Source: Lobosporangium transversale (lineage: Eukaryota > Mortierellomycota > Mortierellomycetes > Mortierellales > Mortierellaceae). Taken from it: a stretch of 64,000 nucleotides of DNA. Positions 1 to 64,000 of the stretch are shown here, one piece after another. The first letter of the stretch is position 1. The number at the start of each line of letters is the position of its first letter. The stretch covers positions 496,001 to 560,000 of the forward strand of contig NW_019028995.1 of assembly GCF_002105155.1 (NCBI RefSeq). Reading direction: 5' to 3'. The position numbers and the translations under genes are program-made. The notes under the pieces were generated by a model that was not told the origin of the DNA, ran no database searches, and was given only the letters and a program-made list of their open reading frames with translations.

Positions 1-1
1 T

Positions 2-166
2 CCTGATGATGAGCCCGTTGCTGCCGAGGTCTTTGACTGGTCTTTTAACGACGCGGACTTGCCTGTGGATACATGGAAGGTCATGATGTATAGCGAGATC
101 TTAGATTTCCACCATGTGGACGAGAACCAACCAAACCTTGAGCAACAGCAACCTGCTGGCTATTAA
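2..166 (+). CDS. HOG1: HOG1/p38-type MAP kinase, C-terminal end (partial)
   Basis: The window opens inside an exon whose last 54 codons are readable, ending at the TAA at 164-166. The residues [20 protein letters not shown] followed by SEILDFH are the highly conserved C-terminal extension of fungal osmosensing MAP kinases (HOG1, Sty1/Spc1, SakA), the part around the common-docking region. Established family role: terminal kinase of the high-osmolarity and stress cascade, phosphorylated by a MAPKK and moving to the nucleus under stress. The tail ends with a short Gln-rich stretch. The kinase domain lies upstream of the window, so activation-loop type cannot be checked. A long T-run at 181-197 follows the stop. 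Confidence 0.88.
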
Positions 167-700
167 AATATGAGGCATTGTTTTTTTTTTTTTTTTTGAC
201 GTTTTTTCCTTTCAAATATGCTTCGGCTCCACACATACAATAAATGACAACAACAAATGTTATATATCCTTTATCTTGAAGTGCGACCAAAAATAGTCGC
301 AAGCTTTTTTATTCTTTTTTTTTGCTCAGTTAAACCCTCTCCCATCCTTAAGCTAAATTAAAAGAGCTTGGTCTCTGGCATCACGAGAGTACGTTGGGAA
401 ATGCATTTCATTATAATTCTTTCGATATGCATATTCTAATGCGACGATCAAATTATGAACTTATTCTCACCATATTTGCTACGGCAACTACAGCAGCGAG
501 AGCTGAAGAGAAGGGAGGAAGAAGAATTGAGCGGGAGGAGGCAGGTCTTTACGAGATCATTTTATAAAAAGCCAATTTGGTGTAATTGAAATCTTTAGAC
601 ATATTAAAAAGCGGCCAAACACCACGTTTACCTTCTGCACGGAATACGAGAGAGATGTTCCATGGAGGGGAGACAGCTTCGTGCTTGAGGAGAATTGGCC
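167..700. other. Intergenic stretch downstream of the MAPK
   Basis: AT-rich, with a T homopolymer at 181-197 and a second T-rich run near 304-322. A purine-rich patch (about 485-545) contains many GAG/AAG triplets but no convincing reading frame. I see no gene. Confidence 0.5.
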
Positions 701-1070
701 GAATCCAACTCTTTTTTGGCAACATCCTGTCTTTCTCCTGATTAACTTGAGCAGACGATTGGTGGTTTTCTCAAATCCCGTATCACGAGCTTTCTTAACG
801 TCCTATTGATATCTCCAATATATTTTGTAGAACCCGTAAAGTGATTCTTTTGCTTCCTCAAACACCTTATAATATTCATCAATGTTGCAGCCATTTCCCC
901 AGACTGATGGTGGGCTATTCTCGAGTGCCGACTCTGAGGCTTGGACAGATGGATCAAGCTCCAACCGTGTTTGACTACGATGTATAAACACGTTTATGGA
1001 ACGAATGAACATCTCGTTCTCCTTGTTTTTGTGTAAAACACAGCTCTCCAGCATCTCTTCAGCATCTGCC

Positions 1071-1101
<31 letters not shown>

Positions 1102-1830
1102 AAAAATCAAATCTCTTGTAACTAGTCTTTAAATCATAGTGATTTTATCATACATCAACAGATCGCTCTCTCGCTTACTGACAACGTCGTATGGCTGGTA
1201 ATCTCGCACTGTCTGGATGTCCGCTTCGGTACGGCATATAGTCGCATTCCATCCTTTTCGTTTTTAATATTTAACAAGAGCAACTTTGATTCCGTAGGTC
1301 AGTAGAAGGCTCGCTTCAAATTCTTGACGACTGCTACAAAGTGGTGTTTCCGTGCGCGAAGGCTATTCTTTATTTGGCTGTTCAGAGTCTCCATCGCCCT
1401 GCGTGCAATATTTAAAAAAAATTCTCGTTGGCACAAACGGTGATTCGTTGTTTCTTGTTTTTTCGATACAAGGGGCACCGCCAAAACAAAGAGCTTAGGG
1501 TCTCATTAGGGCCAAGCTTCAGTACTTGCTGTTCGACTGTTAAATGAGCTTTACCCGCTGCATGAGAAGAATATGTATGGGCGATAAGAGCGAAAAAAGC
1601 CCCCAATACATTGACACGTGCTGTAGTGATGGAGTTTAGGGCGGAGAATGGGCTCATAGTCCCTCTTTTTCAGGAAAGGCCAGGCCATTGATATCCATTG
1701 CTGTGGGAATCGGATTATACTATTGCAGCGGCTGTATTGTATCAGTGGAATCGACGGAAGAAGAGTGATGAAGGCGGGACAATGAAGTAGGAGGGAAATA
1801 AGAAAAAATGGATGTGTGAAGGGTTTCATA
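700..1830 (-). pseudogene. Unrecognised, possibly degenerate protein-coding remnant
   Basis: On the minus strand several coding-like stretches occur in order but not in one frame. One (about 1830-1410) contains a hydrophobic segment (VNVLGAFFALIAHTY) and then continues best in another frame as far as 1299. A second begins after a long T-run (plus-strand A-run 1070-1096) that looks like an intron end, and reads for about 85 codons to a TAG at 803-805. The same frame stays open beyond that stop to about 650. A few short introns could explain part of this, but I could not find a splice set that joins everything. It could be a decayed gene or a rapidly evolving multi-exon gene. I recognise no family. 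Confidence 0.25.
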
Positions 1831-3989
1831 GCTAAACCAGTCTGTTGATCAGAAAGTTAGTGATACCAAGATGTGGACCCAAGCACACATTTGTGAGACA
1901 TGGTACCATTTTTGATTTTTGATCTGTCAATTGTAATTTTTTCGATTCTCCTGCTGTTCCCATGGTGCTTAACTTTGGCCAATGCAGTAACCATTTCCCA
2001 CTTAACAGCTTGTGACCGCTGAGTATGTCAATCAAAGCTTGGATGCGTGGTAAAATACCCGTAAATGTGCGCTCTTACGGAGGTGGGGTATCCTCAATCA
2101 TGTGATAGATTACATCTGAAGATTTCGGGAAGAGACTCGATCTGGCAAACCAGGGCTATTCTGATGCCGTTCTTAGCTCTTCGGGCCATAACCTAGTTTT
2201 CCTTGTTTCTGCCAATCCTCTGTTCGTCGACCCACACCACCTGAATGTGCTTGCAGGCATAAACATTGGGGTGCCATGGACACTGCTGACTCCCATAATA
2301 GATGACCTCAAGGTACACAATCCGCGATCATAAAAACTCATATTTCATGACAGATAGCTTGAAGTGATATCAATGTACTTGCACGCCAGTGGTGCTATGG
2401 TGTGCCAGTGGCGCAAACTTTTCGTCATAGTAATCATAAAGCAGTACATAGTTTAATATGATTCACAGAACATCGATGACACTGATACGCACCACCACTG
2501 GTACAACAGGGATATCACCTAGCGAAAGTCACTGGTGATTTCCGCTGAACGGAGTGAACACCAACTCATCTGCTTCTGGCTCTACTTTAGCGTGCAGAAC
2601 GGGATATTACTGCTACTACACCCAAAATGCCAAGGATACCCGTGAGAAGAATGGTGGGCCAAAGAACACAAGTCTTTGCATTGACGCTCCCTTCGTTCCA
2701 AGTGTTAGGCACCCTCCCCAATGCTCATCAATAAAATAACAAATAAAATCTAAATAATCTAGAATAACCATCCCTAGTAGTGAAGTCCACAGGAACTGCT
2801 TCATAGCACCCGGAATCCACAGGAATGATGCAAAGTATATTATTAGATGTCTTTAGAGGCTTTTGGGTGTAAATCCATCGAGCTTTTATATTGAAGGTCT
2901 TCTGTGAAGACGCGTCTTGATATGGGTGTTACTGTTAGCAGACATGTTTAACGAAGATCTTTCTTTCGCTCTCATTACTTACTATGATCCGATGTATAGC
3001 ATCAGAAGCATAAAACCTTAATACAATTCAGAGTCGCTCCTCCCATGGACCCTAACAAGCACTACTTGATGAAGTCAATGGTTTCCAGTTACTATGGCTG
3101 AAAATATATAAAGAATGAATTGAGGTCGAGTGGAGAGAGGTTCCAGTTGGTAATGATCGTCTCAGCAGGTGTTGGGCGTTGTTGCATTTGCTTATACCAT
3201 AACTAACATCCCATGATTTACAGGTTGAGCCAGAGGCGAAAAGTGTTCCTCCAAGCTTCCTTCTGCAGAGAGGTATGTGTCGAAAATCGAGAATTTCACA
3301 AGTTTGGTTGTATATGGATAGGTTCTAATCGTTCTTTCGCTCCTCAAAGTTCGCGGTAAAGTCGCCCGAAATATCTGGAGTAGAGTACTCCGTTGCCATG
3401 GACGTGTAGAGGGGCCTTCTTCAGTCATGTTCATGCCCCGACTATGTCCGACAGAAGATCCCTTGCAAGCACATGTATCTGGTGTCAAGGATCTACGACG
3501 GCTTCGATGGTCAACATGCCGCTGCTCTTTCGCGCATTAAACATTAGGACAAGCGCGTAGGCTCCAACCTAAGGTCCTCTCGAGAGAGATTTATCTCGAC
3601 AACTTTATTGCGCGAGCCGAATGTGATGAGAGCTAAAGAGAGGGAAAAAAAGAAGAGAGAGGGAAGAAGCCACTATCCAAAGCATTCAAAGGGTGTGAAG
3701 AAGAGCTTATGGCTCTGTGGAAGGAGCTGGGCCGTATGGCATATAACAGGCAAAAAAGGTGTGCATTGAAGGATATATACAAGACTCAGTACAGACCTAA
3801 GACAGTGAGAGGTGTTCAAGCGCCTGAACAAACTAGCTGCAAAAAGCAATAAATCAGCTGACCTCTTTGTCTTTGAGCCGAGATTGTACTACTCCGTGTC
3901 AACGACAGAGGCGATTGTTGTCTCTACTTGGACGTTTCGTTCCATCTTTAATTTTTTCCATCACTTTTTGACATTTTCTTTCATCAAAG
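1831..3989. other. 2.1-kb intergenic region, no gene recognised
   Basis: Only short ORFs without recognisable motifs are present, none with coherent splice signals. Some local patches have higher GC (about 2150-2330 and 3380-3560) and may be remnants of repeats, but I found no inverted or direct terminal repeat. A CT-rich, T-rich stretch at 3930-3985 directly precedes the p24 start codon and is the likely leader of that gene. Confidence 0.5.
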
Positions 3990-4612
3990 ATGGCTATTAA
4001 CGTCGCGCGCTGGAGCATTGGTCTTTTGGTGTTGCTTAGTATCTTGCCATGTGTATTTGGATTGTACTTTTATCTCGAGGGTTCCGAGCAAAAGTGCTTC
4101 ACAGAGGAATTACCCAAAGAGACTATGGTGACAGGTGAGACATCTGAAAAGCCTGGAAAATTGATCAAACAAATAGATATCTATAGTTGATTTTTTTTTT
4201 TTTTTTTTCCTTTTTTTGTATAAATACGCTATATTCGAACTTCTTTTAGCTGATTACACTGCTGAGGAATGGAGCGAGGAAGCAAAAAAGTTTGTCTTGA
4301 ACAAGGACGTTTTGATCGAAGTATTTGTCAATGTAAGTTTTTATATTGTGCCGAAGAATTTTTTTTCTTCACAGCGATACTCATCGGACTTTGCTTAAAA
4401 ATTTTAGGAGATATCGTCGGGTACTAGGATGTATAACCAAAAGTTGCCTTCAAAGGGCAAGTTTACGTTTACTTCGGCCGAGTCTGGAGAGCATGCAATT
4501 TGTCTACAGACTTCGGCTGCTGGATGGTTCAGTACTCAAAAAATTGTAACGTGCGAATAGTCAATAGCTGACAATATTTGAATTGACTGAGAGTTCGGAG
4601 GAATCCAAATGG

Positions 4613-4643
<31 letters not shown>

Positions 4644-5134
4644 GGTCGATAGAGGGTCACATTTGACATGGACATTTCTGATATTCTGGATGACACGGAT
4701 ACACCTGAGAATCAATTGAGCGGTAATAGTCTTTATTATTATTATTGTTATTTTTTACGATGGTCATAAAATTCTGACAATGGATATGCGCCACGTTGAT
4801 GATCCTTAGATTTGGCTCAGCGTGTCCGTGAATTGAACAACAAGGTCGGCGACATTAGACGCGAGCAGTCGTTCCATCGTGTAAGATTTTGTGTCATTGT
4901 ATATATTTTTATTTATTAGTTTATTTTTTCTTTTCATCTGCATGTCCAATTAATAATAATATTTGTTATGGTGAACGACCACAGGAACATGAGATGGATT
5001 TCCGTAATGTAAGTGAGGCTGCCAATGGACATACGGTTTCCTGGACGATTGTCCAGTTGATTATCTTGGCAATCACTGCTGCTTGGCAGATGCGTCACCT
5101 CCGCGGCTTCTTTGAGGCCCGAAAGATGATCTAG
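3990..5134 (+). CDS. p24/EMP24-GP25L family cargo receptor, alpha (TMED9/Erp1) type
   Basis: Six exons (3990-4134, 4250-4332, 4408-4545, 4653-4722, 4810-4880, 4985-5134) give 218 codons plus stop. The product starts with a signal peptide (hydrophobic residues about 8-25), then a GOLD domain with the usual cysteine pair (QKCFTEEL and HAICLQTS). A coiled-coil neck (LAQRVRELNNKVGDIRREQ) follows, then one C-terminal membrane helix (WTIVQLIILAITAAWQ). The cytosolic tail, RHLRGFFEARKMI, has the FF motif for COPII binding and a C-terminal basic sequence of the animal TMED9 type. Known family role: p24 complexes select cargo in COPII and COPI vesicles between ER and Golgi. The start was chosen because it gives the signal peptide directly; the intron before exon 4 ends in a long T-run. 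Confidence 0.93.
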
Positions 5135-5363
5135 AAGGTTAAAAAAGAAAAAAAAAGTTGCTACTCTTTTATTAATGTCAAATAAAATAAAGACCTTAAC
5201 ATTAAGAAATGACATAAATGATAAAGTCTTGGTTGTACGAAAGACCAATTGCTAAATGTATTTTGGCATATATCAGGACAATTTGCACGGGCCTTTCTCT
5301 CTATCTCTTTCTTCCTCTTCTTATTCTCTTGTTCCATCACCATCATTGAATTGCAAAAGAATC

Positions 5364-7074
5364 ATGTCTCTGAATACGTCCAATGTGACCTCACGTTTGT
5401 CACGATTTACAACCTTCCCTGCTGCAGTACTCTCAACCGCTTTAGCACTCTACCTCGGCTACAAGGCATTTCAATTGCTAGAAGCTCGACAGCGTCAGAA
5501 GCAAAGGGCCTTGGAGCCATCACCAACTAGTCCAGTTCTTGTCGACCATTTCCAATTCGTCAAAGTGAATGGAAAGCAATTAAGGATAGTTCATATTCCT
5601 CATGAACTTGGGTCTAAAGTGCCACTGTTAGTTTTTATACACGGTGTTGGGGGGCAGGTAAAAAAAAACTCCTTTCGACTTCGTATCAAACTGGCTTCGA
5701 ATCAGTTTACTGATCAAAGTAAAAACTCTCTCTTTTCCTTTTAAAAATAGCTTGAGCAGTTTGAGAGACAAATCGAGTATTTTAGCCATAGCACGCATAT
5801 TCTTGCTGTTGATATGTGTGGATACGGCGCAAGCGATGTTCCGGATAGGTAAAGTTGCGAACTTGTCTATTCAAGGCAATTGCAGACATATAATATTGCT
5901 GCCTTCGCTCACGCTATTACTATTTATTTTATTTTTTCGTTGCACAGTTATAAGCATTATACCACAGATGCCTATGTAGAAGACATTGTCACCTTACTAC
6001 AACGTTACAAGAGCCAAGACACAGTCCTGATCTGTCATTCGTATGGCTGCGGGGTTGGAACACACCTCTACTCACGCCTAGAAACTTCTGAAGCACTCTA
6101 CAACTCCATTAAAGCAATGGTTATGATTGCCCCCAAAGCAATGATCACAGATCACGAGCTTAAGGCTCGCGAACAGCTCCGGCGAACGCCGGATTGGGCG
6201 ATTGATCTTGCAAGAAGACTTGATAGGATAGGAGGTATTCATTCTAAAAGTGTGAACAGGTTGCTTCATACGAGCGCAGGGGAAGATCTGCGACGAAAAC
6301 AATTTAGATGGAACAAAGCCTCTAGGACATTTGTCTTGAGGAGAATCCTTCTAGGCGCACGATGGCCAACCCCTGATGATTTTCGGCGGATTCAATGCCC
6401 ATTGTTGCTAATGGCGGGAGACGATGTAACGGATTGATTGTGTTTATATCTTCTTCGAGAGTATGACTGTATGACTTTTTAGAACTCAAAGTCTGGTAAT
6501 TAAGTATTATCATTCTTTGATTTTTGTAGGACCGAGTTTGCCCTATTGCCAACGTGGAGCAGATCTTCAGATGGTGTCAAGATACCAATGAGCGGATAAA
6601 ACTTCCTTTCATTATTCCAAAGGCAGGACATCAAGTGATGTTGGAGAAATGGGAGCTTGTTACACCAATTATCAGTAATTTTCTAATTAAGGACTGTGGC
6701 ATGACGACAATGGATCCTTCCTGGCAGATCACCCGAAAATGTCAGAAAGAGAACAAATGGAGTTTAAAAAACACAGAAAAGGTTGATGACCAATAGTTTG
6801 TTTATATACGAAAAAATATCCATATGTCGTTGTAACTCCCTGCAATGGTTTGATCCTAGACTTGACGCTGTAATCATTGGTGAACTATCTAGTGGATGAA
6901 TACACCGGCTATATCGTCACCTATTGGTAGAAGATCCGGAAAATTCAGAGCAATGAAGGTCTTGCGACAGACAGACCCCGATCACTCTCCTTCTGCCTTC
7001 TTAGCCAGACATCCCGAAGTAAACTTCATCCTCTTTTCTTTTGGTTAGAAATCAAGCGATATACATGATATAGA

Positions 7075-7139
<65 letters not shown>

Positions 7140-7669
7140 TTTTAAATTGCTCAGGTGGGCTTCATCGTAGATATCTCGAAAGACGAACCACCGTACCGAA
7201 CAACAGATTTTGAAGCAACATCAATCACGTACACCAAGCTTCCGACCATAAGCAAAATTCCACCTTCTAAAGCTGATGTCGAGCGCTTCATATCTCACTG
7301 CAAATCTTGCTGGAAAGAAAAGCCAGGCGTAGACATCGCTGTGCATTGTCACTATGGGTAAGCTTAAATGACAGGCATAGGTTCGGAAAAGGAAGTTGAT
7401 CGAAAAAAAAAAAAAAAAAAAAAATAGTTACCCACTTGTCTAATGATTTTTTGGTATCACGAATTTGAATCGCCAAAATTTTCAGGTTCAATCGAACAGG
7501 ATTTTTTATCTGTTGCTTCTTGATTGAAGAGCAAGGATATACAGTAGCAGAAGCACTCCATCACTTCGAGCTCTCTCGACCGCCCCGTGGTATCAGGTAT
7601 AGTCATCATACGTGTTTTAATCGAAGGATAAATGTTTTGTATTTCAAAAAAACGCGAGCCTACATTCAC

Positions 7670-7701
<32 letters not shown>

Positions 7702-7765
7702 ACATGACCATTTTAAAGGTGAACTCTACCTTCGTTATGAACCACCAATGCAGCTAAAATCATAG
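5364..7765 (+). CDS. Alpha/beta-hydrolase fused to a dual-specificity/tyrosine phosphatase domain
   Basis: Eight exons (5364-5657, 5751-5848, 5948-6425, 6530-6781, 6893-7018, 7155-7357, 7486-7596, 7702-7765) give 541 residues. After an N-terminal hydrophobic segment (about residues 17-35) comes an alpha/beta-hydrolase: oxyanion-side FIHGVGGQ, nucleophile elbow LICHSYGCGVG, acid in AGDDDRVCP, and catalytic His in KAGHQVM. The C-terminal part is a cysteine phosphatase with P-loop VHCHYGFNRTG (HCX5R). The two halves join through the intron 6782-6892, which restores a continuous frame reading WSLKNTEKW then FRAMKVLRQTD. I recall similar hydrolase-phosphatase fusions in other fungi; substrate is unknown. 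A separate phosphatase gene starting at the ATG at 6896 is the alternative. An (ATT)n repeat lies in the intron before 7155. Confidence 0.85.
7078..7139. repeat. (ATT)n microsatellite
   Basis: About 20 uninterrupted ATT units in the intron between exons 5 and 6 of the hydrolase-phosphatase gene, directly upstream of the T-run and acceptor at 7153-7154. Confidence 0.95.
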
Positions 7766-7949
7766 TCAAGAGTTATTAATAATAACAGTTCTAGACAAGA
7801 CAAATGGATCATTGCTCCACTGACATATTTATTTTTAAAAATGTAATATGATGGAAACACATACACAATTGAGCGAGAACGTCTGATCTATAGTTACGAT
7901 GAGACTCAGCATAGCTTGCTGGCTACTTTCTCTATGTCGAAATCGTATC

Positions 7950-10900
7950 TCAGGTTTTCAGTCTAAAAATAGACAGAAATACAGAGTTAACATTAGCTAT
8001 TTTCTATTCGACTCGAGCCAGGTCGGGCCAGTTCAGTCCAACTCCAACTCCAAACTCCCTTCCCCCCTAAAAAAAAAAAAAAAAAACTCACCGTTTGGGA
8101 TTCAGTCGACAACCACGATGACTCTTCCTTCGATGACCGGGCTCTCCGCAAGAGACGCAAATCTCTGTGGTCTCCATGGAAGCTTTATCTGTAGGACTGT
8201 CAACTACGGCTTCTGGTACAGGATTCAATGCCCTGTATTAATAGAGACAAAGCATTTCTTTGATTAATTTTCGGTACCTTTATCACAAAGTCAAACGTTC
8301 AATGAAAGCGCACCGTTGCTCACTTGCCGTTTGGGATTTAGTTTGCATGCCTTGTTGCTCTTCCGTTGGTGTCCAAGCTCTCCACAGGAAATGCATTTCT
8401 CTACTGAGCTACCCTCGTTCAAGTTTTGACCCGTTGAGTGCTTGGCAGCGGAATCGGGTTCTTGACTTTGAAGCCTATTTTTTTTAAGAAAAAAAAAATG
8501 GCACTAACTTTTATTTCTCTGATATCATGGTTTCGATTGACAACGATCAATATATAACCTACCTCTTAGAATTTAACTTGCAGTCTTTATGACTTTTCCG
8601 TCTATGGCCGATCTCTCCGCAAGAAAAGCATTTCTCTTCGGAGCCACTAACCGAAGGTTCACTAGCAGACGACTCACTAGAGACGGAATTGTCAGTTTCA
8701 ACAACCTTAGTAGTCATGCTAGATTCTGAAAGTTGAGGTCTACAACATATGAACAAAACGACAGATGAGTTTTTCAGTCAACATCCTTCATGAACCCACA
8801 TATAGAATCGAATTGATATAAACTTGCCTCCTAGGATTAAATTTGCATGCTATATGACTTTTGCGTCTATGGCCTGTCTCTCCACATGTGGCACATTTTT
8901 CCGCAGTGTCATTGATAACAGAAGCTGTGGATGCAGAGCCGGTGGCCGAAGAATCATTCTCAACGCCTAAGGGTCTATGATGGCAGATTAATATATCAGT
9001 GAGATTTACATAAGTTTACTAATAGCTCCATTGACTTTCCCCCTGATAATACATTGTATATATATACGTATTAAGATACCTTTTATGGTTTAATTTGCAT
9101 GCTTTGTTGCTTTTGCGCCTGTGACCAATTTCTCCACATGACACGCAGGTCATAGTAGAAGTTTTGTTCGCTATAGCACTGTTTGCTGGTCCTACTGGCC
9201 CTACTGGCCTGTTGAGAGAAGTATAGCATTAAAGATTGGAAACCAATATCGTCTTTCGCCTTATATAGAAGAGAGAGCATTTTATAAGTACCGGCTGGGG
9301 TTATTTGGGCAATCAGCGTGAGATTTGCGTCGATGGCCAGGATTTCCACAGGACGCACATACTTTGGCGGGATTTGTGGTCGCTGTGTTATTTCTCACTG
9401 TTTCTACTCGTCTACAAGTGCGCATCAAATAATTCGTTAGATTTTGATTCGAGTATACATGCGCGGAACTAGAAGGATTCCAAGGTAAAACAAAATATTC
9501 ACATTTCAGCCTTGGAGTTCATGGGACAATTGCGATAGCTCTTCCGCCGGTGACCGACCTCCCCGCATGAAGAGCATGTTGCTGTAGATTGTTCAGGTAT
9601 AGGGTTTTCAGACTGTGAGAGCCTGACAGACGAAAATCACAGAGTATTAGGCACTTCAAATTTATCATTAAGAATACCTAAAGACATAAAAAAAAAAGAG
9701 AAGGGAAAGACTCACCTTTTAGTATTCATTGGACATGCTTTGTTGCTCTTCCGTCGGTGACCGACTAATCCACAGGAGACACATATTGCTGAGGAATCGA
9801 AGACTGTAGCGTCATCAGATTCTGAATTATTGCTGGTAGTAACAACATGAGTATTAGGAGAGGTCTGTGGACTCTCAGATCTATTTGAACTATGACAGCG
9901 TAAGGTATCATTAATATTGCTGCGAAAAATGCTATAGGCTCGAGCACTTAGAAAGCGAATATGAACAGGATAAACCCTTACATTCTTTTGTTCAATTTGC
10001 AGTCTTTATGGCTTTTGCGTTGGTGACCAGCTTCTCCACACGAGGCACATATGATTGCAGTTCCAGAAGGTCGGGTTTCTGGTGTAATAGTATTGTTGGC
10101 CAATTGTTCTGGTGTAAGGCTCTCAATGTCGTGAGGTTCTTTAGTAGTGGTAGCCTTTACATAAGATGGTCCTGTTTTTTTGCTACCATTCCCGAGAGTA
10201 AGTAAACATTAATAAAGTAAAATAAAATAAGATTGAGTGGCCCTGAATCTCGAGATACCGATCAAGTAATGGTCTTTAAGCATGCAAACAATACTTTTTA
10301 ATGGAATCTGCGGTATCTGCAGTATCTGTTTCAGCTTCGGTAGAATCATTTTCTAGTTGCTGTCGTCTGTGAGAGGTTGAGGGGTTGATAGTTGATAGCA
10401 AGCAATCCTAGTTAGAAGAATTTTGGTATAATGGGTCAATGGGCTAATGCATCGTCCATGGAAGTGCTTTCTAACCTTGCAATGTTTTGTGGGTTTTTGG
10501 GGCAATCCCGATGACTCATACGTCGATGGCCATTTTCACCGCAAGTAGCGCATTTGACATTTGTTAAGGCAGTTACAGGAGTGGATGCGGAATCAGAGTC
10601 AGGTGCTGTTGTAGAGGCAGGCTTGGTCTCGAGTTGTGATACAGACGATGGAGTAGCAGCAGAGTTTTGTACTTTTGCTTTCTTATCCACTGGATCATGA
10701 TTGGTGCCATTAGAAGGCAAAGTCTCGCTTGCCAAGTTGACGCGGTTGCGAGGACAGTCGGTGTGACTACTTCGTCGGTGGCCGGTTCCGCCGCAGGCCG
10801 CACATATTGGGGTAGACTTGGTATTGACCGAGGGATTTGGGACAATTTCGGTCGATTCGGGGGTCCTAATAGGAGAGGGAGAAGAAGATAGTGCGATATT

Positions 10901-11125
10901 AATTTATGTCAGAATGCTCGATGGATATTGAAGGTTTAATTGCTTGATGGCTGGGTTTTCAGGAGCTACGTGTGACGCTGTTACTATTATGAAACAAGTT
11001 GAATTGTGAACTGGGAGAGTTATCACCCCTTCTTACATATTGTGGTTTGGGCACAGCTTGGATGACTTTCGTAAGTGTCCTTCAAGACCGCAACTTTTGC
11101 ATTTGGAGATAGGCGACTCAGCCAT
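7950..11125 (-). CDS. Multi-zinc-knuckle protein with 12 CX2CX4HX7C knuckles
   Basis: Reads right to left from an ATG at 11123-11125. Twelve 51-bp knuckle units lie at 11051-11101, 10754-10804, 10502-10552, 9999-10049, 9733-9783, 9526-9576, 9309-9359, 9097-9147, 8845-8895, 8580-8630, 8345-8395 and 8109-8159. Each follows C-x2-C-G-x2-G-H-x-R-x-S-x3-C, for example CFSCGEIGHRRKSHKDC. From the fourth on, nearly every exon holds one Ser/Thr-rich spacer and one knuckle ending in a basic K/P-R tail at the donor site. Two knuckles (10754, 10502) share one exon. The last exon (7950-7962) adds only a few residues and the TGA. Exons near 10310-10470 are less certain. Zinc knuckles usually bind single-stranded nucleic acid; this spacing resembles the zf-CCHC_6 type more than the retroviral CX2CX4HX4C. 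Function unknown. Confidence 0.82.
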
Positions 11126-12854
11126 AGGGATCCTTTGGAGTGAAGTGAACTAGTCTAACCCTCCTTTTAGATGATTTTTTTTGGGGGGGGGAACTTTATG
11201 GAAAAGAGAGGGTCGGGTAAAAAGGAAAATTTTGATATGAAGAGGAGAGAAAAAAAAAGATGTAATTTTTATTATTTAATATTTTTAGCATTCTTGAAAA
11301 TGAGATTACGCAGTGTATATCACGTGGATACCAGCACAGAAGAGACATTTTCTTGAGAGGAACCAATATGGTACATGTACTCGAATCAGAAATTAAGTGT
11401 GCTCAACATGATGCTTAACCCATTTTATACTCATCAGGCATTATGATTATGGCTTGATGAACAAAAAAAAAAGCATTTCAGGAACTAATGCCATGCGTAG
11501 TTGTGAATATACACCATGGTATATACAATATGATACATGTATTCAGCATACATATACCTTTATATACATGTACATCATATGCGTCTGTTAATTGTTTGGG
11601 AAAAAGGGGGGTGAAAGACTGTCTCATCATTGTTATTAAAAATGTAATAAATTTTTGGGTCACAGAGCATTAATTGCAATGTTTTGTTTTTATCCTTACC
11701 TTTCGACTCTTCAGAGGTCGGCGAGACAAGTGCTCAACACATCATGTTCAATTTCAGTATTGAAAAACAATTATTTACAGTGATGGTAGAGGTAATTAAG
11801 AAATAATGGACTTGGACAAAGGAAAAAGTGTATAGTATTAATGAACCCTGTGTTGACGGCAATAGTCAACTACAACTCATATTACAATGAAAGCGAAAAC
11901 AGTAGTGAGGTATCTTCTTGAAAGCTATACAAAGCGTTGGTTAAATAGATTGTGAATGAGTCGAATGTAGATCAAGTATAATGCAAAATAGATATTTACA
12001 TCCGTCTATTGGACAACTCAATGGGCTTTAAAAAGATATAATAGTTTATTTGTTTTGCCACCGTTTTCCAATATTTGTGTAAGCTGTTAAGTCAAACCCT
12101 TCGGACCGTTGCACATTAATGAAAAGGAGAGACTGCGCCTCCCTTAGGGCCTGGACCATGGCTCGAAATAAAAAAAGAGAGAGACTTCTGGTCTTGTACT
12201 TGCATGCAGCAAAGTGCATTTTCATGAGCAATTAGACCAATGTCTGTGCAAGTGGACATTTGTTTATACAGAAACAGCAGTTGGTGGCATGGCATGTTTG
12301 AAGTTTTACCATCTCTACTTTCCAGAAAAATATGTGACAGGGACAAAGGAAGTTTTTTTATAGTTATTTACATCTGCGCCCAACTGGGACGTTGGAAGAG
12401 GGAAGTAAATCAAAAAAAAAAAAAAAAAACTTCTTTCTTTCACTCTTCATTCCTTTTCTCCCTTCTCTTACTCCCTCCATCCTTCCACCCTTTTACCACT
12501 ATCACACCCATCCCTTGCAATTGACATTGCACCTTTCTTCCCTTCTCTTCTTCACCTTCTTTCCTTCTCCTTTCAACCTTTCATGTCAACACTTTGCTAC
12601 GTTTAAAAACTGGGTGACTATATGTCATCATCAACATCATTTTTCTTTCTTTTTTTTTTACGATTTTCTATATTTTTCTACGTTTCCATTAGAATATCTT
12701 TATCTAGCCTCGTGGCACTCTAATGTCCTTCAGCGGATTCATTTTCTCGCAATCTTTATTCTAATTTACTCGCTCATTCATTCACCCATTCATTCACGAC
12801 AGCATCTCCTTTTTATTCATTTCTTCCTTATTCACCAAACACATTCCAATAATA
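11126..12854. other. 1.7-kb intergenic region between divergent genes
   Basis: AT-rich, with purine-rich stretches near 11170-11250 and repeated TATACATG-like words at 11520-11580. From about 12410 to 12850 the plus strand is strongly CT-rich, with an A-run at 12411-12429; this matches the pyrimidine-rich leaders seen before other genes here and is probably promoter and 5' leader of the Kre9-like gene. No gene seen. Confidence 0.55.
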
Positions 12855-14378
12855 ATGAAGCTGCATCATCCCATTATATTGTTCAGTCTCAGCTTGACGG
12901 CTGCACTCACATTCCTTACTGGAGTTTCCTCGACAGCCTATCGTTCTACGGCCGTTGCAGCGGCTCATAATCGCCAACACAGACAGCACCATTCTGAGCA
13001 ATTTGCACCCATCGCACGCAAAAGAGCACTTAGTACAAAAAGATCCTCTCCTTCGACCCCAATTGCAAAGTCGCTTAGAAAGCGTGCTTCCGAGAAAAGC
13101 ACAGAGTTATCTTCCTCGTCCTCTTCCTCGATACCCAATACACCCTTATTGCTCTTACCAGACTCGCATTCAGTCTGGCAGACTGGCTCTTATCAAACTG
13201 TTCGATGGTCCCGCAAGTATATCAAAAGTCTACCCGACGACACAACTGTCGACATCGTTCTCATGGACGCAAGAACAAACCGCAAGATCCACTCGCTCAA
13301 ACGGTTTATTCCATTCAAGCGAGGTTCTGCACAAGTTAGGGTGCCTGTCAGCTTGCCCGAAGGAGTATCGTTTGTTTTAATTTTGGAGTTGTATCGTGGT
13401 CGGAGTCAAGAGCAGGTCACGGGCACAATCACTGCTTCGTCTGCTTCATTACCTCCTTATGAAGGTCAGCAGCAGCGGAACGAAACTCCGTCACTAGAAA
13501 ATATCTCAGCTAAGAGTGCTAGTTATGGTCGATCAATGTCTAATATATCGGGTGATGCATTCTCAACAGTGGTGCGGAGATCAGACATCAGCATTTCTTC
13601 TAGAGCGCGAAGAAAGGCTAGAGGTGTAGCAGATCCAAAGGATGTGGCGGAAAATGTCAATGATAGGGCTCACGCACGTGATATGAGGTCAGGCACTGCA
13701 GGCTCGCATCATGACATTAATGACGATGATTATTATATTGGCGCAAATGCAGAGCATGGATACCAATTTTTACCAGAGGAAATGAGAGAAGAATACCCCA
13801 ACACAGTTCGTCCACTTGATCTAGAGCATACATTTGGATTGCACCAGAAGGTTTACACACTGACACCATATACCCTTGAATGGAAGATCCCTGCACGTGT
13901 CGTAGAGCTGATGGAATACACACGCCAGGCACAGATGTTAGCCAGTGCAGGAAGCAAGATCAATCAGGGTCAGCCGTCATCTCAACAGCAACTTCCTTCG
14001 ATCACTCTTAAATCAACATTTTTGGCCAAGGTGATGGTTGAGCTGGTATTGGACCAGACATTGGAAACAATCTCTGTATTGGCAAGGGACATTCCTGCAG
14101 AGACCATGTTTCAGTACCTTAGTATTCAGGATCGCGTTCCGCCGGCGTTCTATCGTCTCCGTGTACGTATGGTGGTTGTTGAGGTCAAAGTGGACGACTC
14201 CAAGATTCCGGCTCTGGGACAATATAGAGGATCTGATATGTACATGGTTTTACCTTCTGGACGTTCAGGCAGTAACAGGCTTGGTATGGAAGGATGGGAG
14301 TTCCCAAATGGTGGAAAGGTCATTGACCGATATGAGGCTGTTACGCGAAGATTCTGGATTTCACAAGGTGCGCTTTAA
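12855..14378 (+). CDS. Secreted Kre9/Knh1-like cell-wall glucan-assembly protein
   Basis: Single exon of 507 codons. The N-terminus is a clear signal peptide (LFSLSLTAALTFLTGVSSTA), followed by a basic and Ser-rich region with dibasic sites (RKR, TKR, RKR). A domain at about residues 98-180 has the pattern seen in Kre9/Knh1 N-terminal repeats: LLLLPDSHSVWQTGSYQTV, then RWS, then regular beta-strands ending FVLILELYRG. The middle is low complexity and acidic. The C-terminal third (about 310-507) is well structured, with no membrane segment or GPI signal visible. Known family role: secretory-pathway or wall proteins required for beta-1,6-glucan assembly. Domain similarity is recognised by eye, so the family call is moderate, but secretion is well supported. 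Confidence 0.7.
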   Translation: MKLHHPIILFSLSLTAALTFLTGVSSTAYRSTAVAAAHNRQHRQHHSEQFAPIARKRALSTKRSSPSTPIAKSLRKRASEKSTELSSSSSSSIPNTPLLLLPDSHSVWQTGSYQTVRWSRKYIKSLPDDTTVDIVLMDARTNRKIHSLKRFIPFKRGSAQVRVPVSLPEGVSFVLILELYRGRSQEQVTGTITASSASLPPYEGQQQRNETPSLENISAKSASYGRSMSNISGDAFSTVVRRSDISISSRARRKARGVADPKDVAENVNDRAHARDMRSGTAGSHHDINDDDYYIGANAEHGYQFLPEEMREEYPNTVRPLDLEHTFGLHQKVYTLTPYTLEWKIPARVVELMEYTRQAQMLASAGSKINQGQPSSQQQLPSITLKSTFLAKVMVELVLDQTLETISVLARDIPAETMFQYLSIQDRVPPAFYRLRVRMVVVEVKVDDSKIPALGQYRGSDMYMVLPSGRSGSNRLGMEGWEFPNGGKVIDRYEAVTRRFWISQGAL

Positions 14379-15081
14379 GAGCTAAACGTACCTTTTCAAA
14401 ACTAAAGTCTGTATATAAATATCATAACTTGCCAACAATTACTCGGAAACAAAAAATCAAAAAAAAAAGAAAATAAAGTATAGCCCGTTCCATTTGTCGC
14501 GATCCCTTATATTTTTTGAATACTCTTAAATGTATTGGCAGCCAATTGACTCGCTTGTTATTGCAAGTGGTGTGACTGGTCATTAAAATTAATTTCAGTT
14601 TATTTTGTAGTCATAGGCGGGTCCGCCTCACCTAGAAACTACCGAGTATAAAAGCCAAAGAAACTTCCTTCTTAATAAAGTCTTCAGTTTTCCCCACATG
14701 TCTTATTCTTCATCCGCAGTTCATCTTGCCATTTATCTTTTTCCCCTTTTCACAACAAGCATTTGTCTTCCGGTAACTCAGTTTGTGAGCTCACCTATAA
14801 AGCTCCCATCTTTTGACATTCTATGGTGCTGTTTGTAGTCAAGGTTATTTGACTCTATTTTCTCTTGTTAATCTTGTTGACACCCTTTGTCCTGCCTTTT
14901 ACTGCTTGTGTCTATCTTCCTGTCCCTTAAGCGAAGATATACCTATTTTTTACAACAATACCACCAAACCAATTCATTATAGATTAAGACATGTGGGGTC
15001 TATATGTTGTCTAAATAGTCCTCCCCATCAAAAAACATCATCTAGACCAAGCATAGAAATAAAGAGATTAGTCAAGAAAGC
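14379..15081. other. Intergenic region with a promoter-like segment next to the mobile element
   Basis: A TATAAAAG box at 14647-14654 is followed by a CT-rich leader and an ATG at 14698. That ATG would encode a 25-residue signal-peptide-like sequence, ending at a good donor (14773, GTAACT). I could not find a continuing exon before the inverted repeat at 15082. It may be the truncated front of a gene interrupted by the element, or a chance promoter. Confidence 0.35.
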
Positions 15082-15151
15082 ACTGTCAAGCTAATACTTA
15101 CAACTTTTTCAAGACGAAGGCCTTTCCCGACCTAGTCATGTTTGTAGTAGC
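15082..15151 (+). repeat. Left terminal inverted repeat of the FEN1-Fanzor element
   Basis: Pairs with the reverse complement of 20420-20477. The outer arm is at 15082-15099 and the inner arm at 15111-15151; the roughly 12 bases between them (about 15099-15110) are absent from the right copy. Confidence 0.85.
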
Positions 15152-16473
15152 TCATGAAAAATTTTAGACAGACAAGTAGTAACCAGGGAGCAGAAGTGAG
15201 AATAGGATGTGGATTCACACATCACATCCATGGGGCATTTATCCAAATTTGTATCAAAATAAAACTGCAAGTTTGTCTCGGGCACCACACCATGGGGCAT
15301 AGAGCTGTTAGTATGTCTGTATTATAAATTTTCATGTAACACGTGTACTGTGAAATATGCAACTGATCATATCCTATTGTTGTTGCCGGCTTGGTGTCTT
15401 TCCTCCCAATCTATCAGTGAGCATCGGTGCAACGCATATAAGGCACACAGGCTGTTGACGAGCCTACTTCTCACCTTCACCGTTTGACGCAGGTCAGGGT
15501 TGTGACGGTCTAGCGAACAAAACGTAAGGGCATTAACAATACCAGGATCGCATTAGACGGTAGTTGTGGTATTTGCAAATGAGCATCGCCCTGGCTCATG
15601 GAATATGAGTCCAACGTTTTCAAGAAGTTTGGGGCCCCTCTTCCAGCTTATGTTTGCGTAGTCTTCATCTATCAGGCCTTCACCGGCTGCCTTTAAAACA
15701 CGCCGTGTTAAGGAATCCTTGAGAAAGTTTCAATTCCTGGCTGAGATCTTCTTCATCTACGTTAGATTGCTGCTGTCTCTTCGTCTGGACTGTGTCATAG
15801 GCAAGTGGATTCAGAACAAGGCCACTGGTAATATCGTTCCTTTGAGTTTGAACCGAGTTATACCTTTGTCTTGTGCCTGTAGGGGTACCTTGTCTCGATA
15901 GCCATGAAACATGCGATCTCCTTCAATGTCACAAAGAGAGCCTGTATCTAGACTTCTTTTGTTCCCTGTACACATTCAAACACTGCAGTCTTGGAAGGAT
16001 TGTCGAGAGGATGTCAGTTAGGACGTGTTCAGACAGATACACATACCGAGGGGGGACGTAAGGAAGTCTGTTTTTTTTATTTCTTGTTGATTGTCATGGC
16101 GAAGGCTTGATTTGGTAAATGTAGATGATTGGAGAAGAGCTGTAAACAATACTCGAAATCCAAAAAGTTAAAACCTGTCGCTGAGAATCTTATTGTTTCG
16201 AGTTGTTCCAAATTCATCAGCCTTTTGTTTCGTTCTCTTTCATACACCTATAAATACGTCCTGCCTCCTTCTCTTTTTCCCTCTCTCTCTCTCTCATTTT
16301 ACAACGACATTGCTTTCGCGCTCTCACCCGTACTCTTACACCCTCATCCCCTCACAGATCATAACTTTTTGCTTTCTTAAAGGTAAACTATCTCTACTCT
16401 AACAACTTCAGCTTCAATCTTTAGCCGCTTAAACCAACATTGCTTGCACTGTTTTACACTATACTTTCTCTAG
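15152..16473. promoter_or_regulatory. 5' region of the FEN1-Fanzor gene, with TATA box and probable leader intron
   Basis: This 1.3 kb inside the element has no gene I can recognise. TATAAATA at 16249-16256 is followed by a CT-rich leader with a (CT)n run near 16282-16296. A good donor at 16383 (AAAG|GTAAAC) and an acceptor at 16472-16473 (TTTCTCTAG) would remove a 91-bp leader intron ending immediately before the ATG at 16474. Confidence 0.5.
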
Positions 16474-19400
16474 ATGGGTATTAAAGGACTCTATTCATAC
16501 CTTTCAAGGAGAGACCTGCCACCAAAGGAGATTGATGTACATGAGCTTGCTGCTGAACCCCATTCATCTTTTGAGCTGGATCTGCTTGGCACTTTCCACA
16601 GCGATATACATAATATCATCCTAAGGAGATTCAGCTGGCAGAGTTCTTTCACTGCCTGCGGCCATGCTATGGCTAGTATCATTCGAAAGATCTTTGGTCC
16701 TCTTGCCACAGTGACGATACACATTGATGGGCCTCGCTGCGAAGAAAAAACGCGTGCCTATAGGGACCGAGATGCTAAGCGTACAGCAGCGGATGCAAAA
16801 CTCGATACGCTCATAGCCAACATGGAAACCAAGTCCAATGAAGGCAAATGGGAATCTCGAAGCCATATGATTGCCATTAAAAAGAATCTTCGACAGCTCT
16901 TCACATTCAGTCATAACGAGAAGAGGGAGCTCGCGGCGCCATTCGGTCGATACAATAACTTTGTGATTTGCCATTGTAGAAATGAGGCTGATGTGTGTAT
17001 TGCCGCCAAATGTACACCAACCAGTATCGCTGTGTCTGGGGACTCTGACCTTCTCATCTATCCTTCTATAAAAAGAGTTCTTCGTCCAATCCCTCGTCGC
17101 CATCACATGTTTGCACTCTATGAGAAACAAGAGGTCCTGCAGGCCCTTGGGTTTTCAAGGAACAGTCAACTCCTGGTCTATGGCATTATATCCGATAACG
17201 ATTACACCCCAAATATCCCAACCTTTGGTCTTGCTACAAATGCTGAGATTATCTCCGCGCTCACTGACACTGATGCCGAAAAGTTGACGGTATCATATGT
17301 TCGTGAGGTCCATGCCCGTAGCCGTCGAACTCCTGCAGAAGGCCAGTTTGACCATTCAATTAATGTTTTCTTTGGTGGGATCCAAACCCAGGCCTCGCAG
17401 CAACCAACCGCTGAAAGATTCCTTCATTACCATGATAGAATGAGGACTGCGATATCTGCTAGGTACCAGAATAAAAATAATCAACCTCAACCCAGGTAAG
17501 CTCCTTCAAATGAACATTTTCCAAAGCATATACAAAAAAAAAAAAAAAAAAAAAAAGTCATCTAACCCTTGACATTGTTGTTCCTAATTAGATTCTATAT
17601 CCCTAAACGCGCAAAGCCGAATCGCTATCGGCCTGTTTTCCCTACCCAGAAAAAGGAACTTTCCCCTAAGAAATATGACCTGACCAACTGCAAACAACAC
17701 GACCGTCCCGTCAGCTCCAGCCGTCAAAGAAAGTCCCCCAAAAAAAAGGAAAAGGAAAAAAAAGAGGATGACAAAGAAGAGGAGGTTAAGGAGGAAAAGA
17801 AGAAAAAAAAGAAGAACAAAGGGAAGGCCAAGTATATCAGAAAGACTGATAAGACCAGGAAAGTGAAGGAGGCTACTGCCGAGGACCGACGGTTGAAGAG
17901 GGCCCACCCCACTGTTGCATTAACTCTGGGCACGTTAAAGACATGTGTAGTTGCCAAGCTGGACTCTACTTCCGATCCCAATCTCAATCCCGAGCAACTT
18001 GCTGCAACAATCCAAGGGCTCATTCAATCATTTATTAAAATGTTGAATGAGGCACGGATTCGAGCTTTCTGGGCCTGCGCCTTGTGGATCGATAACCTGC
18101 TTACCACTGGGCCATCCAATCCAGCTGATCTCCCACAACTCCTAGATGAAGTTCTTGATAGCAGGAACTTTATTTACGGCCTTGCTGCGTTGTTGTATCA
18201 CGGAGTGATGAGTCCATTATCTAGGTATAGCAGGGAAGTGAAGAAAAAAGGCGAAGGGAACGTAGCCAAGCCGTCCCAGCTCAAAGCATACGAAAACTTC
18301 TATGCAAAGGCAGGGCTTGGTCCTTTAAACCAGATCTATCCCGATTTGGTGATCAGCAGGTCGTCTCGGATGGTCATGGTCCCTGTTCAAGCAGCGCTAA
18401 GGTCTCACTATCGGAATGCGCAGGTAAATATAATATTATAATATTTTGAGGTTATCTTATAATATGTTTATAGAAATGTTCCTAATCATTTCTTCAATAT
18501 AATGTCTAGTTTGACATAGATATTCCAGGCGATGGAAGAAGTTCCATCCAATTCTTTTTTGAGCAAAATGCAACTGCCAAAAAATATCTGGATTTCCCTA
18601 CGTCTGCTTTCTCGCCTCGGTCTCTTTGCCTAACGGAAGCCTGTCTCCTGGATATATTATGGTCTAACCCAACAGTTCGAGAGGAAATAGCCCAATTGTT
18701 AGAACTAAACATGAGTACCAAGGGGGCTGCAGAGGACAAGATCCTTAACCACAAGGGGATATTGTTGCAGGAGCTGTTTTCCTTGAAAGGATACAAGGAC
18801 GTTGGACTGCAATCTGATGATGGTCCTAGAAGGAAACTACGGACATCGTTCTTTACAAACGGCCTTACCCTAACACTTCTTGCCTATGACACATCGAAGC
18901 AAAAAAGAGGTAGAGGTTCGCAAGCTGCCCAACCTTCGGATACTCAAAGATCTTAAGCGGTCCAGGCTTCTTCAAGTGCTCAGCAGGGATCCTCGTCTTC
19001 AGGCCATGGTGCAGGTGATGGTGGTGATGATGGAGACGACGACGGAAATGAAGATGACGATATCTTGCTGGGCATCAGCGATATTGACTTGCTGGAAGTT
19101 GATGAACCATTCTTAGATGGCGAAGAGGGAGAAGAAGCAGCTGAAGAAGGTACATCGAGCACAAATCCACTGTTCCCGGTGAGTCCCAGTCCCCGGCGTG
19201 AGATCAACTGGAAGCAGAGATCCTGTCTCCTCGAGAATGTAGAAGTTAAATATGACACCCAGGCAGCATGCCCTCCCCCCGAAAGTACCATTATCATTGG
19301 GATCGATCCAGGCGAGAGGTACTCGATGACAATTGCAAAGTTGGATCCAAGGAAACCTAACGAACGTGAGATCCTCCGGATTTCTAGAGCGTACCTTTAC

Positions 19401-20410
19401 AAACCATCCAAGAAGTTTCAGGGCGAGCTAGAGAGGCGAAAGCTTAGAAGAGGAATTACAGAGATTGAAAGCAATATTCCGTCATTCTCAAGGCCTACTT
19501 TAACACAGTATTTCGCTTATATGAGCTTGCCGCTAAATCAAGCTCCATCAAGTACTGGAGGTAGTTTCTCTGGTAGTGGAGTTGAGGCCAGTAGTAGCAG
19601 TGGATCTGGGACCAGTGACGACAATAGGGAGACTATATATAGGGCGCTTGTCGATTTCTATAATGACGGGTGGTTTGTTCGGAATAGCTGGGATATTAGA
19701 AAAGCACAGAACGGATGCGTTGATTATGTGATCAAGGCAATTCTGAAGCTTGCGGGCGGAAGCAATGGAAGAAGAAGAGATGCCAATACGAATGCGGTGA
19801 TCTGTATTGGACTAGGATCATTCAAGACAAACCGAGGACAAGTATCGAAGCATGGGATATTGATGAAGAAGCTTGTTGAAAAGGTAAAAAAAAAAAAAAA
19901 AAAAAAAAAAATTCCCTTGATCAATGACATTTAATTTTTGAGTCTTTTTTTAACGAGTATTAAATCTGGCTCGAACAGGCAAAATCTCTAGACTACCCCA
20001 TTGTAGGTTGTCATGAATACTATACATCTGCCAAGTGTCCACGGCCTCACTGTGACAGTATATTGGAGAATGTTCCTTTTCGATCCAAGTACTGTCGAAA
20101 TTGTAAAGCATACTTTGATCGAGATGCTGTTGGTGCTGAGAACATCGCAAGGGTCTGTGAGTCGCAGATAAGAGAGCAAAAACGACCTGCAAAATATATG
20201 CCGCCGGACGGAGGAACTCAAGGCCAAGCTTCTAGCGGTAGTGGCGGCGGTGGAGGTAGTGGTGGCAGTGGTGGCAGTGGTGGTAGTAGTAGCAGACCCA
20301 CAAAAAGAAAATTTTCAGATGAAGGAGGAGGAGTAGAGGGATCAAGACCACCGAAAGGACCTTTGCTGGGTCCAGGAGGAGGGGGAGAGACAAGCCGGCA
20401 ACAACAGTAG
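16474..20410 (+). CDS. FEN1/XPG-type nuclease fused to a Fanzor (TnpB-like) RuvC nuclease
   Basis: Exons 16474-17495, 17592-18423, 18510-18909, 18958-19883 and 19979-20410 give 1203 residues. The N-terminus MGIKGLYSYL matches the FEN1 start. Acidic positions align with FEN1 metal ligands: D36 (LDLLG), D85 (HIDGPR), E171/D173 (NEADVC), D190/D192 (SGDSDLL), D241/D243 (SDNDYTPN). A Lys-rich segment (about 391-431) looks like a nuclear-localisation or RNA-binding region. A middle helical region and an acidic linker follow. The C-terminus is TnpB/Fanzor-like: RuvC-I D868 in IIIGIDPGER, a strand AVICIGLGSFKTN at the RuvC-II position without the canonical Glu (as in Fanzors), and a zinc ribbon of CX4C (C1080, C1085) plus CX2C (C1099, C1102). 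RuvC-III is FDRDAVGAENIARV. A Gly/Ser tail with a basic TKRKF motif ends the protein. Exons 3 and 4 join over a 48-nt intron; without it an in-frame TAA (18954-18956) interrupts the gene. Fanzors are known RNA-guided DNA nucleases; the fusion and its activity are inference. Confidence 0.85.
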
Positions 20411-20419
20411 GACACAATC

Positions 20420-20477
20420 TACTACAAACATGACTAGGTCCAGAAAGGCCTTCGTCTTAAAGTATTGGCTTGATAGT
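20420..20477 (-). repeat. Right terminal inverted repeat of the FEN1-Fanzor element
   Basis: Reverse complement of the left repeat at 15082-15151. It begins only ten bases after the stop codon of the nuclease gene, so the 3' UTR must run into or through the repeat. Confidence 0.85.
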
Positions 20478-21152
20478 ACTTTTTTTTCTTGGTTAATTTA
20501 TTTATTTATTTCTGTGTTCTAATACATTTCTTCTTTTTACAATAGATGGAATGTCTCGTTTTTTAATGGGACGGACTATATATATTGTATAGATTACTAT
20601 TTCTGATCACATATTGTAATAAAGAAGAGTATGACTTTCAAAGCATCTTGGCATACAGAGAGCATTTTGACTAGCTGTGGCTGTGAAGAGCATTTGCGTT
20701 AGTATTTACGTAGTCTTTCCTCGTCTCTTGCCACAAATTCCTGACTCAAAGCATACAACTATTAAGCTTAGGTTCAAACCCACTAGTCAACTGGCCTCAA
20801 AGGATACGGAAGACGTGCTCATCATTCGAATTTTGTAGCCTTGGAATTATAAGAGGATCGAATCTCTTTTTCTCAGAAGGTGCATCCGATGTTTTTTCTA
20901 AAAGGGAAAAACCAATGGGATTACTTCCTTGTAACTCATTCACGTCCGCTACCTCTCTGATATTCATCATAATTAGCCAAGCCCACAGCGGGCGTAACTA
21001 TCCATCAGGTCAAGTACAAACGGATAAATAAATAAATAATAAAAAAAAGAAAAGCTGTACACACTCGCAACACTGTCAGTCAATACTCCTGGAGAGAGGA
21101 GCTGCGGCCAGGACCGTCGTTTTCATCTGTATTTGTCGCATATTCTTTTCAA
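20478..21152. other. Intergenic region before the acetyl-CoA transporter
   Basis: T-rich just after the element, then mixed sequence with an AATAAA-rich patch near 21022-21040. No gene seen. Promoter elements of the transporter gene are not distinctive. Confidence 0.5.
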
Positions 21153-23489
21153 ATGTGGGTGCGCAAATCAAGAGGGGAGACCCTATTAGGGGATGAAGAA
21201 CGCGAAGAACTGATGATGACTCGGAGAGGGTCGCCTTCACCCGCCCCAGAGGACTGTACACCACTTCATGCTTCGTTGGCCATGGACGAAAAAGACGCTA
21301 CTACTACTACTTTACCCATGTCAACCAAGGACAGCTGGAATTTTTTATTATTAGTGGTATTATGTAAAGGATAACATAGTCAGGTCTTTTCTCTCTCTTG
21401 TTATGATTATCCTGTTCTAGCATATAATGAGCTACCATCGCATCAAGTAAGACAGCTAAAGTCATCGGTGTTTATTGCTGCTATTGCTATTATTTCGAGT
21501 AGATCTTTTACAGGGTGTACCAGTAGGATTGGCCTTTGGCAGCGTCCCATTCTTGCTCAAGGCTAAGATTAGTTACTCGCAGATTGGGGTTTTTTCCCTC
21601 GCACATTACCCTTACAGCATGAAATTCCTCTGGTCTCCGATTGTCGACGCAGTTTATAGCAAGGAGCTAGGCCGGCGCAAATCATGGATTGTTCCTATTC
21701 AATTGTTGACAGGGTTTATGTTTTTTTGGTTGGGGACCAACATTGATGAGTGGCTAGAACAGGATCAAATTGCAATAGGCACACTTACCGCAGTGTTCTT
21801 TGTTCTGATATTTTTCTCCGCCACTCAGGATATTGCTGTAGATGGATGGGCATTAACGTTATTATCCAAGAACAATGTGTCATATGCGTCGACCGCTCAA
21901 ACGATTGGTCTTAATTCGGGCTACTTTTTGTCCTTCACTGTTTTTCTGGCATTCAATTCTCCCGAATTCAGTAACAAGTATTTTCGATCGGAACCTCAAG
22001 ATGTTGGCTTGGTACCTCTTGGCGGATATCTCAAATTCTGGTCTATGATGTATTTTACGATCACGCTATGGCTTATCTTTTTAAAAAAGGAGGAGCGTCC
22101 CCAGACAGATCAGAATGAATTTAGTATCAAATCGGTGTACAAGGTTATCCTCAGGATTATTCAACTACCCCATATGAAATCATATATGATTATTCTACTA
22201 ACCGCAAAGATTGGGTTCATCGCAAATGGAGCGGTAACAGCCTTAAAATTACTGGAAAGGGGATTTGGCAAAGAGGATTTGGCATTGGCCGTGCTTATCG
22301 ACTTTCCATTCCAAATTATCTTTGGTTACTACGCTGTGAGGTGGAGTTCAGGATCACGGCCACTTAGACCGGTATAGGTTTTTTGTTTGTAGATTAATAA
22401 CTTGAGAAACCCAATGTGTCTCCTAAGCAAGAGGCTCTTGCTGATCGTATTTGATCCGATGGCGTTCATTTTTAGTGGCTATGGGCATACTGCGCACACT
22501 TGGTCTGTTGTGTTATCGCCATGTTGATTGTTTCTTCTTTTCCTGAGGATGGGATTGTCACACCTGCTTATTTTTACATTGTCCTTGCCACAACTGTAAC
22601 AACGTCCTTTACAAGGTAAAAAGATGGAGATGTTTTAGACAGCAAACTTAGCAGGCAATTGAGCACATACTTACAATGCTACTTTGCTCTTCATGCATTA
22701 CTTACTAAAAACTATTTCTTGTGTTGATTTTGAAAGCACGGTGGCATTTGTAAGCATGGGGGCATTTATGACAGTCATCGCAGATCCTGTGATCGGGGGA
22801 ACCTATATGACGGTAAGAAGCAGCGACAATATTTTATCTTCTGATTATTGTCTGTTGTAGTAGTATCTCATTATATAAATAATCCACAATCTTAAATCAT
22901 GTATTTACTCTTTCGCCATATTGCTACCTTTGTCATTATTATAAATGTTATTGCAATATACTTGAAAATTTGATCATAAAAGCTTCTTAACACTCTAAGC
23001 AATTTCGGTGGAACTTGGCCTCGGTTCTTTGTTCTTGAGGCTGTTGACTACTTCACGGTATCAAGATGCTCTGTTATGAACGCTGAAGGCGAAGGTAAAG
23101 TGTTAGTCAAAAAGCCATTTCCGTCTTATCAATATAACATTTATTAATGTCTGAAAGTATTCACTCCCATCTTTATGTGTTTTGAGCAGAATTCTCTTGT
23201 GCTTCTGAACCTGGTAAAGGGCTGTGTCAGCAGCTTGGAGGCAATTGCCTGATCGAGCAAGATGGCTATTACTTCGTGAGCACGGTCTGCGTAATGACTG
23301 GCGCTATACTACTTGTGCTTTACATTGCACCAACAATTCGTTATTTGGAATGTAAGTAGGAAACATTTTTTAACATATCAATTACTCTTTTTAATATTCT
23401 TAAAAAGAACAAATCTAACTTCCTTTTTCTGTTTTGATACTCTAGCCTTGAATCCTAAACTTTGGAAGTTACCAAAAGAAGAAAACTAG
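21153..23489 (+). CDS. Acetyl-CoA transporter, SLC33A1/AT-1 family (MFS fold)
   Basis: Seven exons (21153-21363, 21503-22371, 22476-22615, 22737-22812, 22983-23094, 23190-23351, 23446-23489) give 537 residues. A 60-residue hydrophilic N-terminus precedes about 12 membrane helices. Family hallmarks are VVLYLLQGVPVGLAFGSVPF in the first helix, SLAHYPYSMKFLWSPIVDA in helix 2, SATQDIAVDGWALTLL in helix 4, and the conserved NTLSNFGGTWPRFF late in the protein. A cysteine-rich luminal loop (exon 6) is typical of SLC33. Known role: import of cytosolic acetyl-CoA into the ER lumen for protein acetylation. Length agrees with the family (about 550). The ATG chosen is the first in frame after the leader. 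Confidence 0.94.
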
Positions 23490-23771
23490 AGCTCTCTTTT
23501 ACACAATAAAAAGATGTGAGCACCAATCACTACATCCAGAATCTTAGGTCAAAAAAAAAAAATATATGCAGGGATGTGTAGGCACGTGACTAAAAGCTCC
23601 ACAAGCACAAGAAAAGCCCACGGGACATGCATTGTAAGCATGTTATGTGTGCATTCCTCTCAGTTCTCATCTTTCATCCTTTCATCACATCTGAACAAGG
23701 CTACTCTATTCAAGGGCTCTTATTCCACTTCGCCAGGGAAATAAAACAGGAAAACATAATATTTATACAAC

Positions 23772-24713
23772 ATGGGACAAGGTGTATCACAGCCCCTGGA
23801 GGAGATGGTTAGGGACTCGAACTGTAAGTCTCATGTACAGGTTCATTGATTGAGAGGGAAAAAAAAGAAAGAAAGTGCGGTGTTGTGGAGGCGGAGGCGC
23901 TTCAGATTCATTCGACACTGAAGGCTATGCCCAGAATCAAACTCTTTACTATGAATAATACAGGTTCATATCGAATGAGTATCCACAGAACGACTATTTT
24001 AATGCTTCACCAATATCTTACGCCTTTCCGTACTGATGTAAAAGTAGCAAACACTTATTTCTTTTTCTTTCTTTCTTTTTTTCTTTTTTTTTTGTTACAT
24101 TAGTTACGGCAGAGGAGATCCAACGTTTGTATAAGCGCTTTATGAAACTAGACAAGGATGGGTCAGGATCTATTGATAAGGAAGAGTTTTTGGCGATTCC
24201 TCAGATTGCGACCAATCCTCTTGCCTCACGTTTGATCGCTATCATGGATGAGGACGGTGGCGGCGATGTTGATTTTAAAGAGTTTATTGCTGGATTGAGT
24301 GCCTTTAGCAGTCGAGGCAACAAGATCGAGAAATTGCGGTGTAAGATGATATTCATTTTTTTTCCTTTTTGCATTTGATTTTCTTTTCTCGTATGGAATT
24401 GAAAGACATTTGATGTGAGCTATTTTTAACTCTTTTTTTTTCTTTTCTTTTTTTTAATGTGTATATACATGTAATAGTTGCATTCAAGGTTTATGACATG
24501 GACAGAGATGGATTCATTTCGAACGGTGAGCTCTTTCTAGTCCTCAAGATGATGGTCGGAACTAATCTTCAAGATAACCAACTACAGCAAATTGTGGACA
24601 AGACCATCATGGAGGCGGACAAAGACATGGATGGCAAGATTTCCTTTGAGGAGTTTTGTGGCGCTGTGGAGAACACTGACATTGCTAATCAGATGACTCT
24701 AGAGAGTTTCTAA
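23772..24713 (+). CDS. CNB1: Calcineurin regulatory subunit B
   Basis: Three exons (23772-23823, 24104-24340, 24478-24713) encode 174 residues. The N-terminus [10 protein letters not shown] carries the Gly2 myristoylation context of calcineurin B. Four EF-hands follow: [36 protein letters not shown] and [12 protein letters not shown], all with acidic position-12 residues. The stretch [15 protein letters not shown] is close to identical to other calcineurin B subunits. Role: Ca2+-sensing subunit that activates the calcineurin phosphatase, acting in fungal stress and morphogenesis signalling. Both introns have pyrimidine-rich 3' ends. Gene is intact. Confidence 0.96.
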
Positions 24714-25014
24714 AAGTATGTATAAATTTCTATCTAGAAAGATAAATAACAACAATAACAACAGCGGCAAAAATGAAATACGTTTATACAGACGTTTTTT
24801 ATAAGTGTCGAGATGTCTACGATTTTTTTAAAAACTCTTAAAGCATAAAAATTAATAGAGCTTGATTATTATGGGCCAGGTTCAATCTACTCTTAAATGG
24901 CAATCACCAATACGAATGCCACTTCCTGCCATGTGTATAAATGGACTTAATGCTCCAAAGTGTCTTTATTATCAATAGTCTATGTCTTGTTCATTTTTCT
25001 TTGTAATATCAGGT
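24714..25014. terminator. Convergent 3' region between calcineurin B and the ABC transporter
   Basis: About 300 bp of AT-rich sequence shared by the two convergent 3' ends; AATAAA-like words occur near 24745. No gene seen. Confidence 0.45.
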
Positions 25015-28000
25015 TTAAGCATGTCTAGTTCCCCTATCTCTACGTTCTTTTTCTTTCGCGATTGCTATTAAGGCATCAAACTCAGATGAACGCTCACACA
25101 TGGCTCGGAACAAGCTATCTTCCCGAGTCATCAATGTGAATGGTCTATCAAATTCTACGAGTTCGCCTGCATCCATCACTAGGACTCGGTCAAAATCTGC
25201 AATGGTTCGTATACGGTGCGCGATCGTGATAATTGTCGCACCTACCATCTCTTGTCGAATTGTAGTCTGGATCTTGAGATCTGTCTCAAAATCCACACTA
25301 GCTGTGGCTTCATCCATTACAATGACCTTGGACTGGCGGACCAACGCACGAGCTAGTGCGATCATCTGGCGCTGACCTTGAGAGAAATTTGATCCGTTTT
25401 CTTTTACTGGCGTATCAAGTGTAATCTTGAATGGATCCACGGTTTCAGATCCTCCAGTGTTGCTACCCTTAATCGAGCTAACTGACAACTTGTTCTTACT
25501 GGATGATCCAATTGCGGCTTCATTGTAGGACGAGGGTGCGGCAGAGGCGATAATAGCAGTAGTAGTAGGTATCATTTCAAGGCTATTGCGTTTGCTGGGT
25601 AAGGCAGATGACGGCTTGCTCTCTGGAATCAGATGGCTACGCCTTAATGCCTCCCACAACTCACGATCCTCATGTTCACCAAATGGATCCAAGTTGGAAC
25701 GAAGTGTACCCTTGAAGAGAATTGGGTCTTGAGGAATGATGGTGAGATTGGAACGCAGGTCGTGAAGACCAATCTTGCAGATATCAATGCCGTCGATGTT
25801 GATCGTACCTTTGACGGGGTCCATGAAACGGAACAAACTGATGGCCAAGGTTGATTTGCCAGACCCAGTGCGACCAACTACACCAACTTTCTCGCCTGCA
25901 TTGATAGTAAATGAAACATCCTTGAGTACGTCGGGTGCTTCTGGTGCATATCGCATGGTCAAATGACTGACTACAATTTCACCTGCATGAGGCCAGGATG
26001 GAGGTGGACGTGACCCTTCAATGATTGCTGGAGGCTCTTCCTCCAAGTCCATGTACTCAACAACGCGCTCAACAGAGTTCAAGTTCATCTCGCTCATGGC
26101 ATAGATACGAATAACCCAAACGATTGTGCCTGTAAACATTAAGGAGTATGTCATACTTAATGCAGCCCAACCAGGCTCAATCTGGCCCCAATTCTGGAGA
26201 ACCAATATCCCAGTGATGAATGCAACCGATGCGCCTGCAATATCCACCCGCCAGTGCAGCCAGCGGTTTGTAACCCACAGTAGGAGGAACGTACGGTTGT
26301 TATTATCTAAATTGACCAAGTTAGTGGATAAGAACCGCTTCTCAAAACCATAGGCGCGTATTGTAGCCAGCCCTGTCAGCGTTTCGTTGAAATGGTTGAG
26401 GATCGGTGATTTGGAGTTGGAGTTCAAGCGTTTGAGATCTCTGCTGATACCGATATAGTATATTCCAATGAGCAGATAGATTGCAATGATAAATATTCCT
26501 GCCACTAAGAAAAGGGGCATATTGAATGAAATGATGAAAATGATACCAACAATCGTGACAAAGCATGAGAACAGTCCCTGGAGGTTATTACTGACTTCGT
26601 CGTCAATGGTTGACATGTCTGAACTAAACCGGTTGATGATCCGACCAATAGGAGTGGTGTCGAAGAAACGAACCTTGGCACGTGTGATCTTGCGGAGGAG
26701 CTGCTGGTGAAGCGTTCGTGATGCGGTGAGGCCTCCCATGGCAACATAATATCCGATCATGGCACCAAAGACTATCCCAGTTAAGCTCAATAAAACATAG
26801 ATACCAAGGTAATAGTCCATATTGATAGTCTCAGGAGTGCCTTGACCGAAAAGCCTCATGGTGAGAGTGCCATACTTCTTGTTGTCGTCCATAGGAGAAA
26901 AGGCGGTATAGACGGAGAGGGCAATCACACTTGGTGTAAAAGTCTGGAAAGCCTTTATAACAAATCCTTTATAACAAATGAGCCAGTTGTCTCTGCCATT
27001 TTGTTGGCCCAGTTAGCGAGCCATGAATTTTGGCCAATATCTATAAACTGGCGGGCAAAGAACATGAGGACAAGGCTCGCCCAGAAAATCATGCCTCCCG
27101 AGGCAATAAAATATATTTTGTAGACCTTCCATGCCACAGCGCCCTCAGCTTTTTTCTCATCTTCCGTAAGCCTGATACTAATCTTTTCCTTTCCTCCCTT
27201 CTTCTTGTCCTTGCCTTTGTCTTCACCATCCAGCGTGCTAATTTCACTGTTTGCATCGGAAGCAGGCACAGCAAGCGCAACAGTGTCGATCCACTTATTA
27301 CGAACAGCCTCCTCAGGCGCACCGGAGCCTACGATCTCGCCCTTATTTAGTACAATAACAAGGCTGGCGGCGCTGAGAGTCAATTGAACCTGATGTGTGG
27401 CCATGATGACAGTGCGACCTTCCAACAGAGGTCCAGTTAAGGTTTGGAACAAATACTTGCCTGTGTGGCTGTCAACTGCAGAGAGACAATCGTCAAGAAG
27501 GAGGACACTGGCATCCGAATAGATTGCGCGAGCAAGAGCGACACGCTGTTTCTGACCTCCTGAAAGCGTAATACCCTGCTCTCCAATCTCAGTCTTATCA
27601 CCCGCTTCCAAAATCTCAACATCAGTAACAAGTGCACAACCTTCGATCACAGCGTCGTATCGCTCTTGATCAAATTCCTTGCCGAAGAGAATGTTATCAC
27701 GAATTGTCGAGTTTTGGAGCCAAGCAGTTTGAGAAACATAAGCAATGCCAGAACCGTGCTCGTTATCCTTGTTATAGTCCAAACGAGGTAGGTACATGCT
27801 TCCTTCCAAGCGTTCCAATTCCCCAAGAAGAGCAAGGAGCAATGCTGACTTGCCGCTGCCGGTCGGGCCAACAACCAGCGATAGTTGACCAACAGGGAAC
27901 GCCACAGAGAGGTTCTTGAGCTTGAATCGCTCTTGGACAATTTGTGGTTCTGCGACTGGTTCAGTTACTGGTTGGGACCTCTTTGAAACTACATTCTTGA

Positions 28001-30355
28001 CTTTTTGGAACCAATTCTTTTTCTCAAACTTTTTGTTCTCAATTTGGGCATTCTCCTTGCTAGGCCAAATATACGAGGCATTGACGAATCCGATAGTGGG
28101 ATGAGATGGTGTAATGTGGGCTTTAGGGCCCAATTTGGTGACGGTAATATCCCTCACAAGCTCTTCTTCTGAAAGGAATTTGTTGATGCGATCCAAACTG
28201 ACCAATGCCTGCATCATAGACTTGATAGTCCATGGCAGAGTATTGAGGGAAGTGCGCATAATGTTGAATAGAGCCAAGGTCGTAAACATTGCAGACGCTG
28301 TAATCTCGTTGCCAAACAGTTTTATGTAGGCTGTCAAGACCACCACAATATTTAAAAGCGACATGATCATCCATACAATGTCGGTGAGGATAACCTTTTT
28401 GTACGAGTCCTTGGTGCGTTTGAGCTCTTTTTCTCGAGCACTGATGATCTTCTCCTCAAATTTGGCTTCCCAGCTAAAGAACTTGACGATACGGATGGCG
28501 GACAACATCTCATTCAAGGCATCCATACGTTCATCCTTAGTGTCCATAATGTCTTTGAAAATCTTCATGATCATAGCATAAAGCTTAGCAGGAATGGGAT
28601 ACGAGATAATCATGAATACAATGCCGACCAGAGCAGCATTTCCGAGGAGATTATAGAGTTGAAATCCTGCAATGATGAACTGGATGGGGAAACCGTATAT
28701 GTAGAAGACGTAGCCGAAAGGATATTCAAGCTTCCTGATATCAACAGCAACCAAGTCTGTTAATATATTATAGAGAGACGTGTAGAAAGAAGGCATAGAA
28801 TGAGTTCTGGTACCCAGTTAGAATTTACGAGCCACATTCAAAAAAAAAAAAAAAAAAAAAAAAAAGCCTTACTGGAGATATTCAGACTACTTTCACTCTT
28901 GTCTTTTCCCTTGTTTTCACCACTGCCTTCACTTTTGTCAGATGTAGCAGATGAGGATATATCTTTGCGCCTTAGAGCCTTGGAAAATACTTCGGCATTA
29001 CAAATAGATGCTATATGAACAAAAAGACGCCTGCCTTTATGCAACGCAGCTTGCATAGTTAGCGATTCCGAGATCGAGGCAATCAAGAGACCAAAGACCC
29101 AACTATATTCGCTTGTCGTTGGGGGACCACAAGTTTTGCACTCGATATATTTGATAATCTTGTTCATGCAGTAAGGAGAGGCGTTGACGAGGAAGCACCA
29201 TGGAAGAGCCCAAAGGAACTGGATAAATAATTCCCAAGCAACCGAGCGCAAAAGTCTTTTTGTGAAAGTTTCCCCCCTTGATTTATTGGAGAAAAAAAAA
29301 AAAAAAAAAAAAGTGGTACATCATAGTTAGCTCAGCTCAGGTAATATTCTGCTTAGGTAGACCGTATCAACATGATCACAGACTCACTTTATCTTTTTGT
29401 ATTGATGAATCGAGAACCAAGAGAAATCGGTTTCTTCAAGGTTCGGAAGATCAATATCCTGAATAGGTCTTTTGAATCCGAGATAAATCAGGGGATTAAT
29501 CCAGGCGAACGTCAACTGCGAATAGATGGAGGACGAGTATTCTGGGGATTCGATCCTCGGAATTTCGCCAGGCTTCAACTTGGACGCAGGTACAAATGTT
29601 TGGAAGGGACGAGTGACCAGTGAGATCCAAATCAAGAGCAGATCTGTAAACCAATTAACGATATCAAGCTTCAACCATAGGGGCCACTCGGATAAAGGCA
29701 GCATGAAGATGTTGGCTGAGTAGAGGTGAATCGAGGCCAAAATCATTTGAAACAGATAGTAGAAATCAAGCTGAAATCGAATCAGGAATTGATGAGAGAC
29801 TGCAGGCTTGAGAACATGAACGAATACGAGTATAAGGGCGTATAACCAGGCCAAGACTTGGATTAGTTCGTTCAGGGAGCGCTGTTGGCCATCTTGGTCT
29901 GCAGCTTGGTCAATGTCGTGGGGTTCTAAGCTGATACCGTTTGAGGTGGTGTGCAAGAGCACAATGGAAAACAACATGAGGCCCAACTGAAAGAAGGTCA
30001 GGCCAAGACGAGCAAGATTGATGCTCAAGCCCGAATTACGCTGAGCATGATACTGAACTTGAATGTAATTTTCAACAATTGTAGATCCAAGAGACAGGTT
30101 CGCATCAGTCTGTCGAGAGCGAGCCTGAACAGCCTCCTCATGCTCTTCAATGGTATGGTCTCTCAAAGCCTCATATTGATCTAAATGGACAGGCTTCTTA
30201 GAAAGATAAAGTATGGCTAGTGCTGAAGCAGCAGAATAAACCAGCGAGAGCACTCTAGTGGCTAAGCACGTGCATGGACAGAAGGTTAGCAAGGCGAAAG
30301 AAGCAACCAAGACAGGTTCGCAATAAAGCAGAATGGCCACAGCAATGACAAGCAA
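25015..30355 (-). CDS. ABCC (MRP/YOR1-type) full-length ABC transporter with an internal 14-bp frameshifting duplication
   Basis: Reads right to left: exon about 30355-29388, exon 29276-28873, then 28756-25015. Order is an N-terminal membrane region, TMD1, NBD1 (Walker A GPTGSGKSALL near 27850, signature LSGGQKQRVALARA near 27550), TMD2, NBD2 (Walker A GRTGSGKST near 25860, degenerate signature NFSQGQRQM, Walker B IVMDEATASVD). The exon 2-3 splice gives NISSNLVAVD, matching the family's NNLMSVD. Such pumps export glutathione conjugates or drugs at plasma or vacuolar membranes. TMD1-NBD1 and TMD2-NBD2 lie in different frames; the shift maps exactly to a perfect 14-bp tandem duplication at 26952-26979, and removing one copy would restore one frame. 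No plausible intron covers it. The true start upstream of about 30355 is unclear, since no in-frame ATG is seen there. Confidence 0.88.
26952..26979. repeat. Perfect 14-bp tandem duplication within the ABC transporter
   Basis: Two adjacent copies of cctttataacaaat (plus strand). Fourteen is not a multiple of three, and the reading frame of the transporter changes exactly here. Confidence 0.93.
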
Positions 30356-30359
30356 ATGG

Positions 30360-31282
30360 TCTTTAAATTTATATCTACTCTGTTATTGAGGGGACCATCA
30401 TGGGAATTGGGAAGCCAATCCCTTGCTTATTTCTTTAATGGATAGGTTAGAAGGGCTAAGGGTGAATAAAGATGGATGGGAAGAAGGAGAGAAAGAGCAG
30501 AGAGATGGGAGTCAAGAGGCAAGAAAGGGAGGGTTGAAGAGCCAAATTTTCTCACTTTTCCTTTTATATTGGACTTTATTCGAATGTCAAATTTGATTGA
30601 CGGTGTACGCTCTTTCCCATCAAGCTTGCCTCAATGGCAAGAGTACAAACAAAAAAAGCATCTTGATGTTTACAACATATTATGTGTTGCATTTGTCTAT
30701 TCCTGGTGTAACCAGCGGAAATGTGTAGTATATAAATAAAAACTTTTGGTGGCACAGCCATTTTTTATTTTTATTTTTATTTTCTTTGCTGTGGCATACC
30801 ATTCGCGCACACAAGCACGCGTCATTTTTACTTTTCTCTCCTCTACAACCATACAGACGTCTTTTCGGTGTCCTCGATTGGTTCTTTGCGGTTTCTGGCA
30901 CAATGCTTTGTGGATGAATTTCCATATTTGACTAACAATTTGGTCAACTTTATTTTTTTTTTGGTATGAGCAGATGCATTTTGAAGCTTATTTTCAGTTC
31001 GGATAGTGCAAAGCCTATTGCACTTTTAATTTTCACACGGGTCCTGATATTAATTTTTTTTTTTTCTTTTTCGATTATCAAATATACCTACCACCCTTTT
31101 GTAATAAAGTTTTATTCCATAGTAATATATATATATATTTACTTTATCTGCGCAAAAAAAAAGTTTAGACACAACACTTCGCTAAATCTCAATGACTTTG
31201 TGCTTTTCGTATGCTCGTCCAGGACAACGTTCCACAAGATTGCAGTAATGATAATTTCTGCATAATAAAAAATGAGTGTACA
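30360..31282. other. Intergenic region upstream of the ABC transporter
   Basis: Near 30470-30540 the plus strand is purine-rich, so the transporter's own strand is CT-rich, as in other leaders here. The rest is very AT-rich with T-runs and a (TA)n patch near 31125-31140. No gene seen. Confidence 0.5.
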
Positions 31283-33479
31283 GATTTTAGTATTTCAGGA
31301 CTAGTATGACATACTAGTATTAGTACTAGAGTTGAGTACTAAAGTTGGAAAAATTTATTGATTTTAGTACTCCTGCGTACTAATGTTGGAGAATTTAGTA
31401 CTTCAGTGCGTGGCTGATTTTCTTGTCACTCTTTAGATGCATGTCACGGGAAAGATGTCTAGCAAACATACAAACCCCTTTCCACAATTGCAAAGTGTTC
31501 ACAAAACCTACCTGTTGTCGAATTCTTCACACATAAACAAATTGTATATACAAACTAACTGAGGACGGTATTAACCGAACTATTTATACTTGCTATAATG
31601 ATCAGAACCAAGTAAACGTCCGAACAGACCTATCCAAAAACGAGGGAGCTTGTCGCTCTCCTTCAAATATAAATGGTTTACTTAACAAAAATCTTATAAT
31701 TGAGAAGGACCAACAAAAAAGAGCAACAAGCTGCAAATAATACAAAAAACCACTTTTCTCTCCTGGTCTAAAATTAGAAATTAAGTTTGCCGCACAAAAC
31801 TAATGTAAAAAAATGGACTTACAAGACTTCGACAGCTAGATTATCGCAAATAGTAAAATAGGCTATTGCTGGATGTATATCGATTATAGAAAAAATGGAT
31901 GAGGTATCGGGGGATATAAGGCTTTGGTACTTACAAAGCAAGGATTTTTTGATCTTAATCCTTGAAGTATTTATGGAATTATTGCCGTTTAAAGGTTATA
32001 AAATGGTCGAAATGAGGTTCAATGTCAAGCCAAAGTGTCTGCCTTTCCCTCAAAAATACATCAAAGCGCTTTTCCACATAGTATATGATAGATACGTTAC
32101 ATAGCTTTGTATAGAGTCTTAGTTTTCCAAAATCCAAGCATTTTTCATAGACTTTACTTATAGCTGAAGAGAGAAATATATCATTTTTTAGGGATTTTTC
32201 GGTTTTATTCATTAAGGAACTTCGGATTCCTTTTATAAGAACACGTATGGTCCCTTAGTACATTATATTATGCACTACATATTCTTACTTTTTGGAAAGT
32301 TTGGTCAGTTTTGGAAATATTCTGATGGTTCTGCAATATTTTGTCTAAAAGCTAGACAATTTCCGTAGAAACCTTGACTTCAAGATGCCCTAGTTCTCAA
32401 ACTTTTGAATATAAACATTTTCAATTTTTACCCAAAAATACAATTTCCTGTTTTGAAAGATATATTTTCGGCTGCTTTATCGACTCTAGAAGTTTCAACA
32501 CGTTTGGGGCCGAAATGAGGGACTTTACTATAGAGTATCTGGTTCTATGGATCCTGAGAACGCGAATATGCGTATATGGAGCACTCAGGCACTTTGGGAG
32601 ATGAACCCCGTAAATGCATATTAGTATTATTTCCATCCCCGCCCCGAGCGCCCATTTTTTTTTTTGAGAGCACATAGAAGTGATACTAGACATTCATAAA
32701 CAAAGATGCAAGTGATACTAACACAAGAGTTGACATTCATGCAAGTGATACTAACCTAAAACTTACCCGCACAAACCCCATGGAAAGTGATACTAAGATC
32801 TTCTTTCCATGATACTAAAATGTGGCTCGCACAAATCCAATGCAAAATGAGGTTGAATATTTTATTGTCCTCTTTGAAAAGAGCAGAACTGAGGCGCCAC
32901 ATGTTGATGCCAGCCACGGAAGCTCTGAAGAGGATTCAATTGAGAGCCACGGAAGCTCTAAAGAAGATCCAAAGGTGGATTGTATTAAGCAGCCACAGAA
33001 AGCACAGCAAAACTATCCATTCAGTGTTCTCACCGACGTCGTTACCAATAAGGGAAGGTTGCCAACATGTGAGGGCTGCAATAGTCAGCTGGAGAGGCAA
33101 GCTAAAAGAATTGTAGTCAAGGTCCCAAGTAACATCAAGAAAGGGTGGTTTATTACAAGGTCCTACCACTTTCTTCAGACTTGCCTCACTAAGCTGCCTC
33201 AAGAGCAGTACTATGTGGCCATGCAGCAACTGGGAGTGCGGGCAACACGATCACAGCATCTGCAAAGAGTGGAACTATTGGAGAATAATAGTATTGCATA
33301 AAACAAGTAGTAGTATCACTACATATGATTTGTGCGGGCGTGTTTTTAGTATCAATGTATCTTTAATGTGAGTGCTTAGAATCAGTGCATGCTTGATTGA
33401 TTGTTTGTGGAAAAATGGCATTTTTGTTATTTTGGTACGCAGTACGAGTATGTGATACTGGTACTGAAATACTAAAATC
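31283..33479. mobile_element. 2.2-kb inverted-repeat element (unclassified), containing a nested smaller one
   Basis: Left end 31283-31322 begins gattttagtatttcag; the reverse complement of 33440-33479 begins with the same 16 bases. About 30 of the first 40 positions match. Variants of the end sequence (gattttagtact near 31369) recur inside the left arm. A second pair, 32741-32798 with 33305-33363, is inverted around a short ORF and shares cccgcacaaa plus the repeated word GTGATACTA. No transposase motif is visible, so the outer element is probably non-autonomous. Most of 31330-32700 is AT-rich without a gene. Confidence 0.6.
32840..33301 (+). CDS. Small protein of a nested element, possible PARP-type zinc finger
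   Basis: A 153-codon uninterrupted frame within the inner inverted repeats. The first third is acidic and holds a duplicated 11-residue motif (SHGSSEEDSIE and SHGSSKEDPKV). The remainder contains C-x2-C (TCEGCNSQLER) and, about 30 residues later, H-x4-C (YHFLQTC). That spacing, with basic residues between, resembles PARP-type DNA-end-binding zinc fingers (CX2C...HX2C), though the last spacing differs. It is bounded on both sides by GTGATACTA repeats. I do not recognise the family with certainty; it could be a transposon accessory protein or a small host gene captured by the repeats. Confidence 0.5.
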   Translation: MQNEVEYFIVLFEKSRTEAPHVDASHGSSEEDSIESHGSSKEDPKVDCIKQPQKAQQNYPFSVLTDVVTNKGRLPTCEGCNSQLERQAKRIVVKVPSNIKKGWFITRSYHFLQTCLTKLPQEQYYVAMQQLGVRATRSQHLQRVELLENNSIA

Positions 33480-33578
33480 AATACGATCATAAAAAATAGA
33501 TGTCCACAATAACTTGAGTACAATAACCATTTTCATTTATTTTTTAATCTTTTTAATATGAAATCTTAGGCCTTTTAT

Positions 33579-36500
33579 TCACAGGGCTGATGCCTTGACA
33601 GTGACCAGCAATTCGTCAAGCTCCTAGAGTGCATTAAAAAAATAATAATAATAAAAAAGAAGCAATTAGAAAGGAGAAAACATGATTATCAATGCTCTCA
33701 CTATATATATATAAAGCTTGCTTACCCTTTCCACTCGATCAAGGTCAGCATCCACATCTTTCCAGCACTCATACACATCTGGGTGGCACTCCCGCTGAAC
33801 ATCTTTAAGCGTCAACTCATTCAGCATCATCAACATCATCCTCGTTTGTTCATCGTTTCTATATCGGTCATAACTGTTGGTATTATTGTTGTCATTAGGG
33901 TGTTTGTTGTCATATAATGATAGCAGTATGTTATCTTTGCTGTGTAGTTGTTTGTCATGTTGCTGGGTATCCGAATATTCATATAATTGTGGTAATGACG
34001 GGGATCGATTACGATTGAGTGCACTGCCATTGATCAACGAGGCCTTAATTGTTGACGGAAGTGTCACCACTTTCCCATCCTTGCCAATCAGTGGACTCGT
34101 TCCACGAAAATGATGCATAGGTGGTCCTGAAAGTGAACTTACGGAGCTTGATCGCCCAGCTCGGACAAGTGTCAATAAGTCCTGCATACCAGCATTGTAA
34201 TCTGAAGACAAAAGCCATTCCTTGCCACTGCTGTTTAAGCTCGCTGTTCCAATATTCTTGATGTTAGGGCTTCCTAATTGCTGCGCAAGACGTGACGGTG
34301 TTTGGGCTTCAGTGACAGCACTGGCGCTTACAGACCGATTCCTGTTCGTATTAAAAGATGGAGAGACTGAGCCATCGGGATTTAACCTTGATGGGGCCAT
34401 ACCAGGACTTGAGCGTCCTCCTCCCGAAGAAGGCGAATCTGGACGTTGATTAGGCGACGATGACCTGGGCGATGAGTTCCCTTGAGACAGTTGTTGCTGT
34501 TTTAGCGCCGCCGGCGAGGGAGATTGCAATCGCCGTGGAATTGGGGAGAATGACCGCTGGGCGGTTGAAGCCTCCAAGTCCGCGGTTATACTACCTTCTT
34601 TTAATGGTGAAGAATTAGTGCCAGATAAGAGCGTAGGCTTGGCTGTAGTTCCAAACGGTGATGTCGGCCGGAGTGAACGAGGCGATCCAGGAGCAGAAGC
34701 GTCGGAGGCGTTGGCGAAAGCTCTTGCAGAAGGCGGTTGCTCTGAAACAATTGGCGACGCTGATCGAGTGTGCAGGGATGTCACAGATGCAACTTGAATC
34801 TCGACATCACTATCACGCTTGTTGGCAATATGCTTCGCCTGTTGTTGTGACTGAGATCTAGGCGGGGAATCTATCCTAGGCTGTGCAGATGTGGATCTCT
34901 TCTCATCATCCCCTGCCAGTACTCTCTCCAGCCTCATCAATGTATTGCTTCCACGAGTGGAACCTGCCAGAACCTCCAAACGGTCTCGAGCTGCCGATGC
35001 CATGGTATTGCCCCGATCACTGGTTCCACTCGGAATTGGTCGTATTGGGGACCGACTAGAAGCCACATCTCCTTCAATGCCGAAGTGATCTTGCTCAATG
35101 CCTCTGTTGATTTTGTCATCATCGTCTGCGTCACCGTAGTCGTCTTCCTCGCCAAGAATGTCTTCAATAATCTCCGAGATGTCCACCTCATCCCCTCCTT
35201 CAGGAATAAATGAATAGCGATACTTCTTTGAGTTCATGAGACGCGATGATCTGATCACACCCTTATTGAGTACAATATCCGTGCCCTGCGTGGAATTCTT
35301 TTTGATACTGACAGGCCCAATTTTCGAATCAAGTCGCTGGTTCTGTAAAGCATCTTTGTTCATTGCCACAGCACCATTATTGTTATCCTGTGATGTAAGG
35401 GATGCTAAAGATAGCGGTGATGGCCCGTGCGTCATCGAGGGAGACATGGCTCTCTGCTGTTGCATGGCCGGTTGGCGATCCGTCCGCTCTGCACGTAATG
35501 GTCTTTCGGGTGTGGATGAGCGCGAGGTATTATCATACTCAGTGCCAGAAATGTTGGATGGAATTGGTGATGCTATTTGTCCAGGACGTGAACTTTGACT
35601 AACACTAGCAGATCTGTTTCGACCCCCTACGACATGATGATCAGGAGTCGTGCGTGAAGTCTGATAAGGTCCCATTCCTGGCGATCCTGGCTCAACTCTA
35701 TTAATATCTTCAATACTTCGTGGATTGCGGAGGGATCGTATACTGGATATGCCGGTAGGGCTTGACTGAGAGGGACTCCTTGGTGAGTCGTTAGCAGTAG
35801 AGGAATGCAATGCTTGAGCCTGTAAAGGAGCAAGGCCTCTTTTTGATTGCTCCCGATCTTGATGCGATTGCTGTGCCTGAAGTTGTTGTTGTTTTTGTTG
35901 CTGATCGGCATAGTCCAACTCTGCTTCAAGCGACTTGGCCGACTTGCGTAAATAGAACACATAGTCTGGCGCTGGTGGCATCGATGCTACATCTGCTTTA
36001 GGTGAACGACGCACGGGAGTCAATTGGTGTTCCTCAAAGCATCGAATTAAGGACATCTGGGGCGGTAAAGGGACTTCATCTCCTTGCTTTGCCCTTCGGG
36101 ACGACTGGGTGTTCAATCGCAGACCCAACTGATATTCGATGACAATACCGTCTTGAATGGCGCTTCTTTTTGCAGCAATAATATGCTCCGGAACACCATC
36201 AACAACACCGGCACGGATGGCTATCCTTTCTAGTGCTTTGAATACAACATCTCCAGCGTTCGATGTTGATTGCATTGGCAACCAGTGTTCTATCTTTGAG
36301 GCCCTTATCTGACCCTGCGCTCGTGGCTCTGTTTTCTCTAACGCAGTCGGCATACCATCAATTATAGTCATCGTTTCTGGAAGTTCCTGTCCTAAGCAAA
36401 CCACCTTGACCCAGAAAATATCATCTTGCTGATGCATGGGTGACATAGGTGTTGTTGGAGTCGTTGGAGTTGTGGGCGTTCCAGGGATGGAGGATCCAGA

Positions 36501-36851
36501 TCCCGTGCGACGAATTTTTTTGTTGAGTAAGAAGCGAATGGATCGCTGATGTGGGTCAGTTTTCCCAGATCCTACCCGACGAACCGAACTGGGGCTTGTG
36601 GGTGTCGAGATCGAAAGCTGGGAACTAGTAGAGTTCACAGACAGCATAGATGAAACAGAGGAGATGGAGAGGCGATGGTTGGGAGGCAGGGGCGTAGTCA
36701 GGTGTGATGTGAGAGATTGGTAGATGGCCATGACTTTATCGGAAGGCAAGAGTACATTTTCATCTTTATAGATCGTAGAGAGTCAAGAAGTGGGGAAATA
36801 AAGCCATTAATATGTTGACAATACGCAGTATACACCGCCAAAATAAGAGAT

Positions 36852-36887
<36 letters not shown>

Positions 36888-39047
36888 CAAAAAAATAATA
36901 TCACATACCTCCATCCACACCACGAACGGTAAGGAAAAAATCAGTGGTGGAAGCAACGCCATCTGGTGCTAGCCTGAACTTCACGACAGCTTGGTTGGCA
37001 ACTTCTGCTGCTGTAGTTGTGGGGTTGACTATGACAGTCTTATACATAGAGGCACCAAAGTCGACGTTACCTGGATATACTCGCAGAGTGATGATTTCCT
37101 GCTGTGGTATATCCCCATTTTCAGTTTGTGATGTAGGTGACAAGGGCGCACTAGAGCCGGCACCAAGCGAGGTCACAGAGCCATTCGAACCGGTCCTCGC
37201 TCTGGCAGTACCGTTGGGGTTGCCAATGTTATTCCCACTATTCATACTGTTGATACTATTTCCGCCTGGAGATAGAGGTCCCTTAATACCGTTGTTGCCT
37301 TTGTTAAGACGTTCTTTCTCTAAGCGCTCTTTTTCTTTACGCTCCTTCTCCTTTTCTTTCTCCTTCTCCTTCTCCTTGTCCTTTGAGCTCTTGCCCACTC
37401 CGAATAAGCTTTTAAATTTGCCCGGTTTTTTAACAGTTTCTGTTGGCTCATCGTCCTTCGGTGTTGTTCGAGAGCCGCCATTTCCTGCTTGCTCTTTCTC
37501 ACCTAGAATTGCGGCCAGTTTAGCTTCATTGCGATCCCGAAGTTGTTGTTGAGCTTGAAGGCGCTCCTCGTCATCATGGGAAGCAGTGGTTGAATCATCG
37601 TCAGCCAAACGAAGCTTCTTTGCTTTACCAAGGGGTCCCTGCATCCTTGCTGCACTTACATCATCCTGTGCGATGGATGGTGTCAATGAAATTTTGCGAG
37701 GCTCATCACTGAACACGAGGTCATCATCATCCAAAAGAGGTCTGCGATGTTTATTAGTTACGATCGCTTCTTCATCATCCTCTTCCCCATCGGAGTCCTC
37801 CATGCCGTAAGGACCCTGATTCTTTGATGATGTCCTCGATTGATGATGTTGTTGCTGTTGCTGTTGTTGTTTATGTTCCTGTAAAATTTCTTGCTCAACT
37901 CTCTCTGCTTCGATTTGTAATGCCGTCTTGCCACCTGATTGTCCGCCTTGGTCATGGTCATCATGGTCATCGTATTCTTCTCCTTCATCTTCTTCATAAT
38001 ACGATCCTAAGTCATCATCTTCATCACCTTCGCCATCTTCATCCGAACCCCATTCGTTTTCGCTCGCACCAAAATATTCGTTTTGTTGCGTAAAGATGAC
38101 AGACCGCCTGTTGAAGGATCTCGCTGCGAGTGTATTTGGACTGAGTGGTCGAACATGTTCATCAAATGTGCCCCATTCTGGTGAAGGAGCAGACAAACCT
38201 ACATTCCTATGCTTGTTTAATCTTGCAAGGCGCTCAAAGGGTGTCTGCATTACACATATATAGTCAATTAGACATTAGTCAATTGGGTATTTTAACTAAA
38301 TTTGAAATACTATTAGTCATTTTTTTTCTTATTTACCTCGATATTCTCAGCAGGAATATATCCAATAACACCTGTCTTTAGGACGCGTACTAGCCACCAG
38401 TAGACATTTGTGTCTTCCAAAAGCATTAAAGAATCATTCCGAACAACTGAGGCTTGACCTTCTTGTGTCGCCACAAATGTGTGGAATGCGTAGACAAGGT
38501 TGAAATCAATGTCATCCTCAGTTAACGACATTGTCTCAGACCGATCATCATCCTCGTCTTCCATGTCTTCGTCTTCTTCATCCTCATCAAATTCGTCCTC
38601 TTCATCTCCTAGAATTTCATTCTGACGAGCATCTACGATTTGATTATTGGTGCTGTTATCCAGGTTCATGTTATTGTTATTATTGGCATCGTACATTTCT
38701 TGATCTTCATCTTCGTCGCGAAGTATTTGACGGAGATTGGATGCACTACTGGTGTTATTATTATAATTATTATTGTTATGACCATAGTTGCTGTCGCCAG
38801 ATGATTGTGTTGTCCCCTTGCGAAAGTGCTGTTCCTGTTCTTGAATATAAGAGGTATAATCTTCTTCATCTGTACTATAATCTGAGTCAGGTACTGTTGC
38901 ATCCATATCTCGCTGATATTGCCCCCGTTGACCTGCATGGCTATTATGGTTATTATATTGGCTGGTGTTGTTCATGTCTGAGGACGTGGTCACTGCTGAG
39001 CGTAGTGAGGATGCCAGTCCATTCACACCACCAAGTCTTGAAGCCAT
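33579..39047 (-). CDS. SH3 and Ras-association (RA) domain scaffold, Bud14/Tea4-like
   Basis: Four exons (39047-38337, 38244-36909, 36763-33726, 33623-33579) give 1709 residues. The N-terminal 165 residues are acidic, Asn-rich and disordered. An SH3 domain follows (about 175-240: YAFHTFVATQEGQASV, then YWWLVRVLKTGVIGYIPAE), continuing into a conserved TPFERLARLNKHRN motif after intron 1. Long Glu/Gln/Lys-rich linkers include a KEKEKEKEK run. An RA domain (ITLRVYPGNVDFGASMYKTV) spans the exon 2-3 junction, and a second folded segment lies at about residues 780-960. A long Ser/Pro-rich region ends with a short coiled coil (VERELDELLVTVKASAL). SH3 proteins with this ERLARLNKHRN extension act in fungal cell polarity (Bud14, Tea4); this assignment is from memory of motifs. 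Confidence 0.8.
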
Positions 39048-39081
39048 GCGGAGATTAAATGTCTAAATTGTGTTTTCACCG

Positions 39082-39116
<35 letters not shown>

Positions 39117-40148
39117 TGCACCTTGGCAATTGGTGAAACAAATGAAACAAATAGAATTTTTTATAGCCACGTTGCGCGCTTTTTCATCCCAATTCAGGGG
39201 TTGAAGAGAAGGAAGGGTGCGAATATTAAAAATGAATGCTGACTGAGCAATTGCAACACAATACCTTATAGTTGAAATCACTGAGTGGATTAATCTGTTA
39301 ATTGACAGTATTATATAAAAGAAGTCCTGTCTCTTATTTCTAATCCTAAATAGCATTTGAAGCCGGAATAAAACGTGTAATATTAGCTTTAATAAGTCTG
39401 TAAAAGGAAAGGGAAGAGTGAAAGGGAAGAGCATGAATGTGATAAAGAGAACGTGAGAAAGAGGTGCTCATGCCCGCCCACAGGAGTGAGTGTGAAATAA
39501 AATAACAGAGATATTTTCAAGGGTCAATGTGCTGTGTAGGAGACACAATGGGCTATAGACTAATAGCTTTGTTGGCACTTGGAAATCCTCCGATAAAGTT
39601 AAAGGAGTGATGAAGTGAGATGGTCAGAAAAAGCGGCAAGTAGAATGACCAAATAAATGAAAAGGTGTCTATAATTGTAACTTCGGAGGATATTGATCGA
39701 TTTAGGTCTAAATCTCTGGCTGAACCTCTTTACACTAGAGATAGGAAAAGAGTGGAGAAATGACGACGAAGATACTGAAGTAAAGCGGAAGTACCAAGAG
39801 AGAAATAGAGAGAGTGAAGAAATGTGGAAACGAACGCACCAAATGGTTTGTATTATGTGTACTGTGTGTACTGTGAATAGAATAAATGTGTGAAAAGAAG
39901 GATATATTAGGTGTGAAAAAGACAGATGAAAAAGAAAAAATAAAAATAAAAAAGGGAGATGAGAGGTGAGAAAGATGAGAAAGATGAGAAAGATGAGAGA
40001 GATGAGAGAGATGAGAGGGAGAAGAAGGAGGAGGAGGAGGAAGATGAGATGTTGATGGTGAGGATGTGCAGGATGATGATGAGCAAACAAACAAGCTTTG
40101 CTCACTCTTCTATATACTTTGCTCACTATTTCATGCAAAATGCCCTGA

Positions 40149-40183
<35 letters not shown>

Positions 40184-40506
40184 CTAATCCTGCCTATTCA
40201 ATACACCAGTAGACTGCTAGAAGAGACCTAATGGCCGTGATCTATTAGCCAAGCAATTCAACTTGGCTTCATGTCCACAAAAACAAAGGTTATTCCACAA
40301 TTGAATAACCGTTAATTCATCACTTTAAATTATTTTAATTATATGCATGCATGCGATGCGTGTGTGCCTTTATTTTAATATTTAGTCTGGTGGTACAAGT
40401 TGTAGGAATAAAAAAGATGTACAAAAGTACAAAAGAGACATCTCAGCTTCGGAGCTATATCTTAAAAAAAATTACTACATACGATATATATCTATTAACA
40501 GCCACA
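39048..40506. promoter_or_regulatory. Promoter region of the SH3/RA gene with a purine tandem repeat
   Basis: An A-run (39080-39111) lies just upstream of the start. At 39966-40021 a 9-bp unit (gagaaagat, drifting to gagagagat) is repeated about six times, followed by GAGGAG-rich sequence. On the gene's strand this is a CT-rich tract typical of promoters or leaders here. A T-run occurs at 40157-40183. No gene seen. Confidence 0.55.
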
Positions 40507-43500
40507 TCAATCGTATCCATGGCGATTGAGTTGCTTCTTGACCGCTGCCGGTTCGCGTCCCGTCAGCGCCCGAATTTTTCGTCCAACTACACTCCATTTC
40601 CATTGTGATCCAAGTTCAATCCCTGATCCTTCAACCAATCGCACAAGCCAGATGGCATGCTCACAACGTTGCTCAATCGATTCAATACTTTCGACAGTAA
40701 GCCCTGCATACCAGTGCTGATCAGGATTATCACAACAACGACGATGACGACGGGGTTCACGGAGATTATGGCCTTGAGAACTTTGTTTCTGCTCATTTCC
40801 ATTTCTCTTCCCGACCTCGGTCTCAACGTCACTTTCACCTTCACCTTCACTCTGCTGAATGACATCGTCGCTTTTAATAGTCCTATTTGGCTCTCGAAGG
40901 AGATGATTAAACAGACGACGTAAGAGCCCATTTTTGCCCTTAACCTCAGGATTTAAGATACGCTGATCTCCATCCTTTGGCCGTGAATCTATCGACATGT
41001 CTTTGTTCTTGTTCTGGTCTTCTCCTACTGATATCCAGGATGTGGTTAAGATTTTCCAAAGGTAGTCAGCAGCAGGGCTCACTCGTCTCTTTGTTGGAAT
41101 GACAACCGGGATCTTACTCATATCGAAAGCAGCATCCATTTGAGCTCTATTAATCTCATTAAGCACAACTTCAAGCTCTTTCAACACAAAGACTAAAAAT
41201 TGACCCCTTGAGTGCATCACATGGCTATCAGTGACATCAGGATTGGACAGCAATCCGGAGATCCAGCTCGGGACCGTGTCTTGTCCCTGTTGCTGTTGCT
41301 GCCTCTTCCGCACTAGGAACAATTCGCTCGTTTCCAAGTCCAGAGCACACCGTAATAATCCTTTCCAGGCCTTAGCATCCGGAAATTCCTTGGTTTGTGT
41401 CCTCATTGCTCGTATCGTTGACAGGCCAGAAAAGATATCCCGCGTTCGGATGCTTGCTGCCAAAAGAAGGATGTACGCGCGTGTATCCGGAACATACCCA
41501 GCCTGAAACATGAGCTGGAGTATTTCCTGAGCTGAGCGTAAGTCGTTTTGACGGGTATGATATTTGATCAACGTCGTGAGAGTAACCCCATCAATCCCAT
41601 GATTTACAGCAACAGTTTGTTCTGAACGCATCGCTCCCCGATCATAGTTTCGGTTATGCCCCTGTTGCTGTCCTCGCAGAGAATGGATGTTACTAGGCCT
41701 ATGAACAGGTATTTCTATTTCGGAATCCAGATCCAACATCTCCGTATCAAGTCTCTGTATTCCTGCGATCGTGCTATCCAGTGCTTCACGTAATCTTTGG
41801 GCAGAGACTCCTGATTCGACAAGGCTGTCCAAGACCATATTGGTAAGATACAATCCAGGATCCATGTTACGATTCCTGGCCTCCTGAGTTACGCGACCTA
41901 CCGCTTTGAGATCCCCTTTTTTGGCAAAGGCGTTCGCTAGAATACTACAAACTACAGCGTCCGGCTCTATTTTGAGTTGTTTCATCTCGACAAACAGTTC
42001 GGACATAGGCTCGATCTCGCCTCTTAGTGCAAATGCTCCAAGAAGAATGGAGAATGTATATGCATCAGGACGAAATTCACCCTTGTATGTTCTCTCACCA
42101 ATATCTAACCGACCCTCATCAAATGACGAAAGAGGACTAGATTGAGAGATAAGGTTCTTAACTACAGACATGGCGTCAAGACCAACAGTTGGTTCAATAG
42201 CATTTTTTGATGGTGCTTCCAACGCTTTATGGATAACGCTTTGAAAAAGATCCCATCCATCGTCTAGTTCCGAACGCACATAATTCGACCCAAGGCTTGG
42301 AAAACTCACATCCTGATTCTTCGATTTTATCAACTGCCGTACCATCATATTTCGACCAAGATCACGCATTCCGTGTTGCTTTCCGCTTGCCATTGATCGT
42401 CTTCCAGCCCTTGACTGTGGTGTAAGATCCAATAGTGACTTGAGTAACGTGTTGTAAAAGACCATGTTGGGCTGGATACTTTGCTTCCACATAATCTCCA
42501 TTACATGGCGGGCTTTGGAAAACTCTGCACGCCTGAACCAGGCACCGGCAAGCTCTGTCACGATGTGGATGTCTACCGATGAGCACTGACTGAGTTCATT
42601 TTTAGACTCTAACTGGGCACTTTCGAGCTCCAAATGTCGGTCAAAAATCCATTGCGCTTGCTCCAGGTGTCTAGGATCCTTCTCTGATGTCGCGAGCGCC
42701 TGAATCAACATTCTAAGCTTTCCTGTTGTGAGCAACGTGCTTTTCAAAGATTTGGATTCACAAGTGTGTAGGGGTCCATAGGCATGCGTGTAAAGGCTAG
42801 CTGCCAAATCAAGCTCATGACTGTCTAAAAGCGAAGTCAAAACGCAGCTGAAGGCGTGATGGCCCGGTTCAAGAGGTCTTTTCCATTTTATGATTGTTGC
42901 CATAGATCCTGCAGTAACAGAAGTGTTGGCTATGGCCATAACCCAGTCCGAAAGCTGCCCATCCCAGCTCTTCATAGACGATTCTGAAGCCATGGTCTTG
43001 AAAGCGCATATCTTTGCAAGTGTAGGTCCCATGTGTTTCGTCACAAACTCGCGAACTTCATCCATGGCGACCATCTCCAAATTGTGTGGGCCTTGAGCTC
43101 GATGCTGACGGCTAACAACCTTTGTACCCTCAGTCCTTACTAGAGCGATTGTTTTCTTCCAATTCGCATCGCCATATAGCGCTTGGAACCTAAGTTCCAT
43201 GACTTGAGATAACAGACCCAGATTCCCCAGTCGAAAGGCAGCATGGTGAGCAATATCATGAAGAAATATCTTATAGGTGTTCAAAATTGACTCAGTAGAT
43301 GTCTTATCAGGCTGACAGTGTGACATGAGGTCTCGGATGGTTTGCTTAAGCAACAAAGGCGCATCCACCGCGTTTTGATGTGAGAATCCCTTGAACAAAG
43401 CAAAGTCTTCACCTAGCGTCGAAGTATTCGTTCCAATGGCAGATTTCTCTTCCAGTAGTTCTGTCAGAGAGTCGCTATAAACTCCAGGATCTAAAGGCGG

Positions 43501-45444
43501 GCTTGGGATACTGTTTGTGAGATGGTGTTGTAAAAGCGAATTGGACAAGCCATCGGTCATTAGAGCCATTGGATTGATGGAGCGAGCGATATCATCTTTT
43601 TCCAAAGTATTCAAGAGGACGCCTGTCATTGCTATTTCACGCCACAAATGCACTTCTGTCGAATATTTGTGGCTGCTAAATACAAGAGTTAACTCTTGAA
43701 GTCCTGATAACCACGAGCGTATTTGATCTGGGCGCTTCCACGAATCCAAGTTATAAAACTGCTTCTTTTTGGAAAAGGCAGTGGCATCCATCTCTGACAA
43801 CCGCAAAATTTCTCTCAGTGTCCGAATACCGATGAAAGATGATTCAGGAGGCAATAGTGAGGACGTTATATCGAGAAGATCTTGGATCCATGATTGAGGT
43901 CTTCCTGTAGCACGTGAAGCTAACCTAAACAAGTCTATAACCCAATCTGGCCTATTGTCCTGAAGAAATTGCGTGAATAGCCACTGTCGAGTTTCTATTT
44001 GACTCCAAAGACACAACCAGTCTTCTCGATCCCGTCTCTCCCACAGCCAAATACATTGCATTGCGCTCATTCGATCGTTAGACGCCAGACAAATCTCAAG
44101 AGTGGCCCTACGTGGGTTTGCTCTAGGCTCATTAACTGCTGAGGGATCTTCTAGAATAGAGGTGCTTGAAGGAAAGAGCCGACGAACTATGAGAGCCTTA
44201 AGAAAAGGTAAAGAAGTTGACGCCAACGCAGCCTGATCAGCTGACAACTCCTGAAGAGGTAGATTTTCATTCTCTCGTTCCGCAAAAAGTCGGTTCCAGC
44301 TCCTAGTTAAAACAGCCAGAGTGTAATCAATCAAGGGATCATGAGATAATTGAAATGTTGTCCTATAGTCTGTCATTCCCCGTGTCTGTAGCTTCTTTAT
44401 TGGCTCTAGACAAACCGAGTTGAGATAGGTCATTGTTTCGACAATGTCAATATTGCCTATTGTCGCTTCATGCGCACATACGAGACGACAGCAGTATTCT
44501 ACAAGATGAAGATCCTGTAAATGGCGAAGGGTCACGTTGGACGCCAAAGATGGATTGGTACTAAACCCCTTCATATACTCATGCTCTTTGGCTTTATCAA
44601 TTACAACTAGCGCCTGCATATAGCTCTGTTTCTGGAATAGATCACGAACACATGAAATTTGGGAGACAACCCAGTTTTTGAAGGTGGTTGGCGAAGGAGG
44701 AATGACGATCTGATGAGAAGAGTCAATTGGGAGAAACTCTTCAGGTATCCGTAAATCCGTGACATCCTCTAAAGTCCTCATGCTATGCTGATGAGAAATA
44801 GACCGACATGGTGTATACGACCGATTACGACCAGACTGTATTATTGATCGTGTTTCTTTTCGAAATGATGAGTCGTATTGTATTGAGGTTGCGGAAGAGG
44901 GAAGTGGTAATGAATGTGAGGTATGCGTGTGAGATGATATATTGCGTTCCCTGGAGTAGATTCGTCCTGATATTAGTTGGCAGCTATTTTTGGGCAGAGT
45001 AAAGGTTGTTGAAGATCTCCTACAGGCTTTTACACGGAGATTGTTGTTACTTTGCAATAAACAAGTCGCGCCTGATCCTTTGGAGCGTAGTTGATATGAT
45101 TGTTGATCAACATGACTTCTTGATTCAAGTATTAATCGAAAAATAGGATAGAGGTCTGAGAATGTTGCAATGTGTGTTTTTTGAAAGTGTGATTGTGGTG
45201 TTCGGGAAAGGCGAGATAGTCGAAGATGTAACATCAATTCTTGATTCAAGTGATGGCAACTACTGGGAACACAATGTCCAATTGATCTCCGCGAGCGAGT
45301 AGCAGAAACATCTGAATAGGTATGCAATGTAGACGCCTTTGGGGACATAAAAGGTGATAATAAATAGGTCGATGAAGGCCCCTGTTTTCGGATAGGCGAC
45401 TTGCGCTTGGTTGCCGGGCGCAGTACCCGACTTAGGAGGGGCAT
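40507..45444 (-). CDS. Very large mitochondrial-type pentatricopeptide repeat (PPR) protein
   Basis: A single exon of 1645 codons starting at the ATG at 45442-45444. The first 60 residues are rich in Arg/Ser with almost no acidic residues (MPLLSRVLRPATKRKSPIRK), as expected for a mitochondrial presequence. Helical repeats cover most of the protein. Clear PPR motifs are FYNTLLKSLLD, then DAYTFSILLGAFALRGEIEP with MSELFVEMKQLKIEPD, AVVCSILANAFAKKGDLKAV, and VTLTTLIKYHTRQNDLRSAQ with EILQLMFQAGYVPD. Known family role: sequence-specific binding of organellar RNA. The C-terminal ~40 residues (WSVVGRKIRALTGREPAAVK) resemble a Myb/SANT-like helix set. A longer open frame extends about 22 codons upstream without an ATG, so the start is well placed unless an upstream exon exists. 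Confidence 0.85.
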   Translation of the reverse strand: MPLLSRVLRPATKRKSPIRKQGPSSTYLLSPFMSPKASTLHTYSDVSATRSRRSIGHCVPSSCHHLNQELMLHLRLSRLSRTPQSHFQKTHIATFSDLYPIFRLILESRSHVDQQSYQLRSKGSGATCLLQSNNNLRVKACRRSSTTFTLPKNSCQLISGRIYSRERNISSHTHTSHSLPLPSSATSIQYDSSFRKETRSIIQSGRNRSYTPCRSISHQHSMRTLEDVTDLRIPEEFLPIDSSHQIVIPPSPTTFKNWVVSQISCVRDLFQKQSYMQALVVIDKAKEHEYMKGFSTNPSLASNVTLRHLQDLHLVEYCCRLVCAHEATIGNIDIVETMTYLNSVCLEPIKKLQTRGMTDYRTTFQLSHDPLIDYTLAVLTRSWNRLFAERENENLPLQELSADQAALASTSLPFLKALIVRRLFPSSTSILEDPSAVNEPRANPRRATLEICLASNDRMSAMQCIWLWERRDREDWLCLWSQIETRQWLFTQFLQDNRPDWVIDLFRLASRATGRPQSWIQDLLDITSSLLPPESSFIGIRTLREILRLSEMDATAFSKKKQFYNLDSWKRPDQIRSWLSGLQELTLVFSSHKYSTEVHLWREIAMTGVLLNTLEKDDIARSINPMALMTDGLSNSLLQHHLTNSIPSPPLDPGVYSDSLTELLEEKSAIGTNTSTLGEDFALFKGFSHQNAVDAPLLLKQTIRDLMSHCQPDKTSTESILNTYKIFLHDIAHHAAFRLGNLGLLSQVMELRFQALYGDANWKKTIALVRTEGTKVVSRQHRAQGPHNLEMVAMDEVREFVTKHMGPTLAKICAFKTMASESSMKSWDGQLSDWVMAIANTSVTAGSMATIIKWKRPLEPGHHAFSCVLTSLLDSHELDLAASLYTHAYGPLHTCESKSLKSTLLTTGKLRMLIQALATSEKDPRHLEQAQWIFDRHLELESAQLESKNELSQCSSVDIHIVTELAGAWFRRAEFSKARHVMEIMWKQSIQPNMVFYNTLLKSLLDLTPQSRAGRRSMASGKQHGMRDLGRNMMVRQLIKSKNQDVSFPSLGSNYVRSELDDGWDLFQSVIHKALEAPSKNAIEPTVGLDAMSVVKNLISQSSPLSSFDEGRLDIGERTYKGEFRPDAYTFSILLGAFALRGEIEPMSELFVEMKQLKIEPDAVVCSILANAFAKKGDLKAVGRVTQEARNRNMDPGLYLTNMVLDSLVESGVSAQRLREALDSTIAGIQRLDTEMLDLDSEIEIPVHRPSNIHSLRGQQQGHNRNYDRGAMRSEQTVAVNHGIDGVTLTTLIKYHTRQNDLRSAQEILQLMFQAGYVPDTRAYILLLAASIRTRDIFSGLSTIRAMRTQTKEFPDAKAWKGLLRCALDLETSELFLVRKRQQQQQGQDTVPSWISGLLSNPDVTDSHVMHSRGQFLVFVLKELEVVLNEINRAQMDAAFDMSKIPVVIPTKRRVSPAADYLWKILTTSWISVGEDQNKNKDMSIDSRPKDGDQRILNPEVKGKNGLLRRLFNHLLREPNRTIKSDDVIQQSEGEGESDVETEVGKRNGNEQKQSSQGHNLREPRRHRRCCDNPDQHWYAGLTVESIESIEQRCEHAIWLVRLVEGSGIELGSQWKWSVVGRKIRALTGREPAAVKKQLNRHGYD

Positions 45445-46201
45445 CCAGTAGCGATAAGTGTTAATGTCCCGGAAGCTAGGCCAGTGATCGTTCGATTGTT
45501 CAAAATCCAATCTATTCTAGATCAATAAAGACATAGTTATAAGCATTTATTAGTTCCCTGAAAAAGAAAAATCACCTTGAGCCTTAACACAAATGTAGTA
45601 AGGACACCGAAGCATACCTCCAATAGTATACGAGGTTGGCTGAATTCGAGTTCTCGATATTGGCGTACAAAATAGATGATCGCTTTTTTAATTATTGCAT
45701 GCTATGACATTTAAAATGATTTAATTATTTCGTGGAAATGTCTAAAAACCAACTGTGTAAAGAGAGAGACGCGAGAGTAACGGCGACAAATGGTGTCAGA
45801 ATGAAATTAGGCTGTTCCGTATTATTGTTACCGTTGTCGTTGTTGCCCCATTTATTTGTGAATTTCCCAACTCTACCTTGCAAAAATGCAATTGCGAAGA
45901 ATGAAACTTTTTCTTTTTTTGATAAGTCAAATCCTTGTTCTAAACAATTGTGACTACTCATTTAGTTGCTGGGAAACAACAACTGGAAGCTATTTTTTTT
46001 GAATGCTGATTTGCAATATCATACAAGGGATGTCGCATTTGAATGCGAACAACCAAGCTGCCCTGTACATGGAGCAAAACCCATTTTTGCATTTGATGCG
46101 TAAATGGTTTGAGTGTGGCTTTTATTATTGTTTTTGGTAATATATTATAACCCTTAAAAGGCAGGATATTTTTGGTGGCAACAGGACTAAATATTCTGAG
46201 C
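45445..46201. other. Intergenic region between the PPR and RA-PH genes
   Basis: About 750 bp with no convincing frame. The part adjoining 46202 is the 3' end of the RA-PH gene, and the part near 45500-45620 is the PPR promoter. Confidence 0.5.
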
Positions 46202-49200
46202 CTAAAATTCCAGCAAGGGCTTGTTACGCCTTTGTGGTGACTTTGCTGACTGTGAGTATGAGCTAACCTGCGTATTATTGCTACTGCTATTCGAGCTGCT
46301 GTTCGTAAGCAACCCTGGTTTGATGACATCCTGGCCTGTGTTATGGTTCCTCAGATCGATTAAGGGTTTGATTCGAGGCCGATTGCCATGACTCGACAAA
46401 GCTTCACCTCCAGTAACTTGCCTACTTTTGGAGCTCCCGTTAGAGTTTTGGCTGCCTGTGCCCGAATTTTTATTTCCGCTATTCAGTGCTGGTTTTGCGG
46501 ACTTTGCCCTTGAGAGCAACAATCCCGGCTGAATCATAGCATTAGGATCCTCGAACTGCAGTAGGGGGCCTTGTGGCACTGGTTGCGCGCCACCGTTGGA
46601 ATAGGAAGGCAGTTTAGGAGATTGAGAATGTGGCGAGGCATTGCCTCCAAGCGGTACGCGATCCTCAGGAGCGCCTCGGCTCTTGGACCGTGTCTTCTGA
46701 TAGCCTGACTTGGAACTATGCGCTGAGGGGCGCATCAGTCCCGTACCTGCACTTTTGGACCTTTCTAGCAACTGCGCCGTACGAGCCTCTCCCTTTTCGA
46801 TCAGGGTTCCTGGACCACCAAATCTAGGCCCAGACTGTTGCTGTTGAAGTTGTTGCATTTGAAGCTGATGCTGTTGTAACAGCTGCTGCTGATGTTGGTT
46901 CTGCTGTTGCTGCAACTGTTGCTGTTGAACATATCCCGGAGAATAATTCAAACTAGTCGTGCTTTCGTTTGTTATCCCAGATGAACCCACAGCACCACGC
47001 AAAGCGCCAATGACACCAGCTTGTTCTCGCATTTTTAGCTGCTGCTTCATGTTTTCAATCTCTTGCTTCTCGGCTTCAACCCGTTGCTGGAGCAAACTTC
47101 CTACCATAAAGGGGTGCTTTGAATTAGCAGAACCTCCTGTAGTCGTGTTAGAGCCATTATTGTTATTACTTGATGGCATGGTCTGGGTGATCTTGGCTCC
47201 GATTGGGCCTGTTTTTGAATATGTCTTATTGACTATATCTGTGCCTGTGCCTGTGCCTGTGCTGGAGTCTAAACGCGGGCCCGAGGTTGTGTTCGTGTTA
47301 ATATTTGATGCAATTGGAAATCCTGCGCTGCTATTATTAGTTTGGCTTTTGTCTGCTGGGCCAGAGTGAGTGTGCGCAAAGCCTGCAGAGTTAGCAGCGA
47401 AATGAGCCGAATCTGATGTTGATGTTGAAGTTGAAATTGAATGCACAATAGGTAACACAGAAGAATCGTTCTCCTCAATAAATGAAGCCGTAGTGGCCAA
47501 GGATATTGACAAGAGCGTAGAGGCAGAAGTACCACTAATAGCAGTAGAGATAGGGGATTCAAGACCTGTTGAGGATATGCTCGTAATAGATGTCAATGGT
47601 TGTGATTGTGTTTGTTGAATGGTGAGCTATTGGAGGTAGAAGAGAGAAGGGATAAGGGTTGTGAGAAGAGGAAAACAGAAGATGAAAGGGGAAGAGAGAA
47701 GGGAGGATTCAAAAGTAGTCAGAAAGTAAAGAGAGGTTGAGCTGAATAAATATCATGTAGTTTCCAAGACAAACATCGCACTTGTGTGCATCAGCATCAA
47801 CGAGCGCTAGAATAGAATAGACATGAGCAGAGAAGAGCCTGTAGAGCAGCAGGAGTGTAGAGCGACAATAGGGAGTGAGAGAGAGGAAATAAAAAAGGAG
47901 AGATTTCTGTAGCAAGATGACTAAAAAGTGATGGCTGAGAAGTACAATTAGAAGGAAACATAGAACGTTTAGATGGGGAAAAAGAAAGAATGCTTTGTCA
48001 AATCCATATTCACTTGGTCACTCGTCTTTTGTACTTTCGATGATGGATTTCAACCCCCTTGAATTTTTCTGCCTCCCTGCCTGTTTACCATCCCCTGTAC
48101 CGTCTTACCGTCAGCATAGCCCAACTCCAATATCTATCCCAAGGAATGCAACGTTAAGCAAATTAAGATTGTTTTTCTTCAATAAGATCAAGTCATCATG
48201 CATGATTGCATCTTATGATCATCCTCCATAGATTGTCCTTTTTTAGATCCTTTCATGTTCCAAGTGCTCATAAACAAGCGACATAATGTCAAATTGCCTT
48301 TGTTTTGGCTCTGGATCTGGTCTGTCTTCATAATGTTATTGTCATTCTTTAGATCCTTTTCTGCGAAAGGCAAAAAGACGTAAAAAAAAAATAAAAAAAA
48401 AAAATAGAGAAATGAAAAAGTATCTAGCGCAATCTATTTGACAAGTTGCCGTTCAAAGACAAGCCCAATCCAGCAAGCTTCGCCTCTGCCATGCTCACCT
48501 GCTCCTCTGTAAGGTTCCCTCGCATTGATCCATCCTGGTTTCCTGATGACATCAGCTCTACTGCATGCTTTTGTCCTTCACGCACCATCTCCGGGTTTGC
48601 ATGATACATGAATATTCCCTACATGAAAAAGAACCAAAGTAAAATAGTACAAAGTCGTTAGAAAGATCAATGTTGCAAATTGACAATCTATAAACACACC
48701 CTTGAATATTTATGAGTACTTTTTTTTTTTTTTTTTTTTTTTTTTTCCCTCTTTAATAAAATAAAGTAAACAAAAAAAAAAAAAAAAAAAAAAAAAGACA
48801 ATGTCCACCATGCGCTTGTCGTCAGATCATATCTCCTACCTTAGCTGCACGAAGACCTACCAACCATTCTCGAAGCGACTCACCCGATTCTGTACAAATG
48901 TAGTGAATATAGTCGTCTTCTGGTGTCTCAAACATATGAATGCTATCGGATGACTTGAGTGCAAATCCAAACTTCGTAGGTGCTTTCTTGCGTGGAACTT
49001 GTACGGCATACACGTCGAAATTGCGAAGCATGCAAAGCATACTCTCTCCGTTGAACTATATCAAGTAGACCGGGGAAGAAGGTTTATGTTTGTCAGATCA
49101 AATCAATTAATTCGTTCATGAAGGACTCTGTTCTCATTGCATCAGCCCGCTTATTACCTTGTTATCTTTGGAATGATAGACGGCCGTATCCGTGATATGC

Positions 49201-50317
49201 AGATATCGCTTGACCCACTTGTTCTTTTTTGTTTCTAAATGAACCCAGCCATGGGGCCGTACAAAGCTCTCTTGACCCGGCCCAACCAAGCGTAAAACCT
49301 CTTTTGCTGTCAGCTCATCTCGCGCGGGGAAGCTCTTACAGATGAACTTGTTATCTTTATCAGTCTCCCAAACTTTCATAATGTCTAATACAACTTCAAA
49401 ATCGCGCAATGGACGTTCGATCATGAATTCTTTAGAGTATTCAAAGATAGTCCATCGGTCATGATGACGAGGGTCTCCCCGCTCGCCAAAACTGCCCCGC
49501 TGCTCCAGCATATGCAGGACATCCAGAGCAGTAGAGTTTGGTGCAAGGTTGACTGACTTGAAATCAGTTTCGGTTTGAATGTAGATGCGCGTGGCAACCA
49601 AACGCTGTGTTTGTGCATTTACTGTGGCTCCAGCTGTTGATGTTGAGGCAGATGCTGAGGAAGATAAACTACTCTGTGGCGCACTGATTTGCTTAGGGCT
49701 AGTAGGTGTACCTGGCGGTGACGTTGTATGGCCTATTGTTGCAGCCAGCCGTTGTTGCTGATGCTGGATATGTAAGATTTGAGCCTGCTGAAGTTGCTGG
49801 TGCCGCTGCTGCATTTGTAGCTCGCTTGCACCAGAAATCCCATTGTCTTGCTTCATAATAGCCAGAGCCAAATTCCTCATTCCACCTGCTGCAGCAGATT
49901 GGGCATTTGCATTTGGCGTTGTCTGGAACGAAGGTTGAGGCGTAAGTAGAACGGACGGAGCAACTGGCGTGCTTCCCATACCCATGCCTCGAATCATCTT
50001 ATCATGATGGGTTGTGTTCGTATTTGTGCTAACGTTGAGTGAAGTATTGGACCCAGAAGGTTCTTGAGAGGACGATGAAGTAGCACCAAGTTTTGATGCC
50101 GATCTACTGAGCTGAGGTAGTAAACCTGGCGCTCCTGATGTTCCGGGCGTTCCAGGCGCCCCATTAAGCGCACCAGCCGGATATGGAGGCCAGTTGTCAT
50201 TGTTAGTATGAAGGTTTTGGTTGGATGGCTTTCTAGGAAGTGACTTGGCTCGCTGACCAGCAGAGCTGGGACTGCGACTTGGAATCAGAGCAGGGTTATA
50301 TTCCGGGTAAGAAGGCT

Positions 50318-50349
<32 letters not shown>

Positions 50350-52119
50350 CATCGGTGGAGAGTACATAAAAAGTTAATTAGCCTTTTTCTTTTTTGCTTT
50401 GATCATATGTATCTTGAAGTCAAGTCAGCAGATATAGCTTACGGTTTCTTGAGCATGACGAGAGACAGAGGCGTCTTTAGATTTACTGCGAGAACGAACC
50501 CATTTGAACATCCCGCCTTTAGAGGACGACTCTTCCTGCCGTTGTGATCTACCACGCTCCAGAGTGTGCTGTGGATCTCCAATGGATTGGCTTCGATCAT
50601 GAGTAGGCCGTCTCTCAGAGGCATGATGACTGGAGGGTTTATCATTGATCGTATTCGGTCCCTGTTGGTACTGATGATACAGCAAAGCTGGGTCAGTGGA
50701 TTTCTGTTTGCGAAGAATAGGCCGAACTCCTTGATCATTTTCTCCAAATGTAGAAGGCTGCTCTTGACGATTAGAAGTTGAGGAGGAGCTAGTAGGGATT
50801 GAAGACTCAGAGAAGTGAATGGAAGACTCATCCACTTGACGTCTCAAAGTGTTGTTTGAGCTTTTCTTTCGTATATGTTCAGCACCGTGGGCGGCTTCTC
50901 CTCGCTGAGCGGCTTCTTCTGTCGAAGTTATCGATGATGCCTTTACCTGAGCTGATGATGATGGTGATGATGTAAAATCCGTTTCATAATCCTCGGCAAT
51001 AGTAGATGTGCCGATGAATTGACTACCGTGCTCATGAATAATATCTGACTTATTAAATGTATTGGAGCGACTCAAAGGTCTGGATCCAGATCTTGATCTG
51101 GGAGGAGCAATAGGTGTCTGTGAGCCGTGTGATGAGTTCTGATGAGCAGTCTGTTCAAAAGTTGAAGATGGGCTTGATGATGGGGAAGATTGCTTGGGTT
51201 GGCTTCTACTGTTCGAGCGGGTAGGCAAACGGGGTAATCCTTGGGTCATTTGGCCATTTGAGGCTGGTGTTGATGAAGATGTTTGAAAAGGGCGCACCGT
51301 TTTTGATGTGCCATTGGACCCAAAGGTGGGTGCTGAAATCTCCTGTGGTGAGGCAGTCAAATTTTCTGGATAGTTGTCTATTTCATGCAGGACCTCGCCA
51401 TTTTCGTTATAAAGCGTCTTGGATAACCGTGTCGAGCCTTGGGAAATGGATCGCGATCGCTGAGCAGATTTTGGTGGCAAAGGTGCAGCGGGATTCCGAC
51501 GACTTTCGCTGCGGCCAAGACTGCTCACTCCAAATGTGCTGTCATTTTCGCTGTTACTGACTACCTGTATGATTGAATTGGTGTTGCTATCGACTTTGTT
51601 TCCTGAAGGGCCTAAAATGGCAGCAACAATTTTCACTTCTGATTGACTGCTCTCCACTCCTTTTTGCATCAGACTGCTGCTCAAATTTTGTTGGCTTTGA
51701 TCCCGGCGTAATATCTGCAGATGCGCCTGCAGCTTAGCATGGCCATCATCTTGCACACCAGACTCCTGAAGTGTAGGCGATATAGCACTAAATGAGAGTG
51801 CTTGACTTGAGCTTACAATGACAGGCGGGCTTTGAGCAACAGCTGCTTCTGTGGAAAGAGCATGATCCGAACGAGGCTCAGTTTGTGCCCTTCGTGTCCG
51901 TGTACGACGAGGTTCACCGTCATGAGGTGCAGCTGCAGTTCGAGGAGCAGATGGCCGTGTAGCGCGATTTGCTTGCTACGAAATAAGAAACCAAGTAAAG
52001 GGCGGTGTCAATACTAATAGAAACTTTTATTCTTTGTTACGGAGCAAGACATATATTTAAGAGGACAATAAAGGTCATTGAAGTGATTGATAGCAGGCGG
52101 GAATGGGATCCAATAGATT

Positions 52120-52156
<37 letters not shown>

Positions 52157-52510
52157 CATTTGATCCACACACAGAATCTCCTCACCTAGGCCGTTATGTT
52201 TATCCGTTGACCCATCTTTATAAAAATAAAGAAGCATTTGGGAAGAGCAAAATGCCTTGTTGACCACATCAGCTCTCTGTCTATCAATCTCTGTCTTCTT
52301 CCATCCTTCAAAATCTTTTCAATCTTGGACCACAATCATTGTCAACAGCTCAATTCTATTTAACACCCCCGTAACACAATCAAACACCATTTTAATAAAT
52401 AAAAAAAATTCTCTTACTCTATTCGCCAAGTCTGTCTTCATGGCAGCAAGTTCGCCCATCATCTGCTCAAAGTCAAGGTCGGTGCCCTGTTGTTCAGTGT
52501 CTCGTGTCAT
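46202..52510 (-). CDS. RA-PH domain adaptor (MRL/RIAM-like architecture)
   Basis: Six exons (52510-52418, 51975-50443, 50315-49158, 49055-48840, 48618-48499, 47626-46202) give 1514 residues. The N-terminal 600 residues are Ser/Pro/Gln-rich and disordered, after an acidic start (DLDFEQMMGELAAMKTDLAN). A Ras-association domain (about 690-800: ATRIYIQTETDFKSVNLAPN) is followed at once by a PH domain (GWVHLETKKNKWVKRYLHIT, then the exon 4 residues FNGESMLCMLRNFDVYAVQV) ending SGESLREWLVGLRAAK. RA-PH tandems are typical of MRL adaptors (RIAM, lamellipodin, MIG-10) linking small GTPases to actin; fungal forms are poorly characterised. The C-terminal exon is Gln/Asn/Ser-rich and ends RRNKPLLEF. Intron 5 is long (872 bp), but its donor CAG|GTGAGC and phase fit. 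Reading on past that donor gives an alternative end at 48424. Confidence 0.8.
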
Positions 52511-52688
52511 AATGAATGAGTTGTGTTTGCGGTTTTGAGAATGAAAGATTCAATGAAGACGATGGAGTGGAGAGAGAGGGAGAGAGAGAATATCCTTTAA
52601 AAAAAAGACCCCTGAGTGAGTAAATGAAATATATGTAAATGCTGCCGCTGTCTCAGTCAAGAGAAAACAAAAATAAAAAATAAAATAT

Positions 52689-52749
<61 letters not shown>

Positions 52750-53363
52750 ATGAAGATGGGAAATGAAGTAAAAGAGAGAAAGGAGGCTAAATAAGGTGAA
52801 AATTGTCGCTAGTGTGAAGATGAATTAACCAAGCTCTTGATACCTCCATCTCGGCTGTGTTTGTGTTCATTTCATTTCTTTGTGCCTGGCTGTGAAAATT
52901 TTTTTTACATTGAATCCTTCTGCGCCGCCATTTGGCACGTTCGCGTCTTTTTTTTTTTACCATGAAATGAATACATGTAAATGGTTATCATTCATACCCT
53001 CCACTTTGCTCTTCCTTTTGTTGAAAACATTCATGAAATAAATGTACACATTTGTCTGACATGAGAAAGTGGGCTCTTCGATTCCTTATTAAAAAACGGT
53101 CAAAAACCCATTTACTACAAAAAATTGTTCCTTATTCATATTTGTCAGTGCAAGTGAGACTGTCATATGTCTCAATAAGCTTTAATCTATGGGTGATTCT
53201 TCGTCAGCCATTCTTGCAACCAGTCCGCAAGCTTCATGAACTGGGTATTGATCCCAACACCCTCAAGACACCTATTAGTAAGATGGCAATCATAAGGCCT
53301 CATAGCTATCATAATCAGAGAAACATAGAAGAGAAGAGAAAAAAAATCGTCAATATACACACC

Positions 53364-53397
<34 letters not shown>

Positions 53398-53576
53398 ACA
53401 GGTGCAACGGTTTGGTATATAAATTGGTATTCCACATATCCACATCTCCACATTAGATGAACACTACAGGCTCAAAAAAAGAGAGGTGAAGATGTATGCT
53501 CTGCAAGCAATATTTACAATGTATTCAGATGAATCAATGGCATCTCATAGTCATAGCAACAATAACAAAGCTAAAT
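52511..53576. other. Intergenic region with a microsatellite
   Basis: Contains the (AG)n tract at 52693-52744 upstream of the RA-PH start (CT-rich on that gene's strand) and an A-run at 53366-53394. No gene seen. Confidence 0.55.
52693..52744. repeat. (AG)n microsatellite
   Basis: About 26 uninterrupted AG dinucleotides, about 190 bp upstream of the start codon of the RA-PH gene. Confidence 0.95.
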
Positions 53577-55356
53577 TTACGTACTGCTATCCTTTGGTTC
53601 GCTGTCTACGATCTTCAAATGATCCAAGTTGGCTCCTAGGATCTTGGCAATGACCTCTAAGAATAGGTAAATCAAGGCACATTTAATAAAAAAGAAATAC
53701 TGAAAGCATAATAAAGATTTAAAATTCACTCACCGCAAATCTCATATTTCGTATACTTCTCCTGTGCCGAAAAGTGCAGGACTCCAGAAATGAAAACTTT
53801 CTCCAAGCGAACCTTAACTGTTAAAAAAGCTGTTAGTCGCAAACCTCGATCCTTTCTGGCATATAGTAAGAATATGCTTCTATAATCTACATAAAAGTCC
53901 CAATCTACCTGAAAGGTCCTTGATCACTCGCGCTACATCATAAACTTTGTCACACAAGAAGGAAAAAAAAAAAAAAATCAATTTGAAAGTCAAGTATACA
54001 AGTGAAGGTGCGTAGACTCTCACTCCTTTGCAGCTCTTTTTTATATGCATGTGTGAGTCCCATGACATGCAAGATGCATATTTACCACACCACCAGAATC
54101 CTTACCATAGGTTGGATACCGAATTGCGTAGTGATCCATACTAATTTGCTTGCTGCTTGTAACGCTGTCAATTAGGGTATTGACCGCAGACTCACTGTTG
54201 TATTCAGTTGGCCCATACAGGATAGGGACTCGAAGGATAATTGCAGAAGAATTCCTGTTCTTAACCTCAACTTCCCCTTCATATTTAGTGCGACCTAATA
54301 TCCATTAACAGTTACGGCAACATCAGCAGTAACGTTAGTATAGCAAAGTTAATACCACCAAGTTTGTTCAAACTCCTCTGCTCTCCCTTCATAAACTCCA
54401 TATTGAAGTCGTATGAACTCTTGCATAATAATCCCAAGCAAAACAAAGTAAAGCATTAAAAAAAAAAAAAAAAAAAAAAAAAAGCTGCGTATACCGTAGG
54501 TGTTGAGTGGATTGGGCTTGTCAGTAACATCATAAGGTGGAGAAGTGCCATCGAAAACATAGTCCGTCGAGATGTAGATCATCAGAATACCACGGTCATT
54601 GGTCAGATCCGCCAATAAACCAGGAGCTTGGACATTGAGCTAAACATGATAACAAAAACAAATTCAGTGACCGTAACGAGGTTGCTCCGTTATACTGCAC
54701 ATGTACTCAACCTTCAGACACAAATAACACTACGATAAGCCTATAAAAATTCTTCTGACGTACTTTTTGCGCTCCGCTGGGATCTTTCTCAACAACATCA
54801 GGCCGACGCTCAGCAGCACAATGAACAACAACTAAAGTCAAATTCATATGATATGGTTGAGCCATTAGAATATTGATCTTAAAAAAAGACGCGTGTCATT
54901 CCCCTTTTTTCCTTTCATTCCACCTAAAGAAAAGATTATATTAATCAGCATCATCTCTACTTTACCATCGGGCTTGTGCTCCTCAATGAAGGCTGTGACA
55001 GCAGCAGCGTCCTCCAAGTCAAGCTGTGGAGCAAAAGGAATAGCGAGAGTTAAAATAGCTGATAAAAGTAATCATCGTACCTAGTTTTTTTTTTTTTTTT
55101 TTTTTTTTTTTTATCCCACACCTTCTTAAGGTCGTCCCTGACACGAGAGTGCGCCAATCCAATGACTATTATTTTTTTTTTTAGCGTGATATTATTATTC
55201 GACTTGTGAGTCCACTTTAACTCCAGGCGAGTTTTTATTCTTTCTATAAATTGGATTGTGCCTTAGTTTATTCTGACCTTCATGTCCTGCATTCTTATAC
55301 TCAACTACGACTGCACGGCCAAGAAGACCTGAAGCGCCGGTGACAAGGACATGCAT
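53577..55356 (-). CDS. MAT2B/RmlD-like NAD(P)-binding reductase, methionine adenosyltransferase regulatory subunit family
   Basis: Nine small exons (55356-55278, 55165-55122, 55023-54966, 54831-54764, 54639-54495, 54294-54106, 53944-53909, 53817-53734, 53656-53577) give 260 residues. The N-terminus MHVLVTGASGLLGRAVV has the Rossmann TGxxGxxG motif of extended short-chain dehydrogenases. Later motifs are VVVHCAAERRPD, ISTDYVFDGTSPPY, then NTYGRTKYEGE, which contains the YxxxK catalytic pair, and ILRVPILYGP. This order matches dTDP-4-dehydrorhamnose reductase and the MAT2B subunit, which binds NADP and modulates S-adenosylmethionine synthesis. At 260 residues it is shorter than animal MAT2B (about 330). 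First donor is a less common GTCAGA. Several introns carry A/T homopolymers of 25 nt or more. Confidence 0.87.
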
Positions 55357-55505
55357 GATTGATAGATTGCAAGCTTTGTTGTTAATGGGATGAAATTGAA
55401 TAAAATGAAATCCGTGGGAAATGATTTTAAAGTAAATGCATCAAGAGGTAAAGAATGAAAGATGCACAGAAATAAAAAAAGTTTCTTTTTATTGTATTCT
55501 AAAAC

Positions 55506-57533
55506 TCAGAACTCAATTGGACTTTCCGCGGCAATGTACGTCCAGATAGCCATGACTGCAGCAGAACGCTTCAATTGGTCAGGTGTGAAGGCCCCCATTG
55601 AGTCTGCCTCTGAATGGTGGTAATAAAAATAGCCAGTGTCTACAGGTCGACGATATTTATCATGGATATTGCTGCTCCTACTGCGATGATGGTGGTGCTT
55701 TTTGCTATTGTTATTTTGATAGTCGTAGTTGTGGAAAGGATTGTACTCCTTGCCATTGTTATGATCTTTTACCATGCTCTGCATGTCATCCTCATGATGG
55801 CGGTTTCCAGTGCCATATTTGATGGCATATGGGGAAGTTGAATAAGGAAGGGGGAAAGGATCGGCGGGGACAAACTCCGCACAAGCAACTCCTCGTTTGC
55901 AAAGAGGTTCAATGTCAGCTCCAAATGGATTGGGTAGGACATGTCGACCAGCCCCAGGGTATCCAAGATCCTCACGCCGTCCCATAAAATACTCTCCAGC
56001 AGCCGTCAAAAATTCGGCCGAGTCGCGCTTTTTGCCGTCCTTGGCTGTGCCTGGTGCAAATGAGATGCCGTAAGGATCAAAGACACCTGTATCTGATTCA
56101 AATGCAAATACATGACGACTTGAATCTTTTTCAGGATGATTTCTTGCATAGACCACACCTCCTGCAGATGTGTTCTCCTCTGCAGTCCAGAACACTACTC
56201 GTACCGTTCTTCGAGGCGGCCTCTCCAGCCGGCTCAATTGACGCAGAGTTTCCCAAGCAATGAAACAGCCGGCACCATCATCCACAGCCCCACTCCCAAC
56301 ATCCCAGCTATCAATATGTCCACCAACGACCACAATCTCTTCTGGCTTCTCTCTTCCTTTTAATTCGATAATGATATTCCTTGAGATCTTGGACTCGAGC
56401 TCTGTTGATGCTCCCATGATTAATTTGACTTTGGGCCATTCAGGAAATGTCTCTGGATCCTGCTTGTGGCGGTTAAGCGAACGTTCAAGCAAATCAGCAT
56501 CTTCAACACTGATAGCAGCCATAGGGATCCTCGCAATCTCAGCAACGCCTGTATGAGGTGTCTGTAGTGAGAATGGCGTGACAGATCGCACCAAAGATGC
56601 AACAGCCCCATGTCCTTGTGCCCAAACAGCGCCGAACGCTCTGTAGAGAGCATTCTCAGTATAAGAAGTAAAGGGGTTATTCCAGAGGACAATTTTGCCA
56701 CGTACTTCGTCTCTTTGACCCAACTGCTCCAGCTCATCCTTGGAATGCACAACAATAACCTCTGCTTCGAGGCCGTTAATAGGATCAGGCGTAGATACGC
56801 TATACCCAAGACCAAGGATATGCATCGGAACAGGGCCACGGGTAGGTGACAGAAAATGAAGTGACTCTTGGTGACGTTGCCAGTAATCAACGACTACTTC
56901 CTCTGTTGTGACAGACAAATTGTCCGCCTTGAGTTTCCGTATAACCCAATCAATGGACTACAACCAATGCATGTCAATGGCCAAATTAGCTGTAGCAACT
57001 ACAAGAATTATTGGCATGCTCAGTCAAATGATGCTATTGATGCTGTTAGTCAAAATAATAATACTTACTTTTTCTAACGCATCTGATCCAGTGATGCGTG
57101 GGCCAAAGGTGTCTGTCATTTCGGCCAAACGATCCCATAAAATACTAGTATGAATTCAAAGGAATATAAAGTGAGAAGGTCAGCCAAAATTCTGCATTGC
57201 ATTTCGTCATAAAGCCCAGATAAAAAAAAAGAAAAGCTTTACATACTTCGATTCCAAGCTACCTGCAACGAGTTGATCGACATCTGATTGCATATGCTTT
57301 TCAAACTTGAATTTCCTTGTCAGATGCTCTCTATGGTGGCCATGGTGACTATGGTGCTTATTAGATATAGATGCGAAAAGATAAATGGCTACCACGGTCA
57401 ACAGTCCAAGCTTCAAAAGCCCTTTGCGAAGCCGGTTGTTATCATGACTAATTGCTCTGCAAGCAAAGGGATTTAGAGGTTTTTCTAGCCTCTCTGCTGT
57501 CGGTAAGAAGGGTTCTTGTTTTTTCTCATTCAT
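55506..57533 (-). CDS. M28-family metallopeptidase, carboxypeptidase Q-like, with N-terminal signal anchor
   Basis: Three exons (57533-57247, 57144-57069, 56957-55506) give 604 residues. A cytosolic basic N-terminus precedes one hydrophobic helix (LLKLGLLTVVAIYLFASI), then a His-rich stretch. The peptidase part starts at ILWDRLAEMTDTFGPRITGS. A PA-like inserted domain is followed by the M28 core: VVGGHIDSWDVGSGAVDDGA has the zinc His and bridging Asp, FWTAEENTSAGG the catalytic Glu-Glu, AFESDTGVFDP the next Asp ligand, and YYHHSEADSMGAF the last His. Carboxypeptidase Q releases N-terminal or dipeptide amino acids in the secretory or lysosomal system. A low-complexity insert (about 65 residues; SMVKDHNNGKEYN and KKHHHHRSRSSN) interrupts the C-terminal region just before the last zinc ligand. 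Catalytic residues appear complete. Confidence 0.92.
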
Positions 57534-58410
57534 TTTTTTTTTTTTTTCATTAGCTGCTGGATGAAATGAGAAAAGAGAAGAAAAACCCTGCGCCACCAAA
57601 TTAGTTTATCCCTTCGTCCGTCACAAGGGCAAATTTGCCATTATAAATGGGTTTAAAATCCAGCAATCCATGGGCATTGTCTTGAAATTTTATTTTGATG
57701 TCGAAATAAATGACCGAAAACTAAATTGTCATGGAGCTATCCTGGCTTCTTTATTTGTGCAAATAAAAAACTCATGAAGACTTTCGCATGACCTTAGCGT
57801 CCGCTTGGGGGCTCATTGTATCGTTTATTTATTGACTGATGTAATATAACAGTGATAATATTCGCCGCCGTAGTCTCGACTTGAAAGGAGTGCAATCTGA
57901 GTTGATTCATTCTACCACACCATAGAGCTTGACTAACTTGATCTTTTCCTGTACAGCCCGGCAAGACTTGATTTGTCACATCGTTTGCTTGCTCGTCTTC
58001 TTGCGTTCCCTTGATATATCTGGGTTGGTAAGCACTGCTAATAGAGTTTGTTGGGCCTGTTGAAACCAGAGGGAGCCACAGCAACATATCATACCCAAGG
58101 TGATACAAATATCTCTGTTGGAGTGAGTGGTGAACTGTGTGTTCAGATGTAGTGGACATAAACGGCGAAAGAATGCATCGAAAGGATGTGAGCGGTTATG
58201 AGAGCAAGGAAGAAGGGGTTGGTATGCCTGTTCAAGTCCTTGGCAAGAGAGCATGAGTAGCAGTTGTGATCAATGGTATAGTTTCTAGACCCTACCTTCC
58301 AGTACAGCATTGCATTATTGTTGTTTTCAGACCTGGCACCAATCATGCGAGGTATTTCTTTTTCTGAGGGTTCCTTGTGTTAAACGGCCAGACAGAAAGC
58401 TTAGAAGAGA
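57534..58410. other. Intergenic region between the peptidase gene and the mariner element
   Basis: Short frames only. Nothing recognisable; the part next to 57534 is the promoter of the peptidase gene. Confidence 0.5.
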
Positions 58411-58412
58411 TA

Positions 58413-58448
58413 GAGTCCTCGCCAAAAAGTCGTCGACTAATATATTTT
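58413..58448 (+). repeat. Left terminal inverted repeat of the mariner element
   Basis: Matches the reverse complement of 60654-60689, with only a few mismatches. Confidence 0.92.
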
Positions 58449-58683
58449 TAAAATACTCAATTTGAATTAAAAACCGGAAAAACAGAGATTTACGTACAAA
58501 GACTTCCCTCATCCATATAATTTTTTGACTGAATTGGAAACCGTTGTTTTTTTATGAATCTGAAACTGACCAACGAAGCAGACCTTCATTACCCTCATTC
58601 ACATTCACTCATTCTCCAAGAAATAGTCAAATGTCTTTCCCTATTGATACGATAGTCACCCCTCATATAATGATCTGAGTGAT

Positions 58684-60587
58684 ATGTATAATGATCTAAG
58701 TGATACCGATCTAACGTTTCTAGGAACACGCACAACTCCACCCCGAAGATGTCGACAATCGCCCTCCAAATTCAATGTCACCTCCACTAGATCTCCCACA
58801 CAATATCATTGGAATACCCCACCTAAGAACAGATCCAAGGGATCTCCTTCAAAAGAGCAGCTTCCCGATGCTGCTGATCCAAATCCATTCTTGTCAAATG
58901 GACAAGCTGTAGAGCTTCAGCAGGACATTGGTGAATTATCCCGTAATAAGGCGACCATTATACATAACGAATACGTTATGATGGCTCGGACATTCAAGGC
59001 TATTACCGAGGGGCCATTAGAAGTTTGACAGTGGTTTATGCAGACGCCAGACAGAGCGAACAACTTGGCAATTTTAATGGGTGTAGGGAGAGATGCATGT
59101 TTGACAGCAATTAAATTTGCTACCACAGGTGTCCTCGAGTTCAAAGACCGCGGTAAAGCTAGACATGAGAGAACCAGACGTGGAAGAACTGGACGCCCAA
59201 AAAAAGAAATTGATCAGGATGTAACCTCAAAAATCATGGCTGTCATAGTCAAGTGCGGAGCCCCTAATTCGGCCTCTATGGTTGCCAACCAACTAAAGGA
59301 TGACTTTGGGATCGATAGATTAGCAAGGTCAATCACTCGTGATCTTCGCAAAATGGGTTTATATTGGGGTAAAGGAATCCGACAACATTGCTTGCATGAC
59401 TCCAAGAAAAATGTCGCGTTCCGAACAACATACCTCAAGCGTCGCCTCAGTAATCTAAAACTTGTGGACGGCAATTGGGTTCCTAAAATGCCAGAAGTTT
59501 TTTTAGACGAGTCTTATTGTCACATCGATCATGCTGCAGCAAGACGTTGGGTGAAAAGTAGTGGTGGTGTCGTAAACGATGCGGGAAGAAAGCCAATAAT
59601 AGTTATCTTTGCGGCATTCGTTGTGTATTACGATGAACTCAACAAAAAAGTTGAGGGCAAATTCGTGAAGGATAGTGTATATATCTGGCCATCCAAAGGG
59701 CCAAAGCCTCAGTCAAAGAAGGGCCAAGAACGGGAGGCAGAGTTGTGGAACGATGTGCCCGAAGAGATCAAGAGTGCAGGAGTTGTAGCAACAGGTCACG
59801 ACTATCATGGGAATTTCAACGCCAATTTATTTGATAGTATTTTTAAGCGACTTTGTGAGAACCTCAATGAGATGGGACTGGGGCCTTGCCAAATCCATCT
59901 TGATGGTGCTTCATATCATTTCCATAAGAAAAACAAAGTACCAACCAAGAGCGACACTGTGGCAACTATCAAAGAGTGGCTCACCAACAAGGGTATTGCT
60001 ATTCCAACCTAGGAAAATGGAAAAGCGGCGAATAAAGACGATCTTATGGAGTTGATCAAAGCCCTTCCTGACGAGTCGTATTTCTCTGTCAGTAAAATCG
60101 CCCAAGAGAATGGTGGCCATGAAATTCTCAAGACTCCACCATATCACTGCGAACTTCAGCCTATGGAGAAAATTCGGGCCGTCGTTAAAAACATTATTGC
60201 GTCGAGAGCAAGGACGACAATGACAGCCCTTTTGCTGAAGAAAAGGCTTCTCAGCTTGTTTTCTTAGATTCCGGATAGAATATTTTATTCTGTATGGAAA
60301 AAGTCTGTGAAAATTGGTATGAAATACTATAACGAGGAAGACGTGTCCAAGGAATGTTGGATGAGGCGGACGAGAGGCATTACCAAGAGATCAATGATGA
60401 ACAGGAGACAATTGAGGACATTAGCGAGGAGATTAGACTCGACAGCAGTGAATGGGACCTAGAACTCGATAGAGTAGTAAACCAAGAGCAAGCTGGGGCT
60501 GTAATAATGGAATCTGAGATCGAGGACCTTGCACCAGATACTGGAAACATGTTTGGTTTAGTAGAGGATAGTTCTCGTAAAAATTAA
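58684..60587 (+). pseudogene. Inactivated Tc1/mariner-like DDE transposase
   Basis: Coding sequence is recognisable from 58684 to 60587 but interrupted: in-frame TGA at 59026-59028, TAG at 60010-60012, TAG at 60265-60267, then a frame change before the acidic tail (60354-60587). A Ser/Pro-rich N-terminus is followed by a helix-turn-helix region with a basic patch (RHERTRRGRTGRPKKE). The DDE core has the first Asp at 59506 (VFLDESYCH), the second Asp at 59902 (IHLDGASYH) and the Glu at 60166 in PPYHCELQPMEKIRAVVK. D-to-E spacing is about 87 residues, much longer than the usual 34-41, and recalls long-spacing groups such as DD82E. Three stops plus a shift mean this copy cannot make a full transposase. 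Confidence 0.9.
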
Positions 60588-60653
60588 AATTTTGAGTTTG
60601 TACGTTTTTTTTCGTCTAAAAACGGAGGGATTTTATTCAATTTAAAAATGTGA

Positions 60654-60689
60654 AAAATATTTTAGTCGACGACTTTTTGACGAGGACTT
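60654..60689 (-). repeat. Right terminal inverted repeat of the mariner element
   Basis: Inverted partner of 58413-58448; followed immediately by the TA at 60690-60691. Confidence 0.92.
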
Positions 60690-60691
60690 TA

Positions 60692-61860
60692 CAGACACAA
60701 CGGTGAAAAAAATGAATGTGAGCAAACAGTTGCTGTGTTTATTTGTTGTCTGCACATGCCTTCTTTCATCGCGGGCTTTGTTCCGAAAATATTTGGCAAA
60801 TCTTTTTCCTTTTTTGTTCGTCAACCACTGTGTGCACGAATAACTTTTGTTTCTGTACATGCATAAAGCAGAAGAAATGAACAAACTTTATTTTGGCGAT
60901 CACTCCATAATCAAAAATACTCCTAGGAGAGGATCAAACGCGTCGGTATTAATCTCGCTTCTGCTCTCCCTCCTTCCACAAGGCGCTGCACAATATCACC
61001 ATTAACAGGGCGTCGTCTAGTAAGGAAAGGTACTTAGATAGTTCTTACTACAAGCAATAAGCGCATGCAACTACATCACCCCTATCTCCACCATTGATGC
61101 CGGAACCTGAGAGCCAACGAATATCTCTGCTTTAACGCAATAGTACTGGAGCTGTTGGGGCAAAGAGCGACATCTAAACCCATTCTATGATAAAAAGACT
61201 TTTTTTTTCTTTAGTTGTTACCTTTGACAAGGATGTAATCACCTGTTTCAAAACCAGTTCCTACACACCGAGTCAAATCTGTCAACGTATTTACTACCCT
61301 TGTTTAACACTATAATATTTTTTTTATTCATTAAATTCCTCACAAAGCAAAGGCCAATGCAAAAAGAAACTGAAAAAAAATTGTATAACAAAGGATCGAC
61401 ATCAACAGTGTATGCTGTATATAGAGATGATTTTTTCGGTATCTCAATGCTATTGTTTCCAATCTGCCGTTCATGCGAGAGCTTGTATTTATTTGTCGAT
61501 CTCTGCTATTGACTTGGACAAAACCCCAAGCCAAACAAAGGAACTGAATAAAGATTGATATGGCCTGTGAAGCAAAGGATCGATATCAAACCTACATGAG
61601 ACAATGATAAAATTCATCATCAATCTAGGATATAAAAAGGAATCATTGTCTTCCTCCTTTCCCGCTCGCTCACTCCAAAGTCCCACTGCCACTTGTTCCT
61701 GTATCTTTTCCTCAATATTCTTTATCTATTCATTTTGGATCTTTAAACCATAAAAAAGCTCATCCTTTTATACCTTTGTCGCTCTTTTCTTTTTCTTTTT
61801 CATTTCTTTTCATCGCCACCATTTTTCCTTTTTTCTTTCTCCTTCGCTTAGATATTGACC
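60692..61860. promoter_or_regulatory. 5' region of the second FEN1-Fanzor gene
   Basis: No gene is visible in the first 900 bp. A TATAAAAAGG box at 61631-61640 is followed by a CT-rich leader (61650-61850), and an acceptor-like TTCGCTTAG lies 11 bases before the ATG. The TATA-to-ATG distance (about 230 bp) is close to that of the first copy (about 220 bp). I could not find a left inverted repeat like 15082-15151 here. Confidence 0.5.
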
Positions 61861-64000
61861 ATGGGGCTGAAGTCCTTCTTCAAACTGGTTGCGGCTCGCG
61901 GGGTTTTACCTTCGGAAACTGACGTGGGCACTTTCTTGGCGGCAAATCCTGACCATTCTGTTCATTTAGATCTCCTCGGTACGTTCTATTACGACATCCT
62001 CCGCAGAGTCGTCCATGCAAAGATGAAAAACGAAACCATCATTGATGTAGGAAGGTCCCTGGCACTCGAGATAAAGGATCTTTTCACAACGGACAACCTG
62101 ACTATACATGTTGATGGGGAACCTTGTACTGAGAAAGAAAAAGCAAGGACAGAACGGCAAGCCATAAGACAAAAAAATATGGACGCTTTGGAGAACAATA
62201 TGAGCACCTTCGAGAGAAATTCTCGGAGTGGGGTATGGACTCGTCCTCAAGTCATGAGGCGCATCCAGAAGGGTCTTCGAGAAGTCCACACCCTGAGCGT
62301 CCAGGACAAGGATCAGCTGGCAACAGGCCTTAGTTCTGTCTTCGATGTCTGTCTGTGTGCATATGAAGCGGACCCATGCATAGGGTGCCATGATGAGGAG
62401 AATGATAGGATCGTGATATCCCAAGACTCTGATTTTTTTGCGTACGAACGAGTCTGCTTCCTAGTGCGACCCCTTCCACACCGTAGACGGAAGTTTGGGG
62501 TTTACGACGTAGACAACGTTATCCAAGCACTAAGACTGCCAACACACGCGCATCTGGTGTTATTCTGTGCCATCGCAGGCAATGACTACTCAAGGAACCT
62601 CGAGACGTTAGGCCCGGTTAATAATCTTCGATTAGTTCGAAAGGTTGCGTGGAACAAGACCTACAATAAAATACTTCAAGATTACCTCGGGGAAGCTAAT
62701 AAGGTGTTGGGAAGGAACGTAGCCTCTGAGGAAGGCCGTTTCAGTGTAGCTCTCCGCATTTTTACTTCCGGCCATCAAACGTCGGCCCAAGCGTTACCAT
62801 CGAACAATGAGTTCGATAACTTCAAGCAGCGTCTACTCAATGGAAAGGATCTTCGCCATAGAATGGCTCAGCAAAGGCGAGCGCAGCGCCGCAGAACGTA
62901 AGAAAGCTCAAGCTATAGTTTTGGCCTTGAAACCATACGTCCCCAATACTAATCGTTAGTCCCTTTCTTGGATAATGTAGAGACACACCATCATTCTATA
63001 TAGCGAAAGGGTCACATAGGAACCAGTTCCGGCCCATCTTTTCTGACAAGGCGAGCATATTGAATGGGCGCACAGTTGATATCAGTAACTGCCGTCAGCA
63101 CGATAGGCCGGGCCTTAAGCATCCACCACGTCGGAAAAAGGCAAAAAAGAAGCAACAGAAAAAACAAAAGCGGAAGCATAAAGGCAAGAAGCCTCACAGG
63201 GCTAAAAAAGAAGGTGCACCAATTAGGAACTTGAAGGATGCTACGAAGGATGATCACAGCTACAGCAGTAAGTACCCTATCAAGGCCTTAACAATTGGGT
63301 CCCTTAAGGCCTCCATGGCAAGGAAAGGCGAACTGGACGCAGATGAAAGGGATAGTATTGTAAGCCAGACCCGAGGGGCAGTTGTTGTCCTCAACCGACT
63401 ACGCCGCTATGCATACTGGGCGATTGCCTTGGACATTGAGAGGATTATGCGGTTACCAGGGGCAGCAAGGTCGAGGAAAAAGGCACTGGACGAGGCCTTG
63501 GATAGCAATGACTACTCCTTCCGTCTCGCCACCCTTCTTTTAAGTGGTCAAGGTGGCCCCAATTCAGCTTACGCGAGGACAAAAAAACAAGGAAAGGCGT
63601 AGAAACGCCCCATTACCTCCTCGCTTATGAACATTTCAAGGCCATCACTGAACTTTCCCCAATAAAGGAAATAGACATCACATTGGGGGACGTGCAAGGC
63701 TTTGATCCCAAAAAGATCTCATTTCCAAGAGCGTCAGAGCTACTAATGGGCCAAGTACAGATATCATTAAGGCAGCACTACAGGAACGCAATGGTATAGC
63801 TTGTGTAGGGTATTTTCATGTATATTCTGCAATCAAATGCTCTTTATTCAGACTCTTTTTTTTTTTTTTTTTTTTTTTTCTAGTTTAATGTCGAGAAAAC
63901 AAACGAAGATATGAGCGACATTGAGTTTTTTTTGCGGGAGAACAAAAAAGTGAAAAAATACTCAGACTTTCCTACGTCCTCCTGGTCACCCAGGTATGTG
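61861..64000 (+). CDS. Second FEN1/XPG-type nuclease gene of the FEN1-Fanzor family (partial, with a frameshift)
   Basis: Exons 61861-62897, 62981-63793 and 63884 onward run off the window. The N-terminus MGLKSFFKLV and motifs LDLLGTF, IHVDGEPCTEKEK, YEADPC, ISQDSDFF and AGNDYSRN keep the same acidic FEN1 positions as the copy at 16474. Identity is only moderate by eye. Intron 1 is phase 2 and intron 2 phase 0 at the same alignment points in both genes. After intron 1, FYIAKGSHRN then NCRQHDRPG parallels FYIPKRAKPN then NCKQHDRPV, and a similar Lys-rich segment follows. Within exon 2 the frame closes at 63600-63602, but homologous sequence (YLLAYEHFKA, then LRQHYRNAM) resumes in the -1 frame. 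One base is apparently missing, most likely in the seven-A run at 63581-63587. The Fanzor half should lie beyond 64000. Confidence 0.8.

Follow-up and report, generated by a model that had tools for sequence, protein, structure and literature searches.

The region at positions 16474-20410 of the analyzed DNA, a 64,000-nucleotide stretch of the Lobosporangium transversale genome (hereafter, the window), encodes on its + strand two nucleases in succession, first a 5'-nuclease domain of the FEN1/XPG type and then a Fanzor1 with a RuvC core and a zinc ribbon. Fanzors are eukaryotic RNA-guided DNA cutters. The fusion proposed in the original prediction is real at the level of the family, being present in seven single gene models from other genomes and in another genomic copy, L009, whereas the window copy itself is broken by a premature stop codon. 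In line with the earlier suggestion that it was undescribed, our search of part of the open-licence literature found no published FEN1-Fanzor fusion among the papers listed.

Gene structure of the FEN1-Fanzor fusion

The gene comprises four exons. Exon 1 (16474..17495) starts with MGIKGL and encodes the FEN1/XPG-type domain, as judged by phmmer matches to XPG/FEN1 in the PDB, a profile match to FEN1/EXO1/Rad2, and a residue alignment. Intron 1 (17496..17591) lies in the linker that joins this domain to the Fanzor part. Exon 2 (17592..18423) encodes a lysine-rich linker and the first Fanzor portion (presumed WED/REC), collinear with residues 348-639 of P0006, the Mortierella alpina protein BGZ68_007048; no Pfam family scored above its cut-off in this region. 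Intron 2 (18424..18509) is followed by exon 3 (18510..19883), which encodes the remaining presumed REC/WED part with a TNG motif, an acidic linker, and RuvC-I. The Asp codon of the RuvC-I motif GIDPG is at 19305-19307, and the segment GID..ES..PS is where relatives align to the Fanzor SpuFz1 in a profile search of the PDB. Intron 3 (19884..19978) precedes exon 4 (19979..20410), which encodes the alternative catalytic Glu (in HEYYTSAKC, Glu codon 20015-20017), the zinc ribbon (PF07282, E=1.2e-6, exceeding the family cut-off), the RuvC-III motif DRD (20117-20125), and a variable Gly/Ser tail. The predicted RuvC core is present: both GIDPGE and DRDAVGAENI were found, and the zinc ribbon has the form CX4C...CX2C. 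The spacing of the alternative Glu agrees with the definition of Yoon et al. 2023 (PMC10711439).

The three predicted introns are supported by several observations. All of them have GT...AG termini, and plausible splice sites occur at matching places in L038, a copy of a diverged second subfamily (its intron 3 donor was judged by eye). Matches of P0006 to the L. transversale genome are interrupted in many copies at residues ~346/348, 639/642, and ~1043, the same three places as the introns of the window copy.

The original prediction of one open spliced frame overlooked an in-frame TAA at 18954..18956, which ends the frame of the window copy after residue 766. Because the 14 other near-identical copies examined all read CAA, the TAA is a nonsense change of the window copy and not a missed intron; an intron spanning the site was ruled out, the frame running on across it in those copies.

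That an adjacent FEN1-like gene and Fanzor gene were joined only by gene prediction is highly improbable: the annotated L. transversale protein P0001 begins in the final part of exon 1, for which reason it has no nuclease domain, but it bridges intron 1, with the end of exon 1 joined to exon 2; the frame of L009 stays open for 1209 codons across both domains; introns recur at matching places in other copies and in the second subfamily; and seven gene models outside this genome contain both ends (P0003, P0004, P0006, P0009, P0011, P0015, and P0017, the P0003 model being without one segment of the nuclease domain). The sources of these proteins include Mortierella alpina and Podila, so that the suggested search for the same architecture elsewhere places it in more than one Mortierellaceae genus.

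Conservation of the two nuclease domains

A profile built from 18 relatives retrieved FEN1 from the PDB (1a76, E=1.8e-4), plus EXO1, XPG, and Rad2, through positions ~18-281, and the same profile retrieved SpuFz1 (8gkh, E=0.0068) via positions 933-998. With a Fanzor-only profile, SpuFz1 was the top PDB match (E=0.0077), followed by RPB4 matches to an acidic stretch at E values of 0.028 and above. Both ends were thereby assigned to the expected families, and neither to an unrelated one. A single-sequence PDB search with P0003 retrieved neither FEN1 nor Fanzor. P0006 and P0017 each matched guided_TnpB and fen_arch of NCBIfam with scores under the cut-offs. The best E values for the FEN1 part, 0.0017 and 0.0019, likewise came with scores under the curated ones (Pfam XPG_I and XPG_I_2, NCBIfam fen_arch), and Pfam gave a sub-threshold FEN1-domain match in two of seven proteins and none in five. 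Judged from these comparisons, the similarity to the characterized SpuFz1 is weak but specific, and the N-terminal domain is best described as a divergent relative of the FEN1/XPG superfamily, not FEN1 itself. It resembles FEN1, XPG, and EXO1 in the MG start, the carboxylates, the Lys and Arg residues (+7 and +14 relative to the DG motif), and an alignment that extends past NDY; unlike them, it sits in a transposon protein and its similarity is very low. FEN1 proper has a C-terminal PCNA-binding motif, and no such tail was seen by eye in the fusion, where the nuclease domain passes into the lysine-rich linker and the Fanzor part.

The residue alignment placed the active site of exon 1 at D36, D85, K92, R99, E171, D173, D190, D192, and D243, with the carboxylate and catalytic Lys/Arg positions assigned from human FEN1. 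The acidic residues of the original prediction were confirmed as placed; D241 is also present in the window copy but is not conserved among relatives. The metal-binding carboxylates are kept throughout a 10-protein alignment, save for segments missing from P0003 and P0008; P0002, outside this alignment, has DSN in place of DSD. The motif DG-X5-K-X6-R, with one carboxylate and two basic residues, occurs in nine of 20 proteins, the stretch being absent from the remaining 11 models. The RuvC-I aspartate varies in P0003 (IEPG) and P0013 (GIGPG). Taken together, the catalytic residues of both domains are mostly conserved.

Two published descriptions of Fanzors were applied to the same 20 proteins. 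The pattern D-X(125,275)-[TS][TS]XX-zinc finger-X(5,50)-RD of Bao and Jurka 2013 (PMC3627910) was found in 12 proteins (L009, P0004, P0006, P0009-P0013, and P0016-P0019) in a version with two changes, a G required directly behind the Asp and CX2-4C accepted in the zinc finger; the match begins at an upstream D in P0004, P0006, P0011, P0012, P0013, and P0018. The eight proteins without it are P0003 (IEPG), P0015 (VDLG), and P0001, P0002, P0005, P0007, P0008, and P0014, whose models have a lacking or broken RuvC. The hallmark described by Yoon et al. 2023 (PMC10711439), a RuvC-I DPG together with a catalytic Glu that precedes the zinc ribbon by six residues, was found in 11 proteins (L009, P0004, P0006, P0009-P0012, and P0016-P0019), with two spacings widened and CX4C permitted for the first zinc pair; it is missing from the same eight proteins and from P0013 (GIGPG).

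Across the genome, a same-strand match to the FEN1 domain lies 0.5-5 kb upstream of 40 of the 69 zinc-ribbon (PF07282) matches; this count used every zinc-ribbon match and 94 of the 105 matches to FEN1. A separate count found FEN1 upstream of 54 of 72 RuvC matches, among the matches listed (67 FEN1 and 72 RuvC places). At least seven of the 29 zinc-ribbon matches without an upstream FEN1 match are copies of the window element's own subfamily with an internal RuvC deletion (C33:636183, C36:8433, C53:389013, C53:484668, C59:3065, C85:108972, and C87:229190); others, such as C106:394247, C62:36027, and C45:412207, could be ordinary Fanzors. In viral contigs, P0006 gave 24 pattern matches, none of which was confirmed as a relative.

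The mobile element and its ends

The gene lies in a mobile element of ~6.1 kb (subfamily 1; 14481..20578, + strand), delimited by the points where homology between copies stops. The element is flanked by TA at 14479-14480 and 20579-20580. Its 14-bp inverted ends are imperfect: the left one is TAGCCCGTTCCATT (at 14481), and the right one, read on the - strand at 20565-20578, is TAGTCCGTCCCATT. Outside the fusion gene, 14481-20578 contains no second large ORF and encodes no DDE transposase. The L. transversale genome holds more than 12 near-identical copies together with older subfamilies, and the short derivatives number at least 40; derivatives of 179-190 bp keep the left end and not the right. 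Fourteen copies, including that of the window, are 97-100% identical across the entire FEN1 exon. Under the projected gene model, 13 of the 14 other copies stop before residue 1000, the exception being L009. Among 14 copies, amino-acid changes are rarer than expected both in the FEN1 exon (ratio 0.50; one-sided binomial p 0.04) and in the RuvC exon (ratio 0.46; p 0.003).

A second, diverged FEN1-Fanzor gene (subfamily 2; 61861..64000, + strand) leaves the window at its edge and is frameshifted. Its element starts near 57607. The FEN1 part of the second subfamily, as represented by L038, is ~32% identical to that of the first gene. All subfamily-2 copies read were frameshifted or truncated.

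Most of 16 fetched copies have TA on both sides. Direct repeats of 2-10 bases, scanned at many offsets in these copies, gave a best excess over mismatched pairs of 0.11, and therefore no duplication longer than TA was recognized; the scan left out L011, L013, L015, L018, L022, L028, and C39, each of which had a missing, truncated, recombined, or unmatched end. When ten joined flank pairs were compared with the genome for an empty site, no match crossed a junction.

A G stands just outside the left end (14478, + strand), which we propose as part of a target-adjacent motif (TAM) GTA/GTATA. Among the fetched loci, it was present at 20 of 21 subfamily-1 left ends, the exception being L022, which has A and a damaged left end with about ten bases lost. 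Ends of the short-derivative type had the outside G in nine of 14 cases; it is therefore a strong mark of the full element but a weak one of the derivatives. Of the four places matched at the derivative's other end, two had G. A smaller sample gave 16 of 16 left ends and six of eight short derivatives, and the right side had no mirrored G in 16 copies. For SpuFz1 of Spizellomyces punctatus (PMC10432273), the TAM is CATA, the elements have CA just beyond their left repeat, and cutting leaves 5' overhangs; by this analogy, we propose that the left-end G resembles a TAM trace, although it might belong to the element itself.

The segment from the stop codon to the right end (20411..20580, + strand) may encode the guide RNA (omega RNA), as judged from its position, which corresponds to that in Fanzor loci, and from its predicted folds, which include three hairpins; by the same analogy, the guide sequence would begin within the right flank. 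Over 14 right ends and 28 pairs, 97.1% of cells were paired vs 96.9% in shuffles, not a significant difference, and the covariation score was reached by 34 of 500 shuffles, with one double-sided change in the hairpins. Rfam gave no match to this region.

Three further known systems are comparable. The fusion is like SpuFz1 (PMC10432273) in the RuvC with DPG, the alternative Glu before the zinc ribbon, and DRD. Both also belong to fungal elements that occur in many copies, have inverted ends and extra conserved bases beyond the left one, show no transposase, and come with many protein-less derivatives. The fusion differs in having a further FEN1/XPG-type nuclease of ~340 residues at its N terminus, in the CX4C first zinc pair, in the proposed motif (GTATA vs CATA), and in size (~1200 residues vs a gene in a ~2.1-kb locus). 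PpFz1 (PMC11423790), from a fungus related to Mucorales, is likewise a Fanzor1 with an added domain, but the added part, FRI, is a cyclophilin-binding insertion within RuvC rather than a second nuclease. Sailor (DD82E, IS630-Tc1-mariner; PMC8533490) shares the TA/TATA flanks and the L. transversale host; unlike the FEN1-Fanzor element, it encodes a DDE transposase.

Proposed role of the fused 5' nuclease

We favor, at about an even chance of being correct, the reading that this gene of a mobile element is the broken copy of an RNA-guided nuclease of homing type, in which the fused 5' nuclease would trim the cut ends. An RNA transcribed through the right end would carry a guide made of the adjoining flank, with which Fanzor would cut the matching site beside GTA/GTATA on a chromosome that lacks the element. 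The fused nuclease would then trim, in cis, the 5' overhang or flap produced by the Fanzor cut, and repair of the trimmed break would use the sister or homologue as the source from which the element is copied, instead of rejoining the ends. Insertion at a new site would require a transposase in trans. We favor this reading because one profile finds both FEN1 and SpuFz1, the catalytic residues are largely kept, near-identical copies and derivatives speak for mobility, amino-acid changes are rarer than expected in both domains, and the G is TAM-like; the 5' overhangs of SpuFz1 and its protein-less derivatives ("ghost loci"), as here, were also counted in its favor. The possible pairing of flap processing with guided cutting that was first suggested fits both the conserved catalytic residues and the mobility of the element. 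Against it are the interrupted state of 13 of 14 other copies, the catalytic variants in P0002, P0003, and P0013, the right-end pair counts close to shuffled controls, the derivatives, which retain the left end but not the right end where the RNA would lie and which have the G less often, the FEN1 matches under curated cut-offs, and the blank single-sequence PDB search with P0003.

A lineage whose Fanzor is fused to a nuclease that processes DNA ends, and in which the two active sites are largely conserved, bears on why eukaryotic elements keep Fanzor and points to a post-cut step, end processing towards repair by copying, that can be tested directly by mutating each active site separately. 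Practical interest is possible, since repair may be biased when the guided cutter also processes the breaks it makes.

An unlikely but serious alternative is that the 5' nuclease serves element movement, processing branched intermediates made by a TA-targeting transposase in trans, whereas the Fanzor half protects the donor site, so that the halves act at different steps. It would account for inverted ends and TA flanks in an element without a second large protein and for the kept catalytic residues of the nuclease, and L. transversale has Sailor, of the IS630-Tc1-mariner group with TATA duplications (PMC8533490). However, the sole Tc1-like element of the window, where transposases were sought, is an insertion at 58409-60690 with its own 36-bp ends unlike those of the FEN1-Fanzor element, and no duplication beyond TA was detected.

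We regard as rather unlikely an extended form of the favored end-trimming reading, a self-contained homing machine that would combine guide-RNA targeting, the RuvC cut, and its own FEN1-type resection or de-flapping, and would spread by copying with no transposase at all. Still more doubtful is that the FEN1-like domain mainly binds DNA or RNA structures and loads Fanzor onto branched DNA or R-loops, with nuclease activity minor. The large divergence from cellular FEN1 seen in the Pfam results and the carboxylate lost in P0002 would suit such a binding module, but all other relatives whose models include the relevant stretches keep the carboxylates and the two basic residues, and the FEN1 exon shows fewer amino-acid changes than expected. 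That the fusion is decaying baggage, a domain with no present role in dead L. transversale copies, is very improbable: it would explain the stop in the window copy, the interruptions elsewhere, and the damaged second subfamily, but not the 97-100% identity of 14 copies over the FEN1 exon, the one long open frame of L009, the deficit of amino-acid changes in both domains, or the two-domain relatives in other genera.

Reading frame of the fusion gene

The FEN1/XPG-type part of the window copy is encoded by exon 1 (16474-17495, + strand), which starts with MGIKGL and carries the FEN1-type acidic positions D36, D85, E171/D173, D190/D192 and D243, as originally predicted; exons 2-4 make up the remainder of the fusion gene. 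The original prediction of one spliced frame with three introns was borne out for the introns, which are bounded by GT...AG, but not for the frame, which is closed by a TAA codon at 18954-18956. This codon is CAA in all 14 other copies when these are projected onto the same gene model, with the same exon borders assumed as in the window copy. One of them, locus L009, has an open frame of 1209 codons that includes both nuclease domains; under this projected model, the remaining 13 contain a stop before residue 1000. The TAA in the window copy versus CAA elsewhere, together with the open frame of L009, thus shows that a nonsense mutation has closed the window copy and that its family, although mostly broken, retains at least one long open frame. 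Past the last conserved motif (20180-20410), the frame varies, reading RPAKYMPP in the window copy and P0001 and RPQNICRR in L009 and others.

The first residues of P0001, an annotated L. transversale gene model on contig C1, are the tail of exon 1, and the nuclease domain is hidden because the model begins there. The fusion may have been overlooked so far through this model start. The 2023 Science Advances paper, reportedly a Fanzor survey, could hold an entry on such a fusion. In the literature searched, Fanzor was not found together with XPG or with Mortierella. Fanzor was co-mentioned with FEN1 in a single paper, in passages unrelated to each other, and this paper was also the one that mentions TnpB and FEN1. 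The broader literature yielded no FEN1-Fanzor fusion by title or abstract start among the matches listed. The main texts of Bao and Jurka, Saito, and Yoon contain neither the word Mortierella nor the word Lobosporangium, and Mortierella is also absent from the main text of the Cell 2024 paper; the supplements of these papers may hold such entries.

Family assignment, relatives and active sites

Searched against PDB as a single sequence, exon 1 retrieved seven entries, each of them an XPG or FEN1 sequence, with E 5.4e-4 for the best; the same kind of search with the relative P0003 gave just one unrelated chain (E 1.9). A profile of 18 proteins matched FEN1, EXO1, Rad2/XPG and SpuFz1 at E ≤0.16, followed by three unrelated PDB entries at E ≥0.88. 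Pfam PF07282 scored above its cut-off in all seven proteins given; XPG_I_2 was matched below cut-off in two of them (E 0.0017 and 0.0032) and had no match in the other five. Among NCBIfam models, guided_TnpB was matched below cut-off by all four full proteins and fen_arch, also below cut-offs, by two of the four (P0006 and P0017) and by the subfamily-2 exon; exon 1 of the window copy had no NCBIfam match. From these matches, the nuclease domain is related to the FEN1/XPG enzymes but divergent from them, and it is assigned to no subfamily.

Protein searches recovered at least 19 distinct relatives, and more distant or wider ones are possible because these searches require shared exact words. 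The named source genera (17 of 19 proteins) are Lobosporangium, Mortierella, Dissophora, Podila and Entomortierella, all Mortierellaceae. The fused architecture does occur outside the L. transversale genome: P0003, P0004, P0006, P0009, P0011, P0015 and P0017 hold both ends within one gene model, whereas each remaining model is incomplete or has one end missing. The M. alpina protein P0006 (1121 aa) aligns collinearly, exon after exon, with the L. transversale genome.

In exon 1, K92 and R99 lie +7 and +14 from D85, a spacing equal to that of K93 and R100 in human FEN1. It is kept in 9 of 20 proteins, the stretch being absent from the other 11 models. The carboxylates are retained in 10 aligned nuclease domains, except for missing segments in P0003 and P0008; P0002, outside this alignment, has DSN in place of DSD. 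The RuvC set (DPG, Glu six residues before the zinc ribbon, and DRD) is present in 11 of 20 proteins, with DPG variants in P0003 (IEPG), P0013 (GIGPG) and P0015 (VDLG).

Nonsynonymous-to-synonymous ratios from 14 copies (window copy included, L022 excluded; one-sided binomial p values treating changes as independent) were 0.50 for the FEN1 exon (p 0.04), 0.59 for exon 2 (p 0.07), 0.35 upstream of the stop in exon 3 (p 0.004) and 0.46 downstream of it (p 0.003), and 0.42 for the zinc ribbon (p 0.15). Such low ratios fit a recent function, prior to the breakage of most copies.

Genomic copies, element ends and proposed mechanism

The FEN1 part gave 105 matches in the L. transversale genome (42.7 Mb, 127 contigs), including 14 full-length matches at 97-100% identity, window copy counted, a fifteenth close match (98% identical, covering residues 20-341), and a second group at ~32% identity, one of which begins at window 61861. 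Of the five top-scoring zinc-ribbon matches in the genome, three lie in further, more diverged copies (C59:204618, C79:170384 and C13:669327) with a FEN1 match 2.6-3.5 kb upstream, and two (C106:394247 and C62:36027) have no FEN1 match upstream.

Homology among subfamily-1 copies extends from ~14478 to ~20580. The element ends are TAGCCCGTTCCATT at the left and TAGTCCGTCCCATT, inverted, at the right, with TA outside each, and have at least 44 left and 42 right matches in the genome. An ORF scan found no second large ORF within the element outside the fusion gene. At least 40 places hold a derivative of 179-190 bp (e.g., L055:201-379 and L057:201-390), which contains inverted repeats internally and has only the left end in common with the FEN1-Fanzor element. 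The left arm (15052-15922) contains antisense pieces of a FEN1-Fanzor 3' part, with stretches inverted relative to 20391-20516 and 18853-18893. These pieces may be the remains of an old deletion copy in inverted orientation.

Among 21 subfamily-1 left ends from fetched loci, 20 have G immediately before TA, the exception being the damaged end of L022 (A); the TA position itself reads TT in one and TG in another. SpuFz1 elements and their ghost loci have a conserved CA outside the left repeat, and CATA is the TAM that was tested for SpuFz1 (PMC10432273). By analogy, we predict GTA or GTATA as the TAM of subfamily 1. Alternatively, the outside G could be part of the element itself rather than a TAM mark. 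A symmetric target preference would place the left-side G in mirror at the right side; of the 16 copies in which both ends were read, 11 have T after the right TA, 4 have C and 1 has A. The outside G is present at 9 of 14 ends of the short-derivative type. The three subfamily-2 left flanks seen are A, A and T, and therefore its motif would differ from the GTA or GTATA predicted for subfamily 1.

The data show the architecture, its conservation and the mobility of the element. By analogy, the guide would be copied from the right flank. SpuFz1 cutting leaves 5' overhangs (PMC10432273). Such overhangs are a possible substrate for a FEN1/EXO1-type enzyme, and end processing in cis would tip repair toward copying. 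In intact members, the fused domain probably has 5' nuclease activity; its acting together with Fanzor on cut ends, toward repair by copying, is about as likely as not.

Subfamily 2 and recombinant junctions

The second, diverged FEN1-Fanzor element (57607-64000) runs off the window to ~C37:561489 and has ends TATCCC.../...CAACAGATA. Subfamily 2 has introns at places matching those of subfamily 1, and each copy read carries a frameshift or a truncation. A Tc1-like element (58409-60690; 36-bp inverted ends with AGTCGTCGACT, weak DDE_3 match) is inserted inside the 5' part of this element. Recombinant junctions were seen at L018 (~7100), where a subfamily-1 right end adjoins a subfamily-2 left end, and at the element end in L028, whose left flank is the interior of a short derivative.
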